A DNA stretch of 64,000 nucleotides, from contig NZ_MVQB01000046.1 of assembly GCF_002067035.1 (NCBI RefSeq), positions 1 through 64,000 of the forward strand. The letters run 5' to 3'. Within the stretch, counting starts at the first letter, position 1; each line of letters opens with the position of its first letter. Under the pieces are notes generated by a model. It had not been told where the DNA came from. It saw only the letters and a list, made by a program, of their open reading frames with translations, and did no database searches. A program made the position numbers and the translations under genes. This document shows positions 1 through 64,000 of the stretch, piece after piece. The stretch comes from Methanoregula sp. PtaB.Bin085 (GTDB lineage Archaea; Halobacteriota; Methanomicrobia; Methanomicrobiales; Methanospirillaceae).

Positions 1-258
1 GACGAGTACATTGTTACTGAATCCGCAGTCATCCAGGAAGCAACCGGTACTGCACTGTTCAACGTTCTCGAGACCACCGTAACCCCGATCCCGACCACCG
101 TTGTAGCAGTCCAGACAACTGTCGCAACCCCCGTCCCGACCACCATCGCAACCACTGTACCCACCCCGGTCCCGACAACCAAGTCACCCGGCTACGGTGC
201 ACTGATTGCCCTGATCGGCCTCGGTGCAGTTGCGTTCATCGTTGTCCGCAGGCACTGA
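1..258 (+). CDS. C-terminal end of a cell-surface protein with PGF-CTERM-like anchor (partial)
   Basis: The reading frame is open from the first base and ends in TGA at 256-258, so only the last 85 residues are visible. They consist of a Thr/Pro/Val-rich low-complexity linker with repeated TTVxTPVPTT-like units, then a Pro-Gly-Tyr motif, one hydrophobic segment and a basic end (VVRRH). This layout matches PGF-CTERM tails, which in archaea are processed by an archaeosortase and lipid-anchored to the cell surface; the linker is the kind that is O-glycosylated in S-layer-type proteins. The third residue of the motif is Tyr rather than Phe. What the missing main part does cannot be told. Confidence 0.75.
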   Translation, partial: DEYIVTESAVIQEATGTALFNVLETTVTPIPTTVVAVQTTVATPVPTTIATTVPTPVPTTKSPGYGALIALIGLGAVAFIVVRRH

Positions 259-420
259 ACCAAAACCTGAACTTTCTTTTTTTCAATGGTACCGGCCGAC
301 AATTGTCTCCCGTGTATATATCTGCAGGAATGGGAAACCTGAAAATCCGAAGGGGATTCTCCAGTTCCCTTGTTAATACAAAACCGGGCAGGTATTTAAG
401 AAAAAAACAGGAAAACAGTG

Positions 421-924
421 TCAGATGATGTTTTCCGAAAGATCCGGCAGGGGATGGTCCATCCTGGAGTCCCACTGGATCGGGGAGAGTGCCACATCCT
501 GCGGATTACCGGTCAGGAATGTCGTTACCTTCACTGACTCGACGCCGTCCAGTCCCATCAGCCGTCCGGCAAGCGCCTGGATCGTTGTGCTGTTATCTTC
601 GACAAGGAGCACTTCGAGACGCCGGCTCTGGCTTATCGCGGTCTGGAGGGATATGCTTATGCTGTTTTTGTATTCATTCCGTATACCGGCAATCGTTGCC
701 GGCAGATCGTTTTCGGAATATGAATAAACAAGGATAATAACACCTCTCCGCCGGGTATTCTTGTCAGACAGCCACTGGTTGTTGACGGTGTAGGTCCGGA
801 TTGCATCACGGATACCTTCGGAGCGGGATGCATAATGCCGGGCAATAAGGATCCGGTCGAATTCGTCACGCAACTCTTTTGATAACGAGATGCCGATCCG
901 CGAGAGTTCGCTGTTATCGATCAT
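421..924 (-). CDS. NikR-like ribbon-helix-helix protein lacking nickel ligands
   Basis: 167 residues. The N-terminal ribbon-helix-helix (SRIGISLSKEL, then RSEGIRDAIRTY) and the ACT-like effector domain align without gaps to the canonical NikR encoded at 1186-1608. The four nickel ligands of NikR (H76, H87, H89, C95 in E. coli numbering) are Asn83, Gln94, Ala96 and Arg102 here, so high-affinity Ni binding in the usual square-planar site is not expected. About 27 extra residues follow the NikR core. The ATG at 924 is chosen because it lines up with the paralogue's start; an upstream TTG at 990 would add 22 unalignable residues. It probably binds DNA and may answer to another ligand or to the paralogue by heterotetramer formation (inference). 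Confidence 0.8.
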   Translation of the reverse strand: MIDNSELSRIGISLSKELRDEFDRILIARHYASRSEGIRDAIRTYTVNNQWLSDKNTRRRGVIILVYSYSENDLPATIAGIRNEYKNSISISLQTAISQSRRLEVLLVEDNSTTIQALAGRLMGLDGVESVKVTTFLTGNPQDVALSPIQWDSRMDHPLPDLSENII

Positions 925-979
925 GTCCGCATGCTTTGTTATTTTTTGTGATGTTAAGGCTTGTGAAAAATGCTCACTA

Positions 980-1023
980 TTGTAATACAAAGTATAAATT
1001 TATAGAATAATTGTATTTATTAC
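980..1023 (-). promoter_or_regulatory. Promoter of the NikR-like paralogue with palindromes around the TATA box
   Basis: Read on the minus strand, a TATA-like core (TATAAATTTATA, within 992-1003) lies about 70 bases upstream of the ATG at 924. It is flanked by an inverted repeat, AATACAA at 984-990 and TTGTATT at 1011-1017 on the plus strand. An outer pair, GTAATA (982-987) and TATTAC (1018-1023), uses the same half-site as the palindrome in front of the nickel transporter genes. The downstream copy is itself a short palindrome, TTGTAATACAA at 980-990. This suggests control by a NikR-type protein (inference). Confidence 0.45.
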
Positions 1024-1185
1024 TGGCGAAGTACAACTTATCGGGCAGAGTTGGATTTTATCGCAAGGGATTACGGGCTGCTGTATTATGCTCTGTTGCA
1101 GGGAGTGAATCCGTATCGGTTGTATATACAAAATCCAAAAAAGAGACTGGAATTATCCTTTTGTCACTGACCCGGTTCGTGAGAT

Positions 1186-1608
1186 TTAATCTTCGATTGC
1201 TATCGTTGTCAGTTTCACCGATTCGACGCCTTTGTGAGCCATCAGCTTCTCCGCCAGGTTCTTGAGCTGGGCACCATCTCCATGCACGAGGATAACCTCG
1301 AGGCACCGCTCGTGAGTGACATGGGAGTGCAGGGATGCCTTGATAATCTCATGATATTCATGTTCAATTTCGGTGATTGCTTGCAGGAGATTGCGCTGTT
1401 CGTGGTCGTAGACCATGGTAATGACGCCTTCCCGCTCGCCTTTCACATCGGACATCCACTTGTAGTACGTGATATAGGTACGGATTGCGTCACGAATACC
1501 CTCTGACCGGGAAGAGTAACCGCGGTAATTGAGGATTTCATCGAAGCGGTCGAGAAGGTTCTTCGGGAGTGAGATCCCAATCCGGGAGAGGTCGTCTTCC
1601 ATGGGCAT
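1186..1608 (-). CDS. nikR: Nickel-responsive regulator NikR
   Basis: 140 residues, the usual NikR length. A ribbon-helix-helix DNA-binding domain (residues 1-50) is followed by the metal-binding ACT-like domain. All four nickel ligands are present: His83, His94, His96 (LHSH) and Cys102 (RCLEV), matching E. coli H76, H87, H89 and C95. NikR tetramers bind a two-half-site operator when nickel is replete and repress nickel uptake. The ECF nickel transporter genes begin 700 bases away on the other strand and carry a fitting palindrome, so they are the likely target. The ATG at 1608 has a GGTGA a few bases upstream; a second Met two codons in is also possible. Confidence 0.92.
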   Translation of the reverse strand: MPMEDDLSRIGISLPKNLLDRFDEILNYRGYSSRSEGIRDAIRTYITYYKWMSDVKGEREGVITMVYDHEQRNLLQAITEIEHEYHEIIKASLHSHVTHERCLEVILVHGDGAQLKNLAEKLMAHKGVESVKLTTIAIED

Positions 1609-2252
1609 TGATTCACCAATGATGAGAATATCTTATGGATATGTTTTTAAATGTTTTGAAAAAAAGGGGTTTAAGGTTGTACTTGGTAATACTCAGATTT
1701 TGCATCCTCATCCGCTTGCGGTATGCCCATTCTTGAATAAAAATTGCCACGATCCATTTTCCTTTCGGAAAATGAAAAACCAAACTGATCGAGCGCGGAC
1801 ATAATCGTATGTCAGCAATCCAGGCATCGAATGAAATTAGCATAAAATCATACGAAAATATAAAAATCCCGCTGATATGGTAACCAAGGCGATGATCGGA
1901 GTGTTCTATCGTCTGTACCACGATACCATACGGCGATGAACGCATACTACACTATCATCCCCCGGGAAGAATCCACATCCCACTCATCTGGAGATGAACA
2001 CGCGATGACTATAACGAAGAATCCGGGAAAACAAGGACAAAAACCGAAGAAGACGACAGCGGAAAAGCATGCAGCAAAAACCAGTGCAAAGTAAACTCCA
2101 AAGACCAGAAAATAATTTCCTTTCTTTTTGAGAATCGTCCTTTCCTGCTTGCAGGGGATACTCCTGCGGGATTATGGATATAAAATCTGGCATTTTCGTG
2201 ACCAAACCTCAACTGTTTTTTAAAATATTTCTGACGCGATAACCAAAGAACA
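1609..2252. other. AT-rich intergenic region without a recognisable gene
   Basis: About 640 bases between the divergent nikR and nikM genes, clearly more AT-rich than the flanking genes. The open frames on both strands here resemble no family I know and lack convincing ribosome binding sites. The nikR promoter probably lies close to 1640-1660 (TTTAAAAA on the minus strand). Otherwise I see nothing definite. Confidence 0.5.
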
Positions 2253-2297
2253 ACATTTAAAGCATCACAAGTATTACACAATGTCAGAATTGTAATA
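2253..2297 (+). promoter_or_regulatory. nikMNOQ promoter with probable NikR operator
   Basis: A TATA-like TTTAAA (about 2255-2260) is followed by a perfect inverted repeat: TATTACA at 2272-2278 and TGTAATA at 2291-2297, with 12 bases between. With a start point about 25 bases after the TATA box, the palindrome would cover the transcription start, a typical repressor position. Long-spaced two-part palindromes are known for NikR operators. The neighbouring nikR gene makes NikR the most likely ligand (inference). The nikM ATG is at 2317, after a GGTGA at 2308-2312. Confidence 0.55.
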
Positions 2298-2316
2298 ATA
2301 CCTTTGCGGTGAAAAC

Positions 2317-2970
2317 ATGCACATACCCGACGCATTCATTCCAATCTGGCAGGGCGCAATCTACTGGATCATCGCCCTTGTCTTTATCGCACTGGCCCTC
2401 AGGTGGGCACGGAACGAAATGAATGAGGAGAAACTCCCGCTGGTTGCGGTACTGGCAGCCGGCATCTTCGCCCTCCAGTCCTTCAACCTCCCGGTCTCGA
2501 TGGGGACCAGCGGGCACCTTGTTGGCGGGGCGCTTGCAGCGATCATCCTCGGCTCGCCGTTCGCTGCCATCTTCATCCTTACCCTCGTCCTGATCATCCA
2601 GGGGGTCCTGTTCGGTGACGGAGGGATCACCGTGATGGGAGCCAACATCATCAACATGGGCGTCATCGGAGGCTTCACCGGGTACTATACCTTCAAAGGA
2701 CTCATGGGATTAACAAAGAACATGCCGGTCTCGGTCTTCTTCGCCGCATGGCTGGCATGCCTGATTCCCTCCCTTGCGTGTGCGGTCGAGATGGCCATTG
2801 CCGGCACATTCCCGCTCACGGAAGGATTAATCGCGATGGGCATCTACCACGCGATCATCGGGTTCATTGAAGGATTCGTAACCATCGCCGCAATCTATAT
2901 CATCACGGCAGCACGTCCGGATCTTGTCGACACCGGAGTCAGGGCCCCTGCAGGAGCGTCGTCATCATGA
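2317..2970 (+). CDS. nikM: ECF nickel transporter substrate-binding membrane subunit NikM (CbiM family)
   Basis: 217 residues with several membrane segments. The mature-looking N-terminus MHIPDAF carries the His2 that, with the terminal amine, binds Ni or Co in CbiM/NikM proteins. A further metal-pocket motif, GTSGHLVGG, lies near residues 68-76. It is the S-component of an energy-coupling factor transporter that imports nickel, needed by methanogens for coenzyme F430, hydrogenases and CO dehydrogenase. It overlaps nikN by ATGA and is first in the order nikM-nikN-nikO-nikQ. CbiM and NikM cannot be separated by sequence alone. Nickel is preferred because of the nikR neighbour and the absence of cobalamin synthesis genes. 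Confidence 0.88.
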   Translation: MHIPDAFIPIWQGAIYWIIALVFIALALRWARNEMNEEKLPLVAVLAAGIFALQSFNLPVSMGTSGHLVGGALAAIILGSPFAAIFILTLVLIIQGVLFGDGGITVMGANIINMGVIGGFTGYYTFKGLMGLTKNMPVSVFFAAWLACLIPSLACAVEMAIAGTFPLTEGLIAMGIYHAIIGFIEGFVTIAAIYIITAARPDLVDTGVRAPAGASSS

Positions 2971-3311
2971 TGGACAACAAGACCTTCATTATCGCGGGCC
3001 TTGTCGTTGCCCTCCTCATCGGTGTTGTTGCCGTTTTCATGGCATCCGGCGACCCGGACGGACTCGAGAGTACAGCCCTTGTCGTGCAGGGACAAAAGGA
3101 ACTCACCGGTGCCACTCCGGAAGATGCAGAGATTCACGAAGACCTGACCGGGAAGTACAGCTATGAATCCCCCATGCCGGATTACTCCCTCGGTGAATCC
3201 CTTGGATCGGCAGGGGGCATCATTGCGATTGTTGTCGGGACCATCCTCGCGTTTGCGGTCGTCCTTGGGATCTCGTACGGGCTCAAGGCTGCCGGCAAAC
3301 CTGCCAAGTGA
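2967..3311 (+). CDS. nikN: ECF nickel transporter accessory subunit NikN (PDGLE domain)
   Basis: 114 residues: an N-terminal membrane helix (IIAGLVVALLIGVVAVFMA), an external loop with the PDGLES motif, and a C-terminal membrane helix. Two helices joined by a loop with Pro-Asp-Gly-Leu-Glu is the signature of NikN/CbiN-type accessory subunits, which insert the loop into the M subunit and are required for metal uptake. It overlaps nikM by four bases and is followed 43 bases later by the ATPase gene. A T-rich stretch (about 3327-3335) lies in that gap but need not end transcription. Confidence 0.85.
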   Translation: MMDNKTFIIAGLVVALLIGVVAVFMASGDPDGLESTALVVQGQKELTGATPEDAEIHEDLTGKYSYESPMPDYSLGESLGSAGGIIAIVVGTILAFAVVLGISYGLKAAGKPAK

Positions 3312-3354
3312 AACCAACAGGACTTTACCTTTTTTCATCCTATAGCCTGTACTT

Positions 3355-4188
3355 ATGCACCTTATCGAGACCCGCGATCTCTGCTATGTCTACCCGGGAA
3401 AAGTCACAGCACTCAACAACATCAACTTCATAGCCCCGAGGAATGCCCGCATAGCGGTGATCGGCTCGAACGGTGCCGGAAAAAGCACGCTTTTCAAGCA
3501 CTTCAACGGGATATTCCGGCCAACTTCAGGTCAGGTGCTGATCCGCGGTGAACCCATCACGAAACAGAACGTCAAGGAAATCCGGAAGTTCGTGGGCATC
3601 GTCTTCCAGAACCCGGACGACCAGATCTTCGCGCCGACGGTCGAGCAGGACGTTGCTTTCGGCCCCACCAACCTCGGTCTCGATCCCGAGACCATCCACC
3701 ACCGGGTGCACGAGGCGCTTAAGGTCGTCGGGATCGAACATCTTGCGCACCGGGTGCCCCACCACCTGAGCGGAGGCGAGAAGAAGCGGGTTGCGATCGC
3801 CGGTGTTATCGCCATGGAGCCCGAGGTACTGGTGCTGGACGAACCGAACGCCGGCCTGGATCCCCGGGGGGTTGCCGACCTCAACCTCTTCATCAACTCG
3901 CTTGCGAAGAAATTCGGGATGACCGTAATCTTCTCCACACATGATGTCGGGCTCGTCCCCGAGGTTGCGGATTTCATTTACGTTATGGACAAGGGACGGA
4001 TCGTTGCAAGCGGGACGGTCGACGAGATCTTCATCCAGCCGGACATGCTCAAGTCCGTGCGGCTTGACGTTCCGGTGATCCCGAAACTGCTCAAATCCTT
4101 AAAGGAGAACGGCGTGGATGTATCGATGGCATATACCTACGCGGACGCCGAGGCAGCCCTGCTCCGCGCATACGGCAAGCGATCATGA
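3355..4188 (+). CDS. nikO: ECF nickel transporter ATPase NikO (CbiO family)
   Basis: 277 residues, standard for an ECF-type ABC ATPase. Visible motifs are Walker A GSNGAGKST (about residues 38-46), a Q-loop in VFQNPDDQIF, the ABC signature LSGGEKKR, Walker B VLVLDEPNAGLD and the switch histidine in STHD. It powers nickel uptake together with NikQ and NikM. It overlaps nikQ by ATGA, so the two are translationally coupled. The extra 70 or so residues after the H-loop are usual for CbiO-type subunits. Confidence 0.92.
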   Translation: MHLIETRDLCYVYPGKVTALNNINFIAPRNARIAVIGSNGAGKSTLFKHFNGIFRPTSGQVLIRGEPITKQNVKEIRKFVGIVFQNPDDQIFAPTVEQDVAFGPTNLGLDPETIHHRVHEALKVVGIEHLAHRVPHHLSGGEKKRVAIAGVIAMEPEVLVLDEPNAGLDPRGVADLNLFINSLAKKFGMTVIFSTHDVGLVPEVADFIYVMDKGRIVASGTVDEIFIQPDMLKSVRLDVPVIPKLLKSLKENGVDVSMAYTYADAEAALLRAYGKRS

Positions 4189-5012
4189 TCGAGGAACTCT
4201 TTGAGATAGAGCGGGATGCCCAGAAGGACAGCGTTGTCCACCGGCTGGATGCCCGCGTCAAGATCGCCATCGCGTTTGCCGCAATCATAGCCCTTGTTGC
4301 TGTTCCGTATTCTACGATGGTCTATACGATCGGTGCGGTCTTCTTCTGCTTCTTTGCATTTCTCTGGTGCTGCACGCGCCTGTCGCCGGTGACCTACCTC
4401 AAGCGTCTCATATCAATCGTCCCGCTCTGGGGCGTCATCATTTTCTTCCAGATATTCTTAAAAAACAAATACTATACCGACTATCATACGGTCTTAAGTC
4501 TGCCACTCGGGATCAGTATCTATGCCGAATCCATCGAATTCGCCTTCATCCTGCTCGTCAAGTTCATGGTCTGCATCTCGTTCATTATCCTGCTGTCGTC
4601 CACGACCCGGATGCACGACATGCTGGAAGGGGCTGCCCGGATGGGCCTTCCCGCGGAATTCGCGCTTGCGCTCGGGATGATGATACGGTACCTCTTTGTC
4701 TTCGGGTATATGTTCCGCAAGATAAACGAAACGCTGAAGACCAAGTGCTTCGATGCTTTTGACCGCCACCTCCCGTACCGTTACCGGTTGCGACAGCTCG
4801 GGTACATGATCGGCACAATGTTTATCCGGTCGTACGAACAGGGCGAGCGGGTGTATACGAGCATGCTCTGCCGCGGTTACGGGAAAGACAGTTACCTCTT
4901 TGTCCAGAGGAAGCCCCTGAAGGGAACTGAATGGGCCGTCCTCTGCTTCTCGCTGGCCTTTATCACCGTCATCCCCCTTGCGGTCTGGCTCACCTCGTTC
5001 CGCCTTCTCTGA
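4185..5012 (+). CDS. nikQ: ECF nickel transporter transmembrane (T) subunit NikQ (CbiQ family)
   Basis: 275 residues with about five membrane segments and the cytoplasmic coupling region typical of ECF T-components. It has the two Ala-Arg-Gly-like coupling motifs in weakened form (GAARMG near 147 and CRGYG near 227). The early HRLDARVKI segment is also characteristic of CbiQ. It is the last gene of the nickel transporter set. A small unrelated conserved gene follows 50 bases downstream. Confidence 0.88.
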   Translation: MIEELFEIERDAQKDSVVHRLDARVKIAIAFAAIIALVAVPYSTMVYTIGAVFFCFFAFLWCCTRLSPVTYLKRLISIVPLWGVIIFFQIFLKNKYYTDYHTVLSLPLGISIYAESIEFAFILLVKFMVCISFIILLSSTTRMHDMLEGAARMGLPAEFALALGMMIRYLFVFGYMFRKINETLKTKCFDAFDRHLPYRYRLRQLGYMIGTMFIRSYEQGERVYTSMLCRGYGKDSYLFVQRKPLKGTEWAVLCFSLAFITVIPLAVWLTSFRLL

Positions 5013-5062
5013 ATTCCTGCACAATCCGTATGTTTTTCCCCTCCGGTTCCCAAGACTCCGCC

Positions 5063-5371
5063 ATGACAAACCAGTTCGGGCACGGTTTCATCACGAACAT
5101 CATGCTGATCGCAAAACACTTCGGCCTCCCCCCGGAGCAGGCATGGCCGGGCGCCGGGGATCACGCTGAAGGGCTCGTCCTGCCGGAGAAATTCCGGGGG
5201 ACTGACGTCGAAGATCTGACAACCCTTCTGCGCAAGAAAGTGATCTGGCACCAGCCGGGCACCATGGACAAGGAAGATGCCCGGGATGTTCTCATCACGC
5301 TGAACCGTCTTGTCGTGGCAATCGACCGCGAGCTGGGGATCGCGGATGCTGAGGCCGGGGAGTTCCGGTAA
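5063..5371 (+). CDS. Small conserved hypothetical protein
   Basis: 102 residues from the ATG at 5063; an earlier in-frame ATG (4931) lies inside nikQ and would add an unlikely stretch. It has no membrane segment or cysteine motif. The middle (TDVEDLTTLLRKKVIWHQPGTMDKEDARDV, split here only for description) is helical and charged. I do not recognise a family. It follows nikQ on the same strand within 50 bases and may be cotranscribed, but nothing ties it to nickel. Confidence 0.6.
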   Translation: MTNQFGHGFITNIMLIAKHFGLPPEQAWPGAGDHAEGLVLPEKFRGTDVEDLTTLLRKKVIWHQPGTMDKEDARDVLITLNRLVVAIDRELGIADAEAGEFR

Positions 5372-5469
5372 GGAATCCCTGCGTTACCCGGGCCGGAAGG
5401 GAACGTGGGTGGAGCCACCGGTACGGGCAGAGAAAAAAGCGTATCGTTTTTTGGAAAAAAGAGGATGGA

Positions 5470-6135
5470 TTATTTTGTTTCCTGATTTTCGGGTGTCCAC
5501 GTCAGGATGATGCCTTCAATTGTCGTGGTCTTCGCGGTGGCCAGCGTATCCCGCTGTCCTTCCATATAGGCACAGTTCGTGAACTCCATAACCCGGGATT
5601 CTTCAACGTTTCCGTGGGGCTTGACCCAGACATTTACCGTGGCCGTGATATCATTCCCGTTGAACGTGAGATCAAAATCCCCGTTCTTCAGGACCTTTAA
5701 GGTACGGGAGAGGTACGCCGGGTATCCCTTCCCTGCGCCAAAACCGTCTTTCAGGATAACTTCGCCGTTCGCCTTGTTCGTGACCGTAACCTCAAACCAT
5801 GATGTCTGGCTGTAGTCCGAGTAGGTCAGGGTCTTTGTCTGCTTGGTGTTGGGATCGGTAAATACCCTGTTCACGGTCACGTTTTTCGGGACAACGGTGT
5901 AATTGATGAACATCGGAGGATTCTTCTGGGTGAAGGCAAAGGAGGTCCCGTTGTACGCATACGCAGCAGTCTTCGAGAAGATGCTGCAGGTGATATCCTC
6001 GGGAATGGGAGTCCTGGGAGTCGCAACCGTTGCCGGGATGAGGTTATCATCCGATGGCGGTCTCAGGCAACCGGCTGCAGCTACCACGAGAATAATTGCA
6101 AGTGAATAAACCAGGTACGAATATTTAACTGTCAT
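5470..6135 (-). CDS. Predicted surface lipoprotein
   Basis: 221 residues. The N-terminus has a hydrophobic signal segment ending in a lipobox-like AAAGC at about residues 19-23, so a lipid-anchored exported protein is predicted. The rest is Thr/Asn-rich and beta-like, with several N-glycosylation sequons (NGT, NYT, NVT), and ends without an anchor. I recognise no named domain. It is convergent with the small gene ending at 5371 and divergent from gyrB. Confidence 0.7.
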   Translation of the reverse strand: MTVKYSYLVYSLAIILVVAAAGCLRPPSDDNLIPATVATPRTPIPEDITCSIFSKTAAYAYNGTSFAFTQKNPPMFINYTVVPKNVTVNRVFTDPNTKQTKTLTYSDYSQTSWFEVTVTNKANGEVILKDGFGAGKGYPAYLSRTLKVLKNGDFDLTFNGNDITATVNVWVKPHGNVEESRVMEFTNCAYMEGQRDTLATAKTTTIEGIILTWTPENQETK

Positions 6136-10975
<4,840 letters not shown>

Positions 10976-10992
10976 TCTGCTCCAATCCCCCC

Positions 10993-10998
10993 CTTTTT
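10993..10998 (+). terminator. Oligo-T terminator after gyrA
   Basis: A run of six T follows a C-rich stretch 18 bases after the gyrA stop, without a strong hairpin. Such T-runs are typical archaeal termination signals. A promoter-like TATA (GTATATC) for the next gene begins just after it. Confidence 0.4.
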
Positions 10999-11057
10999 TC
11001 AGTATATCCCCATAACCGTTTTTATCGCAGCCGTCCGGAAGGATGTACGGTGAATAT

Positions 11058-11474
11058 ATGTACCGCACCACCTTTACCATTACGACTTCCCGGGAGGGAG
11101 ACATCATCGATCTCACTCCGCAGGTGGAGAAGGCTGTCACCGCCAGCCGGGTAACGACCGGCCTCGTCCATCTCTTCGTGCAGCATTCCACGGCTGCCCT
11201 GACCACCATCGAGTACGAGCCCGGCGTGCTTGCGGACCTTTCACGGGCGCTCTCGGTCCTTGCGCCGGATAACCCTGACTATGCGCATAATACGCGGTGG
11301 GGTGACGGGAACGGGCGTTCGCACGTGAAGGCTGCGCTCGTGGGCCCTTCCCTCACGGTTCCGGTGGAGAACAAAAAACTCCTGTGCGGGACCTGGCAGC
11401 AGATCGTGCTGCTCGAATTCGACGTCAATGCGGGCAGGAGTCGTACCGTGATCTGCACGGTGACCGGGGAGTAA
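11058..11474 (+). CDS. YjbQ family protein (UPF0047)
   Basis: 138 residues, the family's usual size. The hallmarks are the VQHSTAALTTIEYEPG motif, the HVKAALVGPSLTVPVE segment and the closing WQQIVLLEFD. The conserved His and Glu residues form a metal site in solved structures. The family is broadly conserved, and E. coli YjbQ has weak thiamine-phosphate synthase activity; its true role is uncertain. The ATG at 11058 has GGTGA four bases upstream; an ATG at 11043 with adjacent GGAAGG would add five residues. It lies alone between gyrA and a convergent membrane gene. Confidence 0.9.
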   Translation: MYRTTFTITTSREGDIIDLTPQVEKAVTASRVTTGLVHLFVQHSTAALTTIEYEPGVLADLSRALSVLAPDNPDYAHNTRWGDGNGRSHVKAALVGPSLTVPVENKKLLCGTWQQIVLLEFDVNAGRSRTVICTVTGE

Positions 11475-11491
11475 CAATCCCTGTACGAACC

Positions 11492-11752
11492 CTATTCCGC
11501 GATGAAAAACAGCCAGAGCGCCGCGATGACGAGGATATACCCGGAGACACGGGTGAGAATGAAAGTCACGTCGGGAACCTGGGTGATCCCGAAGAGCTGG
11601 ATGCTGTGCGATATGCCGAATAACCCGAACGCGATCCCGATCAGGAACGCGCTGAAGTGCTCCTTTCTTTTAAAGATGACATACCCCATGACAAGGATCA
11701 CGAGGCAGAGAAAAAGATTGATGACAACAACCGGATCTGTTGTGACAGCCAT
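11492..11752 (-). CDS. Small three-helix membrane protein
   Basis: 86 residues made of three hydrophobic segments (about 10-26, 34-54, 63-84) with short polar links and FKRKEHF after the first. It resembles the membrane modules found at the front of sensor proteins in Methanomicrobiales, but no signalling domain follows. It ends 18 bases from the convergent yjbQ gene. Function unknown. Confidence 0.6.
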   Translation of the reverse strand: MAVTTDPVVVINLFLCLVILVMGYVIFKRKEHFSAFLIGIAFGLFGISHSIQLFGITQVPDVTFILTRVSGYILVIAALWLFFIAE

Positions 11753-11885
11753 GATGCCCGCTTCCCCGCGTATGAATTATATTACAACACATATATAACA
11801 GCATTGACCCGGGAGACCTGCATGCCGGTATTCCCCAGCGCCGGTACAGAAAAACCATTAATCATTGGTGACCATATGCACCGGT

Positions 11886-12692
11886 ATGACGGACAGGTTG
11901 CGGGAACTCGTGACCGGGAAGTGTGCAGCACTCGATATCCCGCTTGCGGGATTCGCTCCCGCCAGCCGCTGGGATGAGAGCCTCTTCGAGCCCAGGGTTC
12001 CAGAGACCTTCCGGCCCCGGTCGATCTTTCCTGAGACACAGACCGTCATTGTGATTGGTCTTCCGGTCTCCCTGCCGGTCCTTGAATCCGCCCCGTCGAT
12101 CTGGTATCTCGAGCATTACCGGACGATAAACTCACTGCTCGACCAGGCAGCGTACCGGATCGCCGCGCTGCTCACAGCAGAGGGATCGCCTTCTGTCCCC
12201 CTTCCCCGGGACGGGTACGGCTCGGTCAGCATCCTCAAAGATTGCCCGGTTGCGTTCTTCTCCCACCGCCACGCGGCATTCTTTGCCGGCCTCGGGAACT
12301 TCGGCAACAACAACATGCTCCTGACGCCAGCGTACGGGCCGCGTGTCCGGTTCACCTCGATCCTGACCGCAGCGGACATCGTCCCGGACCCGGTCATCGA
12401 AATGCCGCTCTGCACCCGGTGCGGGCGGTGTGCGGATGCATGTCCTGTCCACGCACTGGACGGCGGGGAATACCCGGCATCTCTCACCGACAAGAAAGCC
12501 TGCGCCACACGATCGGAAGCGCTTGCAAAACGGTTTATCGCACCCTGCGGTCTCTGCATCAGGGTCTGCCCGGTGGGAGAGGACCGCAGACGGTTCGGCC
12601 GGGATGACCCGGCGATCTACGACGAGGGAAACCCGTCTTCTGCACCGCTCCGGAGGGCCTGGGAGCATGTACGGTCCTATGGAGGAAGATGA
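11886..12692 (+). CDS. QueG-like 4Fe-4S double-cluster protein
   Basis: 268 residues from the ATG at 11886. The C-terminal third carries two ferredoxin-type cluster motifs, CTRCGRCADACPVHAL and CGLCIRVCPVGED. The N-terminal part resembles the cobalamin-dependent domain of epoxyqueuosine reductase QueG, but the protein is about 100 residues shorter than QueG. The GNFGNNNMLLTPAYGPRVR segment corresponds to the QueG region before the clusters. Archaea make archaeosine rather than queuosine, so another reductive role is likely. An aldo-keto reductase with its own clusters follows 86 bases downstream and may share the transcript. Confidence 0.75.
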   Translation: MTDRLRELVTGKCAALDIPLAGFAPASRWDESLFEPRVPETFRPRSIFPETQTVIVIGLPVSLPVLESAPSIWYLEHYRTINSLLDQAAYRIAALLTAEGSPSVPLPRDGYGSVSILKDCPVAFFSHRHAAFFAGLGNFGNNNMLLTPAYGPRVRFTSILTAADIVPDPVIEMPLCTRCGRCADACPVHALDGGEYPASLTDKKACATRSEALAKRFIAPCGLCIRVCPVGEDRRRFGRDDPAIYDEGNPSSAPLRRAWEHVRSYGGR

Positions 12693-12778
12693 TCTCCAGC
12701 GATCGTTTCATGATGGCCAAGAAATAGTACTACTATACCGGCCGTTGGCCGGATACCCCTCCGGGAGGAGAACTAATT

Positions 12779-14014
12779 ATGCTCTACCGCACCGTGCCAA
12801 AGACCGGCGACAGGCTCTCGATTCTGGGGTTCGGGTACATGCGTCTTCCGTCAGGGAAAGGCGGCACCGGTATTGACGAGGAGCGGGCGATCCGGCAACT
12901 GCGCTCTGCCATCGACCGGGGGGTCAATTACGTTGATACCGCACCGGCATACCATCTAGGCAAAAGCGAAAGGATCCTTGGCCGGGCACTGGAAGACGGG
13001 TACCGGGACAGGGTCAGGATCGCCACAAAACTCCCCCCGTGGTCGGTCCGTTGCCGGGAGGACATGGATCGTATTCTCGATGGCCAGCTTGCAGCGCTGA
13101 AGACCGATCATATCGATTATTACCTCCTGCACAGCCTCCAGCCGGAGAGTTTTCTCCGTTTGAAAAATCTCGGGGTGCTGGAGTTTCTCGATACCGCGAA
13201 AAAGGACGGCCGGATTGTGAATGCCGGTTTTTCAACGCACACAACCCTCCCGGCATTCAGGGAGATCGTCGATGCATATGACTGGACCTTCTGCCAGATC
13301 CAGTATAATTATCTCGATGAACAGAACCAGGCCGGGACAGAAGGGCTCCGCTATGCGCATGAGAAGAACCTGGCCGTGATGGTCATGGAGCCCCTCCGCG
13401 GCGGCAACCTTGGCGGGCGGGTGCCTGACGAGATACAGGCCATCTGGGATGGAGCTGGCGTGAAACGGTCGCCTGCAGCATGGGGGCTCCGCTGGGTCTG
13501 GAACCACCCGGAGGTTACCGTCGTCCTCTCCGGCATGAACGACGAGGCCCATATCGATGAGAACCTGAAAACGGCTGACGAAGGATATCCCGGATCGCTT
13601 ACTCCCGGGGAGCTGTCGCGCATCGGGCAGGTGAGGGAGGTCTACCGGCGCCTGATGAAGGTAGGATGCACGGGCTGCAGCTACTGCATGCCCTGCCCCG
13701 CCGGAGTCGACATCCCCGGCTGCTTCTCGCTCTACAACGACCACTACCTCTTCCCCCATAACCGGATGGCAAAATTCCAGTATTTCGGCCGGCACGGCGG
13801 CCTGATGGGGGGCATCTCGTATGCCGGTCTCTGCCGGCGCTGCGGGAAATGCGAGAAGGCCTGTCCCCAGCACCTGCCGGTCCGGGCCCTGCTTTCGGAT
13901 GTATCGCGGGAACTGGAGCCGGGCATGCGTTTTGTGATCCCGGTCCTGAAAGGCGGGCTCTGGTGCATGGACCAGGCCGCTACAATCAGAAGGTTTATAT
14001 CCCCTCGACGGTAA
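12779..14014 (+). CDS. Aldo/keto reductase with C-terminal 4Fe-4S domain
   Basis: 411 residues. Residues 1-290 form an aldo-keto reductase barrel: an N-terminal GFGYMRLP motif, the DTAPAYHLGKSE catalytic Asp-Tyr segment, Lys in ATKLPPW and His in YYLLHSL. A cysteine-rich ferredoxin-like end follows (CTGCSYCMPCPAGVDIPGC, then CRRCGKCEKACPQHLP), room for two clusters. This fusion is common in anaerobes and probably passes electrons between a carbonyl substrate and ferredoxin. The ATG at 12779 follows GGGAGGAG. The substrate cannot be read from sequence. Confidence 0.88.
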   Translation: MLYRTVPKTGDRLSILGFGYMRLPSGKGGTGIDEERAIRQLRSAIDRGVNYVDTAPAYHLGKSERILGRALEDGYRDRVRIATKLPPWSVRCREDMDRILDGQLAALKTDHIDYYLLHSLQPESFLRLKNLGVLEFLDTAKKDGRIVNAGFSTHTTLPAFREIVDAYDWTFCQIQYNYLDEQNQAGTEGLRYAHEKNLAVMVMEPLRGGNLGGRVPDEIQAIWDGAGVKRSPAAWGLRWVWNHPEVTVVLSGMNDEAHIDENLKTADEGYPGSLTPGELSRIGQVREVYRRLMKVGCTGCSYCMPCPAGVDIPGCFSLYNDHYLFPHNRMAKFQYFGRHGGLMGGISYAGLCRRCGKCEKACPQHLPVRALLSDVSRELEPGMRFVIPVLKGGLWCMDQAATIRRFISPRR

Positions 14015-14220
14015 GAATCATGACCGGTCAGGTTCTTTCCTCGTGATGGGAGATTGACGGTTTTACCAGGATCTCCATACGGCCCGATACAGTTATCCTG
14101 CCTTACCGGGACCCCGGTTTCAAAAATCCTTTATTCAGGATCCCATCTACGGCATCATTCCACGATCTGACTGATCCGAAGGACTGGAAGATAAGAAGGA
14201 CCTGCTAACGTCCTTTCAAT

Positions 14221-14258
14221 GGCGCGGGTCGACAGACCCCGAACGCCCGTGGCTCCAA
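14221..14258 (+). repeat. Partial copy of dispersed repeat family II
   Basis: A 38-base stretch built around GGGTCGACAGACCCCGA and CGCCCGTGGC matches the right-hand end of the full copies at 18297-18464 and 48011-48177. The left half (the CCCCCTCTC hairpin part) is missing, so this is a remnant or a shorter version. Confidence 0.6.
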
Positions 14259-14400
14259 TCTCATCTGACGCTCTACCCCGGGAGTTGTTCCTGTGAAAAT
14301 CACGCTCAAAGAAAAACGACAGGTGCTGATGTTCGAAGATACTCCACATGATTATCTTCCCGAATCTGCATAACCTGTTCGCGGTACAGATTCCCCAAGA

Positions 14401-14531
14401 CCCCGTTACGATGCCTGCTGCTACCCCCGCGGGGAGGCTCCCGCGGCGGCTTCAGGTACCGGTTTCCCGGCCCTGCTCTGGCCCCGCCGTGCCCCGCGAG
14501 GGGCCCTGAGGCGGGGAGCCCTCATAATTAT
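14401..14531 (+). repeat. Dispersed GC-rich repeat family I, copy 1
   Basis: It contains the family modules in the same orientation as the copy at 54265-54419: CCCCCGCGGGG..CCCGCGGCGGC, then TACCGGTTTCCCGG, CCTGCTCTGGCCCCGCC, GCCCCGCGAGGGGCCCTGAGG and GCGGGGAGCCCTCATAAT. The middle hairpin is slightly decayed and the GGGGGCATCAGCCCCC module is absent. It lies between convergent genes. Confidence 0.75.
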
Positions 14532-14624
14532 CTGCTATTCACGTGATTTTCATTACTCTGGTGTGAACCTTACCAGGTTGGTGCCCGTTTCTCCAGGATC
14601 GTTTTTCGATATCTTCCACAAAAT

Positions 14625-15569
14625 TCATTCCGCGTGGCCGCTGCCGGCATCGTGCTCCTCTGGCATCTCCCGGATCGATTTATACATGAAGAACCCGACA
14701 ACGCCGAAGGTGATGAGCGGCGAGAGCCAGAACGGGATGTGGAAACCGAAGCTGTCGAGGATCATGATGGTGCCGAGGAACAGGATGGAGTACATGGCAC
14801 CATTCTTGAGGTACTTGTACCGCTTGATGTTGTCGACATTTCGTATGGTGAGTTCCCGCACCACGAAGGCGCCTATTCCGTTCCCCACCAGGATCAGCGG
14901 GACCGCCATCGTGAACGCGAACGCCCCGATGACCCCGTCGATGGAGAAGGTGGCGTCGATGACCTCGAGATAGAAGATCTTGCTGACGTCCGACATGCCG
15001 CTGTCGTGCAGCATCCGGTGCTCCGCCAGTTCGGCGTTCTGCCGGAAGCCGTGGACAATAAAAAAAGCCGTGGAGCCCACGACAGCCCCGAAGCCCATCA
15101 GCGGGTTCTTCTCAAGCGCGAACCAGACAATCACCGAGAGAAGGATTGAGACGATGGCAAAGAACCAGACGCCCTTTGTCGAGAAATAGCGCTCGCCCCG
15201 GAGGCCGAAATGCTTGGTCTCTAAAAAGAGCCAGTGGAAGAACAGGAAGATAAGGAACGTCCCCCCTCCGATAAGGAGGATGGGTGCCGACTGTTCGATC
15301 GCTCCAATCACCAGCGGGTCGCTCGAGAAGGTCGCGGTGAGGGCGCCGACCGGCCCGAGTGCCGGCGTGGTGAGCAAGACAATGAGCCACGGGAGGAGGC
15401 CGCGGATCGCAAAGACGGCAAAGAGCAGGCCCCAGATGAGGAACCAGCGCTTCGCCCGTTCGCTCATGGTCGAAAGGACCTCGGCGTTGATGATGGCATT
15501 GTCGATGCTCGTTATCGTCTCGAACAACACCAGGCCGGCGACAATGAGGGTGATGGCGATGAGGTCCAT
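14625..15569 (-). CDS. DUF475 / TerC-like integral membrane protein
   Basis: 314 residues with about seven to nine membrane segments. It has the family's acidic intramembrane motifs ETITSIDNAIINAEVL (residues 17-32) and EVIDATFSIDGVIGAF (about 202-217). These repeated Asp/Glu motifs resemble those of TerC-type proteins linked to metal-ion (often Mn) export and tellurite resistance. DUF475 members are common in bacteria and some archaea; the transported ion is unknown. The C-terminus is hydrophilic (EEHDAGSGHAE). It is encoded downstream of the aquaporin gene on the same strand with a 60-base gap. Confidence 0.8.
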   Translation of the reverse strand: MDLIAITLIVAGLVLFETITSIDNAIINAEVLSTMSERAKRWFLIWGLLFAVFAIRGLLPWLIVLLTTPALGPVGALTATFSSDPLVIGAIEQSAPILLIGGGTFLIFLFFHWLFLETKHFGLRGERYFSTKGVWFFAIVSILLSVIVWFALEKNPLMGFGAVVGSTAFFIVHGFRQNAELAEHRMLHDSGMSDVSKIFYLEVIDATFSIDGVIGAFAFTMAVPLILVGNGIGAFVVRELTIRNVDNIKRYKYLKNGAMYSILFLGTIMILDSFGFHIPFWLSPLITFGVVGFFMYKSIREMPEEHDAGSGHAE

Positions 15570-15630
15570 GAATCAGGATCAGTTGGATCTGCCCTGCAAA
15601 AAACACTACCGATGCAAAAAAGGGAAGGGA

Positions 15631-16329
15631 TTATGCCGGTGAAGCGGATGCCTCAAACAGGTATTTCCAGACAACCGCCGCGAGCACCGCACCGATGATC
15701 GGGGCGACGATGAACAGCCAGAGCTGGGCAAGGGCAGTGCCACCGACAAGGAGGGCGGGCCCGAGGCTCCGCGCCGGGTTGACCGATACGCCGGTGACCG
15801 GGATGCCCACGATATGGATGATGGCAAGGGAAAGGCCTATCGCAATGCCGGCAAATCCTGCCGGTGCAGCCTTGCTGGTTGCCCCGAAGATGACCATGAG
15901 GAAGATGAATGTCAGGATGACTTCAGCGATCAGCCCCGACATCAGGGGGAAGCCGCCCGGTGATGCCTCCCCATACCCGTTCTGTCCCAGGCCGTTGACC
16001 GCGATATTGTACGAGGGCAGGCCGGACATGATCACCAGCAGCAGGACTGCTGCAATGATGGCACCGATGCACTGGCAGATGATGTACACGCCTGCATCCT
16101 TGCTGGTGATCTTCCCGTTCACGAGCATGGCAATCGTGATGGCCGGGTTGATGTGGCAGCCGGAGATCGGGCCTATCGCGTACACCATGACGAGTACGGC
16201 GATACCAAACGCGAGCGATATGCCGAGGAAACCAACTTCTTTCCCGGCGATGACGGCACTTCCGCAGCCGATAAACACCAGGACAAATGTCCCGATGAGT
16301 TCTGCTAGGTACTTGTTCGTGTCTGACAT
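15631..16329 (-). CDS. aqpM: Aquaporin / glycerol facilitator family channel (AqpM-like)
   Basis: 232 residues from the ATG at 16329 (MSDTNKYLAELIG); a longer frame upstream would add 32 unconserved residues. It has six membrane segments and the two half-helix motifs: HINPAIT (full NPA) and VNPARSLGPAL (full NPA). The first is preceded by GPISGC, as in methanogen AqpM. It should form a water channel, possibly passing glycerol or dissolved gases. The two inserted segments around GLGQNGYGEASPGG are external loops. Confidence 0.88.
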   Translation of the reverse strand: MSDTNKYLAELIGTFVLVFIGCGSAVIAGKEVGFLGISLAFGIAVLVMVYAIGPISGCHINPAITIAMLVNGKITSKDAGVYIICQCIGAIIAAVLLLVIMSGLPSYNIAVNGLGQNGYGEASPGGFPLMSGLIAEVILTFIFLMVIFGATSKAAPAGFAGIAIGLSLAIIHIVGIPVTGVSVNPARSLGPALLVGGTALAQLWLFIVAPIIGAVLAAVVWKYLFEASASPA

Positions 16330-16493
16330 AAACAGTTCATCCAGCGGCTTTTCCGGAGCCGATACTTGGCATTGATTCTTGACCTTTATACGGGTTTCGG
16401 GAGTTATTCCGTTTTGAATCACCATTTCAGAGGCCGGAACGGATACCTATTTTTTATTCCGGCAGCCATAGTCTTTCACAGCTGGAGGATTCC

Positions 16494-17108
16494 GTGACCG
16501 CGGCAGGGATGACCGATGCAGATACTGATCCGGGCGCCCCAATCCGTGCGGTTGCTTCACGGCTGAAGTCTGCACGGACCCGGGGCGAACTGGGAACCAT
16601 CGTGGCAAAAGAGATCGCCGCCTACACGCTCTTCGACCTCCAGATCATCGGCGGCCGGCTCAACAGCGAGATCGAGAAGCTGCCCTCACCGTACCGGGAG
16701 GCGATCCGCCCGTATTTCCGGCAACAGATCTTCGGGAAACACCACGAGCTCCTCGCGATGCACCGCAGCGGTGCATTCTCACGGCTTGACGACCCGGTCC
16801 GCGACCGGGAGACGTTCGATGCCTTCTGCGCCATGCTGCCCGAGGGCTGCTTTGCCTGGGACGATGCAGGGGAGCGCAACCCGTACTTCCGCAATCCGAA
16901 GAACCGGCTCTTCTATTACCTGATCGCGGCCTTCACGATGTTCGTGCTTGAGGAGCCCGGGCACCCGGTGGGCATGCCGTTCCCCGGTGGATTTACCGTA
17001 GAGAACCGGGGCGGGAAATACTATTGCCTGATCCGCGACAAGGAGAAGGAGTTGTCGTGGTCTATCTGCAACTTCTGCCCGGCCCTCCAGGCTGAAGAAC
17101 ATCGCTGA
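16494..17108 (+). CDS. DUF2115 / UPF0305 family protein
   Basis: 204 residues starting at GTG (16494) after GGAGG. The conserved end, PFPGGFTVENRGGKYYCLIRDK followed by CNFCPALQ (read as two parts), is the signature of UPF0305, a family confined mainly to methanogens. The closing Cys-x2-Cys and the earlier Cys may bind metal. No function is established. It stands alone, convergent with a ferritin-like gene. Confidence 0.85.
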   Translation: MTAAGMTDADTDPGAPIRAVASRLKSARTRGELGTIVAKEIAAYTLFDLQIIGGRLNSEIEKLPSPYREAIRPYFRQQIFGKHHELLAMHRSGAFSRLDDPVRDRETFDAFCAMLPEGCFAWDDAGERNPYFRNPKNRLFYYLIAAFTMFVLEEPGHPVGMPFPGGFTVENRGGKYYCLIRDKEKELSWSICNFCPALQAEEHR

Positions 17109-17160
17109 AAGGAAAAAAGGGATTGTTGTGCCGGCCCTGCCGGCACCTGCGCGATGACTA

Positions 17161-17616
17161 TCACCAGGTTTCTGGGAAAGCCATGTTGGTGTAGATGTCC
17201 TCGAGCCGTGCTTTGTGGCTGCGCTCCATGTTTGCCAGCTGGTTGAAGAGGAGCTGGGTCTCCACGTCGGCAGCGGCAGCGGCCAGCTGGGTGTACATCT
17301 GCATTGCGTCGAGTTCCTTCTTGATGGCAAGGACAATGCCCTCGAGGGGTTTCAGGTCGGGAGTAAGGTCAGGAGTGGGGAGTGCATCGCCAACCTTGTA
17401 GTCGTGGCCGGCAGTGAACTTCATCTGCTTGACATCCTTTGAGAGGAACGCCTGTAAAAATTCCCGGTGTTTCTTCTCCTCGCCGGCAAGTTCCGCAAAC
17501 AGGTCCTTTAATGCCTTGTTCTTTGCCTTGTCTGCAACACTTTTGTAAAACGTGTATGCTTCGACTTCCCGGTCAATTGCAGTTGAGATTATCTTTTTTG
17601 CATCTTCTGCTTTCAT
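17161..17616 (-). CDS. Ferritin-like / rubrerythrin-type di-iron protein
   Basis: 151 residues from the ATG at 17616, which has GAGGTG at the right distance. It forms a four-helix bundle with two Glu...ExxH pairs: E-x6-Y near residue 20 with EEKKH (about 46-50), and KELDAMQMY with MERSH in the second half. The rubredoxin domain of classical rubrerythrin is missing. Such proteins reduce peroxide or store iron in anaerobes, using ferredoxin or rubredoxin as donor. The gene appears monocistronic. Confidence 0.85.
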   Translation of the reverse strand: MKAEDAKKIISTAIDREVEAYTFYKSVADKAKNKALKDLFAELAGEEKKHREFLQAFLSKDVKQMKFTAGHDYKVGDALPTPDLTPDLKPLEGIVLAIKKELDAMQMYTQLAAAAADVETQLLFNQLANMERSHKARLEDIYTNMAFPETW

Positions 17617-17819
17617 GATCACACCTCAAAGGGGTTTACCCTCCTATTATGTTCGACAATATTTAATACGTTGGTTTTTGCATCATGACGGCAGCAACCG
17701 GCAGACACGAAGCCGGCAGCGCCGCACCCGGCATAATTCCCGCCTCCGTTTCTCCGATCGGGCGATGATCTTCCGTGGTCCGGGGGAACCCGGAAAAGGA
17801 TCGTAAAAAAAGAACCGAT

Positions 17820-18206
17820 ATGGTGGAGGAAAGCATATCCCGCCATGCCCGGAAAAAAATACGTATGGCAGAATCACACGGGCTGCTGTACAGCCTTGCC
17901 CTCTTCAAGCAGCGGTACACGCGGGGGACGTCGTGGACCCAGATCGTGCTCAACTTCGGGATCATCACCGCGAACGCGAAGCTCTTCGAGGACTTCTTCC
18001 GGATCCACCTCGGCATGACGCTGCCGGTGGTCATCGCGCTCTCGGTGCCCTGCTACGTGATCGTCTGTTACCTCATCGGGCACTATGATGAAAAGAGCGG
18101 GTTCTGGCAGACCGAGAACAACCTCAGTTACCGGTTCACGCCCTACTCGGAAGAGATGCGCAATGATATCCGGGCAATCAGGAACATGATCGAGAAGAAT
18201 GGCTGA
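17820..18206 (+). CDS. Small membrane protein of unknown function
   Basis: 128 residues if started at ATG 17820; an in-frame ATG at 17865 (MAESHGLL) is a fair alternative because no good ribosome binding site decides. It has a hydrophobic stretch around ITANAKLFEDFF and a clear membrane helix LPVVIALSVPCYVIVCYLIG near residues 76-95, and a charged end with ENNLSYRFTPYSEEMR. I do not recognise the family. Confidence 0.55.
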   Translation: MVEESISRHARKKIRMAESHGLLYSLALFKQRYTRGTSWTQIVLNFGIITANAKLFEDFFRIHLGMTLPVVIALSVPCYVIVCYLIGHYDEKSGFWQTENNLSYRFTPYSEEMRNDIRAIRNMIEKNG

Positions 18207-18296
18207 CAGGACACCGGAGAGTGGTTCTTCTCCCTCTTTATCTGTGATGGGATTCGGAGAGAGATTTTCGGCTCTGTAGAAAGCCTTAAAGAAACT

Positions 18297-18464
18297 CTCA
18301 GTGGAATTTATGAAGGTGACCCCCTCTCTTCCCGGAGGGGGAGGCAGCCTGAGGGAGCAAGCCCCCTTGACCCCTTTTTCGAATATTTTATGGATGTCCG
18401 GAAAATGTAATGCTCCACGGGGCGAGGGTCGACAGACCCCGAGCGCCCGTGGCCCCGTCATAAT
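18297..18464 (+). repeat. Dispersed repeat family II, full copy (plus orientation)
   Basis: 168 bases running from CTCAGTGGAATT to GTGGCCCCGTCATAAT. It contains GGTGACCCCCTCTC, a GGAGGGGGAGGCAGCC block, GCAAGCCCCCTTGACCCC, GCTCCACGGGGCGAGGGTC and the palindromic GGTCGACAGACCCCGAGCGCC. The reverse complement of 48011-48177 matches it along the whole length with few gaps, although the AT-rich middle (about 18385-18410) differs. It lies between convergent genes 90 bases past one stop. Confidence 0.8.
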
Positions 18465-18623
18465 TTCAGGCGATATCTCGGGAGGTTTTCTACAAGGCCA
18501 GATTTTCAAATCTCTCGCTTCATCCACAGGATGAAGCGCCCCCGGGAGCGCAGATTCAATGATTTCTCCAGCGCAGATTTTAAGAAACTGAGAAAAGAAC
18601 GGCAGGAACGGATATGTGTCCTG

Positions 18624-18887
18624 TCAGTCCAGCGGGATGGTCTCGAGCTGGGACACGAGCTCCCAGATCCGGGTCCGTGCGTGGATGGGCATGTTGGGAT
18701 CATTGGAGATCTCGTCAATCTTGGAGATGGCCTCGGCGGCGCGCAGCCCCATTGCCTTGTTGTTATTCAGGAGCATGGTCCGGGTCTCGTCAGCAACGCG
18801 CCGGATATTTCTGGGTATTGAGTTGTCTTCCTGGATGTGCTGCAGCATCAGGATACAGTTCTCCATCGTCTTTTCAGGGCTCGCCAT
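18624..18887 (-). CDS. UPF0147 family protein
   Basis: 87 residues, the usual length. It is all-helical, with [26 protein letters not shown] and [20 protein letters not shown], which are the conserved segments of UPF0147. The family is nearly universal in archaea but has no established role. It is transcribed divergently from the zinc-ribbon gene starting at 18967, so the two share a 79-base promoter region. Confidence 0.9.
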
Positions 18888-18966
18888 GGTTCCACCTACC
18901 AGTGTACCTGTAGTTAATATGCGGAACCGACATATATACTTTAAATTACGATCAGACGGTGATCAG

Positions 18967-19419
18967 ATGCCGGCACGAAAGGAAGACGAGATCATGGCTG
19001 AATACCTCCTGAAAGGGGGAAAGATGCTGGAAAAGACCTGCAAAACCTGCGGGTGCCCCCTCTTCGAGGTGAAGGGAAAGACACTCTGCGTTGTCTGTGC
19101 GGAACGGGAAGCGGCGGCGAAGGATGCAAAACGGAAAAAGGGCGAGATGGCCAAAAAGAAGGCAATGATCTCTGCCATCACGGATACCATTGCGGCTGTC
19201 GTTGACAAAGAGACCGGCAGGGGTGCCTGCACCTGCGGGGAAGATCACGGAGAAGAGACCTGCATCTGCGATGACGGTGGCCTTGCCGAGGAGCTCGCGT
19301 TCACGATCCATTCCCTCTGCGAACGGATCCAGAACGAGAAGGATCCGGAGAAGGTCCTCGCGCTGATGAACGCGGTCAAGGCCGGGACCGAGGCGCTCGG
19401 GATTCTCTGCCGGTTGTGA
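18967..19419 (+). CDS. Zinc-ribbon protein of the Sjogren/scleroderma autoantigen 1 (p27) family
   Basis: 150 residues. The N-terminal MAEYLLKGGKMLEKTC followed by CKTCGCPLFEVKGKTLCVVC is the diagnostic four-Cys ribbon of this family (archaeal and eukaryotic). A Lys-rich helix follows, then a second Cys/His cluster (CTCGEDHGEETCICD, residues about 95-109) not usual in the family, and a helical end. The ATG at 18967 follows GGTGAT. The role in archaea is unknown. Confidence 0.85.
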   Translation: MPARKEDEIMAEYLLKGGKMLEKTCKTCGCPLFEVKGKTLCVVCAEREAAAKDAKRKKGEMAKKKAMISAITDTIAAVVDKETGRGACTCGEDHGEETCICDDGGLAEELAFTIHSLCERIQNEKDPEKVLALMNAVKAGTEALGILCRL

Positions 19420-19460
19420 AGCAAAGGACCCGCGCTCCCGTTTTTCTCAATCGCCCGCTC

Positions 19461-20534
19461 TTATACCCGGGCAGATGATGCAGGCCTGAAGACGGAATTC
19501 ATCCGTGATATAACAATTGACCAGGGTTTCCCTGAGTCACGGCTGCCGAAGATCCCTGCCCCGTGGCCGGGAGTGCCGGCAGACCCGTTCACGGATGCAG
19601 CGGCAGGAGAGGTTTTCCCTGCCGTGGGGCTGACATGGACAGCCCGGACGGACGGACTGCCGACAGTATAGCCCTGCTCATCATTCTCTGAAATATTCAG
19701 GAGTTCCTGGTTCGTACCTGATGATCCATGCGGGATTGTTCCTGTCAGGGTGATGTCAAGCGATTCCGGCACGGACGACGGGTACGATAACAGCCAGCCG
19801 GTGATGAACATCGTGCGGCCATTGTTTTCCGGCTGCAGGGTCCTGACACCCTCAAGGACGAGCGTGGAATTCCAGCGCGGATTTTCCAGATCTGTCGCGA
19901 TCCGGAGATCATGGGTTGACGGGAATGTTTCATCACCTGTCGCCGGAAAATCAATCGTAAAAGAGACCATGACCGGCATAGCGGCAGCCAGGTCCCCTGC
20001 AGGATCAGCCGAAAATGCAGACAGGCTGAACGAGGCATCTGATGAGTCTGCCGGACGGGCTGATGACCGTGATCCCGGTTTTGTCATGATTATTGATGTC
20101 GTGCCGTAGGGAGAGTACTCGAGGTGGTTCCTGTCATGCGGGCTGCTGACAGCATAGATCGTGTATGTTCCGGGACCGAGAGCACTGCGCCGTGTATCCC
20201 AGGTCCATGTCCAGCGTTTATCGTCCGCAACACCGACTGCCTGGAACGCTGAGGCATCGCCATCGATAACCGGCCGGTTCGCCGGATCGGGATCCTGGAT
20301 TCGGGACCCGTTCTCTGGCAGGTTGGGCCCGGTGATAAAGAGATAGGTGACATGCGAACCGTTGTTGATACCGGAGAACGGGATTGTGTCGCCACAATGA
20401 TAGTCCTGCCCGTTCACAGCAGCAACCGTGACAATGCCGGGTTCGGGGGTATGGATTGATCCCGCTGCCGGACCTGTGGCAAGCAGGATAAACAGGAAGC
20501 AGGCTGGGATGAGAGATGGGATATTTTTCATCAT
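19461..20534 (-). CDS. Exported DUF3821-like surface protein
   Basis: 357 residues. The signal peptide spans about residues 1-25 (PACFLFILLATGPAAGS). Residues 35-150 resemble DUF3821 as found in Methanomicrobiales surface proteins: YLFITGPNLPENG, then WTWTWDT and GPGTYTIYAVSSPHDR. The same words recur in the protein at 33815-34798 (FLTGPNLPENG, GTYTIWVVDAPNDR), so the two are paralogues in that domain. The rest is Ser/Thr-rich with possible glycosylation sites. No C-terminal membrane anchor is visible, so it may be secreted or held by partners. Confidence 0.75.
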   Translation of the reverse strand: MMKNIPSLIPACFLFILLATGPAAGSIHTPEPGIVTVAAVNGQDYHCGDTIPFSGINNGSHVTYLFITGPNLPENGSRIQDPDPANRPVIDGDASAFQAVGVADDKRWTWTWDTRRSALGPGTYTIYAVSSPHDRNHLEYSPYGTTSIIMTKPGSRSSARPADSSDASFSLSAFSADPAGDLAAAMPVMVSFTIDFPATGDETFPSTHDLRIATDLENPRWNSTLVLEGVRTLQPENNGRTMFITGWLLSYPSSVPESLDITLTGTIPHGSSGTNQELLNISENDEQGYTVGSPSVRAVHVSPTAGKTSPAAASVNGSAGTPGHGAGIFGSRDSGKPWSIVISRMNSVFRPASSARV

Positions 20535-20763
20535 GGATTCACCGGTTTTTCATTCTTCCCGGACATCAATAAACGCCCGGAATACCCGGGGTTATGGGTG
20601 GAACTTTCCGGTTCTGGGGTGAACCGGCCGGATTGCCATGGTAAACCAGAAACAGAACCCGTAATCTCTTCGTTCAGGATGCCCGGCCTTGCAGAGAATC
20701 CTGGTTCACCAGCCACCTTTTATTAACCTGTAAGTATTTAACCCGGCCATTCGACCCTGATCC
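20535..20763. promoter_or_regulatory. Divergent promoter region, DUF3821-like gene and CARF-like gene
   Basis: About 230 bases between divergent starts. A TATA-like GTATTTAAC (about 20733-20741) precedes the plus-strand ATG at 20764 by roughly 25-30 bases, which would give a nearly leaderless transcript. No clear palindrome is seen. Confidence 0.4.
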
Positions 20764-21609
20764 ATGCAAACGGGCCATGTCCATATCATCAGCGCGGGCG
20801 AGAACATCCACACAGCTTTCCCGGCGATCCTCCGCATGCTCCCGGGCATTACCAGCGTGTACGTGGTTGCGGACAGCGAACAGGCAAGCATATCGCAGAA
20901 CCCGCAGGTCGAGAAGGAACGGGCTGCCGTCCGCAAGGCAACCGAATCGGTAAAAGAGATCGCGGCATCGCTTTCCATCCAGTACTCCCGCGAACTGGTC
21001 TTCCCCCCGGTCCTCCCGTCCGCCCGCACCGTACTGACGAAGATCCGGCACGAGAACAGGAAAGCCCGCATCACCTTCGATCTCTCGGGCGGGCCGAGGG
21101 ACCTCTGCATGGCGCTCTTCGCGCTCGCCCCGTGGATCGGCGGCGAGGTGTGGAGCTCGTTTGGCGGGAAGATCCCGCAGCAGGTGCCGGTGCCGGACCG
21201 GGATGTGCAGGCACTGCTTGAGAACGTGAACTACCAGACAATCCTTGCCGTGCTCCTGCGGAACCGCCCCGCCTCCACGGTCCCGATGGACATCCCGTAC
21301 ATCCCCCGGCAGTACCTGTTCCAGCAGGTCTGGCCGTATTATATCCGCCAGCGTGCCCGGAGACCGGTGGAGGGTGCCCCGGTCGCTCAGTATAAGCGCG
21401 GGCGGAAGCCGGCCAACGATCTCTCGCAGGCAACCTTCTCGTGGTTTCTGAAGATGCTGACCGGCGCCGGGCTTGCGGAGGAGGCACCGGACCGGCAGAG
21501 GGGGAGGGAGACGGCGTACCGGATCACGGCAGATGGTGAGATGGCATTCCGGTTCTTTGCGGACCCTGCTGCGAATTCAATTATGAAGCAGATGCTGGAC
21601 GGGCAGTGA
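20764..21609 (+). CDS. CARF-like domain protein with C-terminal winged helix
   Basis: 281 residues. The N-terminal Rossmann-like half begins HVHIISAGENIH and holds TFDLSGGPRDL (about 104-114), the position and style of the nucleotide-contacting D-x-[ST]-G-G-x-[KR] motif of CARF domains. The C-terminal part (about 195-275) is helix-rich, with LSQATFSWFLKMLTGAGL and YRITADGEMAFRF resembling a winged-helix DNA-binding domain. Csa3 and the DUF6293/HFX_2341-type archaeal regulators have this architecture and bind cyclic oligoadenylate or similar ligands. No cas gene or CRISPR array lies nearby, so it may be an orphan regulator. A domain match to CARF is inferred from motif and layout only. Confidence 0.6.
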   Translation: MQTGHVHIISAGENIHTAFPAILRMLPGITSVYVVADSEQASISQNPQVEKERAAVRKATESVKEIAASLSIQYSRELVFPPVLPSARTVLTKIRHENRKARITFDLSGGPRDLCMALFALAPWIGGEVWSSFGGKIPQQVPVPDRDVQALLENVNYQTILAVLLRNRPASTVPMDIPYIPRQYLFQQVWPYYIRQRARRPVEGAPVAQYKRGRKPANDLSQATFSWFLKMLTGAGLAEEAPDRQRGRETAYRITADGEMAFRFFADPAANSIMKQMLDGQ

Positions 21610-21671
21610 TCCCGGTCCCGGTCTGCCGGAATTTTCCGGAGACCCCCCTCCCTTTGATCCTTTTCATCGCG

Positions 21672-21746
21672 AAAAAAGTTGTAAAGTACTCTCTTGATTG
21701 CCGGGTACGTACTTGACTCACTAAGGGCGTACTTTACAACTTTTTT
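21672..21746. repeat. Perfect 18-bp inverted repeat
   Basis: The arms at 21672-21689 (AAAAAAGTTGTAAAGTAC) and 21729-21746 are exact reverse complements, separated by 39 bases that contain the palindrome GTACGTAC. The right arm ends in T6. It could act as a terminator for the CARF-like gene, whose stop is 62 bases upstream, or be a relic of a small mobile element. No other copy is seen in this window. Confidence 0.8.
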
Positions 21747-21924
21747 CTTTCTCCGGCGTGGGGGATCCGGTCGATCGATTGGATCGTGAGTGAAAATTTT
21801 CGAGCGGGGGGTGAGGGGTCGATTGAAATTTTTTTCAGATTGGGTGGGGGGGTTCTGGCTGCCTCCCCGCTTATGGCTGGTAAAATGAATTACCGGGCCT
21901 AGCCGTTCTGAAGCGTTGTGAGCA

Positions 21925-21980
21925 TCCCCTCCCCCTTCGGGGGTCGCTCGGGGGGCTCGTCGCCCCCTCGCTGGGCAGAT
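21925..21980 (+). repeat. Short C/G-rich palindromic repeat (with 38333-38393)
   Basis: The core CCCCCTTCGGGGGTCGCTCG followed by GGGGG-CTCGTCG-CCCCCTCGC-TGGGCA is repeated at 38333-38393 with small changes, and both are preceded by GAGCAT or AGCATAC. Both copies sit on the 5' side of a family I repeat in a convergent intergenic gap, so they may form a composite unit. Parts recall family II. Confidence 0.7.
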
Positions 21981-22008
21981 ACCGGGTATCGTACACGTGA
22001 GAATGTAC

Positions 22009-22093
22009 GGTAATTGAGGTCGCCGCGGGAGCGCCCCCGCGGGGGCGGCGGCAGGCATCACAAAGGGGGTACGGGGGCATCAGCCCCCGTCAG
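22009..22093 (+). repeat. Dispersed GC-rich repeat family I, copy 2
   Basis: Contains ACGGTAATTGAGG, the long palindromic module CGCCGCGGGAGCGCC..GGGGGCGGCGGC and the second hairpin GGGGGCATCAGCCCCC. It is in the orientation of the copies at 24489, 27528 and 38533. Confidence 0.8.
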
Positions 22094-22136
22094 TATCAAC
22101 GAACCTCCTAGGAAAAACCGGAACCATCCCGGAAAA

Positions 22137-24401
22137 TCACCCGTACTTCGCCCTGCACACCTCATATACCCGCTGCGCAGTCTTCTCCCCAATCCCGTGG
22201 ATCGCCACCAGTTCCTCGAAGGAAGCATTCGCTATCCCCTGAATGGAACCAAAGTGAGATAACAAAAGCCGGGCGTTCTTCATCCCGATCTCCGGGAATG
22301 CCGAGATAATATACTCCTGGTCCTCGCGGACCGAGCGGTGTGTCTTGTGCGGGTGGGCCTTGCGCTCGCCCCGTTCGCCCTCCTCCCTTTTTGCGATGGT
22401 GAAGAGCATCTGCGCCGTGTCCTGCTCGTCGCGGGTGAAGAGGACCGACACGCCCATGTCGACCGTCAGCGCGGCGAGCACGCCCCGGATCGCGTTCGGG
22501 TGGATGTCCCGTTGCGTGTACAGGTCGCCGCCTTCGACAATCAACACCGGGCGGATAGCCGCGTCGGCCATCGCCTTCACCTGCCCGAGGAGATCGCGGT
22601 TGACGAGCGTGTCCACGAAGTCGCGGGCGGTCTTGCGCTCCACGAGGATCCGGTCGCCGATGGCGTAATCACCGAACGGGAGCCGCTTGAGCCGGATGGC
22701 GGCGCCCATGCCGGATAACACCTCCACGACCTTTGACGAGGTCTCGCGGTCGTCGATCACGATCCGCGGGCCCTGCGGGGTGAACTCCTCAATGGCTGCC
22801 TGCTCCGTGACCAGCGGGGTCTCGCGCGGCGATGCCAGCGCCGTGTTGAGCGTCCGCATGCTCCTGTGCATCATCTTCTCTTTTGTCGTGCTGACATGGC
22901 GGAATACCTCGTCGGAAGTGCCTTTCGTGACAAGCACAACCACGCGGCCGGCCCCGTGCCGCCCGGTCCTCCCCTTGCGCTGGATGGAGCGGATCTCGGA
23001 GGGCACGGCCTCGTAGAAGATCACCATGTCGGTCGACGGGACATCGAGCCCTTCTTCGCCAACCGATGTCGCGATGAGCACCCGGAACTCCCCGCCACGG
23101 AATCGGCCGAGGGCGGCGATCTGCTTCTTCTGCGTAAGTCCCTTTTCGCTGTCCTTTGCTGCCTGCCCGACAAACCGCTCGCAGGGAATCCCGTGTGCCG
23201 TGAGATAATCCACGAGCAGCTGCACGGTATCCCGGTACGTGGCGAAGAGAATGATCCGGCTGTCGGGATGGGCTTCGAGCTGTTCGCGCACGAGCCCGAG
23301 TGCGATCTCTGCCTTCGGGTGCAGTTCCTTTGTCCATTCCACCGAGCGCTCGAAGAGTTCGCGGAAGGACGGGTCGGCCGCGAGCCGCTGGCTCGCCCTG
23401 CTCCCGCCGGCAGAAGTTCCTTCAGCATACAGTTTCGCGAGGTACCCTTTCAGAACCCCGCTGCCCTGCGATTCCGCGAGCGTGACCGCGTGCTTCAGCT
23501 TCATGCACTCGGCATAGACCGATGCCGCCTGGTAGCCGGCAGGATCGCGGTTCTGGATCCGCTGCTGGATCTGGGCATTGATCGCGTTCAGCGCCTTCAT
23601 CGTCAGCTTCTCGCGTTTCGGTACCGTGAAGTGGAGCGATGCGAGCAGCCCGAGCCGGTTCTCGATGAGGCCGTTGATGACCGCGATCGCGGATTTCAGT
23701 TCCGGCGGGAGCTCAATGTCGATGTATTCGAGCTCCCGCTCGAAGACGTACGGGCGGACATCCGGGTCGTTCTCGGTCCGGGTCTCCACGTGCTGGATCC
23801 CGAGGTTGGCACAGACCTCCTGCACCTTCTCCTGCATCCCGCCCGGCGATGCGGTCATCGCGAGGAGGAGCGGTTTGTCCGCTGAGGCGAGATACCTCTG
23901 GGCAAGGAAGACATAGGCATAGTTCCCCACAGCCCGATGGCACTCGTCCACCACCATCAGCGTGACATCGGCGAGGGTATACCGTCCGGCGATGACATCG
24001 TTCTTGATGACCTGCGGTGTTGCGAGGATCACGGTGGCCCGGTTCCAGTCTGCTGTCCGCTCGGCAGGGGGAGCGTCGCCGGTGAACATAACGAAGGGCG
24101 ACGCTGCCGGTTCACCGGACGGCTCCCCAGCCTGCCCCCCTGCCGGTTTCAGTACAAGGTATTTTTCGAAATACCGGAGGTGCTGCTCCACGAGCGGTTT
24201 TGTCGGGGCGAGCATCAGCACCTTGCCTTTCTCGTTGTAGAGCCGGGATGCGGCAACGAGCAGGGCGACCGCGGTCTTGCCAAGGCCCGTGGGCAGGATC
24301 ACCATCGTGTTGGCGTCCAGCGCCTTCATTGCGATGGAGAGCTGGTACTCGCGGGACTCGAGGGTGTCGGGTTTTATCAGGGGGTGGCTGATGGAGGGCA
24401 T
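22137..24401 (-). CDS. hef: Hef helicase/nuclease (XPF/FANCM family)
   Basis: 754 residues from the ATG at 24401. An N-terminal superfamily 2 helicase (Walker A PTGLGKT, DECH box, TASPGG, a conserved helicase C half ending in QRKGRTGRHGAG) is followed by an XPF-type nuclease with GDYAIGDRILVERKTARDF (the ERKxxxD core). Tandem helix-hairpin-helix motifs close the protein (FPEIGMKNARLLLSHFGS, HGIGEKTAQ). Hef processes stalled replication forks and branched DNA and interacts with PCNA in euryarchaea. The open frame extends upstream to 24605, but that stretch is translated repeat sequence, so the start at MPSISHPLIKPDTLESREYQ is preferred. Confidence 0.95.
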   Translation of the reverse strand: MPSISHPLIKPDTLESREYQLSIAMKALDANTMVILPTGLGKTAVALLVAASRLYNEKGKVLMLAPTKPLVEQHLRYFEKYLVLKPAGGQAGEPSGEPAASPFVMFTGDAPPAERTADWNRATVILATPQVIKNDVIAGRYTLADVTLMVVDECHRAVGNYAYVFLAQRYLASADKPLLLAMTASPGGMQEKVQEVCANLGIQHVETRTENDPDVRPYVFERELEYIDIELPPELKSAIAVINGLIENRLGLLASLHFTVPKREKLTMKALNAINAQIQQRIQNRDPAGYQAASVYAECMKLKHAVTLAESQGSGVLKGYLAKLYAEGTSAGGSRASQRLAADPSFRELFERSVEWTKELHPKAEIALGLVREQLEAHPDSRIILFATYRDTVQLLVDYLTAHGIPCERFVGQAAKDSEKGLTQKKQIAALGRFRGGEFRVLIATSVGEEGLDVPSTDMVIFYEAVPSEIRSIQRKGRTGRHGAGRVVVLVTKGTSDEVFRHVSTTKEKMMHRSMRTLNTALASPRETPLVTEQAAIEEFTPQGPRIVIDDRETSSKVVEVLSGMGAAIRLKRLPFGDYAIGDRILVERKTARDFVDTLVNRDLLGQVKAMADAAIRPVLIVEGGDLYTQRDIHPNAIRGVLAALTVDMGVSVLFTRDEQDTAQMLFTIAKREEGERGERKAHPHKTHRSVREDQEYIISAFPEIGMKNARLLLSHFGSIQGIANASFEELVAIHGIGEKTAQRVYEVCRAKYG

Positions 24402-24488
24402 CTGATTGGTGAGAGGTTTGGTTGCTGATAATAATAAGAAGTTGGGCGTGGGGTGAAAGTTGTCCGTTCCCGGGTTGTTGCCCGTAAG

Positions 24489-24728
24489 AGATGATGGGGC
24501 TCCGCCCCAAACCCCGTAACGATGCCTCCCAGCCTCAGGGCCCCTCGCGGGGCACGGCGGGGCAGGAGCAGGTTCCATGAAAAATGGTATATGAGCCGTC
24601 CTCACTATTGCGCGGGCCGATTACCGTTATCAGGAATTTACACGGTAATTGAAGCCGCCGCGGGGCGCCCTTCGGGGCGGCGGCAGTCCATCGTAACCGG
24701 GGGTATGGGGGCATCAGCCCCCATCATT
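24489..24728 (+). repeat. Dispersed GC-rich repeat family I, copy 3 (both halves)
   Basis: Left half: GATGGGGCTCCGCCCC, CCTCAGGGCCCCTCGCGGGG, CACGGCGGGGCAGGAGCAGG. Right half: ACGGTAATTGAAGCCGCCGC, GGCGCCCTTCGGGGCGGCGG, then TAACCGGGGGTATGGGGGC and ATCAGCCCCCATCATT. About 70 bases of unrelated sequence lie between. It separates hef from glyS, which are on the same strand. Confidence 0.8.
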
Positions 24729-24744
24729 GATCCATGAAAAAAAA

Positions 24745-26466
24745 TTACTTCAACTCAGCAAACTTCGTGCTGCCGGCAACCAGCCCCGCCACAATCTCCG
24801 GCAGGTCCGCAACCGGCACCCGCACCTGCTTCATCGAATCCCGGTCGCGGAGGGTCACCGTGTTGTTCTCTTTGGTATCATAGTCCACGGTAACCGCGAA
24901 CGGCGTGCCGATCTCGTCCTGCCGGCGGTAGCGCCGGCCGATGGCCCCGCTGTCGTCGTATTCTGCCTGGATGCCTTTTGTGTGGAACGCGTGGGTGATA
25001 TCCAGCGCGATGGTATCGAGATTGTCGCGGGTCATTAAGGGGAAGACTGCGACCTGTACCGGGGCAACTTTCGGGGAGAGGCGCATCACGACCCGCTTCT
25101 CGCCGTCCGCGATGTCCTCGTCGTACGCCTGCTCGAGCACGGCATAGCACATCCGGTCGATGCCATACGAGGGCTCGACCACGTGCGGGACGATGTCCTC
25201 GCCACGGACGTCCACGATCTCGTCCCGGACCTCGAAGAGATCCGCCGGGATATGGATCTTCTCACCATCGACCACAACATCGGCGCCGTCCTTTGTCGGT
25301 ACCGCCGTCTCAAGTTCGGCGAAGATCGCCTTCGCCTTCTGGCGGTACTGCTTCCCGAGCACGCTCATGTTCGGGATGATCCGCCGGCGCGGGACCTTCC
25401 TCGGCTCGTCGTACTGGATGAAGACCGTCATTGGCGTGCCGCTCTGTTTTGCGTGGGCGTTCAGGTCATAATCCGTCCGGTCGGCAAGGCCGACGGTCTC
25501 GACCCAGCCGAAGCGGCCGGAGTGGATCTCGGCATCCCAGCAGTCGGTAGCGTAATGTGCCCGCTCGTCCGGGAGGTGCTGGCGGAAACGGAGCTTCTCC
25601 GGCCGGATGCCGATAGAGACCAGCATCTCGTGAGTGAGGGCAACGTAGTAGGCGAGGTACTGGTTCGCGATCACACCCTTCTCCACGGCTTCCTGCATGG
25701 TCATGGTAACCGCTTCCCCGCACTGCTGCTGCTGGACATACGTGAGGAGCGGCATGCTGTACCCCGCGTACCGGGCAAACCTCGGGTGCCGGTTTTTCTC
25801 GGCCGGGTGGACAAAGATCTCGGCCTCGGCCTGCGTGAACTCCCGGAGCCGGATCATGCCCTGCCGGGGCGAGATCTCGTTGCGGTAGGACTTGCCGATC
25901 TGGACTGCACCGAACGGGAGCTTGTCGCGGTAGAAGCGGAGGAGGCGGGCGAAGTCGACAAACATCCCCTGCGCCGTCTCGGGGCGGAGGTAGCCGGTCC
26001 GCTGGGAACCGGGGCCGATGGATGTTTTGAACATCAGGTTGAACTGGAATACCTCAACCTTCCAGAGCACCTTCCCGCAGGCCGGGCAGGTGCAGGTTGC
26101 AAGAGCAGCCGCAAGCTCATCGTTTTTCATGGTCGAGGCGTTCCGGATCCCGCCGGCTTCGGCAACATGGTCGGCACGCAGGTACTCGCTGCAGTGGGGG
26201 CACTGGCACATCTTGTCGGCGAAACCGGCAACGTGACCGGAGGCGATGAACACGGCCTCCTGGGCAATCGTGGGGCATTCGATCTCGTAGTACCCTTCCC
26301 GGATCACGTAGAACTCCCTCCAGATATCCTCGATCCGCCGCTTCATCATTGCGCCCAGCGGCCCGTAGTCGATGAAGCCGGCAACGGCGCCGTAGCACTC
26401 GGAGGTCGGCCAGATAAAACCCCGGCGTTTTGCAAGCTCCATCACGTTCTCAAAAACATCGCTCAT
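24745..26466 (-). CDS. glyS: Glycyl-tRNA synthetase
   Basis: 573 residues, class II archaeal/eukaryal type. Class II motif 1 is near GAVAGFIDYGPLGAMMKRR, motif 2 around KSYRNEISPRQGMIRLREFTQAE (described in two parts) and motif 3 within PSYGIDR. The C-terminal anticodon-binding domain ends in LPEIVAGLVAG. An inserted zinc-binding region has two Cys pairs (CQCPHCSEY and CTCPACGK). The ATG at 26466 (MSDVFENVMELAKRRGF) is preferred over an upstream GTG three codons away. The gene is alone. Confidence 0.96.
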   Translation of the reverse strand: MSDVFENVMELAKRRGFIWPTSECYGAVAGFIDYGPLGAMMKRRIEDIWREFYVIREGYYEIECPTIAQEAVFIASGHVAGFADKMCQCPHCSEYLRADHVAEAGGIRNASTMKNDELAAALATCTCPACGKVLWKVEVFQFNLMFKTSIGPGSQRTGYLRPETAQGMFVDFARLLRFYRDKLPFGAVQIGKSYRNEISPRQGMIRLREFTQAEAEIFVHPAEKNRHPRFARYAGYSMPLLTYVQQQQCGEAVTMTMQEAVEKGVIANQYLAYYVALTHEMLVSIGIRPEKLRFRQHLPDERAHYATDCWDAEIHSGRFGWVETVGLADRTDYDLNAHAKQSGTPMTVFIQYDEPRKVPRRRIIPNMSVLGKQYRQKAKAIFAELETAVPTKDGADVVVDGEKIHIPADLFEVRDEIVDVRGEDIVPHVVEPSYGIDRMCYAVLEQAYDEDIADGEKRVVMRLSPKVAPVQVAVFPLMTRDNLDTIALDITHAFHTKGIQAEYDDSGAIGRRYRRQDEIGTPFAVTVDYDTKENNTVTLRDRDSMKQVRVPVADLPEIVAGLVAGSTKFAELK

Positions 26467-26758
26467 GGTGATCACAGATCAATGTGGTACTAATGGTGTG
26501 CGGCTCATCGACAAAAAGACTCTCATCGCTCTCTTGATGGAAGACCGGTTTCCTGGTATCCGTCAGCTTCATGGAACCAGCTGCCTCCAAGTACAAAAAA
26601 TGCAGAAAAAGTGATCGGATCTGCCCAAAAAAATACACGCCAACCACAAGCCTTTAAACACCGTATTAAAGGTCTTTTGGTCAAACGAGGCATAAAGATA
26701 GCATTAAATAGTAGACGAAGTATTGTATATCCTAATCCCAAGACGGGGTAAACCATCA
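26467..26758. promoter_or_regulatory. Divergent promoter region, glyS and Cmi4-like gene
   Basis: About 290 AT-rich bases between divergent starts. TATA-like stretches (GCATTAAATAG near 26700-26710 and GTATATCC near 26725) lie 30-60 bases before the ATG at 26759. I find no gene or clear palindrome. Confidence 0.4.
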
Positions 26759-27367
26759 ATGACCGAAGACAAACGAAAGGCACAGCTTCTGAAACTCTTC
26801 AGTGCCATGTCGGGGAAGACAAAGATTGTCGAACCGATGAAGAACATCCATGGCACCTTACGAGACAGTGATGCGATCGAACGCGAGGTCGCTCTCGTTA
26901 TGCGGGAGATCACCGAACAGGGAATCTTCAAGACTTCGTTGAAACCGATCCAGCTTGCAAAGCTCGTCACCTCGTTCTACGCGGGAAAGAACGATACCGA
27001 GATCGCCCGCGAACTGGGTGACGAGAAGTTGTCAAAGACGGTTGCACGGGCCCGGGTCAGGCTCAAGCTCTTCCGCGAGCTTGATTTCAAGATGCCCTTT
27101 GACAAGAGCCAGATGGAAGATCTCCTCACGTCCGGCAAGACCATGAAGGAAGTGTCCGAGGAACTCGGCGTCAGCCCCTCGACCCTCCGCGAGTACCGGC
27201 ACGTGATCGAGGAGCAGGAAGACCCGACAATCGATCCCTACATCGACCGCATCCGCGACGTCATGGAAGACCGCGACCTCTCCGAGCAGATGACCCGGAG
27301 CGCCACTGACAACAGCCTTGGCGATTCGATCGATATCACAGAAGCTGAACTCATAGACGTGACGTAA
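26759..27367 (+). CDS. Helix-turn-helix protein similar to haloarchaeal Cmi4
   Basis: 202 residues, helical and charged. It contains two helix-turn-helix-like segments, YAGKNDTEIARELGDEKLSK (residues about 77-96) and TSGKTMKEVSEELGVSPST (about 122-140). The layout and order of segments, ending in a short acidic tail, recall the haloarchaeal conditioned-medium-induced protein 4 (Cmi4). That name reflects induction late in growth, not a known mechanism. DNA binding is likely; targets are unknown. The identification rests on remembered family features and is moderate. A tight hairpin follows the stop codon. Confidence 0.65.
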   Translation: MTEDKRKAQLLKLFSAMSGKTKIVEPMKNIHGTLRDSDAIEREVALVMREITEQGIFKTSLKPIQLAKLVTSFYAGKNDTEIARELGDEKLSKTVARARVRLKLFRELDFKMPFDKSQMEDLLTSGKTMKEVSEELGVSPSTLREYRHVIEEQEDPTIDPYIDRIRDVMEDRDLSEQMTRSATDNSLGDSIDITEAELIDVT

Positions 27368-27437
27368 GGGCACGCCCTTACCCCGAAAATCCGCCCCCAT
27401 TTTTCACTGACGGTTCTCGCGCTCTCCGGCGCTTTTT
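27364..27437 (+). terminator. Hairpin terminator after the Cmi4-like gene
   Basis: GTAAGGGC (27364-27371) and GCCCTTAC (27374-27381) form a perfect 8-bp inverted repeat overlapping the stop codon. A second short GCGC hairpin (27419-27432) ends in TTTTT at 27433-27437. Either could end transcription. Confidence 0.5.
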
Positions 27438-27527
27438 ATTAATTATGAGACTGGCTCTGCAGAAACGGAGACGAGCCAATAATGTTTACTTCTGAACAAT
27501 GAAATTCACTTGGCGACCGGATAGATA

Positions 27528-27738
27528 ATAATGAGGGCTCCCCGCCTCAGGGCCTCTCCGCGGCGTCGAATCCCACAGGGATTGGACGCGAGAAGAACCT
27601 TTCAGGTTCTTCAAGCCACTGCGGGGCCGGAGCAGGTTCCGAAAAAAACGCTCATTGAAGGCCGCCGCGGGAGCGCCCCCGCGGGGGCGGCGGCACCTGT
27701 CCTGACGGGAGTACGGGGGCATCAGCCCCCGTCATCAG
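27528..27738 (+). repeat. Dispersed GC-rich repeat family I, copy 4, with nested hairpins
   Basis: Left half GATAATAATGAGGGCTCCCC and GCCTCAGGGCC; right half CGCTCATTGAAGGCCGCCGC, GGGAGCGCCCCCGCGGGGGC and GTACGGGGGCATCAGCCCCC. Where other copies have a short CCTCGCGGGGCACGG segment, this one has about 60 bases with two hairpins: GCGTCgAATCCC-aca-GGGATTgGACGC (27563-27589) and GAAGAACCT-ttc-AGGTTCTTC (27592-27612). It lies between two same-strand genes. Confidence 0.8.
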
Positions 27739-27842
27739 ATCGTATACCCTATCTCCTGATCCCCGTATCATGGATTTTCTGACCCCTTTTCTGTGATCTC
27801 TTTTTCCAAAAATTTCATCCCCCACAACCCCGATCTGCATAT

Positions 27843-28505
27843 ATGCAACTCACCTGGCTTGGCCATTCCTGCGTCCTTCTCAGCGGATCGAAAAAAGTAC
27901 TCATCGATCCCTTCATCGAAGGGGGGAGCGTCCTTGACACGAACCCGGACATCGTTGCGGTCACCCACGGGCACGACGACCACATGGGCGAGGCGGTTGC
28001 GCTCAGGAAAAAGACCGTGGCGATCACCGAGATTGCAAAATACATGAAATCGAAAGGGATCCCGGCTGAGGGGATGAATATCGGGGGGACGATGACGATT
28101 GAAGGCGTCTCGTTCACGATGACGCCCGCCCTCCATTCATCCTTCATCGAGGAGGCAGGCCCGGGATTTGCCGGAGGATCCGCAGCGGGGTTCGTGATCG
28201 GGTTGGACGGCGTGAAGGTATATCACGCCGGGGACACCGGCCTCTTCTCCGACATGAAACTGATCGGTGAGCTGTACCACCCGGACGTGGCGCTCCTCCC
28301 CATCGGGGGACGGTACACCATGGGCGTTGCCGAGGCGATGATGGCGGCAAACTTCATCGGGGCAAAAACCGTCATCCCCATCCATTACAACACGTGGGAG
28401 AAGATCGCGGCCGATCCCTTTGCTCTGAAGAAGGCGGTTGAACGGACGACCGACATCAGGGTGACGGTCCTTGCTCCGGGCGGGAGCCTGGATATCGCTC
28501 CCTGA
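27843..28505 (+). CDS. Metallo-beta-lactamase fold hydrolase (UPF0173)
   Basis: 220 residues, right for UPF0173. Metal ligands are in THGHDDH (residues 41-47), H at LHSSF, the Asp in YHAGDTGLFSDM and the final His in IPIHYNTW. Members are predicted metal-dependent hydrolases with no assigned substrate. The start follows a TATA-like ATATATG context and may be nearly leaderless. It is convergent with the TMEM175-like gene. Confidence 0.9.
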   Translation: MQLTWLGHSCVLLSGSKKVLIDPFIEGGSVLDTNPDIVAVTHGHDDHMGEAVALRKKTVAITEIAKYMKSKGIPAEGMNIGGTMTIEGVSFTMTPALHSSFIEEAGPGFAGGSAAGFVIGLDGVKVYHAGDTGLFSDMKLIGELYHPDVALLPIGGRYTMGVAEAMMAANFIGAKTVIPIHYNTWEKIAADPFALKKAVERTTDIRVTVLAPGGSLDIAP

Positions 28506-28588
28506 TGGATTGTGTTCGGGAACATGCAGGCACCTGCGTCAGGTCACGACCCCTGAGCAGATACTTGGACTCTTCTTTTTTGAGAACC

Positions 28589-29218
28589 TTACAAAGCCTG
28601 TCTCTTCACCCACCGGTCAACCGCATACGACACCGGCGGAAGGAGCATGTACATCATCGTCGTGTTGTGAAATCCCAGGAGGGCAAGGACAATCGCGGCA
28701 AAAGAGACCGACGGGACCACGAGATTTCTCACAATACCGTATCGTATCCGGTGTTCGGGAAAATCGGGAGGGACCAGCCGGCGGTTCCACGTGGCATATG
28801 CCCACTGGATGGCAATAATAACCCCCAGGATGAGGAGGCTTGCCTCGAAGGTGACGGTAGCCGTGATATCGTTATCGTAATCCCCGATGAAACTCGTGGT
28901 GAACGCGATGAGGGTAACGAAGAAGAGGCCGATGATGTTCAGAAAGAGAAATGGCTTGTCGATGTAACGGAGATTGCTGAACTGGATATGGTGTGACATC
29001 CAGAATGCCGCAAGGACGAAGAAGGCGATGATGTAGTGGTAAAAATCCGGCAGGAGGCTGACAAGGGCTTGGGCAGCGGTATCGCTGACCACGGCTGAAC
29101 GGGGCAGGATCAGGCTCGTGACCAGGAGGGTCATGGCAAAGGCGAAGATGCCGTCGGTCAGGGCCTCGAGCCGGTTCTTCTCCATCTTCAGTTCCCGGTC
29201 CTCGTACGATTCGCTCAT
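28589..29218 (-). CDS. TMEM175-like (DUF1211) potassium channel family protein
   Basis: 209 residues with six membrane segments. RLEALTDGIFAFAMTLLVTS near residues 16-35 is a variant of the R-x3-FSD pore motif on the first helix of TMEM175 and its prokaryotic relatives; Asp is kept and Thr replaces Ser. The prokaryotic proteins are tetrameric, weakly K-selective channels. The fourth helix region AFWMSHHIQFSNLRYID also fits the family. It is divergent from the Gdx-type gene starting 99 bases away. Confidence 0.85.
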   Translation of the reverse strand: MSESYEDRELKMEKNRLEALTDGIFAFAMTLLVTSLILPRSAVVSDTAAQALVSLLPDFYHYIIAFFVLAAFWMSHHIQFSNLRYIDKPFLFLNIIGLFFVTLIAFTTSFIGDYDNDITATVTFEASLLILGVIIAIQWAYATWNRRLVPPDFPEHRIRYGIVRNLVVPSVSFAAIVLALLGFHNTTMMYMLLPPVSYAVDRWVKRQAL

Positions 29219-29316
29219 GAACGCATCACTGAGGGTATTGGATGCTCCGTAATATAACCGTCATCCCCGGAGTCGGAATCCATATGAGCCGGTATCCCCA
29301 ACAGTCCGGAGAAGCA

Positions 29317-29646
29317 ATGGCTGCCAGCGCATGGATACTCCTCATCATCGCCGGGCTCATGGAGACCGGATGGGCGATCGGTCTGAAATATACCGAAGGC
29401 TGGACACGCTTCTGGCCGTCCCTCCTGACCGTTGTCCTCATGGCCGGCAGTTTCTTCCTTCTCTCAAAAGCTCTTGAGGACCTGCCGGTCGGCACTGCCT
29501 ATACGGTCTGGACCGGGATCGGGGCGGCCGGAACTGTTCTTGCCGGCATGCTGATCCTCGGGGAATCCCGGGATACTGCACGGCTGCTCTGTATCCTCCT
29601 GATCGTTGCCGGAATTGTCGGCCTCCGGTTCGTTTCGCCGGAATGA
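29317..29646 (+). CDS. Small multidrug resistance family exporter, Gdx/SugE type
   Basis: 109 residues with four membrane helices. The first has the essential Glu in [16 protein letters not shown] and the third segment reads [17 protein letters not shown], which mark the Gdx (SugE) subgroup, dual-topology guanidinium/H+ antiporters. The start chosen is ATG 29317 (MAASAWILL), with GGAGAAG upstream; longer in-frame starts would give an odd N-terminus. No guanidine riboswitch is recognised upstream. Confidence 0.88.
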
Positions 29647-29653
29647 GACCGCC

Positions 29654-31048
29654 TTACGGCGGGCAGGCGCCGCTGTCCGGTCGTTTCCCGTACCGTACCA
29701 GCGAGAAGAAGATCCCCGCGATGCACATGGCAGCGAAGATTGCCATCGATGCCTTCATCGCGGTGATGAACGCGGGATACACGTCCGGCGATATCTGAAC
29801 GTTCCCGATATAGACCGCAAGCATCATCATGGCGATACCCATGGAGAGCATCTGCCCGGCCAGGCGCATAGTCCCGAGCGTGCCGGAGGCCACGCCGTAA
29901 CTGCACCGATCCACCGAGCTCATCACGGCGTTCGTATTGGGGGACGAGAAGATCCCAAGGCCGATCCCGAAGATGACGAGGATGCCGATAAAGTGAAGAA
30001 GGGACGTGTCGTTTTCAGCAAACGTGAGAAGGACGAGGGCAAGGGCGGACAGGGCCATGCCTGCCGACGCGATCTTCCCCGGGGCGATCCGGTCCGACAG
30101 CCGCCCGGCAAGCGGGGAGACGCAGGCCATGACCACCGGCTGGACCACGAGGATAGTACCGGCCTGCTCGGGTGAGAAACCCATCGTGTACTGGAAGTAG
30201 AGGCTCAGAAAGAACGTAACGGAAAACGTCGCCCCGTAGTTGATCAGCGCGGCAAGGTTGGAGAAGAGGAAGACGCGGTTGCCCGAAAACAACCGGACAT
30301 TCCAGAGGGGATAGCTGATCCGGAACTCACGGGCGATGAAGACCACGAGCATCACCGTTCCCGCAACGAGCAGGATGAAGCCTTCGCGATCCGGCAGCAG
30401 GGAGAAGCCGTACATGACGCAGGTGAGGGTCAGGCCGTACTGGATCGCGCCCCCGAGATCGAACCGCTCGCCCCTGCAGTCCGCCCATTCGCCCTCGAGG
30501 TACAGCCAGATCATGGCAAGGGCCAGCAGTCCAAGGGGGATGTTCACAAAGAAGATGCTCCGCCACCCGAAGGTGCCGGTCAGGAATCCCCCGAGGAACG
30601 GCCCCATGGAAAGGCCGAGATAGACCGAGGTGGTGTAGATCCCAAGCACCCTGCCCCGGTGATCGGGAGGGGTGACGGACGTGAGGATGGCGATTGCGGT
30701 GCCGAAGATCATCGCGCTCCCGAACCCCTGCAGCACCCGGAGCAGGATGACTGCCAGGCCCGACGGGGCGAAGATCATCAGGAACGATGCGGACGTGAAG
30801 ATGGCGAGCCCGGCAAAAAAGACCTTCCTGCGCCCGTGGATATCAGCGATGCGGCCGAAGGGGACGAGGAAAACAGCCGACGCGAGCAGGTAGGCAGTCG
30901 AGACCCATCCCATCTGCAGGGCATCCATCGAAAATTCGCCGGCAAGGGACGGGAGTGCAATGTTCACGGCAGAGAGGTCGAAGGGGGTGATAAAACCGGC
31001 CAGGATAGCGATGAAGAGCGCGGTTTTCTGGGCATTTCCATCCGGCAT
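29654..31048 (-). CDS. MFS transporter, DHA2 (14-helix) drug exporter family
   Basis: 464 residues with 14 predicted membrane segments. It has the family's motif A region GRIADIHGRRKVF and motif C-like LGLSMGPFLGGFL in helix 5. Similar to EmrB/QacA exporters that exchange protons for drugs. A regulator gene (31151-31525) lies about 100 bases upstream on the same strand, suggesting a regulator-exporter pair. Substrate unknown. Confidence 0.88.
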   Translation of the reverse strand: MPDGNAQKTALFIAILAGFITPFDLSAVNIALPSLAGEFSMDALQMGWVSTAYLLASAVFLVPFGRIADIHGRRKVFFAGLAIFTSASFLMIFAPSGLAVILLRVLQGFGSAMIFGTAIAILTSVTPPDHRGRVLGIYTTSVYLGLSMGPFLGGFLTGTFGWRSIFFVNIPLGLLALAMIWLYLEGEWADCRGERFDLGGAIQYGLTLTCVMYGFSLLPDREGFILLVAGTVMLVVFIAREFRISYPLWNVRLFSGNRVFLFSNLAALINYGATFSVTFFLSLYFQYTMGFSPEQAGTILVVQPVVMACVSPLAGRLSDRIAPGKIASAGMALSALALVLLTFAENDTSLLHFIGILVIFGIGLGIFSSPNTNAVMSSVDRCSYGVASGTLGTMRLAGQMLSMGIAMMMLAVYIGNVQISPDVYPAFITAMKASMAIFAAMCIAGIFFSLVRYGKRPDSGACPP

Positions 31049-31150
31049 GACTGTTCAGTACGTGATTAAGCACTGGCGGGATATGAAGGAAGCGGGGTCC
31101 TTGCAATAACCATGCAAAACCCTTGAAAAAAAAGGAGGGCGGTATGCCCG

Positions 31151-31525
31151 TTACCGGATGTATTCCCTGAGTTTCTGTACGCGGGCCAGCTGCTGCCTTG
31201 CCTGCTCTTTCTTCTCTTTCTCAATGCTGTTCATGATCTTGTCGATCGGTTTTGCCAGCGAGTAGATCTTGACCGGGCGTCCCTTGCCTTCTGCCTTGTT
31301 CTCCCGGATCCTGATCCAGTCCTGCCCGATGAGGTACTGCATGGCGAGGCTGACCTCCGGCTGGCGGAGATCTGTCCCGCGTTCGATGTCCCGGGAGGTT
31401 GCTTCCGCTGCGTTCGCAAGGAAGACGAGCACCTGCGCGACATTCTTCCGTGTCCCGATATCGATGAGCAGGCTGACAAATTCCTTCTCTTTTTCAGTGA
31501 AATACATAACGTTCTGAGGCTTCAT
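31151..31525 (-). CDS. Winged-helix transcriptional regulator
   Basis: 124 residues. The segment TSRDIERGTDLRQPEVSLAMQYLIGQDWI is a helix-turn-helix plus recognition helix of the ArsR/MarR/TrmB-like group, followed by a wing with basic residues (ENKAEGKGRPVKIYSL) and a Lys/Gln-rich coiled-coil end that probably dimerises. It sits upstream of, and in line with, the MFS exporter gene and probably controls it. Inducer unknown. Confidence 0.75.
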   Translation of the reverse strand: MKPQNVMYFTEKEKEFVSLLIDIGTRKNVAQVLVFLANAAEATSRDIERGTDLRQPEVSLAMQYLIGQDWIRIRENKAEGKGRPVKIYSLAKPIDKIMNSIEKEKKEQARQQLARVQKLREYIR

Positions 31526-31632
31526 GTATCACATCCTCTCTTAGTCGTATTATTTAATGCAAATATATTTTTATTGGTTCTGCCATTGCAGGTTCATGGT
31601 CCAAAAAACTATAAAAATACCGGGCCTGCAGG

Positions 31633-33384
31633 TCAGACAATGACGCTGGCATGCTCTGAATAACTGTTCCGGGGTATCTCCCGGATGATCGAAAGAACAA
31701 CCGGTTTTTCCCTGACATCCAGCATCAGCGCGCTGATCTCGACCGCGACCCGCCGCCCGTCCTTTGCGACAAGCTGCGTTTCGAAGACCGTATGCCGGAA
31801 CCGGCGGAGATCGCGGATTGCCTGGGCGATGTGCTGTTCCTCTTCGGGAATGCAGAGGTCTGCAAACGACAGGGCAAGGAGTTCGTCATGGGAATACCCG
31901 ACCATCTGGCAGGCGCGGTCGTTCACCTCAAGGAGCCGTCCCGGGTTGTCGCCGTCGATGGCATGGACAATGACAGAGTCGCTTACATTCTCGAGCAGCA
32001 GGTGGTATTTTTCGCGGTTCTCCAAAACCTCCTCCTCGGCTTTTTTGATCCGGGTAATATTCTGAACCGATTCGATGGCACCGGCAAGCTGACCCTTCTC
32101 GTCATAGAGCGGGGAAGCGGTCAGCCGGAGCACGGCCGGGGCTCCGCGGACGTTCGCCGCCGTGATCTCGGCTTTCAGCGTGCGGTGGTTCCGGGCAATA
32201 GACGTGTACCCGTGCCGGGCAAGGCTCTCGTCGGATTGCGTGAGCATGTCGAGAAGGGCCGGCCTGCGCGTGCCGAGAATGTGGAGGGAATGTTCATAGT
32301 TCCCCTTTCCAAGGACCTGCCCGGCATCGATCCCGGTCATGAGTTCCATTGCCTGGTTCCAGATGATGACGGTGCCGGCCTGATCAATGGCAAAGGTGGG
32401 TTCCGGCAGGAAATTGATGATATTGACGAGCTGGCGCCGGGACTGTTCGAGCTCGCTCTGGATCCGCAGGCGGGTTGCCTCCAGGTCGAGCATCTCGATG
32501 GCGTACGATATATCCTCGCAGATCTCATGCAGGAGGTCGATCTCGGCCTCTGTGAAAAAGCCCGTGTACTGTGAAAAGAATGTCATCGCCCCCTTGCTCT
32601 TCCTGCAGGCAGTCAGCGGGAATGAAGCTGCTGCGCGGTACCCGTGAGCCTGCGAATCGTTCAGCCAGCTGGTCATCAGGGGATCGGCAGGGATGTCGTT
32701 GCTGACCGACTGCTGTGCCTGCCGGATTGCCGTGATGGTGAGGCCGGTGCCTTCCGGGAGGGGCTCGGCCGATTCGCGGACATCGGTGAAAAAGCCGTCG
32801 AGGGTGCCGCTCGCAACCATGGCAGTCACCGCATGAGTCTGGGGATCCTCAAAACCGATCCAGGCACGGATAAACCCTCCCTCGTGCACGGCGATCTTGC
32901 AGACCTCCTCCATGAGAGTCCGCCGGTCATGGATCCGGACGATCGCCTCGCTGATCCGGCTCAGGACGAGGTACAGCCGGTTGAGCCTTGCGACCCTGGC
33001 CTGGCTCTCGCGCAGGTCGACGGCGTGCCGCACCTTTGACGCAAGCTCGGCGAACTGGGCCCGCGGGTCCCCGCCCTTGCGGACGTAATAATCGGCCCCG
33101 TTGTTGAGGGACTCGATCACGATCTCCTCCCGGCCCTTGCCGGTGAAGATGATGAACGGGAGCCGGGGATATTTCTCCCGGACAACCTTGAGGAACGCGA
33201 TCCCGTCCATCTCCGGCATCTCGTAATCGGAGACGATTGCATCGACCCCGCCGGTCTCCAGGACCCTGAGTGCGGCTTTTGCCGATAGTACAGGAATGAC
33301 CCGGAACTCCGGGTCCCGTTCAAGAAAGATTGTGAAGGTGTCCAGCATCACGGGTTCGTCGTCGACATACAACACGGTTATCAC
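31633..33384 (-). CDS. Response regulator receiver with GAF and two PAS domains
   Basis: 583 residues starting at GTG (33384) after AGGAG. Residues 1-120 are a receiver domain with the phosphoacceptor Asp in AIVSDYEMPEMDG and the conserved Lys in VRKGG. A GAF domain (about 150-310) follows, then a PAS (about 320-445) and a second PAS (about 455-570). No histidine kinase or DNA-binding output domain is present, so it probably signals through protein contacts. This layout is common in Methanomicrobiales. Confidence 0.85.
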   Translation of the reverse strand: MITVLYVDDEPVMLDTFTIFLERDPEFRVIPVLSAKAALRVLETGGVDAIVSDYEMPEMDGIAFLKVVREKYPRLPFIIFTGKGREEIVIESLNNGADYYVRKGGDPRAQFAELASKVRHAVDLRESQARVARLNRLYLVLSRISEAIVRIHDRRTLMEEVCKIAVHEGGFIRAWIGFEDPQTHAVTAMVASGTLDGFFTDVRESAEPLPEGTGLTITAIRQAQQSVSNDIPADPLMTSWLNDSQAHGYRAAASFPLTACRKSKGAMTFFSQYTGFFTEAEIDLLHEICEDISYAIEMLDLEATRLRIQSELEQSRRQLVNIINFLPEPTFAIDQAGTVIIWNQAMELMTGIDAGQVLGKGNYEHSLHILGTRRPALLDMLTQSDESLARHGYTSIARNHRTLKAEITAANVRGAPAVLRLTASPLYDEKGQLAGAIESVQNITRIKKAEEEVLENREKYHLLLENVSDSVIVHAIDGDNPGRLLEVNDRACQMVGYSHDELLALSFADLCIPEEEQHIAQAIRDLRRFRHTVFETQLVAKDGRRVAVEISALMLDVREKPVVLSIIREIPRNSYSEHASVIV

Positions 33385-33814
33385 GGGGGGTCTCTCCTGC
33401 CGGGCACACTGGCAGTCAATAGATTCGCGATATATGACATAAATATATTCCCGAGTTTCATCTGCTGAAAAAACTGGTTTCAGGGAATATTTTCAAAGAC
33501 CTGTGGTTCTGTGATCGTTGCCTGATGGGGGGTGAACCGGGAAGTTCAGATGGTAACCCCGGGTATCCGGCGCGTTTATTATCCCGCACGGGAACCGGTG
33601 ATCCTGAAAAAGCCGTTGCTCATGGAGCGTACCCCATGCACACCAGAGATGGCATCCGGTTCCCGGAACATCGAAGAACGCTTCGCGCTCTTCTTTTCAT
33701 TCAGACCTGTCCGGCCTCATGAAATCGAAGAACCTTCGCGTTCTTCTCCTTTCCCGGGGCAGATACCGCCAGAAACATCCATGAGCATGAACGATCAACA
33801 TACCGTCAAGACAG
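33385..33814. other. Intergenic region without a recognisable gene
   Basis: About 430 bases between divergent genes. Open frames on the plus strand have no family resemblance. Promoters for both neighbours are expected here, for example a TATA-like ATAAATATA around 33436-33444 on the minus strand. I see nothing else. Confidence 0.45.
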
Positions 33815-34798
33815 ATGCCGCTGTTAAAAACCGTTATTATCATCGCGATGCTGGCTGCGGTACTCCTCGTGCCGTCCTGCTGCGCGAACATTGGCGCGGG
33901 TATCCGGACAACCATGGGTGACGAGGTTGTCCTGTCCGGCACCTGCACGTCATCGCCGTTCGTCTACATCTTCCTGACCGGGCCCAACCTGCCGGAGAAC
34001 GGCGTAACCCTGCAGGATGTATCAAAGCGGGCCGACCGGGGGTATTTCACGAAAGTGAGCGTGGACGGTGACGATCGCTGGAATTACAGGTGGCACACGG
34101 GATCGATCAACGGCCGGCTCGATGAAGGGACCTACACGATCTGGGTCGTTGACGCGCCAAACGACCGTTCCCGCTTGGCCTCTGCCGACTACAAGACCAT
34201 CTCCGTGACGCTCGGGAAACCCTCCATCACGGTCGATACTCCCGGGGGGACCGGTAGTATGGATCTGAAATCGGACCCGGACGGGGCTTCGGTAACGGTC
34301 AATGGTGAGAGCCGCGGGAAGACGCCCCTGCGGCTCGGGAGCCTCCGGCCCGGGACGTACATGGTTGCATTCTCTCTCCCGGGGTACCGCACCTCGTCTG
34401 CTCAGGTCACCGTGCAGGGCGGTGCGGTCTCCGAGGTGACGGCAAAACTCGGCCCTGAGACCGGATCGTTCTTCGTGAACTCGACTCCCGCCGGCGCCCG
34501 GGTTCTTGTCGACGGGGCAGCCGCCGGCTTCACGCCCCTGATCCTTGAGAATATCACGGCAGGCAGCCATACGATCACGCTGGAAAAGGACGGGTATGCT
34601 GCTGCAACCCGGCAGGTGACTCCTGCATCCGGCCTGCGGGTGCCGGTCGATGTTGCCCTCGAACCGCTTCCCGCGACAACCGCCCCGGCAACCACGGCGC
34701 CTGCTCCAACCCGTGCTTCGGGACTTCTCCCGGCACTTGCAGGAGCGCTCCTCACAGTTTTCATCGCTCTCGCGTGCAGGAACAGCAGGTACCGTTAA
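33815..34798 (+). CDS. DUF3821-like surface protein with PEGA repeats
   Basis: 327 residues. A signal peptide (VIIIAMLAAVLLVPSCCA) is followed by a DUF3821-like domain (IFLTGPNLPENG, GTYTIWVVDAPNDRSR). Two PEGA-type repeats then come at about 150-215 and 220-285 (SDPDGASVTVNGESRGKTPL and STPAGARVLVDGAAAGFTPL). A Thr/Pro/Ala-rich linker and a C-terminal membrane helix (LLPALAGALLTVFIAL) end the protein, so it is anchored outside the cell. Paralogue of the protein at 19461-20534. PEGA repeats are common in methanogen surface proteins. Confidence 0.8.
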   Translation: MPLLKTVIIIAMLAAVLLVPSCCANIGAGIRTTMGDEVVLSGTCTSSPFVYIFLTGPNLPENGVTLQDVSKRADRGYFTKVSVDGDDRWNYRWHTGSINGRLDEGTYTIWVVDAPNDRSRLASADYKTISVTLGKPSITVDTPGGTGSMDLKSDPDGASVTVNGESRGKTPLRLGSLRPGTYMVAFSLPGYRTSSAQVTVQGGAVSEVTAKLGPETGSFFVNSTPAGARVLVDGAAAGFTPLILENITAGSHTITLEKDGYAAATRQVTPASGLRVPVDVALEPLPATTAPATTAPAPTRASGLLPALAGALLTVFIALACRNSRYR

Positions 34799-34875
34799 GC
34801 GGCAGCACCGGTACCATTCCCGAAGGCCGCAACACTTTATATCGGATTACAGAAAACCCGGACTGGAGCATTCGT

Positions 34876-35118
34876 ATGGAAGCAACCCCCTTTGATATCC
34901 TCATGATACTCTCGCTCGGTGTGCTCGCCGGCACCGGGACCGGTCTTATCATCGGGTTCCTCGCCGGTATCCGGAAACGGCAATGGGCATCGATGCCGGC
35001 AGGGGACAGGCAGAAAACCATCCTGCTCATCCTTGCCTGCTCGTCCGTATTCATCGCCCTTCTGTCGTGGTACCTCTTCCAGTACTCCGAAGGTGCGACC
35101 TTTCCCGCTCTTTTCTGA
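34876..35118 (+). CDS. Small two-helix membrane protein
   Basis: 80 residues from ATG 34876, which follows GGAG. Two membrane helices (about 7-29 and 42-62) separated by RKRQWASMPAGDRQ. It lies 77 bases after the DUF3821/PEGA gene on the same strand. I do not recognise the family. Confidence 0.6.
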   Translation: MEATPFDILMILSLGVLAGTGTGLIIGFLAGIRKRQWASMPAGDRQKTILLILACSSVFIALLSWYLFQYSEGATFPALF

Positions 35119-35232
35119 GGTGCACGGGCATCCTTCCCGTTTTTTGATTCTGCTGCAATGTTCTGCATGATCCGGCCGTTATTATCCGGCCCGGGCCGGC
35201 ATCCGTCTCTTCCCGGGTAACCGGACGGCTGA

Positions 35233-36747
35233 TCACTGCTGCGCAGTCACGAACCGGTACGCGCCTTTTGGCACGCGGATCTCAAAACAGGCCCCTTCGC
35301 CGTACGTCCCGGTCTCGCGGATAGCAATGCCGGTGATGGAGAGAATCTCCCGCGCGAGATACAGCTCAAGCCCGGTCCTGTTGAAAAACTTGCGTATGAA
35401 AATCTTCTCCTTGACGTCCCGGGGGACGCCGATGCCGTCGTCCTCGCAGATAATGTGGAGTTCCTCGAAGGATTCCTGGCAGTAGATCCGGACTTTTGTG
35501 GTCCTCCTGCCGTGCTGTATCGCATTCTCGATCAGGTGCAGGAAGACGCTTGATAAGAGGCGGTCTGCATAGATCTCAACGCCTTCTATCCCGACGGTCA
35601 CGGCAACATCACCGAGCCGGATCCACCTGCAGGCGTTCATCACCGACTGCCGGACATCCTGCCATTCGGGCGGCTCGATACCGATATCCTGGTAATCCCG
35701 CGTGAAGGTGATGAGGGCCTGGATGGCGTTCGTCGCAGCCATTTCCCGGTCGAGTTCCTCCTGCAGGGCCGGGTCAGTGTTCCGGGCCCGGGCCAGGTCG
35801 AGGGTTCCTTTCAGCACCGTGAGCTGGTTGAGGATATCGTGACGGATGATCTGGTTCAGGAAATTCAGTTTCCTGTTTGCGGTCTGGACAGCGGTTTCAG
35901 CCCGGATCTTGTCGGTGATATCGAGGATTGTGACAACCAGTTTCAGGGTTCCGGGGATTTGTGTGATGGTTAACAGCGCGTTCCTGACATCGCCGTCCCA
36001 GCGGATGATCCGCGCCTCGTAGCGGGCCGGGCCGTCGCTTTTCAAGGAGTCTATCCTTGCATGCTTCTGCAGGAACCGGACATCGTCCGGGATAACGAAC
36101 TCCATCCATTTCTTCCGGCCCTCGATCTCCTCCCGCACGTACCCGAGCATCCGCCCGAACTCGGGGTTGACAAACGAGATGATGTCATCCTCTTCAATGA
36201 TGACGGTCGCCGTGCCGATATTGTCGAGAATCTCCCGGAATTTCTGGACGGAATTCCCAAGGGCGGTCTCGCGTTCCCAGCGGCGGGTGACATCGGCGAT
36301 GGACTGGACGGCGCCGATGCGGTTCCCGTTCCCATCGAAGACCGGCGCGGCGAGCCCCCAGAGAACTCTCCTGGTATTGTCGGGATTGATGGTCGGGTTC
36401 TCGGCCATGAGGGCATCGCCCTTCCTCCGCAGCGAGGTATACCCCCACGCCAGAATCTTTTCATCGGGTTCGTCAAGGAGATCGATGAGCAGCGGGCGTT
36501 TCCTGCCGTAGAACGGGAGCGCGTACTCGTAGTCGCCTTTCCCGACAATATCAGCAGCCATGATACCGGTGCTCTTCTCCATGGCCCGGTTCCATGCCGT
36601 AACCGTGCCTTCCCGGTCAATGGCAAAGGTTGCGTCCGGAAGGCTGTCGAAAACCAGGGAGACCGGGATCTTCTCTGCCGGAGCTTTTCGCCGGACCGTG
36701 TGTCCGGATGGTTTTTTTGAATGTGTGCGCTGGTTCCGTGCAGCCAT
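35233..36747 (-). CDS. PAS-domain sensor histidine kinase
   Basis: 504 residues, soluble. Two PAS domains lie at about 30-155 and 165-285. A dimerisation segment, LNQIIRHDILNQLTVLKGTL (about 301-320), has the phosphoacceptor His in RHDILNQ. The ATPase domain has an N-box HLIENAIQHG and EDDGIGVP; the remaining GHKL motifs are weak but present. It ends in IRVPKGAYRF. This H-box variant is widespread among methanogen kinases. Partner unknown. Confidence 0.88.
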   Translation of the reverse strand: MAARNQRTHSKKPSGHTVRRKAPAEKIPVSLVFDSLPDATFAIDREGTVTAWNRAMEKSTGIMAADIVGKGDYEYALPFYGRKRPLLIDLLDEPDEKILAWGYTSLRRKGDALMAENPTINPDNTRRVLWGLAAPVFDGNGNRIGAVQSIADVTRRWERETALGNSVQKFREILDNIGTATVIIEEDDIISFVNPEFGRMLGYVREEIEGRKKWMEFVIPDDVRFLQKHARIDSLKSDGPARYEARIIRWDGDVRNALLTITQIPGTLKLVVTILDITDKIRAETAVQTANRKLNFLNQIIRHDILNQLTVLKGTLDLARARNTDPALQEELDREMAATNAIQALITFTRDYQDIGIEPPEWQDVRQSVMNACRWIRLGDVAVTVGIEGVEIYADRLLSSVFLHLIENAIQHGRRTTKVRIYCQESFEELHIICEDDGIGVPRDVKEKIFIRKFFNRTGLELYLAREILSITGIAIRETGTYGEGACFEIRVPKGAYRFVTAQQ

Positions 36748-36995
36748 CGGGAGTGCTCCAGGTTTTACGAAAAACGATACCCGTACTTTTTGGACAGGTT
36801 CCGTGATGCCCCGGGTTCTTTCTAGTATTCTGCAGCACAGGATTATATCTTTGTGATAAGAGACCGGCGCAATCCCTGTCGTTGTACCGGAAACGGATGA
36901 TATTCCCCGTTCATTCCGGCACGCGTACGGCGGCAGAGGGCCGCCATACCGTGTACCTTTTTACCCTCCCCGGCGTTTACTGGTACAGGAACATT

Positions 36996-38288
36996 ATGGC
37001 AATCGACTGGTACAAGGAATTCGTTGACCTGAAGTACGAACCGGCAAAGGACGATATCGTCTGCCTCTTCTATTTCGAACCTGCCGCGGGCGTGAGCGGG
37101 AAGGAAGCGGCCGGCCGGGTTGCGTCCGAGAGCTCGACCGGGACCTGGACCACGCTTTTTAAAATGCCGCCGCGGATGAAGGCGCTGCAGGCCACTGCGT
37201 TCGATATCGAGGGGAACGTGGCGAAGATCGCCTACCCGATCGAGCTCTGGGAGGAGGGCAACGCCGTCCAGCTGATGAGCGGGATCGCCGGCAACATCTT
37301 CGGCATGAAAGCGGTCCGGAACCTCCGGCTCATCGATGCCTCGCTGCCACCGGCCTACCTGAAGCATTTCAAAGGCCCGCACTTCGGCAACGAGGGAATC
37401 CGGAAGATGATGAAGGTCCGCGGCCGGCCATTGACCGGTGCCGTGCCCAAGCCCAAGATCGGGTTTACGGCAAAGGAGCACGCGGAGATCGGGTACGAGA
37501 CCTGGATGGGCGGGTTCGATTTCGTCAAGGATGACGAGAACCTGACCTCCACCACCTTCAACCGTTTCGACGACCGCGTGAAGTTCATGACGAAGCTCCG
37601 CGAGAAGGCGGAGAAGGAGACGGGCGAGGTCAAGTCCGCGTTCCTGAACATCACCGCGGACGTGGAGACGATGAAGAAGCGGGCGGACCTGCTCGCGGCA
37701 AATGGCTGGAACTACTGCATGATCGACGTGGTGGTCGCGGGAACCGCGGCGGTCATGACCATGCGGGACTACTGCTCGGACCTTGGCCTTGCCATCCACG
37801 CTCACCGGGCCATGCACTCGACCTTTACCCGGAACAGGAAGCACGGCATCACGATGCAGTTCCTTGCGAAGATTATGCGCCTTGTCGGCGTCTCCCAGAT
37901 CCATACCGGAACCGCTGTCGGGAAACTGGCCGGCTCCCGGCGCGAATCCGTTGCCCTCGCCGACCTGCTCCGCGAGAAGAAGACGAAGCCGGTCGAGGGC
38001 ATGCTGCTCGGGCAGGACTGGGGGAAGATCAAAACGGCGTTCCCGGTCTCCTCGGGCGGGCTCCACCCGGGTTTGGTGCCGGACGTTATGGACATCTACG
38101 GTCCGGAGATGGTCCTGCTCGTCTCAGGCGGTATCCACGGCCACCCGAAGGGCACCCGCGCCGGCGCGAAGGCAACGATGCAGGCCATCGAGGCCTGGCA
38201 GGAGGGTGTCACGCTCGAGGAGAAGGCGAAGAAGGCAAAAGAGCTGAAAGAAGCCCTCGGCAAGTGGGGGCATTACAAGCCGGTGTGA
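36996..38288 (+). CDS. rbcL: Ribulose-1,5-bisphosphate carboxylase, form III large subunit
   Basis: 430 residues from ATG 36996; the frame continues upstream but only this start gives the family's N-terminus. All catalytic residues are present: Lys152 (TGAVPKPK), the carbamylated Lys178 with Asp180 and Glu181 (FDFVKDDE), His270/Arg271 (IHAHRAMH), loop 6 Lys310 (GTAVGKLAG) and SGGIHGHP. N-terminal SESSTGTW and GNIFG complete the phosphate sites. Archaeal form III enzymes act in AMP salvage or, in Methanomicrobiales with phosphoribulokinase, in the reductive hexulose-phosphate pathway. No partner genes of either route are in this window. Confidence 0.95.
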   Translation: MAIDWYKEFVDLKYEPAKDDIVCLFYFEPAAGVSGKEAAGRVASESSTGTWTTLFKMPPRMKALQATAFDIEGNVAKIAYPIELWEEGNAVQLMSGIAGNIFGMKAVRNLRLIDASLPPAYLKHFKGPHFGNEGIRKMMKVRGRPLTGAVPKPKIGFTAKEHAEIGYETWMGGFDFVKDDENLTSTTFNRFDDRVKFMTKLREKAEKETGEVKSAFLNITADVETMKKRADLLAANGWNYCMIDVVVAGTAAVMTMRDYCSDLGLAIHAHRAMHSTFTRNRKHGITMQFLAKIMRLVGVSQIHTGTAVGKLAGSRRESVALADLLREKKTKPVEGMLLGQDWGKIKTAFPVSSGGLHPGLVPDVMDIYGPEMVLLVSGGIHGHPKGTRAGAKATMQAIEAWQEGVTLEEKAKKAKELKEALGKWGHYKPV

Positions 38289-38332
38289 CAGCTCCCAATT
38301 ATTTTCTTTTTTCCCGATTTTTCTGAAATTTA

Positions 38333-38393
38333 GAGCATACTCACCCCCTTCGGGGGTCGCCCGGGGGTCTGCCGACCCCTCGCCGGGCAAGGA
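38333..38393 (+). repeat. Short C/G-rich palindromic repeat, second copy
   Basis: TACTCACCCCCTTCGGGGGT, CGCCCGGGGGTCTGCCGACC and CCTCGCCGGGCAAGG match the 21925-21980 repeat. It starts 45 bases after the rbcL stop and could also serve as its terminator. Confidence 0.7.
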
Positions 38394-38532
38394 CGCTGAT
38401 CACTTTTACCATCCTGATCAAGGTAAGTGCGTAGCGCGAAACCCGACCTTGAATTCAAAATGAATGAGACGGAAAAAGAGCTGTCAGGATCTTCGATTCC
38501 CTCCGGGGTAATTATCAGCACCCGAAAAACCG

Positions 38533-38616
38533 CTCATTGAAGCCGCCACGGGAGCGCCCTTCGGGGCGGCGGCCGTTCATCGTAACCGGGGGTATGGGGG
38601 CATCAGCCCCCATCAG
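38533..38616 (+). repeat. Dispersed GC-rich repeat family I, copy 5
   Basis: CTCATTGAAGCCGCCACGGG, AGCGCCCTTCGGGGCGGCGG, then CGTAACCGGGGGTATGGGGG and CATCAGCCCCCATCAGC. Shortly before it stands CCGAAAAACCG, similar to the flank of copy 4. The gene past it is convergent. Confidence 0.8.
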
Positions 38617-38707
38617 CAAATCTTTTCGCAGGTTTTTCTGGGGGAATCCTTTCCACAATGCTATCAGTGGAATTGCACGGGTGTACGGTCTGGAATATTT
38701 ACATCCC

Positions 38708-39226
38708 TCACAGTTCCAGTTCCCACTTCTCCTCCAGGATCTGCCCGCCCCATTCGTTGTTGACATGCGTGTCCGTGATCCGGAACCCCTTCTCTTCGTA
38801 CAGGTGCCGGGCAGCATCGAGCGTGCTGAATGTCCAGAGGAAAACCCGCTCGTACTTCGCATCCCGGCAGAACCCGATTGCCCGGCTGATGAGCCGGCGG
38901 CCGGCACCGTTCCCCCGCAGGTCCTTTTCCATGAAATAGAACCGGAGTTGTGCTGTTGTTGCATCCGCATGCGTGATGGCGATGCACCCGCAGGGAACGC
39001 GGTTGTGCTCGGCAATGTACATGCAGTCCCGTGCGCTGTCGAATTTTTCTGCAAACGTGCGGACGCCTCCGGTCAGGTACGCGATCCAGATATCGGACGT
39101 GAACCCGTACTCCTCTGCGTACAGCGCAAGCTGCCCGTTGATCACGTAATCGAGATCCGTTCTCCGGAACGGCCGGATGGTAAAGCGTGGGACTTTTTTC
39201 TGTGACCGCGGTTTTTTTGTTCTCAT
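38708..39226 (-). CDS. GNAT family N-acetyltransferase
   Basis: 172 residues from ATG 39226. The N-terminus is basic (MRTKKPRSQKKVPR). The acetyl-CoA loop reads LRGNGAGRRLISRAIGF (an R/Q-x2-G-x-G/A pattern), preceded by AQLRFYFMEKDLRG, and the C-terminal strand by LYEEKGFRITDT. Substrate unknown. An upstream in-frame start (39295) is less likely. Confidence 0.85.
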   Translation of the reverse strand: MRTKKPRSQKKVPRFTIRPFRRTDLDYVINGQLALYAEEYGFTSDIWIAYLTGGVRTFAEKFDSARDCMYIAEHNRVPCGCIAITHADATTAQLRFYFMEKDLRGNGAGRRLISRAIGFCRDAKYERVFLWTFSTLDAARHLYEEKGFRITDTHVNNEWGGQILEEKWELEL

Positions 39227-39784
39227 GGATTGCCGGACTTTCCTTCTGCGCAGAAAACCCGTGAAGGATTCTCCGGTGCGATACGCGATAACCATTGCGT
39301 TTTCCCGTATTGGAAAGACCGGAACCTTCAGCCGGATATCCGGGTGGATAGTATGATCAGGATGAGTGAAAGGACGGGCTCAGGTGTTGAAACCCCTGTA
39401 AAATGCCCGGATTGCCAAACGGGCTGTTTTTAAAAAACCGCGTACAACGTCCGGATTCAATCCGGGCTGTATCCGCCGCCCGTTCTTCCGGAAGAGCCCG
39501 ATTCGTGTTTTTCAGGATCCGGGTGAGTTTTCGGCCCGGAGCCGTGCACAAAGGGAATCTCCGCGGGCCGGAAATAACATCCCGCCAAAGCGCAATTCGG
39601 GCCTGTACGGGGCAGTATATACTCCCGGATTATGGTCCTTTTAGCGATTGGGAGATGTTGCTTGGCCGGATTACCGCCGAAGAAGGGAAGCTCCGACGGG
39701 GGCCGGTTTCCCGGTGAGGGACTCGTCCCGGTACGGTTTCACACCAGAGGGCCGGACAGTACGGAAAAAAGAATTGTTCGCGGG
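39227..39784. other. Intergenic region without a recognisable gene
   Basis: About 560 bases between two minus-strand genes. It contains a short palindrome, CCGGATTcAATCCGG, near 39450, and no open frame I can relate to a family. It should contain the GNAT promoter and the lipoprotein terminator. Confidence 0.45.
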
Positions 39785-40120
39785 TTACGCGGAACCGCAT
39801 TGCCCTTCTTTACAGACCGGCTGGTCTGCCGGGCAGGATTTTCCACAGGACCCGCAGTTCGTGCTGTTGGTTTTCAGGTTGACGCACGCGTTCCCGCAGG
39901 GCGTAAAACCCGGTCCGCAGCCGACAATCGCACTGCCCTGGATGGAGGCTTCCTGGATCGAGGGGACAACCCCGGCGGGTGTCTGGGCAGCCGGCGCAGC
40001 AGTCGCGGCCGGCTGGGTTTTTCCTGAATCTGCAGGAGCGGTCTTCGTGTCCGAGCATCCCGCCGCAAGGGCAAGGATCAGGATGAGGAGACCAGCGATC
40101 AGAATTGAACGTATCCGCAT
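39785..40120 (-). CDS. Small Cys-rich lipoprotein
   Basis: 111 residues. A signal segment ends in a lipobox (LAAGCSDT), followed by an Ala/Pro/Thr-rich linker. The last 45 residues have eight Cys spaced as in Stig1/plexin-like modules: CGPGFTPCGNACVNL, NCGSCGKSCPADQPVCKEGQC (read in two parts). The module is expected to be disulfide-stabilised outside the membrane. Function unknown; similar modules are frequent in secreted proteins of myxobacteria. Confidence 0.75.
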   Translation of the reverse strand: MRIRSILIAGLLILILALAAGCSDTKTAPADSGKTQPAATAAPAAQTPAGVVPSIQEASIQGSAIVGCGPGFTPCGNACVNLKTNSTNCGSCGKSCPADQPVCKEGQCGSA

Positions 40121-40490
40121 ACCATCACCATGTGATCCATATCAGGAATCTCATATCAATATTCTGATCCGGCCGTTTCCCATGGCTGACGGTTTTTATG
40201 CGGGATGGGGTGCGGTCCCCTTGGAGGAACGGTCAGCCCGGTTGTATCGCCCACGCCAACAGGTCCGTTGCTGACTTTAGCGCCGATCACCGCGGTGCCC
40301 GCAACCATGCCTGTACCGGCATTCGGAACAGTGCGCGGTCTTTTGGCACTGAACGCAATGATCCTGATGCGGAAGATCCGGTGACTGGTTTTTTACCGCA
40401 CTGGTTCTATGACCGGAGACTGTGGCTCAGAAGAGCTTCTTCACTTGTCACTGCCGCAATATTCATGAGCCCCCGCTCCCATCCCACAGT

Positions 40491-40685
40491 ATGCACGATA
40501 TCATCAGCAGCAGAAAGATGGAGAATGGCATCGTCGTCTTCTGGGACGAGAAGGGTGAGAAGAAGAACGAGTCGTTCAATTACCAGGAGCTGATTGACAT
40601 GAAGATCAATGCGCTCGACCTGCTCGACCGGCCGAAATCGTATAAGGTTGACAAGGCAGCGCACAAGATCGTTGTAAAAAAATAA
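40491..40685 (+). CDS. Small conserved hypothetical protein
   Basis: 64 residues from ATG 40491 (MHDIISSRKMENGIVVFWDE). It is charged, with an N-terminal strand-like part and a Lys-rich C-terminus. Without a Cys motif or membrane segment. It is just upstream of the redox operon but separated by that operon's own promoter. Confidence 0.55.
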   Translation: MHDIISSRKMENGIVVFWDEKGEKKNESFNYQELIDMKINALDLLDRPKSYKVDKAAHKIVVKK

Positions 40686-40739
40686 TCTCCTGTTTTTCAC
40701 GCTTCGCGTCATCCGCCCGCGGATATTTTACGCAAGACA

Positions 40740-40765
40740 TATAAGTGTATAAGCAAACACTTATA
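40740..40765 (+). promoter_or_regulatory. Promoter/operator of the redox operon: 9-8-9 perfect inverted repeat
   Basis: TATAAGTGT (40740-40748) and ACACTTATA (40757-40765) are exact reverse complements with eight bases between. The left arm overlaps the likely TATA box (CATATAAG, about 40738-40745). The arms end only nine bases before the ATG at 40774. Such a site on the core promoter fits ArsR-type operators, and the first gene encodes an ArsR-type protein, so autorepression is likely (inference). Confidence 0.7.
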
Positions 40766-40773
40766 CAGATTCC

Positions 40774-41691
40774 ATGGACCCCTGCACCAGGTGCGAAGTA
40801 TGCAACAATCTCTGCGAGATCGTGCCGAGGATGGCCGTTACGTTCAAGGCGCTTGGCGATCTTACCCGTCTCCAGATCATCTACCTGCTCTCCACTGATA
40901 CGAGCGGAACGCTCGGCGTGTCAGAGCTCGCGGCCCGGCTGAAGATCTCCCAGCCCGCGGTATCGCAGCACTTAAAGACGCTGAAGACCGAGGGCCTCGT
41001 GGAGTCCCGGCGTGAAGGGTTTTACATCTATTACACAATCAACCGCGAGCGGATGGTGGAGTTCCGTGAGCATTTCGAGCTGATGTACTCGACCGTGATG
41101 GCGAACTGCAGCCGCGAGATGATCCGGAGAAGCACCCGGGACCGGGCCATCAGTGCCTGCGTGATCTTCTACTCGTACTCCGGCATCACCCGCAGCGTTG
41201 CCGAGGGCATCCGCAACGCGAGCGGCTGCGACCTGATCGAGGTGAAGACAAGGGAGCCCTATACGGCCTTCTCTGCGTACACCACCGGTGTCCTGCACTC
41301 GCGCACGGGCACCTGCGACCCCATCGAGCCGGCCGAGATCGATGTCTCGGGCTATGATTTCCTGATCATCGGTACGCCCGTCTGGGCCTGGAAGCCGTCG
41401 CCCGCGATCAATGCGGCAGTTCAGGCCCTCCGGGGCTGCGAGGGGAAGATGGCCGTGATCTTCACGACCTGCTCTACCCAGCCCGGCGAGGCCCTGCCAA
41501 TCCTGAGCAGGGCGCTTGCAGCCCGCGGGGTCCGGGTCATGGCGGAGATCTCGCTCGATGCACAGGACACCAGAAATCCCGATGCGGGGGGAGAGCTCCT
41601 CCGGCAGATCATAGCGGCTGACCCTGTCAGAACCCTTGCGGGCGAGGCCCTGCCGCGGGAACTCGGGAAGAATCAGGAGAAAAAACCATGA
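40774..41691 (+). CDS. ArsR-family repressor fused to a flavodoxin domain
   Basis: 305 residues. Residues 1-20 have a Cys cluster (C4, C7, C10, C14). Residues 20-105 are an ArsR-type winged helix: FKALGDLTRLQIIYLLS, then ELAARLKISQPAVSQHLKTL as recognition helix and SRREGFYIYYTI as wing. After a linker, residues 128-285 are a flavodoxin with the FMN phosphate loop SYSGITRSVAEG and a GTPVWAWKPSPAI loop. A DNA-binding domain joined to a flavin domain suggests a redox- or metal-sensing repressor of the operon it heads. Overlaps the next gene by ATGA. Confidence 0.85.
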   Translation: MDPCTRCEVCNNLCEIVPRMAVTFKALGDLTRLQIIYLLSTDTSGTLGVSELAARLKISQPAVSQHLKTLKTEGLVESRREGFYIYYTINRERMVEFREHFELMYSTVMANCSREMIRRSTRDRAISACVIFYSYSGITRSVAEGIRNASGCDLIEVKTREPYTAFSAYTTGVLHSRTGTCDPIEPAEIDVSGYDFLIIGTPVWAWKPSPAINAAVQALRGCEGKMAVIFTTCSTQPGEALPILSRALAARGVRVMAEISLDAQDTRNPDAGGELLRQIIAADPVRTLAGEALPRELGKNQEKKP

Positions 41692-42173
41692 AGACCAGTA
41701 TTATCTACAACTCGTATTCCGGGAACACCCGCGGCGTGGCAGAGAAGGTCCAGGCAGCCTGCGGGGGAACGCTTGTCGAAGTGAAATCGAAGCAGTACTC
41801 ATCGAAGCTCGCGGTATACACCCTCGGGTGTTACCGGGCAATGAAGGAGATGAGCGACCCGATCGAACCGGAGCGGATCGATGTAACGTCCGACGACGTG
41901 ATTGTCATCGGGACCCCGATCTGGGCCGGGAAAGCAACCCCGGCCGTCAACGCGGCCATTGCGTCCCTGCAGGGCTGCGCCGGGAAGAAGGCCATCATCT
42001 TTGCCACCTGCGGCAAGGAGGGGAAGGACGCCCTCGCCATCCTCCGGACGGCGCTCGGGGCGAGAGGCGTGACCGTTGCCGGCGAGTTCGTGTTCGACAA
42101 GGATGGCATGAAGGACCCGGCACGGATCGATGCCATGATCGCGGCGGTGAAAACCGCAGGAGGATCCCCGTGA
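41688..42173 (+). CDS. Flavodoxin
   Basis: 161 residues, short-chain flavodoxin. The phosphate loop is NSYSGNTRGVAEKVQ (near residue 8) and the isoalloxazine loops include GTPIWAGKATPAVNA and FATCGKEGKD. It is clearly related to the flavodoxin domain of the preceding fusion protein (VYTLGCYRAMKEMSDPIEPERIDV matches its AYTTGVLHSRTGTCDPIEPAEIDV in pieces), so it arose by duplication. It presumably carries electrons for enzymes of the operon. Stop overlaps the next GTG start. Confidence 0.9.
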   Translation: MKTSIIYNSYSGNTRGVAEKVQAACGGTLVEVKSKQYSSKLAVYTLGCYRAMKEMSDPIEPERIDVTSDDVIVIGTPIWAGKATPAVNAAIASLQGCAGKKAIIFATCGKEGKDALAILRTALGARGVTVAGEFVFDKDGMKDPARIDAMIAAVKTAGGSP

Positions 42174-42973
42174 AGACTGTCATCTATTCCTTTTCCGGCA
42201 CCGGCAACTCCCTTGCCGCTGCAAAGAAGATCGCGGCAGCGCTGGGGGAGACGGAGCTGGTGCCGATCGCATCGCTGGAGGACACTGCAGGATCTGTACT
42301 GCCAGCAGCGGAACGGATCGGCATCGTCTGCCCGGTCTATTTCTCCGGGCTCCCCCTGATGGTGGCATCGTTCGCGGAGCGGCTGGAGCCCGGATCGGCA
42401 CAGTACCTGTTTGCAGTCCTGACCCATGGAGGCGGCGGGGAGTCTGCTGCGCTCCGCCAGCTCGACAGCATTCTCCGGCAGCGGAAGGGCAGGGGGCTGG
42501 ACGCAGGCTTCGGGGTGATGATGCCCGGGAATTACATCATGATGTACGAGTCCCCCATGGGACAGAAGCAGCAGGAGATCCTGGCAAAGGCGGATGAAGA
42601 AATTGCGGCAATCGCCGCATCGGTATCCCGGATGGAGAAGGTTGCCCTCCCGTCATCGCTGATCAACCGGATCCTGTACATGCTGATCTACCCGTGGTTC
42701 AGGTCCCATGCCCGCACCGATGACAAAAAGTTCTCCGTAACCGACGCGTGTATCTCCTGCGGAACCTGCGTGGAGGTCTGCCCGGCGAAGAACATCGGAC
42801 TCGTGGACAAAAAACCGGTCTGGAAGCACCGCTGCGAGCTCTGCTGCAGCTGCATCCACACCTGCCCGGTGAAGGCAATCCAGGCCGGGGCGAGGACAGA
42901 GAAATGGGGAAGGTACCGCAACCCTGACGTCACGGTTGCAGAGCTGAAGATGCAGAAGAAGGACACGTCATGA
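42170..42973 (+). CDS. EFR1-type flavodoxin/ferredoxin protein, copy 1
   Basis: 267 residues, starting at GTG (42170) after GGAGG and overlapping the flavodoxin stop. Residues 1-150 form a flavodoxin-like domain with the loop SFSGTGNSLAAAKKIA. Residues 180-250 hold two 4Fe-4S motifs, CISCGTCVEVCP and CELCCSCIHTCP. Such EFR1-type proteins are intracellular electron carriers that join flavin and ferredoxin chemistry. Closely related to the next gene, so the pair is a tandem duplication. Confidence 0.88.
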   Translation: MKTVIYSFSGTGNSLAAAKKIAAALGETELVPIASLEDTAGSVLPAAERIGIVCPVYFSGLPLMVASFAERLEPGSAQYLFAVLTHGGGGESAALRQLDSILRQRKGRGLDAGFGVMMPGNYIMMYESPMGQKQQEILAKADEEIAAIAASVSRMEKVALPSSLINRILYMLIYPWFRSHARTDDKKFSVTDACISCGTCVEVCPAKNIGLVDKKPVWKHRCELCCSCIHTCPVKAIQAGARTEKWGRYRNPDVTVAELKMQKKDTS

Positions 42974-43788
42974 AGACCGTCATCTATTACTTCACCGGCA
43001 CCGGCAACTCGCTTGCCGCTGCACGGAAGATTGCCGCAGCGCTGAAGGACTGCGATCTGGTGCCGATCGCATCGCTGAAAGATACACCGGGAACGATCGT
43101 CCCGGCAGCAGACCGGGCCGGGATCGTCTGCCCGGTGTACGATGCCGGCCTTCCCGTGATCGTGAAGGAGTTCGCGGAACGTCTGGACATCGGGGCCGTG
43201 CCCTATGCATTCGCCATTGTTACCATGGGTGGTATGGGTGTCTCCGCCCTCCACCAGCTCAATACCATTCTCGTGCAGGGCTGCCGCAAAAAGCTCGATG
43301 CGGCATTTGCGGTGAGCATGCCCGGCAACTTCCCGCCGCTCGCGATCCCTCCGGCGGGAGAGAAGAAGGATGAGATCCTCCGGAAAGCCGATGCCGATCT
43401 TGCAGCAATTGCTGTCGCGATACAAAAGGGGCAGCCCGTGCCGCCCGGCTTCTCCCCCTTCTCTTCGCTGATGAGGATCCTCCTCTACCCGCCGTTTGCA
43501 CGGAACGTTCACGGGATGTCGTCGTCCTTCTCCGTTGAGGATACCTGCACCGGTTGCGGCACCTGCGCAAAGGTCTGCCCGGTGAAGAACATCGTGATGG
43601 AGAAGGACCGGCCGGTCTGGCAGCAGACGTGCGAGCTCTGCTGCGCCTGCCTCCACTTCTGCCCGGCCGAGGCAATCCAGCTCAGTCTCATGCGGGGCTC
43701 GAAGGGCAGGGGACGGTACCGTCACCCGGACCTCACGATTGACGACATGAAAGCTCAGCGCGGGGAGAAATCCGGCACAACACCCTGA
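42970..43788 (+). CDS. EFR1-type flavodoxin/ferredoxin protein, copy 2
   Basis: 272 residues. Flavodoxin-like half with YFTGTGNSLAAARKIAAAL; ferredoxin half with CTGCGTCAKVCPVKNIV and CELCCACLHFCPAEAI. Its start overlaps the previous stop (ATGA). It matches copy 1 over much of its length, including the conserved YYFTGTGNSLAAA start and the WxxxCELCC spacing. Followed 11 bases later by the first membrane ferredoxin gene. Confidence 0.88.
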   Translation: MKTVIYYFTGTGNSLAAARKIAAALKDCDLVPIASLKDTPGTIVPAADRAGIVCPVYDAGLPVIVKEFAERLDIGAVPYAFAIVTMGGMGVSALHQLNTILVQGCRKKLDAAFAVSMPGNFPPLAIPPAGEKKDEILRKADADLAAIAVAIQKGQPVPPGFSPFSSLMRILLYPPFARNVHGMSSSFSVEDTCTGCGTCAKVCPVKNIVMEKDRPVWQQTCELCCACLHFCPAEAIQLSLMRGSKGRGRYRHPDLTIDDMKAQRGEKSGTTP

Positions 43789-43799
43789 AGGAGATTACC

Positions 43800-44558
43800 A
43801 TGACAGAAACACCTGAAAATAAAACCGTATCGTCCCGGCAGACCCTCCGGAAATGGATCCTGATCATATCCTTCCTGCTCCTGCCGGTCACGCTTGTTTA
43901 TATCTCGCCGCTCGTCATCATGATGGGGGCAGTGCAGGGGGTAGCAACCGGCAGCATGCTCCTCTTCATTGCTAACTTCATTCTCTCGCTCGTTGTCGCC
44001 CGGCTCTGGTGCGGCTGGTTCTGCCCGATGGGGGCATGGCAGGAGATCTGCTCACCGGTCTTCAAAAATACCGTGCAGGAAGGCTGGCGCAATAATGTCA
44101 AGTACGTGATAACCGTTGTCTGGCTGGCCGTGCTCGCGTATTTCTTCATCGGTGCCGGCGGGATCCGATCGATCGATCCCTTCTTCGGCACGCAGAACGG
44201 CCTCTCGATCACGTCCCTTGCACCCCTGATCGTGGTCATCGTCATCTTCACGATCATGTTCGTTATTGCATACCTGATGGGCCGGCGCGGCTTCTGCCAT
44301 GTCTTCTGCCCGGTGGCGTCCCTCCTTGTCCTTGGCCGGAAGATCCGTAACGCCATGGGCTGGCCGGCGCTGCAGCTCTCTGCCGATGCATCCCGCTGCA
44401 TCGACTGCAAAAAATGCTCGAAGGAATGCCCGATGGGCCTTGACGTGAACGGCATGGTACGGAAGAACGAGATGGAAAATCCCGACTGTATCATGTGTGC
44501 CAGCTGTGCCGACATATGCCCGAAGGGTGCGATTACGTACGGTATCGGGGGCCGGTAA
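43800..44558 (+). CDS. NapH-like 4Fe-4S membrane protein, copy 1
   Basis: 252 residues, starting after AAGGAGAT. Four to five membrane helices carry the PF12801-type motifs WCGWFCPMGAWQEIC and GFCHVFCPVAS, each with a Cys pair near the membrane. Two ferredoxin motifs follow at the C-terminus: CIDCKKCSKECPMGLDV and CIMCASCADICPKGAI. Such proteins move electrons between quinone or membrane carriers and soluble ferredoxins in nitrate, RnfC-like or regulatory systems. Next gene is its paralogue. Confidence 0.88.
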   Translation: MTETPENKTVSSRQTLRKWILIISFLLLPVTLVYISPLVIMMGAVQGVATGSMLLFIANFILSLVVARLWCGWFCPMGAWQEICSPVFKNTVQEGWRNNVKYVITVVWLAVLAYFFIGAGGIRSIDPFFGTQNGLSITSLAPLIVVIVIFTIMFVIAYLMGRRGFCHVFCPVASLLVLGRKIRNAMGWPALQLSADASRCIDCKKCSKECPMGLDVNGMVRKNEMENPDCIMCASCADICPKGAITYGIGGR

Positions 44559-44591
44559 GCGGCCTGACCGGCACCGCAGGAAAATCATGGT

Positions 44592-45392
44592 ATGAGCCCG
44601 GAATCTTTGGAACGCACAATACCGGAAGAAGCGGCACGCATGCCGGCATCCCGGCAGCAGGCCCGGCGTGCACTCATCATCCTCTCGTTCATCCTGTATC
44701 CGGTAACCTTTGCCTATGTCTCGTGCCCGATCATCACAGAGGCGGCGGGGCTCGGGATCGTGAGCGGGGGTCTCATTGTCTTCTGCCTGCTCTTCATCAG
44801 TTCGCTCGTGCTCGGACGGCTCTGGTGCGGGTACCTCTGCCCTGCCGGGGGCCTGCAGGAAGCCTGCAATATTGTCCTCAGGTGGCCCCTCCGGACGAAG
44901 AGACTGGACTGGCTGAAGTACCTTGTCTTCCTCGGGATCTTCGGCAGCATTGCACTAGCGATCTGGTCTGCCGGCGGCCTGAAGACAGTCGACTTCCTGT
45001 ACCGGACACAGAACGGCATCTCAATCCTGGCCGCGGGAGGAGTCGCCCTGTTCCTCGGGCCGGTCCTGATCACCCTGCTATTCACGTTGATCTTTGGCAA
45101 ACGCGGGTTCTGCCATACCTTCTGCCCGATCGCGGTGATGCTGATGATCGGCCGGAAGATCCGGAACATTTTCCGGTGGCCGGCGCTGCACCTGGAAGCA
45201 GACAAGGACCACTGTACCGGCTGCATGGAATGCTCGGAGGAATGCCCCATGAGCCTTGACGTGAACGGGATGGTACGGGAGGGTCGGATGGAGCAGGCAG
45301 ACTGTATCCTCTGCGGCGCCTGCGTGGATATCTGCCCGAAGAATACGATTGTATACGCATGGTCAGAGAACCGATCAGGAAGGACAGCATGA
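44592..45392 (+). CDS. NapH-like 4Fe-4S membrane protein, copy 2
   Basis: 266 residues, with the same layout as copy 1: WCGYLCPAGGLQEAC, GFCHTFCPIAV, then CTGCMECSEECPMSLDV and CILCGACVDICPKNTI. The identical spacing of all Cys motifs shows recent duplication. The membrane part has five helices. Its stop overlaps the next start (ATGA). Confidence 0.88.
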   Translation: MSPESLERTIPEEAARMPASRQQARRALIILSFILYPVTFAYVSCPIITEAAGLGIVSGGLIVFCLLFISSLVLGRLWCGYLCPAGGLQEACNIVLRWPLRTKRLDWLKYLVFLGIFGSIALAIWSAGGLKTVDFLYRTQNGISILAAGGVALFLGPVLITLLFTLIFGKRGFCHTFCPIAVMLMIGRKIRNIFRWPALHLEADKDHCTGCMECSEECPMSLDVNGMVREGRMEQADCILCGACVDICPKNTIVYAWSENRSGRTA

Positions 45393-46186
45393 AGACCGTT
45401 ATTTATTACTTCACCGGCACCGGCAACACCCTTGCCATTGTCCGGGATCTGGCGGCGGAACTGGGCGATTCGGAACTCGTCCCGGTTCCGGAGATGATGC
45501 GCCGGCAGGAGATCGCGTGCGATGCGGACGCTGTCGGGATCGCGTTCCCGGTCTACTTCCTGGACCTGCCGGAGATCGTGGAGGGATTTGTACGGAAACT
45601 CCGGTTCACCGGCAGGTCGTACATCTTCGGCATTGCCACCTGCGGCGAGCGGCCGGGCGGGGCCCTCTTCTCCCTGCAGGCGCTGCTTGAGGAGAAGGGG
45701 CAGGCCCTTGCATCCGGGTTTGTCTTTGTCATGCCGGAGAACTTCATCGGGCCTGTCGATCTCATGGGCGACGCTCCTCACCGGCAGGACAAGTATGCCG
45801 CTGCACGGGGCCGTATTGCTCCTGTTGCAGCAATGATCCGGGAACGTAAACAGAGCCTGCCGGAAGGAAACCCGTCCGCGATCCTGCGGATCGGCGGGAA
45901 GATCACGAGATCACTTGCGACAACGCTCTACAACACCCCCCGGCACCTCCGCGCAACCTGCCGGTGCAACCACTGCCGGACCTGCGAACGGATCTGCCCC
46001 GCGCGGAACATCGTGGTGGAGAAGGATGCCGTCATCTTCGGGAACTCCTGCACCCAGTGCTATGCCTGCATCCACTGGTGCCCGCAGGGTGCGATCGAGA
46101 TCGGCAGGAGAACGGCCGGAAAGCCGCGGTACCACCACCCGGATGTGACCCTTGCCGACATGCTCCGCCAGCGGGGGGATGCATGA
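45389..46186 (+). CDS. EFR1-type flavodoxin/ferredoxin protein, copy 3
   Basis: 265 residues. Begins YYFTGTGNTLAIVRDLAAEL, more divergent than copies 1 and 2. Cluster motifs are CNHCRTCERICPARNIV and CTQCYACIHWCPQGAIE. The flavodoxin part keeps the phosphate loop and the FPVYFLDLP segment. Overlaps both neighbours by ATGA, which suggests fixed stoichiometry with the following membrane protein and radical SAM enzyme. Confidence 0.87.
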   Translation: MKTVIYYFTGTGNTLAIVRDLAAELGDSELVPVPEMMRRQEIACDADAVGIAFPVYFLDLPEIVEGFVRKLRFTGRSYIFGIATCGERPGGALFSLQALLEEKGQALASGFVFVMPENFIGPVDLMGDAPHRQDKYAAARGRIAPVAAMIRERKQSLPEGNPSAILRIGGKITRSLATTLYNTPRHLRATCRCNHCRTCERICPARNIVVEKDAVIFGNSCTQCYACIHWCPQGAIEIGRRTAGKPRYHHPDVTLADMLRQRGDA

Positions 46187-46791
46187 CGGAATCCTGCGAT
46201 CCCGCATCGTTTCCCCGCCGGCTCTCCCGCGAAATCTGCCGGAGGGCGACTGCCGGAGCCGTTGCCGGATCCTTCGGGCTCTGGATCATCGTCCTGTCCC
46301 TCATCAACGGCAAACCGTTCGGGCTTGCCAGGCTGCAGGAGATTACGGGCGGCCCCTCGATCCTTGACATGACCTTCACGACGGGGCCGGACAGCGTGTA
46401 TGCAGTCCTCGATGCCCTTGGCGATGCCGGCCGGGCGTTCGATCTGACGCATATCGTGCCGCTCGATCTCGTCTTCCCGTTCACATACGGCCTCTTCCTC
46501 GCGCTCGGCATTTCGTGGGGTCTCGTGCGGCTTCTCCCGGAAGGCAGCCCGTGGCTCCTGCTGAACCTTGCGCCGGTGATTGCCGCGGCAGCGGACTACT
46601 GCGAGAACGCCGGGGTCATCGCGCTTCTCCTCACGTACCCCGCACGGCTCGATCCCGCTGCGTGGTTCGTGAGCATCATGTATATTATCAAGTCCGGGTT
46701 CTCGGCCGTGAGTTTCCTTACCCTGATTGCAGCACTGGCCGGCGTTGCCGTCATGTCCCTGCTACACCGGCTTGGCAGGAGTCCTGCATGA
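46183..46791 (+). CDS. Four-helix membrane protein of the redox operon
   Basis: 202 residues with membrane segments at about 20-40, 90-115, 120-150 and 160-195 (SFGLWIIVLSL, LVFPFTYGLFLALGIS, VIAAAADYCENAGVIALLL, FSAVSFLTLIAALAGVAVM). A charged loop between the first two includes DLTHIVPLDL. One Cys in the third segment is the only redox-type residue. I do not recognise a family. Overlaps both neighbours by ATGA, so it belongs to the pathway. Confidence 0.75.
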   Translation: MTESCDPASFPRRLSREICRRATAGAVAGSFGLWIIVLSLINGKPFGLARLQEITGGPSILDMTFTTGPDSVYAVLDALGDAGRAFDLTHIVPLDLVFPFTYGLFLALGISWGLVRLLPEGSPWLLLNLAPVIAAAADYCENAGVIALLLTYPARLDPAAWFVSIMYIIKSGFSAVSFLTLIAALAGVAVMSLLHRLGRSPA

Positions 46792-47894
46792 CAACCGGCG
46801 GGTCAGCACCGGTGGAGACGGGCACGTCGTACCGCGACACTTTCAACACCACGATAGCAGAGACGATCGCACAGGCTGTCCGGATCATCGGGCAGGACCC
46901 GGCGCTGCTCATTCCCGGCTCGGTCATCCTCCACCACCAGAGGAAAGCGGCCGCGATACGGAAACGTCACGAGCAGCAGGGGCTCATCGTCCCGCCGGTC
47001 ATGATCCTCAGCATCACCTCGCGCTGCAACCTTGCCTGCGCCGGCTGCTACATGCATGGCAGGGGGGAGAAGCCGGCCGCGGAGATGAGCCCGGCAGTCC
47101 TTGCATCCGCTGGTGCCCAGGCCGCGGAGCTCGGCGTATCGATCATCGTGATCGCCGGCGGAGAACCGCTCGTCCGGCAGGAAGAGATCCTTGCGCTGGC
47201 AAAAGCCCATCCACGGGTACTCTTCCCGGTCTTTTCAAACGGTCTTCTGATCGACGATGCGATGGCAACAGCGATCGCAGGGTGCCGGAACATCGTGCCG
47301 GTCATCAGCTTCGAGGGATTCCGGGAGGACACCGACCGGCGCCGTGGCCACGGCGTTTTCGACCGGCTCCTCGCGGCTGCTGCCCGGCTGAAGGCACGGG
47401 ACGTCTTCTTCGGCTGCTCGGTCACGACAACGCGGGAGAACTTCCCGCGGGTGACGGACGAAGTGTTTATCCGGGAGATGCTGAAGGCCGGTGTCCGGGT
47501 CTTCACGTATGTCGAGTACGTTCCGATGCGGGACGGGACGGAAGGACTCGTCATGGCGCACGAACAGAAGAAGACCCTGCAGGTCGTGCTTGCGGACTTC
47601 AACCGGAAATTCCCGGCGCTCTTCATCGGCTTCCCCGGCGACGAGGACACGTACGGCGGGTGCCTTGCCGCGGGCCGGGGCTTCGTGCACGTCAGCCCGT
47701 CCGGCGATCTTGAGCCCTGCCCGGCAGCGCCATTTTCCGACGCAAACCTCACGAAGGTTCCGCTCGCGGAAGCGCTCCGCTCCCGGCTGCTCGGCCGGCT
47801 CCGCGAAACGCCGGAGGTTCTTGCGGAGACGGAAGGAGGCTGCGCTCTCCGGGCGAACCGGGCATGGGCAGAGGGACTGGTGGGCCGGGAGTGA
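46788..47894 (+). CDS. Radical SAM enzyme
   Basis: 368 residues. The SAM cluster motif CNLACAGC (Cys80, Cys84, Cys87) opens a partial TIM barrel, with a GGEPLVR motif (about 125-131) and FSNGLLI and SFEGFREDTDRRRGHG typical of the SPASM/Twitch-like subgroup. A C-terminal part has Cys residues around GGCLAAGRGF and LEPCPAAPF that may bind an extra cluster. The substrate is unknown. As last gene of the operon, with a flavodoxin at hand for reduction, it is the likely catalytic output. Confidence 0.88.
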   Translation: MTTGGSAPVETGTSYRDTFNTTIAETIAQAVRIIGQDPALLIPGSVILHHQRKAAAIRKRHEQQGLIVPPVMILSITSRCNLACAGCYMHGRGEKPAAEMSPAVLASAGAQAAELGVSIIVIAGGEPLVRQEEILALAKAHPRVLFPVFSNGLLIDDAMATAIAGCRNIVPVISFEGFREDTDRRRGHGVFDRLLAAAARLKARDVFFGCSVTTTRENFPRVTDEVFIREMLKAGVRVFTYVEYVPMRDGTEGLVMAHEQKKTLQVVLADFNRKFPALFIGFPGDEDTYGGCLAAGRGFVHVSPSGDLEPCPAAPFSDANLTKVPLAEALRSRLLGRLRETPEVLAETEGGCALRANRAWAEGLVGRE

Positions 47895-48237
47895 TGGGGG
47901 GATAGCGATTTACCGGTTTTCTGGAGAACTACAGGACGTTTTCACACAACGGGGGGCGTCGCATTACCTGAAAAAATTATTAAGCAGAAACCTGATGGGG
48001 ATAGTATTGGATTGTGATGGAGCCACGGGCGCTCGGGGTCTGCCGACCCTCGCCCCGTGGAGCATGGTCGTATATGGGGCATGAAAAAAATCGAAAATGG
48101 GGGTCAAGGGGGCTTGCCCCCTTGGGCTGCCTCCCCCTCTGGGGGAGAGAGGGGGTCACCCTCACAATTCCACTGAGTGTGTTATGGAGTGGTTTCTCCA
48201 GAGCAGAAAAATTATCATTCGAGAGTTGAGGTAAACC
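47895..48237. other. Intergenic region dominated by a repeat of family II
   Basis: About 340 bases between same-strand genes. The repeat copy at 48011-48177 takes up half; the remainder is AT-rich and holds no gene. It should include the terminator of the redox operon and the promoter of the following flavodoxin gene. Confidence 0.5.
48011..48177 (-). repeat. Dispersed repeat family II, full copy (minus orientation)
   Basis: 167 bases. On the minus strand it reads from CTCAGTGGAATT through GGTGACCCCCTCTC, GCAAGCCCCCTTGACCCC and GCTCCACGGGGCGAGGGTC to CCCGTGGCTCCATCACAAT, mirroring 18297-18464. Orientation is opposite to that copy. It lies between two same-strand genes. Confidence 0.8.
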
Positions 48238-48759
48238 ATGAATCAACCTGAAAATAATCCGGAAACTCCACAATCGGTAAAATCACTCGTGATCGTGTTC
48301 TCATACCATCACGGGAACACGGAGAAGATAGCACGAACGATGGCGAATGTCCTTGATGCAGAAGTAAAAACACCGGACCAGGTTTTCCCGGAAAAACTCC
48401 GGGAGTACGACCTGATCGGGTTCGGCTCGGGGATTTACAGCGCGACCTTCGGCCCGGCAATCCTCACTCTTGCCGACCGGCTTTCCTCTGCTGCAGGGAA
48501 GAAGGCCTTTCTCTTTTCGACCTACGGGGCACCGGCATTTGCGGTAACCCGGAGTTTCGTTGCAGACAACCACGCAGAGATGCGGGAAAAGCTGCAGCTG
48601 AAGGGGTACACGGTCATTGGTGAATTCGGCTGTGCCGGGTGGAACACGAACAGTTTCCTGAAATATTTCGGCGGAATCAACAGGGGACGGCCGGATGCGG
48701 ACGACCTGCGGAATGCGGAGATGTTCGCCCGGGAGATGCTGAAAAAAGCCCGCGGGTGA
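48238..48759 (+). CDS. Flavodoxin family protein
   Basis: 173 residues. FMN-binding loop FSYHHGNTEKIARTM near residue 20, then GFGSGIYSATFGPAIL and FSTYGAPAFA loops. A short hydrophilic N-terminus (about 15 residues) precedes the domain. It differs from the flavodoxin of the operon upstream and is separated from it by a repeat, so membership in the same transcript is doubtful. The start has GAGGTAA upstream. Confidence 0.88.
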   Translation: MNQPENNPETPQSVKSLVIVFSYHHGNTEKIARTMANVLDAEVKTPDQVFPEKLREYDLIGFGSGIYSATFGPAILTLADRLSSAAGKKAFLFSTYGAPAFAVTRSFVADNHAEMREKLQLKGYTVIGEFGCAGWNTNSFLKYFGGINRGRPDADDLRNAEMFAREMLKKARG

Positions 48760-48806
48760 CGGCAGAAATCGTTTCGCCGGCCCCCGCCTGATAATGCTGA
48801 ACCGGT

Positions 48807-49151
48807 TTACCCGTCCTTTTTCAGGTGTTTCAGGGCCTTTTCCCGCGTCTTGCAGATGGTGAAGATCTTCAGGAATCCTGCGATCTCAAAAACATATTCA
48901 ACATGCGAGTTGAGGGACGAGAAAACGACGGTGCCTCCTCCGTCTTTCATGGTATGCAGGGTTTTCACCAGTACCCGCATCCCGGCGCTCGAGATATAGT
49001 CGGTTCCTGAAAAATCGAAGAGGAGCCGGTCCGGGTGCCGGCCGATGACCGGTTTAAGGTCCTTTTCAACGGCCGGAGCGCTGTCGGTATCGAACCGCCG
49101 GGGCAGCGTGACGACAGTCGTTCCTTCGATAATCGTGATTTCTGCGCTCAT
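48807..49151 (-). CDS. STAS domain protein (anti-anti-sigma factor type)
   Basis: 114 residues from ATG 49151. It is a single STAS domain with the conserved phosphorylatable Ser in TDYISSAGMRVL (about residue 56-57). Such proteins act in partner-switching; archaea lack sigma factors, so it must interact with other partners. It stands alone on the minus strand, with the PreA-like gene downstream promoter about 90 bases away. Confidence 0.85.
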   Translation of the reverse strand: MSAEITIIEGTTVVTLPRRFDTDSAPAVEKDLKPVIGRHPDRLLFDFSGTDYISSAGMRVLVKTLHTMKDGGGTVVFSSLNSHVEYVFEIAGFLKIFTICKTREKALKHLKKDG

Positions 49152-49236
49152 CACATCTCCGAAATCCCTTATCAGGTATGATGATGCCGGTCCAGAAAAT
49201 AGATTGCGGTTCTATACCGCGGGACAGGTGTTCCCT

Positions 49237-50439
49237 TCACTGATCTTCCAGCGCCCCGAGCGCCCCGGACGGGCAGACGAGGATACACAGCCCGCACCCG
49301 TCGCATGCTGCCGGGTCGATGATCGGCTTCTTCTTCACGAGCCGGATGGCCCCGTATCCTCCGTCCCGGCATGCAACTACGCACCTGCCGCACCCGTCGC
49401 ACTTTTTGGCATCGGTGATCACCGGCCGGATCCGAACATCCCGGCTGAGGGACTGATGGGCAGTGAGCTGCCGTAGCCCCAGCCCGCGGAGTTCATCGGG
49501 CGAGGAGAACCCTTTCCAAGCAAGGTAGGATACAAGCCCCCTGTTCATCTCCTTCACGATGCCGTACCCGTTCCACATCACGGCCGTGCAGACCTGTACT
49601 GCGGACGCGCCGAGCAGCAGGTACTCCACGGCATCCTGCCAGGTGCTGACGCCGCCGATCCCCATAACCGGCAGATCAATGCACCCGGCAATGGCGGCAA
49701 CGCGCCCGAGGCCTATAGGCTTGATCGCCGGTCCGGAATAGCCGCCATGCGTGGACATCCCGTCCACGGACGGGTGCGGTCCGAAAGTCTCGATGTCGAC
49801 CCCGCAGAGAGACTGGACGCTGTTGATGGCGGAGATGCCCGCAGCCCCGCCGGCTGCCGCAGCCTTTGCAGGGAGCGTGATGTCCGTGATGTTCGGCGTC
49901 ATCTTGACGTACACCGGGACCTTCACCGACTTCACAACGCTCCGGGTGAGCTGGTTTACCAGCGGCGGGTTCTGGCCGATGGCAGCGCCGACACCGGCCT
50001 CCGGCATGCCGTGCGGGCACGAGACGTTCAGCTCGATGGCATCGCAGCCGGCATCCTGTACGGTCCCGGCAAGCTCCTGCCAGCTTTTTGGATCCGGGTC
50101 GCCCATGATACTGGCAATGAGGATCCGGTCGGGGAACTCCTCCCGGATCTGCCCGATCCCGGCCTCCCAGTACGAGACGCTCTTTTTGCTGAGCAGCTCG
50201 ATATTCTCAAACCCCAGGAGTTCCCCGCCTGCGCCCTTCCATGCAGCGAACCGCGGGGAAACATCCCGGATCGCCATGCCGTCCGGGTGGATGGTCTTGA
50301 TGACCGCCCCGCCCCAGCCGGCCCGGAATCCCCGGAGGATATGCTCCACGGAAGCGGTCGGGGGAGCGGAGGCGAGCATGAACGGGTTCTTCAGCGTGAG
50401 TTTCCCGAGGGTCGTGGTGAGATCCGACTGGTCGGTCAT
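49237..50439 (-). CDS. PreA-like dihydropyrimidine dehydrogenase / DHOD family protein with ferredoxin domain
   Basis: 400 residues from ATG 50439 (the frame runs further upstream). An FMN barrel of dihydroorotate dehydrogenase type includes APPTASVEHILRGF, ELNVSCPHGMPEAGVGAAIGQ (read in two parts) and GIGGVSTWQDAVEYLLLGASAVQVCT. Two C-terminal 4Fe-4S motifs follow: CDGCGRCVVACRDGG and CDGCGLCILVCPSGA. It may act in pyrimidine reduction or in another ferredoxin-linked reaction; no partner PreT gene is nearby. Confidence 0.85.
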   Translation of the reverse strand: MTDQSDLTTTLGKLTLKNPFMLASAPPTASVEHILRGFRAGWGGAVIKTIHPDGMAIRDVSPRFAAWKGAGGELLGFENIELLSKKSVSYWEAGIGQIREEFPDRILIASIMGDPDPKSWQELAGTVQDAGCDAIELNVSCPHGMPEAGVGAAIGQNPPLVNQLTRSVVKSVKVPVYVKMTPNITDITLPAKAAAAGGAAGISAINSVQSLCGVDIETFGPHPSVDGMSTHGGYSGPAIKPIGLGRVAAIAGCIDLPVMGIGGVSTWQDAVEYLLLGASAVQVCTAVMWNGYGIVKEMNRGLVSYLAWKGFSSPDELRGLGLRQLTAHQSLSRDVRIRPVITDAKKCDGCGRCVVACRDGGYGAIRLVKKKPIIDPAACDGCGLCILVCPSGALGALEDQ

Positions 50440-50584
50440 GGTGGTTCTCCTGTTCCGGATGGTTCTTCCCGGCCGATAAAACGATGGTGCAGCCCGCCGG
50501 AACCATGCCGCGGGCTGTACCTCCCGCCCCCGCACCGATACGTCACGCTCAAATACACCTGCGGTCAACAACTCCCCGGTATAC

Positions 50585-51034
50585 ATGGTGGCAGCAGGAC
50601 CGGACATCGTTGTCCGCGAGCTGAAGAAGGACGAGTTCTCCCTCGCGGAGAAGTTATGGGAGGAGTACCGCGGCCAGAAGAACGACATGCCCGAGGAGCG
50701 GGTCTTCGGGGTGTTCGAAAACGGCATCCTCGCCGCAACCGCCCGGTGCACCCGGCACCCGGACGGCCTGGAGATGGACTGCGTGTTCTCAAGCGAGCGG
50801 TTCCGCGGGAAGGGCTATGCCCGGCGCGCCGTGCAGGCGCTGATCGATGCCTGCGGGAAGGAGCGGATCTTCATCCACTCGACAATCACCCTCATCTCCT
50901 TCTACAGGACCTTCGGGTTCGTCCCGATCCCGGAGGACAAGCTTCCGCGGACCATCCGCGAGCGGTTCCTTTTCTGTTTTGGCGAGATGGAGGGCTGTAA
51001 TGTCTGCCCGATGACGCGGGCCGGGAGCGGGTGA
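50585..51034 (+). CDS. GNAT family N-acetyltransferase
   Basis: 149 residues. The CoA loop SSERFRGKGYARRAV (R-x-G-K-G-x-A pattern), preceded by LEMDCVFSSE, and the fold-closing ISFYRTFGFVP segment indicate a GNAT enzyme. Substrate unknown. Divergent from the PreA-like gene by 145 bases. Confidence 0.82.
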   Translation: MVAAGPDIVVRELKKDEFSLAEKLWEEYRGQKNDMPEERVFGVFENGILAATARCTRHPDGLEMDCVFSSERFRGKGYARRAVQALIDACGKERIFIHSTITLISFYRTFGFVPIPEDKLPRTIRERFLFCFGEMEGCNVCPMTRAGSG

Positions 51035-51046
51035 AGGGGACAGCCT

Positions 51047-51196
51047 TCATTGCCGCGGCGGTACTGTCCTTCTGCGTACGTTTTTTACGCAGGTTCCCGC
51101 GGCAGGTGCCGGGTCGGGAGAGACGCACCCGGCAAAGAGGAGGAGCAGTGCAAGGACGAGGAGTGCAGGAAGGATCCTCGGGTCCACAGGTGGCAT
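51047..51196 (-). CDS. Possible small lipoprotein
   Basis: 49 residues from ATG 51196. A hydrophobic segment (LPALLVLALLLLFAGC) ends in a lipobox-like FAGC, followed by a short Pro/Ala and basic tail. The length and the absence of any conserved part leave doubt, but such small lipoproteins occur. It lies in the gap after the GNAT gene. Confidence 0.35.
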   Translation of the reverse strand: MPPVDPRILPALLVLALLLLFAGCVSPDPAPAAGTCVKNVRRRTVPPRQ

Positions 51197-51290
51197 GCAA
51201 CGGGCGACAATATGAGCATGCTGACTCATGACCGGGAAAAACTACAAATAGCCGGCGCAACGATGCACACGCAAGGCAAGGTGATGGTCC

Positions 51291-51443
51291 ATGTGTTCTC
51301 CGGTCGGCCCGCTCAGTATCGAACTGGGCGAGATCACGTTCTACAAATACCGGTGCAACGACTGCGGAAGGGAGTACAAGAGCACGGGAAAGCAGCATTC
51401 GATCTGCCCGGACTGCAAGTCTGAGAATGTTGAAAAGGTGTGA
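51291..51443 (+). CDS. Small zinc-ribbon protein
   Basis: 50 residues. Two Cys pairs, YRCNDCGREYKS and SICPDCKSENVEKV, form a zinc ribbon of the kind found in small archaeal proteins and rubredoxin-like/FmdB-like sequences. ATG at 51291 follows AAGGTGAT at a good distance; it ends in TGA at 51441-51443. It is easily missed because of its size. Role unknown; such ribbons often bind nucleic acid or proteins. Confidence 0.7.
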   Translation: MCSPVGPLSIELGEITFYKYRCNDCGREYKSTGKQHSICPDCKSENVEKV

Positions 51444-51530
51444 CAGGGGTATCCCGAATCCTCCTGCCCTGGTTACTTTCCTGCCGCATCCCGATCCCTT
51501 TTAATACCGGACTCCGAGATCCTAAGCACC

Positions 51531-53477
51531 GTGACAGAATTCGAGCTCGTCTCCAGCTTCGCCCCCGCCGGCTCGCAACCCGAAGCGATCAGGGAACTGA
51601 TCGCGGGGCTTGAGGATGACAAGCAGTACCAGACCCTGCTCGGCGTCACCGGCTCGGGCAAGACCTTCACGATGGCAAACGTGATACAGGCAGCGCAGAA
51701 GCCCACGCTCGTGCTCGCCCACAACAAGACGCTCGCCGCCCAGCTCTACTCGGAGTTCTGCGACTTCTTCCCCAGAAACCGCGTGGAATACTTCGTCTCC
51801 TACTACGACTACTACCAGCCCGAGTCCTACATTCCCGCAAAGGACCAGTACATCGAGAAGGACTCTGCCATCAACCCGAAGATCGAGATGCTCCGGCTCT
51901 CGGCCACCGCCTCGCTCTCGTTCCGGCCCGACACCATCGTGGTCGCCAGCGTCTCCTGCATCTACGGCCTTGGCAACCCCGAGAACTTCCGGAACATGGG
52001 GTTCGAGCTCTCGGTCGGCCAGAAGATCTCGCGGAACGAGATCATGAGCCGGCTGCTCGACATCCTCTTCGAGCGCAATGATCTCGAGCTGATGCCCGGC
52101 CGCTTCCGGGTCAAGGGCGACATCATCGACATCATCCCCGGGTACTTCAACGACATCATCCGGATTGAGATGTTCGGGGACGAGATCGAGCGGATCCGCG
52201 AGGTGGACAAGAACACCGGCGCAAAGAAAGAGGAGATGAAGTACTTCTACGTGTATCCCGCCCGGCACTTCGTTACGCCCGAGAGCGCACGGAAATCCGC
52301 AATCGCCTCCATTGAGAAGGAACTTGCCGAGGTGCTCCCGACACTTGGGCTGATCGAGGCCCACCGGCTTGAGCAGCGGACGCGGTACGACCTCGAGATG
52401 ATCGCAGAGACCGGCTCCTGCAAGGGGATCGAGAACTATTCCCGGCACTTTGACGGGAGGAAGGCCGGCGAGAAGCCGTACTGCCTGCTCGACTACTTCC
52501 CGGACGACTTTTTGATGATCATTGACGAGAGCCACCAGATGATCCCGCAGCTCCACGGGATGTACAACGGCGACCGCTCGCGCAAGAAGGCGCTTGTTGA
52601 CTACGGCTTCCGGCTGCCGAGCGCGTATGACAACCGGCCGCTGAAGTTCCACGAGTTCGAGCAGTATATGAACCGCGTGATCTTCGTCTCGGCAACCCCC
52701 GGCGAGTACGAGCTGAAGAAGTCGGGCAAGGCGGTTGAGCAGATCATCCGGCCCACGGGCCTGGTGGATCCCGGTGTCGAGGTCCGGCCGATCGACGGCC
52801 AGATCGAGGATGTTATCCGCGAGGTGCAGGCAACCATCGCCCGCGGCGACCGTGCCCTTGTCACCACGCTGACCAAGAAACTCGCCGAGGAGCTCTCCGA
52901 GTTCCTTGCCGACCGGAAGATCCGGACGCGGTACCTCCACTCCGAGATCGAGACGCTGGAACGAAGCGAGATCATCCGGCAGCTCCGGCTCGGGAAGTTC
53001 GACGTGCTGGTCGGGATCAACCTGCTCCGCGAAGGCCTCGACATTCCCGAGGTCGGGTTCATCGGGATCCTGGACGCGGACAAGGAAGGATTCCTCCGCG
53101 ACGCCCGGAGCCTGATCCAGATCATCGGCCGGGCAGCCCGGAACGTGCACGCGAAGGTCGTGCTCTACGGCGACACCATGACCGACTCCATGAAGCGGGC
53201 GCTGGCCGAGACCAGGCGCCGGCGCGACATGCAGATCGCGTTCAACAAAAAGCACGGGATCATCCCTCAGACCATCATCAAGCCGGTCAAGGAGAAGGAG
53301 GTCGATCTCAGGGACACGAAGCATGTACCGAAGACCGAGATCCCGAACGTGGTGATCGAGCTCGAGAAGCAGATGCAGGACGCTGCCGAGAACCTGGACT
53401 TCGAGCGGGCCATCGCGCTCCGCGACCAGATCCGGAAACTGAACGACCGGCTGGCAGAAGCGGGGAAGCGGCGGTAA
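51531..53477 (+). CDS. uvrB: Excinuclease ABC subunit B
   Basis: 648 residues, starting at GTG 51531 about 25 bases after a TATA-like TTTTAATACC. Helicase motif I reads GVTGSGKTFTMANVI; the beta-hairpin SYYDYYQPE and the DESHQM motif follow. The C-terminal UVR domain (EKQMQDAAENLDFERAI) contacts UvrC. UvrB loads at DNA damage and positions UvrC. Bacterial-type UvrABC in some methanogens is an old transfer. UvrA and UvrC are not in this window. Confidence 0.96.
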   Translation: MTEFELVSSFAPAGSQPEAIRELIAGLEDDKQYQTLLGVTGSGKTFTMANVIQAAQKPTLVLAHNKTLAAQLYSEFCDFFPRNRVEYFVSYYDYYQPESYIPAKDQYIEKDSAINPKIEMLRLSATASLSFRPDTIVVASVSCIYGLGNPENFRNMGFELSVGQKISRNEIMSRLLDILFERNDLELMPGRFRVKGDIIDIIPGYFNDIIRIEMFGDEIERIREVDKNTGAKKEEMKYFYVYPARHFVTPESARKSAIASIEKELAEVLPTLGLIEAHRLEQRTRYDLEMIAETGSCKGIENYSRHFDGRKAGEKPYCLLDYFPDDFLMIIDESHQMIPQLHGMYNGDRSRKKALVDYGFRLPSAYDNRPLKFHEFEQYMNRVIFVSATPGEYELKKSGKAVEQIIRPTGLVDPGVEVRPIDGQIEDVIREVQATIARGDRALVTTLTKKLAEELSEFLADRKIRTRYLHSEIETLERSEIIRQLRLGKFDVLVGINLLREGLDIPEVGFIGILDADKEGFLRDARSLIQIIGRAARNVHAKVVLYGDTMTDSMKRALAETRRRRDMQIAFNKKHGIIPQTIIKPVKEKEVDLRDTKHVPKTEIPNVVIELEKQMQDAAENLDFERAIALRDQIRKLNDRLAEAGKRR

Positions 53478-53592
53478 CCCGGTGGCAGCAGGCAGTTACC
53501 CCCCGGATGCGATCGGTTTTTCCTGAAACCCGCGAATCATTTTTCCGGAAAAATTTCGCATGATTTATTCATGATGAGAACAGATTTTCATC

Positions 53593-54204
53593 ATGTACCA
53601 GGAGATCTCCGGCCTTCTCTTTCATCCTGACGGCTTTTTTGCCCGGAAACAGAATGAGGAGATTCACCTCCTTATCCCGGCAGTCATTGTCGGTATCGGC
53701 AGCATCGTGACCTTCCTGTCACCGGTTCTGGAAGTGGCTGTCACCCGGGGCGACATCAGCGGTTTTTTCGGGCAGCCCACAGCAGCCCTGTACTTCCTCC
53801 TGCTCCCGTTCGCTCTCTGGCTCGTGATGGCAGCAGTCCTCTATGTTGTCAGCCGGCTCCTCGGCGGTACCGGATCGTTTCCTGCAACCCTGCAGAACAC
53901 CGGGTACGGGTATCTCCCGCAGACCCTCCTGTCCCCGTTCATCCTGATCAATGGAATTGCCCGGCCATGGATTGCGGGCATGCAGCCTTCGATATTCCTG
54001 ACGGTGCTTGTGGCAATTCTTGGTGCCGGCCTTTTCCTCGGGGTATTCTGGAGTGCCGCCCTCTGGACATCTGCAATGGAAAAAACTCACGGAATTTCCC
54101 GTGGCAGAGCCATTGCAGGGCCGGCGCTTGTCGTACTATTTTCCCTGCTTCCGCTGGTCCTGGTTATTCTTTCCGAGAGTGCTGTCCGCGTTCCTCCGCT
54201 ATAG
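53593..54204 (+). CDS. Yip1-like membrane protein
   Basis: 203 residues with five to six membrane helices. The opening MYQEISGLLFHPDGFFA, where a soluble N-terminus leads into the first helix, and the general layout resemble the Yip1 domain of archaeal and bacterial membrane proteins. The second half has LLSPFILINGIARPWIAGM between helices. No function is assigned. Confidence 0.65.
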   Translation: MYQEISGLLFHPDGFFARKQNEEIHLLIPAVIVGIGSIVTFLSPVLEVAVTRGDISGFFGQPTAALYFLLLPFALWLVMAAVLYVVSRLLGGTGSFPATLQNTGYGYLPQTLLSPFILINGIARPWIAGMQPSIFLTVLVAILGAGLFLGVFWSAALWTSAMEKTHGISRGRAIAGPALVVLFSLLPLVLVILSESAVRVPPL

Positions 54205-54264
54205 ATTCATGCCTGCACACTGTTCGACCGGTGGATTTTCTATCCCACACTTCAGAGTAACAAC

Positions 54265-54419
54265 GATGGGGGCTGATGCCCCCATACCCCAATTATGATG
54301 TGTGCCGCCGCCCCCGCGGGGGCGCTCCCGCGGCGGCCTTTAATTACCGGTTTCCCGGGACCTGCTCTGGCCCCGCCGTGCCCCGTGAGGGGCCCTCAGG
54401 CGGGGAGCCCTCATAATCA
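54265..54419 (-). repeat. Dispersed GC-rich repeat family I, copy 6
   Basis: Complete copy in inverted orientation: GATGGGGGCTGATGCCCCCA, then GCCGCCGCCCCCGCGGGGGC with GCTCCCGCGGCGGCC, TTACCGGTTTCCCGGGACC, TGCTCTGGCCCCGCCGTGCC, CCGTGAGGGGCCCTCAGGCG and GGGAGCCCTCATAATCA. It lies between convergent genes, 61 bases past the Yip1-like stop. It shows all modules in one place and is the best reference copy. Confidence 0.85.
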
Positions 54420-54495
54420 CACTGGTGAGAACAGCCGGATACTATCGTGTTTTCTCTCTCTCAAAAAGGATTTTACAGATACGAATACCAAAAAA

Positions 54496-55854
54496 TTATT
54501 TCCCCGCATCCCCCGGGGCGGCCGCCATTCCCTTGTCGCCGTCCGCCAATTCCCCGGCCCCGACCATGTAGTACCGCTTGATGAAGTCCCTGACCTTCTC
54601 GCTCTCGATCCACCCCATGTCGAGCTGGGTGATGATCCGGTCGATCTCCTTTGCCTGGAGGATGATCTTGTCCGTGATATCGCCGGGCGCGAGGCTCGAA
54701 AGGCCGACGATGACTGCAAGCGGGTTCCGTATGTGGTCACCGAGGATCGCGAACTGCTCGATGTTATGCTCGATCTGCTCGAGCGCCTTGCGCTTGGCAA
54801 TCTCCATCTGCTTCCGGTCCGTGATATCGATGAACGAGATCATCACGCAGACCGGTGTTCCCGTCTCATCGCGGACAAGGTTTGCCCAGAGCAGGACGTA
54901 GAACGGGTTCCGGTTGTATTTCAGGAGAATGACCTCGCCAAACCAGCTGCCGGCTTTCTGCAGGGTATCGCGGATCTCCCCGAATGTCCGCGGGGCTGTC
55001 ATGAACGTGCCAAGGTTTTTGCCAATGATCTCGTTGTCATGGTAATAATCGAGCATTTTGGTCAGGGACTGGTTCACGTAGGTTATCGTGAAATCCAGGT
55101 CCAGGATCGCGATCGCGTTGATCGAGGACCGGATGGCATGATCCTTGATCAGCAGCAGTTCCTCGGCCTGCTTGCGGTCGGTGATGTCAACAAGCGTGAC
55201 CACGAACTGGTTGTCGGGGAGCATACCTGCCGAGACCAGGACCCAGCGATCTCCCTTGTCCCGGGAACGGAACCGGGTCTCCATGTTCTCGATACTTCCC
55301 TGGGTCTTGAGGTTCCGGAAGAAGGTATCCTTGTGATCTGCATCCGCCCAGAGTTCGCCGAACGGGACTGCCATGACCTCCTCGCGGGTATACCCGAGCC
55401 GGGCGACAAACCGCTCGTTCACTTCCTTGATCGAAAGGCTCGAGAGGTTGACAAGACCGACACCGGCTTCCGAATGGTTGAAGATCCCGCGGTACTTCAC
55501 CTCGTTCCTCCGCATGTGGGTGGCAAGGCTCGAGACAACCACGGAGACGCCGATCATCACGTAACAGATCACGGACGACGAGATGAGTGTCCAGGCATCG
55601 CTGCCAAGGAAGTACCAGACAAGCGACATGTAGGCAACGGAGATGACGCCGGCAAAGAGCGGTCCGCGGTGCGGGTACCAGTAGGCCGCAATGACGACCG
55701 GGATGTAGAAGAGGTTCGGGGCAACGTCGTTGTTGCCGTAATGGAGGGAGAGGATGTTGATGAGGAGGGCAAGGACCGTGGTGTTGATGATGATGAAGAG
55801 CCAGAGATTGTTCAGGCTCTCTTCGCGCTCCCCGAAATGCTCAGACTCCACCAT
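54496..55854 (-). CDS. Membrane-bound PAS sensor with kinase-like dimerisation region
   Basis: 452 residues. Four N-terminal membrane helices (about 16-115) are followed by two PAS domains (about 120-240 and 245-365). The end carries the segment FAILGDHIRNPLAVIVGLSSL, a His-box-like dimerisation helix with an H, and closes with LDMGWIESEKVRDFIKRYY. No ATPase domain follows. This C-terminal layout recurs in Methanomicrobiales and is probably a natural form rather than a truncation. It may signal through contact with a separate kinase. Confidence 0.8.
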   Translation of the reverse strand: MVESEHFGEREESLNNLWLFIIINTTVLALLINILSLHYGNNDVAPNLFYIPVVIAAYWYPHRGPLFAGVISVAYMSLVWYFLGSDAWTLISSSVICYVMIGVSVVVSSLATHMRRNEVKYRGIFNHSEAGVGLVNLSSLSIKEVNERFVARLGYTREEVMAVPFGELWADADHKDTFFRNLKTQGSIENMETRFRSRDKGDRWVLVSAGMLPDNQFVVTLVDITDRKQAEELLLIKDHAIRSSINAIAILDLDFTITYVNQSLTKMLDYYHDNEIIGKNLGTFMTAPRTFGEIRDTLQKAGSWFGEVILLKYNRNPFYVLLWANLVRDETGTPVCVMISFIDITDRKQMEIAKRKALEQIEHNIEQFAILGDHIRNPLAVIVGLSSLAPGDITDKIILQAKEIDRIITQLDMGWIESEKVRDFIKRYYMVGAGELADGDKGMAAAPGDAGK

Positions 55855-56066
55855 TCCGTGACCGGCCTGTTCGTCCTTTGGACGTTGCGGGGGCTGACGG
55901 GAATTCTTTTCCGCCCTTCCCCTCTATGCAACCTCATTGCACGAACGGCTATTAATGTGTTGCGTTTTTTCCTGACATGAAACGTATTCAAAAAGTGGCA
56001 TTAAAATTTTTTTTGAATATTCACCACCCCGGCATATTTCCATGTTTCATGAAGCGAAGGAGTGTG

Positions 56067-58562
56067 TCACCCGAAACCCCACTGGGCGAGCGTTGTCCGT
56101 GACGGATCCACGTCCTCCCAGCTCCAGCCGAGCGCCTCGATGATCCGGGAGATGGGCTGCCGGATCGTCTTCTCGAGCATGATCTCACGGTCCACCACGA
56201 ATTCGGGTGGCACCTGGTCAGCGTACTCGAAGCAGAGCACATCGGTCTTGGGGTACTTCGCGGTCACGGTTTTGATGTACACCCGCTTGGGCTTGCTGCC
56301 CTTCCCGAATTCCGTGTGCAGGTACTGGTTCGCGTACTTCGCCCCGCGGACCTGCGCATCGTCTGTTTCGTAATCCTCGAGGCCCTTGCCGATCCCGCCG
56401 GGGATACCGATCTCGTCCAGTGTGTACTTCCCGGCCCGGTATTTTTTGATCACGTCGCTGAGAAACACCCTGACTTCCGGCAGTCCCTTCCCGTCCAGGA
56501 TCATCTCCATCACGGTCTTCTGCACGAACTTGGTGATCTGCGGGGTGTCGCTGCGCTTGATCTCGAAGCCCACGATGTCAGTCTCGTGGACGTCCTTGCC
56601 CTCTTTCCAGACAAGCGAGCCGGCGTACCGTTTCTTCTTGCCGGCCTGGAAGAAGCGGGCGTAGATCTTCTCGAACTTGATGGAGAAGAAGTTGACATCG
56701 GCGTTCAGCTCGTTCTTTGCAAAGACCGGGTAGCTGTCGTTGAGCACCTTCTCGATCGTACGGGCGGTCGCGATCGTCTGCTCCCGGTCCATACCCTTCT
56801 CGAGCTGGACCATGCAGGAATCGGTGTCGCCGTAGATAACCGTGTAGCCCATCTTCTCGATCTCGCGCCGCGTGTGCTCGATGATCGCCCGGCCAACGGA
56901 GGTCACGGCAGCCCCGATCTCCCGGTCGAAGAGCCGGAAGCGGGCATACCCCGAAACCCCGTAGTAGGTGTTCATGATCACCTTGAGCACGTTCTGCTGC
57001 ATGTCGTACATCACGTACTGCGGCGAGCCGAAGGCAAACGTGTTCCGCAGCGCCTTCTTCTGGTCGCGTTCCCTGAGGAGGTCGGCAATGATGCTCCTTG
57101 TTAACCCGTCCGGCTGCTTCCGGAACCGGATCCCGTTCGGGGCCCGGAGCTCCCCGGCCGGGTCGCTCTCGCCCGAAGAAAGCTTGGTCTCGGGCGAGGC
57201 GTTGATGGTCATCATCGCCATCGGGTACAGGGACTTGAGGTCGAGCACCACCACGTTCTCCCGGACGCCTTTGCTCGGCTCGAAGACGGTTGCGCCCTCG
57301 AACTCTTCTGCATTGGCAAAGCCCTTGGACGGCAGGACGTACTTCCCGAACGCCTTCCGGAGCACGTACACGTCGATGACGCTCGACGAGTTCAGGGTCT
57401 TGTCGAGCGGGCAGCCCACGTACCTCGCGATCTCGCGGTAGAACCCGATGATGTTGTCCTTCCGGTCGATGGCAACACAGAGCTCCACGTCCTTGTAGTT
57501 GTACTCGACAAGGAGCGCCGGCTGCTGCTTCCAGAGGTCGGAGATGGTGCCGGTGTACCGGACCTTCTGCTCGCCGACCTCGTCCATTGCCACGGCGTCG
57601 AGCCGGTAGGACTCCTTGAGAGTCGAGTGCATCTTCTTGTACGCAGTGAGCAGATCGAAGAGCGCCCGGCCCCGAAGGGCGTTCCGCTCGCTCATGCCCG
57701 GGATCCGGGCGAGCGAGTCGGCCCGGAGGCCGAGCTTCTCCATGCGGCCGGTGATATAGGGCATATCGAATTCGACGAAGTTCCAGCCGGAGAGGACGTC
57801 CGGGTCGCGTGCGGCGATGTACGCGGCAAACGCCCTGAGCATCGCGGTCTCGTCCGCGTACGTGCAGATCGTGTGTGTCCCCTTCCGGAAGCAGCCGTTT
57901 GCAAGGCCGCCGTCCGCTTCCTTTTTTGTAATCTCGTCCGGTGTACCGCTGCCCCCGCCCACGAGAAGGAATGTTGTGTAATCGTTGTCGAACGAGTCGA
58001 ACGCGGTGATGCAGATGATGGCGTCGCGCTGGGGATCGGGGAAACCCCGCTCGTCCTCGCACTCGATATCGATGATGCAGGAGCGGGCCGGGGCATCGAC
58101 ATCCGCGGGCGCAATCTCACGGTAGTCGGCCGTGGTGGCCGGCGCCGCGACTCCGCCGGTGAGCCCGGTGTCGATCATGAACCGGGTGGCAAACGGGATG
58201 TCGGCCTCGTAGTGTTTGTACCGCTCCCGCACATCGCGGACATCGCCCGGCCGCTGGGTATAGAGCCGGCGGAGCGGCTCGCCGCGGATCGAGCGGTAGC
58301 TGGTGCCGGTCTCGAGGCTCGCCTGCGCCGGAAATGCCCCGGTCTCTGCCTGCTCGGCCGGCACGTAGAAGTACGGCCGGAATCCCGTGACATCGAGGCG
58401 CACGGCCCTGCCCTTCGTGTCCCGGCCAAAGACGTGGATGAGCGGGCCGTCCGGCGTGTTGCTGTACTCGACCTGGTTGATGGCGATCCGGACACCGGCT
58501 TCCGGTACCGTGACGCAGGGAGCGCTTGCGCAGGTGTCCGCGAGCGTGGACTGGGACGTCAC
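56067..58562 (-). CDS. polB: Family B DNA polymerase
   Basis: 831 residues from GTG 58562, which overlaps the mdh stop by GTGA and follows GGAGG. Proofreading exonuclease motif CIIDIECEDERG is near residue 190; polymerase motifs are DLKSLYPMAMM, KVIMNTYYGVSGY and YGDTDSCM. This is the replicative B-type polymerase of euryarchaea. The chosen start avoids an upstream stretch that is mdh sequence in another frame. The protein is slightly longer than usual. Confidence 0.95.
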   Translation of the reverse strand: MTSQSTLADTCASAPCVTVPEAGVRIAINQVEYSNTPDGPLIHVFGRDTKGRAVRLDVTGFRPYFYVPAEQAETGAFPAQASLETGTSYRSIRGEPLRRLYTQRPGDVRDVRERYKHYEADIPFATRFMIDTGLTGGVAAPATTADYREIAPADVDAPARSCIIDIECEDERGFPDPQRDAIICITAFDSFDNDYTTFLLVGGGSGTPDEITKKEADGGLANGCFRKGTHTICTYADETAMLRAFAAYIAARDPDVLSGWNFVEFDMPYITGRMEKLGLRADSLARIPGMSERNALRGRALFDLLTAYKKMHSTLKESYRLDAVAMDEVGEQKVRYTGTISDLWKQQPALLVEYNYKDVELCVAIDRKDNIIGFYREIARYVGCPLDKTLNSSSVIDVYVLRKAFGKYVLPSKGFANAEEFEGATVFEPSKGVRENVVVLDLKSLYPMAMMTINASPETKLSSGESDPAGELRAPNGIRFRKQPDGLTRSIIADLLRERDQKKALRNTFAFGSPQYVMYDMQQNVLKVIMNTYYGVSGYARFRLFDREIGAAVTSVGRAIIEHTRREIEKMGYTVIYGDTDSCMVQLEKGMDREQTIATARTIEKVLNDSYPVFAKNELNADVNFFSIKFEKIYARFFQAGKKKRYAGSLVWKEGKDVHETDIVGFEIKRSDTPQITKFVQKTVMEMILDGKGLPEVRVFLSDVIKKYRAGKYTLDEIGIPGGIGKGLEDYETDDAQVRGAKYANQYLHTEFGKGSKPKRVYIKTVTAKYPKTDVLCFEYADQVPPEFVVDREIMLEKTIRQPISRIIEALGWSWEDVDPSRTTLAQWGFG

Positions 58563-59428
58563 CGGGACACCGCCCTCCGGCACAGGTCCTGCACGAACCG
58601 GGCGGCCCCGTCCATCTTCTCCTGCTCCCACGCATCGAGCGGCCATTCCTCGATCCGCCGGATACCCTCGTTGACGATAACCGCCGGGATGCCGAGCGAG
58701 CACCCGCTGGTGCCGTACTCTCCCTCAAGGACCGCCGAGCAGACCGCCAGTTCGCGGGTGTTCCGGATGACCATCCGGGCAAGCTGGGCGAGGTGGAGGG
58801 CCGGGCCGAAGACGGTACCGCCCTTCCCCCTGATCACTTCCATGCTCGCCCCGCGGAGCCCGGCAAGGATCTCTTCGCGCTGCGGGATTGCGACCTCCGT
58901 GCCCAGCCGCGAGAATATGGGGACCTGGTGCTCGCCATGCTCGCCAAGAACGAAGGGGAACCCGCTGATCTTCCGGTCCCGGAGGGCGATCCCGAAGCGG
59001 GCGCTGTCGAGCTGGCCGCCGAACCCGATGCAGCGTTCACGCGGGATACCGGTCGTTTTCTGCAGGAAATAATTGTTGATGTCCATCGGGTTGGTGACGG
59101 TGATGAGGATTCCGCCGAACCCGGCAAGGAGCGCTGCAGCGTCCCGCACCGCCGGCAGGTTTGCATCAAGCAGATCGGCCCGTGTCTTCACCGAGGGATT
59201 GCGGGGCAGCCCGGCGGTAACAATGCAGAGATCGGCATCGCCGATCTCCCGCGTGTCCGTGCTGATCGCCGTTTTGAGGCCGGTGTGTTCGAGGTCGAGC
59301 ACCTGCGCCCGCAGGAGGTCCGGCGCACTGTCATAGAGTACGAGCTCGTCCGCGATCCCGAGGGCTGCGGAAAGGTACGCGACCTCGCCACCGATCCTTC
59401 CCACACCGATTATCGCGAGCCGTGCCAT
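58559..59428 (-). CDS. mdh: Malate dehydrogenase
   Basis: 289 residues from ATG 59428. The NAD(P) site GVGRIGGEVAYL, the substrate loop GLPRNPSVKTRADLLDANL, NPMDINN, and the catalytic His in GEHGEHQVP place it in the LDH/MDH superfamily. The loop with Arg and the archaeal context favour malate dehydrogenase. In methanogens it serves the incomplete reductive TCA branch. It overlaps polB by four bases, an unusual pairing seen in related genomes (memory, not checked). Confidence 0.92.
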   Translation of the reverse strand: MARLAIIGVGRIGGEVAYLSAALGIADELVLYDSAPDLLRAQVLDLEHTGLKTAISTDTREIGDADLCIVTAGLPRNPSVKTRADLLDANLPAVRDAAALLAGFGGILITVTNPMDINNYFLQKTTGIPRERCIGFGGQLDSARFGIALRDRKISGFPFVLGEHGEHQVPIFSRLGTEVAIPQREEILAGLRGASMEVIRGKGGTVFGPALHLAQLARMVIRNTRELAVCSAVLEGEYGTSGCSLGIPAVIVNEGIRRIEEWPLDAWEQEKMDGAARFVQDLCRRAVSR

Positions 59429-59900
59429 TGGATAGTGTATTGGTTTGTTGGGTAGAAATGTGTTGATGTCCGGTTTGCGGAAGTGGGCTGGGGTCCGCAA
59501 AATTCCACCACTCTGCGTGAGAACCGGGACGTGTTTTTTTCTATTACGGTTCTGAGGAATCATCAGGGAACAGGATAGCCAACCGGGGGAATGCCGGGTT
59601 TATCCGGAAATCATAATAAGGATGAAATACGGCCATAATCTCCTATATTTTATTGAAGTATACCTGAAGAATCAAAACAGCTGTTTTAATAAATGTTTAA
59701 TGAATACCTTGGTTTACGTGAGTGTCCTGTGCCGGAAACAAGAGTTCCGGTCTTCGGGATACCGGAAGGAGAATGGAAGGGCGGGTTCACCGACCGTGGA
59801 AAGCTGATGAACGCCGCCTGCCCGTAGGCATGGATCAATCCGCTTCTCTGATGATGAAGGTTTGGGTCATGCCCACATGGGAAAATGAGCGTGTGAGTGC
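59429..59900. other. AT-rich intergenic region at the border of the accessory segment
   Basis: About 470 bases between divergent genes. Base composition falls from GC-rich to AT-rich here. Short open frames resemble nothing known. It should hold the mdh promoter and the promoter of the PKD protein gene. I see no repeat. Confidence 0.45.
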
Positions 59901-61484
59901 ATGATCACGAATGATAAACAGCCATTAAGCCTGCGTGACGGGAACTTCACGTACAGCCTCGTTGGTCCGCTCGTGCTCGCGTTCCCGTGTACACCGGTGC
60001 TGGGTGCTTGCACTTTTAACTGCTCATATCCATACGGTGCAACCCTCTACGCTGGTGATACAATTACCTGTTCATGGACCGACTGCGGAACGTGGAACAA
60101 ATACATTGAAAAAGGCAGCTCGATTTGTGGCTCGTCTGGGAATGATATGTGTTATATTGGCGGTGGAGCTAATGGGGGCGGTTCTTGCGTTGTGACGGAG
60201 AGGTATTATATTTTTACAGCTCTCCGTTTGACGAAAGGTACCTACCCGACCAACTGGTGCTGGTATTGGGGAAACGGCACCCGCCCGCGACCTGTTGCCA
60301 ATTTCACCGCGTCCCCCACTTCCGGCACCGCACCGCTGATTGTCCAGTTCAACGATACCAGTAACACGACACCACAATCATGGTACTGGGAATTCGGGAA
60401 CGGAAATACCTCAGCAGAACGGAACGTGACTTTCACCTACACGCAGCCTGGGATATATTCGGTCAGCCATTCTGCATCCAACAGCGGTGGGACATCATGG
60501 AAGAATGTTACCGATTTGATAATCGTCACCTCTCCGGTCCGAGCAGATTTCTATGCCTTTCCCACATCCGGCCCCGCCCCGCTGAACGTCACCTTCAACG
60601 ACACCTCCACCGGCACTATAACCGACTGGTCCTGGTCCTTTGGCGATGGCAACACCTCCACCGACCAGAACCCGTCGCACACCTACGAGGCGGCGGGGAA
60701 TTACACCGTGAACCTGACGGCGGCGAACGCGGCGGGGAGCAACACGACGGTGAAGGAGGGGTACATCAGCGTGACGGAGCCGGCGCAGATTGCGCGGACG
60801 TATTCGATAACAGTTGGTGAAAAATATCGTAATCCGAACGATCCGTATCAAGACCCATGGAATTTGTCATTTAGTGGGACTGAGACTGGCGATAATGTTG
60901 CATCGATTTTAAATTCTGCCGGATGGAGTCAACAATTCTATGATAAAGATCTAGATGTAACAGAAGAAGACTTTGGAACGACAGGGAATGGTTTAGACAA
61001 TTCTGTATTGCATTATCATTTTGGTCATGGAAATGAAACCAAAGGGATTGCATTAATCAAACTCAATCACCTCGGACTTTATCCAATTATGCCTTATGAT
61101 TATTTGAGTGCGTCTCAGGTTCATAAAAAATGGGGGAACCAGAATAAGTGGGTTATTCTCGATAGTTGTTTATTACTATCAAATGCATCTTGGGGAGATG
61201 CATTAGAAACATCGCATGGAATTTTGGGATTCGCCTCTTCGAAAAATCCGAATAGTCAATTACCGGTGAGATTCTTCCATTATGCAATGGAGGAAAACAG
61301 GACTGTTGAGAATGCTTGGAGAGCGGCCACTACCGAGGTATACGCCGGTACAAACACTATTGCTGCATATCGATTTGATAACGTATCTCAAAAAGACCAT
61401 GACCACTTGCCCGGTCATGGTGAAATATGGCCCGATGAAAATCCGGATGATGGATTATCTGAATACGACCAGTGGACTTGTTAG
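59901..61484 (+). CDS. Exported PKD-domain protein with caspase-like C-terminal domain
   Basis: 527 residues. The N-terminus is a weak signal-like stretch (LVGPLVLAFPCTPVLGAC near 20-38). A Cys-rich segment (about 36-100) follows, then two PKD domains (about 130-215 and 217-298). The C-terminal domain (about 300-520) has HYHFGHGNE with His376 and WVILDSCLLL with Cys423. A His-Gly and Cys 47 residues apart is the arrangement of clan CD peptidases (caspase, gingipain, CHAT-like); it also resembles DUF6345. Peptidase activity is inferred. A stop codon in frame just upstream of 59889 fixes the start region. Confidence 0.75.
   Translation: MITNDKQPLSLRDGNFTYSLVGPLVLAFPCTPVLGACTFNCSYPYGATLYAGDTITCSWTDCGTWNKYIEKGSSICGSSGNDMCYIGGGANGGGSCVVTERYYIFTALRLTKGTYPTNWCWYWGNGTRPRPVANFTASPTSGTAPLIVQFNDTSNTTPQSWYWEFGNGNTSAERNVTFTYTQPGIYSVSHSASNSGGTSWKNVTDLIIVTSPVRADFYAFPTSGPAPLNVTFNDTSTGTITDWSWSFGDGNTSTDQNPSHTYEAAGNYTVNLTAANAAGSNTTVKEGYISVTEPAQIARTYSITVGEKYRNPNDPYQDPWNLSFSGTETGDNVASILNSAGWSQQFYDKDLDVTEEDFGTTGNGLDNSVLHYHFGHGNETKGIALIKLNHLGLYPIMPYDYLSASQVHKKWGNQNKWVILDSCLLLSNASWGDALETSHGILGFASSKNPNSQLPVRFFHYAMEENRTVENAWRAATTEVYAGTNTIAAYRFDNVSQKDHDHLPGHGEIWPDENPDDGLSEYDQWTC
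60566..60767 (+). repeat. 202-base PKD-encoding repeat, copy A
   Basis: Encodes most of the second PKD domain. It aligns without gaps to 62673-62874, with about 13 differences in 202 bases by my count. It is GC-rich inside AT-rich surroundings. The extent runs from ATCCGGCCCCGCCCC to GTACATC. Confidence 0.85.
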
Positions 61485-61503
61485 ATAAAAATAGGTGAAA
61501 GAT

Positions 61504-62649
61504 ATGAGTGAAAGAAGAAAAACAGAATGTATCGTTGGATTGGTTATTCTGATCTGTATGATCTGCGGCATCTGGCTTGTCTCTGATTATTTCCACCCCC
61601 AATCAAATCAAAATCCGGATGAGTCAAAGGTGATCCCTGCAACCACAATCAAGCAGACAATCCAAGCACAAAATATTTCATTGAAATTCCAGAGTTCAAC
61701 AAATGATTATTTCACAATTGATGCACAAGTATCCGAGACTCCACGTTTCGTCCAACTATACAAGGGAACATTATCAGAAGACGATCAAAAGCGTTACTAT
61801 AAATTTCAAAGTGATAACTGGACAAAACGAAAAGCGAACACGCCCTCTAAAACTGAAGCTCCCGATTTAGCGATAAAAGCACTGGATGCATACGGGGGAC
61901 TCACTAGCGATGCATATCTCTCCGGAGTGTATATCAGCGAATCAATTACTCAGACATCATCAGGAGAAATCACGGAACGACATCCGATAATGACCCAGGT
62001 TTTTTTCAAACGAAAAATTAATGGAATGCAAGTAACCGGCGAACGTGATGTTATATCGGTTGATCTCGGTGAAAATGGGGAGGTGCTGGCTGTAATGAAA
62101 CGCTGGAGAACGCTAGAAAAAACCAGCGATGTTGTGCAAGTTATTACACCCGATAAAGCAGTTGAAAAATTAAAAAACGGGGATACTTACATGAGATTAC
62201 AGTCGCCGAGCAATGTTCGGATCGATGATGTACAACTCGGCTATTATGAAAAACCTGGAAAAATCCCTGAAATAATTCTCGAACCCGTTTGGATTTTTAA
62301 AAATTCAAACGATCCTGTCTATGAATTCCCGGTTTATGCCCGGCAGTTCGCCGCTTTCGATCAAACCCCGGCCGTGACAAGAAAATCTGTTGCGGGAAAA
62401 ACCGTCAGTGAAAAAGATCCGTTCACCGTAAAATTCACTGATTCTTCCGATGCCAACCCGTCAAAATGGCAGTGGGACTTCGGCGATGGGACCACATCCA
62501 CTGAGCAGAACCCGACGCATAAGTACAAGTCAGCCGGCACCTACAACATCACGCTCACTGTCTGGAATGACATGGGATCGGATACTATGACCCAGCAGTA
62601 TATCGTTGAGGATGCTGGAGGGAACCTGACCGGGGAGAAACAGCAGTAA
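61504..62649 (+). CDS. Membrane-anchored protein with C-terminal PKD domain
   Basis: 381 residues from ATG 61504, which follows AGGTGA. One N-terminal membrane helix (CIVGLVILICMICGIWLVS). The middle (about 50-285) is beta-rich with sequences such as ISLKFQSSTNDYFTIDAQVSE and INGMQVTGERDVISVDLGENG; this recalls the YycI/PepSY-like folds that flank extracellular peptidases, though the match is weak. The end (about 300-375) is a PKD domain (WQWDFGDGTTSTEQNPTHKY). TAA at 62647-62649. The next open frame continues in the same frame after five codons. Confidence 0.7.
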   Translation: MSERRKTECIVGLVILICMICGIWLVSDYFHPQSNQNPDESKVIPATTIKQTIQAQNISLKFQSSTNDYFTIDAQVSETPRFVQLYKGTLSEDDQKRYYKFQSDNWTKRKANTPSKTEAPDLAIKALDAYGGLTSDAYLSGVYISESITQTSSGEITERHPIMTQVFFKRKINGMQVTGERDVISVDLGENGEVLAVMKRWRTLEKTSDVVQVITPDKAVEKLKNGDTYMRLQSPSNVRIDDVQLGYYEKPGKIPEIILEPVWIFKNSNDPVYEFPVYARQFAAFDQTPAVTRKSVAGKTVSEKDPFTVKFTDSSDANPSKWQWDFGDGTTSTEQNPTHKYKSAGTYNITLTVWNDMGSDTMTQQYIVEDAGGNLTGEKQQ

Positions 62650-62664
62650 TCATTTTTTCCTGCC

Positions 62665-63819
62665 ATGTCCCGATCCGGCCCCGCCCCACTCGCGGTGACC
62701 TTCACCGACACCTCCACCGGTACGATAACCGACAGGTCCTGGTCCTTTGGCGATGGCAACACCTCCACCGACCAGAACCCGTCGCACATCTACGTGGCGG
62801 CGGGGAATTACACAGTGAACCTGACGGCGGCGAACGCGGCGGGGAGCAACACGACGGTGAAGGAGGGGTACATCCAAGTTGAAGGCAGCGGACCGGTTGT
62901 GGATTTTACGGCAACACCCGTGAACGGTCCTGCACCACTGACCGTGCAGTTCGCAGATTTTTCGGTTAAGGACCCGATATCCTGGTCTTGGGATTTTGGC
63001 GATGATACGCATTCAACTACCCAGAATCCATTACATATATATTGGAATCCCGGAATTTATACCGTGAACCTCTCAGTAACCAATGCAAGTGGGAGCAACA
63101 CAACTTCGAAAGAGAATTTCGTGACCGTGGCAGTGGCGGTTTATAACGCTAGTAATTATGACTTTAATATTGAGAATGAACCTGAGGTTGCTAACGATAT
63201 CCGCACATCTGATATAGCATCAATAGCAGGTCAATACCAATCAACTCTTGGATATAATGAAAATTCATATACAAATTCAAATGTATCATTCGCTTTTGAA
63301 CGAATGAAAAATGACCAGATTTTTTATTTCGCTGGACATGGTTCCGCAGGGCTTATTGATTTCGGAAATCGTGATGGTACTTGTGGATTAATCAGTGCGA
63401 ATTTTGGTCAATGTGGTAAAAGGATTTTAAACATGAATAATGGTGAACTAGATGATCTTCTGTTAGCAGTTTATTCCGGATGTGAAACTGGAAATACATC
63501 CAACCCTATTACTGGTGATTTGATTCAAACTTCCATTGATAAAGGTGTTGATACCGCAATAGGTTTCAGAGATGATGTTTTGGATAATCAACAGAGAACA
63601 TGGGGAGGATATTTTTGGTATTACCTTCTCGATCAGAAAGTTCCGGTAATAAGTGCAGCCACTTTAGCTCGGGTTTCAACTATTAATTATTGGGGTGATG
63701 CCGGGGGCATGGATTCGTACCGTATTGAGGGAGATCAAAACCTTGTCATAGATTACGCGAAATCTGGAACAACACCAACTCCTACACCTACAGTATCACC
63801 AACAGAAGGGGGCAGCTGA
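62665..63819 (+). CDS. PKD-domain protein with caspase-like domain, lacking its own start signals
   Basis: 384 residues. Two PKD domains (1-72, first one lacking its usual start, and about 75-155) are followed by a domain with FYFAGHGSAG (His225) and LLAVYSGCETG (Cys273), 48 residues apart, as in clan CD peptidases. A Thr/Pro tail ends the protein. There is no signal peptide and no ribosome binding site before ATG 62665. The frame is the same as that of the preceding gene, with TAA 15 bases upstream. It may be a fragment of a broken longer gene, or be read by suppression; as an independent gene it is doubtful. Confidence 0.65.
   Translation: MSRSGPAPLAVTFTDTSTGTITDRSWSFGDGNTSTDQNPSHIYVAAGNYTVNLTAANAAGSNTTVKEGYIQVEGSGPVVDFTATPVNGPAPLTVQFADFSVKDPISWSWDFGDDTHSTTQNPLHIYWNPGIYTVNLSVTNASGSNTTSKENFVTVAVAVYNASNYDFNIENEPEVANDIRTSDIASIAGQYQSTLGYNENSYTNSNVSFAFERMKNDQIFYFAGHGSAGLIDFGNRDGTCGLISANFGQCGKRILNMNNGELDDLLLAVYSGCETGNTSNPITGDLIQTSIDKGVDTAIGFRDDVLDNQQRTWGGYFWYYLLDQKVPVISAATLARVSTINYWGDAGGMDSYRIEGDQNLVIDYAKSGTTPTPTPTVSPTEGGS
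62673..62874 (+). repeat. 202-base PKD-encoding repeat, copy B
   Basis: Matches 60566-60767 without gaps at about 93-94% identity by eye. It is the beginning of the third gene of the PKD cluster. The start of the repeat, just after the doubtful ATG, is where homology to a complete PKD domain begins to fail upstream. Confidence 0.85.
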
Positions 63820-63820
63820 T

Positions 63821-64000
63821 ATGATTGAATGTCTGAAGATGAGGTACCAGGTAATTCTAGTTTTAGGACTGGTTACATTGATATTCAATATCCCATTTGC
63901 ATGTGCAGAAGCGAGTAACGGAACGATTTCCCCGGAAACCACAACTGAAGTTCTGAACAATTCCAGTTCGGTTTCTCTGAATGCAAGTAAGATGTTGCCG
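63821..64000 (+). CDS. N-terminal part of an exported protein (partial)
   Basis: 60 codons to the end of the window. It begins ATG 63821, overlapping nothing, two bases after the stop of the PKD/caspase-like gene, with a G-rich sequence at about 63808-63812 upstream. A classical signal peptide (YQVILVLGLVTLIFNIPFACA) is followed by a Thr/Asn/Ser-rich segment with glycosylation sequons. The function is in the missing part; it probably belongs to the same surface-protein cluster. Confidence 0.65.
   Translation, partial: MIECLKMRYQVILVLGLVTLIFNIPFACAEASNGTISPETTTEVLNNSSSVSLNASKMLP

Follow-up and report, generated by a model that had tools for sequence, protein, structure and literature searches.

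A putative auto-repressed electron-transfer operon headed by an ArsR-flavodoxin fusion in the Methanomicrobiales

Analysis of the window (the whole 64-kb stretch of DNA under study) yielded a locus for which the best explanation as a whole, and on balance the probable one, is an auto-repressed electron-transfer operon, with an ArsR-flavodoxin fusion that would sense the carrier pool via FMN. Nine genes were located on a single strand (open reading frames at 40774-47894, plus strand, with zero internal stops) and six of the eight junctions between them are 4-nt overlaps, as originally predicted, while the non-overlapping junctions are gaps of 11 nt before gene 5 and 33 nt before gene 6. Domain searches (Pfam, NCBIfam) agreed with the family labels and the gene order of the original prediction. 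EFR1-type genes were called with NF038196 at a cut-off of 75 bits, which genes 3, 4, and 7 all exceed (225-250 bits). The promoter and operator at 40739-40766 were absent from the original prediction. The features of the locus are as follows.

40739..40746, + strand: TATA-like element ATATAAGT of the operon promoter, adjoining the operator; TATA core at about 2 bits per column across 25 promoters
40747..40766, + strand: dyad operator GTATAAG-CAAACA-CTTATAC, 7 nt 5' of the ATG; found in 25/25 promoters
40774..41691, + strand: gene 1, ArsR/SmtB winged helix (approximately 20-112) and flavodoxin domain (approximately 126-284), the proposed autorepressor
41688..42173, + strand: gene 2, stand-alone flavodoxin (Fld), kin of the flavodoxin half of gene 1
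42170..42973, + strand: gene 3, EFR1-type flavodoxin-ferredoxin EFR1a, with a GTG start (NF038196, 249.6 bits)
42970..43788, + strand: gene 4, EFR1-type flavodoxin-ferredoxin EFR1b, a tandem paralogue (NF038196, 225.1 bits)
43800..44558, + strand: gene 5, NapH-like membrane polyferredoxin 1 (Fer4_5)
44592..45392, + strand: gene 6, NapH-like membrane polyferredoxin 2, a paralogue of gene 5 (Fer4_5)
45389..46186, + strand: gene 7, EFR1-type flavodoxin-ferredoxin EFR1c (NF038196, 225.9 bits)
46183..46791, + strand: gene 8, four-helix membrane protein TM4, family-less
46788..47894, + strand: gene 9, radical SAM enzyme (PF04055, 56.6 vs 29.5 bits)
48010..48200, strand not applicable: dispersed intergenic repeat of about 190 bp between the radical SAM gene and FldX
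48238..48759, + strand: FldX, a flavodoxin and tenth member of the module, beyond the coordinates given in the original prediction

The EFR1 genes are mutual paralogues, as are the two NapH-like genes, and EFR1a and EFR1b share 76% DNA identity over 217 nt.

The ArsR-flavodoxin fusion is genuine, as had been predicted, since both domains exceed their Pfam cut-offs and both halves match solved folds. Residues 31-78 of gene 1 correspond to HTH_5/ArsR (55 bits vs a cut-off of 22) and residues 130-234 to Flavodoxin_4 (38.8 vs 24 bits), and the protein scored 84.7 bits against the NCBIfam family HTH_metalloreg (NF033788, cut-off 55). The AlphaFold2 model of gene 1 contains an ArsR winged helix, a long C-terminal helix (residues 91-121), and then a flavodoxin fold. 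The ArsR half matched ArsR proteins such as 6J05, CzrA, and SqrR in fold searches, and the best solved matches for the flavodoxin half were FMN-bound flavodoxins (e.g. 3EDO); no PDB chain matching both halves was found in the fold and structure searches. The model is weak at the linker (pLDDT below 50 for residues 114-124; overall pTM 0.50), and coupling of the halves is therefore not visible in it. Among 26 fusions compared, the FMN phosphate loop S-x-[ST]-G-x-T is present in all 26, and Cys112, which sits at the end of the long helix, is likewise invariant (26/26). An N-terminal four-cysteine motif, CxxCxxCxxxC, was found in 17 of the 26; nine fusions are without it, and the motif was accordingly rejected as an essential Fe-S or metal sensor.

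A single occurrence of the fusion had been named in the original prediction as grounds for abandoning it, and the full-length fusion was instead recovered from 26 genomes or more, with all full-length cases encountered belonging to the Methanomicrobiales. Across 150 genomes of the order, full-length fusions with an intact frame and identities of 45-79% were encoded by 18 genomes in addition to the window's own, representing four families of the taxonomy used. Full-length matches in a phylum sample of 393 genomes were confined to the Methanomicrobiales. When each GTDB species was represented by a single genome, at least 12 named matches covered both halves. All of them were Methanomicrobiales (the record names were Methanoregula, Methanoregulaceae, Methanospirillaceae, Methanospirillum stamsii, Methanoculleus, and other Methanomicrobiales), and none of the matches listed was bacterial. 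According to a maximum-likelihood tree, the flavodoxin halves of 19 fusions fall on one branch (support 99/97), separate from the gene-2 flavodoxins and from lone flavodoxins, which points to a single origin of the fusion's flavodoxin half. At two loci, L050 and L068 (the latter one of the at least 12 GTDB matches), the ArsR and flavodoxin halves are neighboring but separate genes; these were rejected as a simple pre-fusion state, since in the tree their flavodoxins group among other lone flavodoxins. Recurrence of the neighborhood together with the fusion in several species, the support that the original prediction had looked for, was observed at 22 loci with varying make-up. As both the fusion and its neighborhood recur, the locus is not a product of chance.

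The sequence 5' of the fusion gene reads ATATAAGT-GTATAAGCAAACACTTATAC-N7-ATG. In all 25 promoters compared, a dyad of the form GTATAAG-N6-CTTATAC is positioned 5-9 nt from the start codon, with arm columns mostly at or near 2 bits and columns farther upstream mostly at 0-0.5 bits, and symmetry at four arm pairs (A-T, A-T, T-A, A-T) holds in every promoter (25/25). The most divergent fusion, that of Methanospirillum stamsii (L048), was left out of this comparison, and the dyad upstream of it bears only a loose resemblance to the operator. Within the 64-kb window the operator is a single site at 1 mismatch, and shuffled versions of the window give none. A search of the window's genome that allowed 3 mismatches detected no second operator, nor was a regulon beyond the operon found; relatives in the window's genus that have an operator match carry one match each.

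Genus g16 (nearest named records Methanoculleus) includes 13 genomes without the fusion gene at the locus, which constitute a natural regulator-loss experiment. These genomes retain the TATA element CGCAAAGTCCATATC, or near copies of it, followed by EFR1 genes. Their operator match is 10-15/20 with 1-4/7 dyad pairs, vs 17-20/20 with 4-7/7 dyad pairs for four genomes that carry the fusion and have the same type of element (Mann-Whitney p=0.002, kinship ignored). These figures are most simply explained if the fusion protein maintains the dyad, which then decays upon loss of the protein. Conservation of the dyad operator alongside the fusion, and its decay in genomes without the fusion, argue for autoregulation, and the suggestion that the operon is self-regulated now has strong comparative evidence, such that the fusion very probably autoregulates its own operon. 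The operator's location downstream of the TATA element but ahead of the start codon suggests that the fusion acts as a repressor rather than an activator.

To describe the make-up of the module, neighborhoods were compared across the 22 fusion loci with at least 7 kb of downstream sequence, window included. EFR1 was present at every locus (22/22), a NapH-like gene at 16, the radical SAM gene at 15, TM4 at 11, the gene-2 flavodoxin at 10, FldX within or directly after the operon at 8 (window included), and an FMN-reductase-like protein at 3. The invariant core is thus the fusion and EFR1, and the NapH-like and radical SAM genes are optional. A complete electron path leading to a radical SAM output, proposed earlier as the identity of the system, is not borne out by these counts. 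Carrier genes differ greatly in order and number among loci, so that a fixed electron path is not indicated, and a membrane link is not essential given the 6/22 loci without NapH.

Genes 5 and 6 encode four hydrophobic segments, two CxxxCP motifs, and two 4Fe-4S motifs; they are named NapH-like only, because Fer4_5 exceeds its Pfam cut-off while the NapH/MauN family TIGR02163 fails (61.2 and 64.6 bits, under a cut-off of 213 bits). TM4, modeled as a helix bundle, had no Pfam match and no PDB fold match at E<=0.001. It accompanies NapH at 11/16 loci vs 0/6 loci without NapH (p=0.012, kinship ignored) and is a probable NapH partner. The repeat at 48010-48200 has 46 matches in the window's genome. 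Elsewhere FldX starts 18 nt after the radical SAM gene (L035) or lies inside the operon (L036, L037), and its place within or after the operon at such loci indicates that the module comprises ten genes in the window, with FldX set apart by the repeat.

In the mechanism proposed here, the ArsR-flavodoxin fusion would bind the single dyad operator as a homodimer and, since the operator separates the TATA element from the start codon, the bound protein would block initiation of the operon. Judging by their families, the controlled genes would supply soluble low-potential carriers (EFR1 flavodoxin-ferredoxins and flavodoxins), to which most species would add NapH-like membrane polyferredoxins and a four-helix partner. 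Together these carriers would shuttle electrons between the membrane and the pool in the cytosol. The fusion would use the FMN in its flavodoxin domain to read the state of this pool, possibly joined in sensing by Cys112 at the end of the predicted dimerization helix. Reduced flavin may hold the fusion on DNA, and oxidized or absent flavin may free it, allowing the carriers to be made, although the direction is uncertain. Flavin, perhaps with Cys112, is favored as the sensor because the phosphate loop and Cys112 are invariant, the four-cysteine motif is not, and the best solved matches of the flavodoxin half are FMN-bound flavodoxins. Control of the fusion's DNA binding by the flavin redox state is a plausible hypothesis. 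The more specific proposal, a repressor with a complete flavodoxin sensor in which the FMN redox state, governed by the cell's low-potential carriers, directly switches DNA binding and hence the supply of those carriers in methanogens of the Methanomicrobiales, is put forward tentatively, as a possible reading.

Conservation of Cys112 in 26/26 fusions would also suit an ordinary ArsR-family autorepressor that acts through this residue, with or without CxxCxxCxxxC, with metals, persulfide, or thiol oxidation as its signal and the flavodoxin as a mere attached electron carrier. Consistent with such a sensor, the ArsR half exceeds the HTH_metalloreg cut-off, SqrR is among the fold matches, and thiol-responsive ArsR proteins are known, e.g. 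Paracoccus ArsR (PMC9137774). However, the four-cysteine motif has been lost from 9/26 fusions and the flavodoxin loop from none, and no metal or arsenic transport genes were recognized in the recurring set. A thiol or metal signal is considered rather unlikely. A further alternative has the fusion docking on EFR1 or NapH via its flavodoxin half, in the manner of a flavodoxin, and gauging the amount or reduction of carriers by contact or by being reduced itself. EFR1 is the sole gene that always accompanies the fusion (22/22), and genes 1 and 2 encode related flavodoxins that could compete for the same partner; this docking reading is judged improbable.

Of similarly low probability is the reading of the original prediction, a biosynthetic or modification pathway with the radical SAM enzyme as its output and the other genes as its electron supply. 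Radical SAM enzymes require low-potential electrons, and the gene is present at all seven loci of the window's genus fetched at length (window, L031, L032, L033, L035, L036, and L037) as well as at 15/22 loci overall. Against this, it is missing from 7/22 loci, and its relatives in other families of the phylum are without EFR1/NapH neighbors, standing alone or beside a TetR-like gene (called by reading the sequence), which precedes the relative at L170, L178, and L181. For four fusion-bearing genomes (G047, G058, G068, and G076), no radical SAM relative was listed at E<=1e-60 in the phylum search. The enzyme has an invariant CxxxCxxC motif (C80/C84/C87) and three further invariant cysteines near the C-terminus (C292, C311, and C352). 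None of the 25 families listed, among them NirJ, AhbC, AhbD, MoaA, PqqE, and mycofactocin maturase families, reaches its NCBIfam cut-off; the best score was 65.3 bits vs 515 (NirJ), and a role in heme d1 or heme b synthesis (NirJ, AhbC, AhbD) was rejected with scores far under the cut-offs. Absence from 7/22 loci and stand-alone relatives elsewhere indicate that the radical SAM enzyme is not an obligate output, and we propose that it is a clade-specific client or passenger, accessory to the core. Arsenic detoxification was dropped, as ars-type genes were not recognized in the recurring neighborhoods.

With regard to known systems, the closest analogue of the fusion is MsvR, a homodimeric autorepressor of methanogens with redox-dependent binding, which represses its own promoter via an inverted repeat near the BRE/TATA and the start site; in M. 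acetivorans the MsvR start site lies 8 nt before the ATG (PMC3729527). Both proteins carry an N-terminal DNA-binding domain, and the C-terminal domain is redox-responsive in MsvR and a flavodoxin, with a putative redox role, in the fusion. They differ in that MsvR senses through a V4R domain that has three conserved cysteines, and the MsvR operator is TTCGTA-N4-TACGAA (PMC3729527) vs GTATAAG-N6-CTTATAC for the fusion. Gene 1 contains no V4R domain; V4R matches in the window's genome are on contigs C24 and C48, away from the locus. ArsR/SmtB repressors (CzrA, SmtB, SqrR, and Paracoccus ArsR) share the winged-helix fold, the family score, and a dyad over their own promoter with the fusion, but are stand-alone proteins of approximately 100-120 residues, whereas the fusion adds a whole flavodoxin. 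Similarly, FMN flavodoxins of the Flavodoxin_4 group (3EDO, 3KLB, and 4ICI) share the fold and the phosphate-binding loop but stand alone without a DNA-binding domain, at approximately 21% identity. NapH-like proteins are modular membrane electron carriers with varied redox partners (eLife 2021, PMC8238504), and these systems resemble genes 5 and 6 in having a Fer4_5 membrane protein and 4Fe-4S clusters; in contrast, an FMN-binding/ApbE partner was not recognized at the locus, where the neighbors are EFR1 and flavodoxins. No description of an ArsR-flavodoxin fusion or a matching operon was found in a search of largely open-access literature. As far as that literature extends, the fusion would represent an undescribed variant of the ArsR-type redox autorepressor.

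To our knowledge, how strict anaerobes gauge the reduction of their ferredoxin/flavodoxin pool is poorly known. The studied redox regulator of methanogens, MsvR, acts through cysteines. The locus offers a lone operator whose sequence is known, a regulator encoded by one gene, and natural genomes from which both have been lost, and it defines an unstudied EFR1-NapH carrier module together with an unnamed membrane protein tied to NapH. If the proposed mechanism is true, a repressor that contains its own flavodoxin would sense the electron carriers directly.

Three fusion operons of other genomes or contigs (loci L031, L038 and L039) contained an inserted gene resembling FMN reductases and iron-sulfur flavoproteins (MKILVIMGSPRKGNT...), located as follows in operon-strand coordinates:

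L031:7490-8305, FMN-reductase/iron-sulfur-flavoprotein-like gene
L038:5455-6258, FMN-reductase/iron-sulfur-flavoprotein-like gene
L039:7663-8445, FMN-reductase/iron-sulfur-flavoprotein-like gene

EFR1, NapH or four-helix genes were seemingly broken or frame-shifted in three Methanoculleus-type loci (L043, L047 and L066), as if the module were decaying in some loci of this type, or else as if the assemblies were in error. Outside any EFR1 cluster, a third NapH-like gene was present in the genome of the window, and solitary NapH-like genes were also found in other families of the phylum (loci L225-L238).

Contig C53:38211-38948, third NapH-like gene of this genome (locus L235)

Two dispersed repeat families were observed in the window. 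The first, roughly 190 bp long, gave 46 matches across the genome, with several copies on some contigs; the second was GC-rich, with intergenic copies (GGAGCGCCC...GGGGGCATCAGCCCCC).

48010-48200, intergenic repeat of about 190 bp
18294-18464, minus strand, another copy of this repeat
22017-22092, 24662-24726, 27659-27734, 38551-38615 and 54265-54353, both strands, GC-rich repeat

Short false ORFs were read from parts of the former (MEPRALGVCRPSPRGA...). Additionally, a 214-nt direct repeat (60554-60767 and 62661-62874, 92%) had both copies inside a gene group with low third-position GC that carries SFGDGNTS-type repeats.

Upstream of the fusion operon was a gene named by sequence inspection:

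36882-38288, RuBisCO-like large-subunit gene

The same placement in five relatives (L031, L032, L033, L034 and L037) probably represents conserved synteny only.
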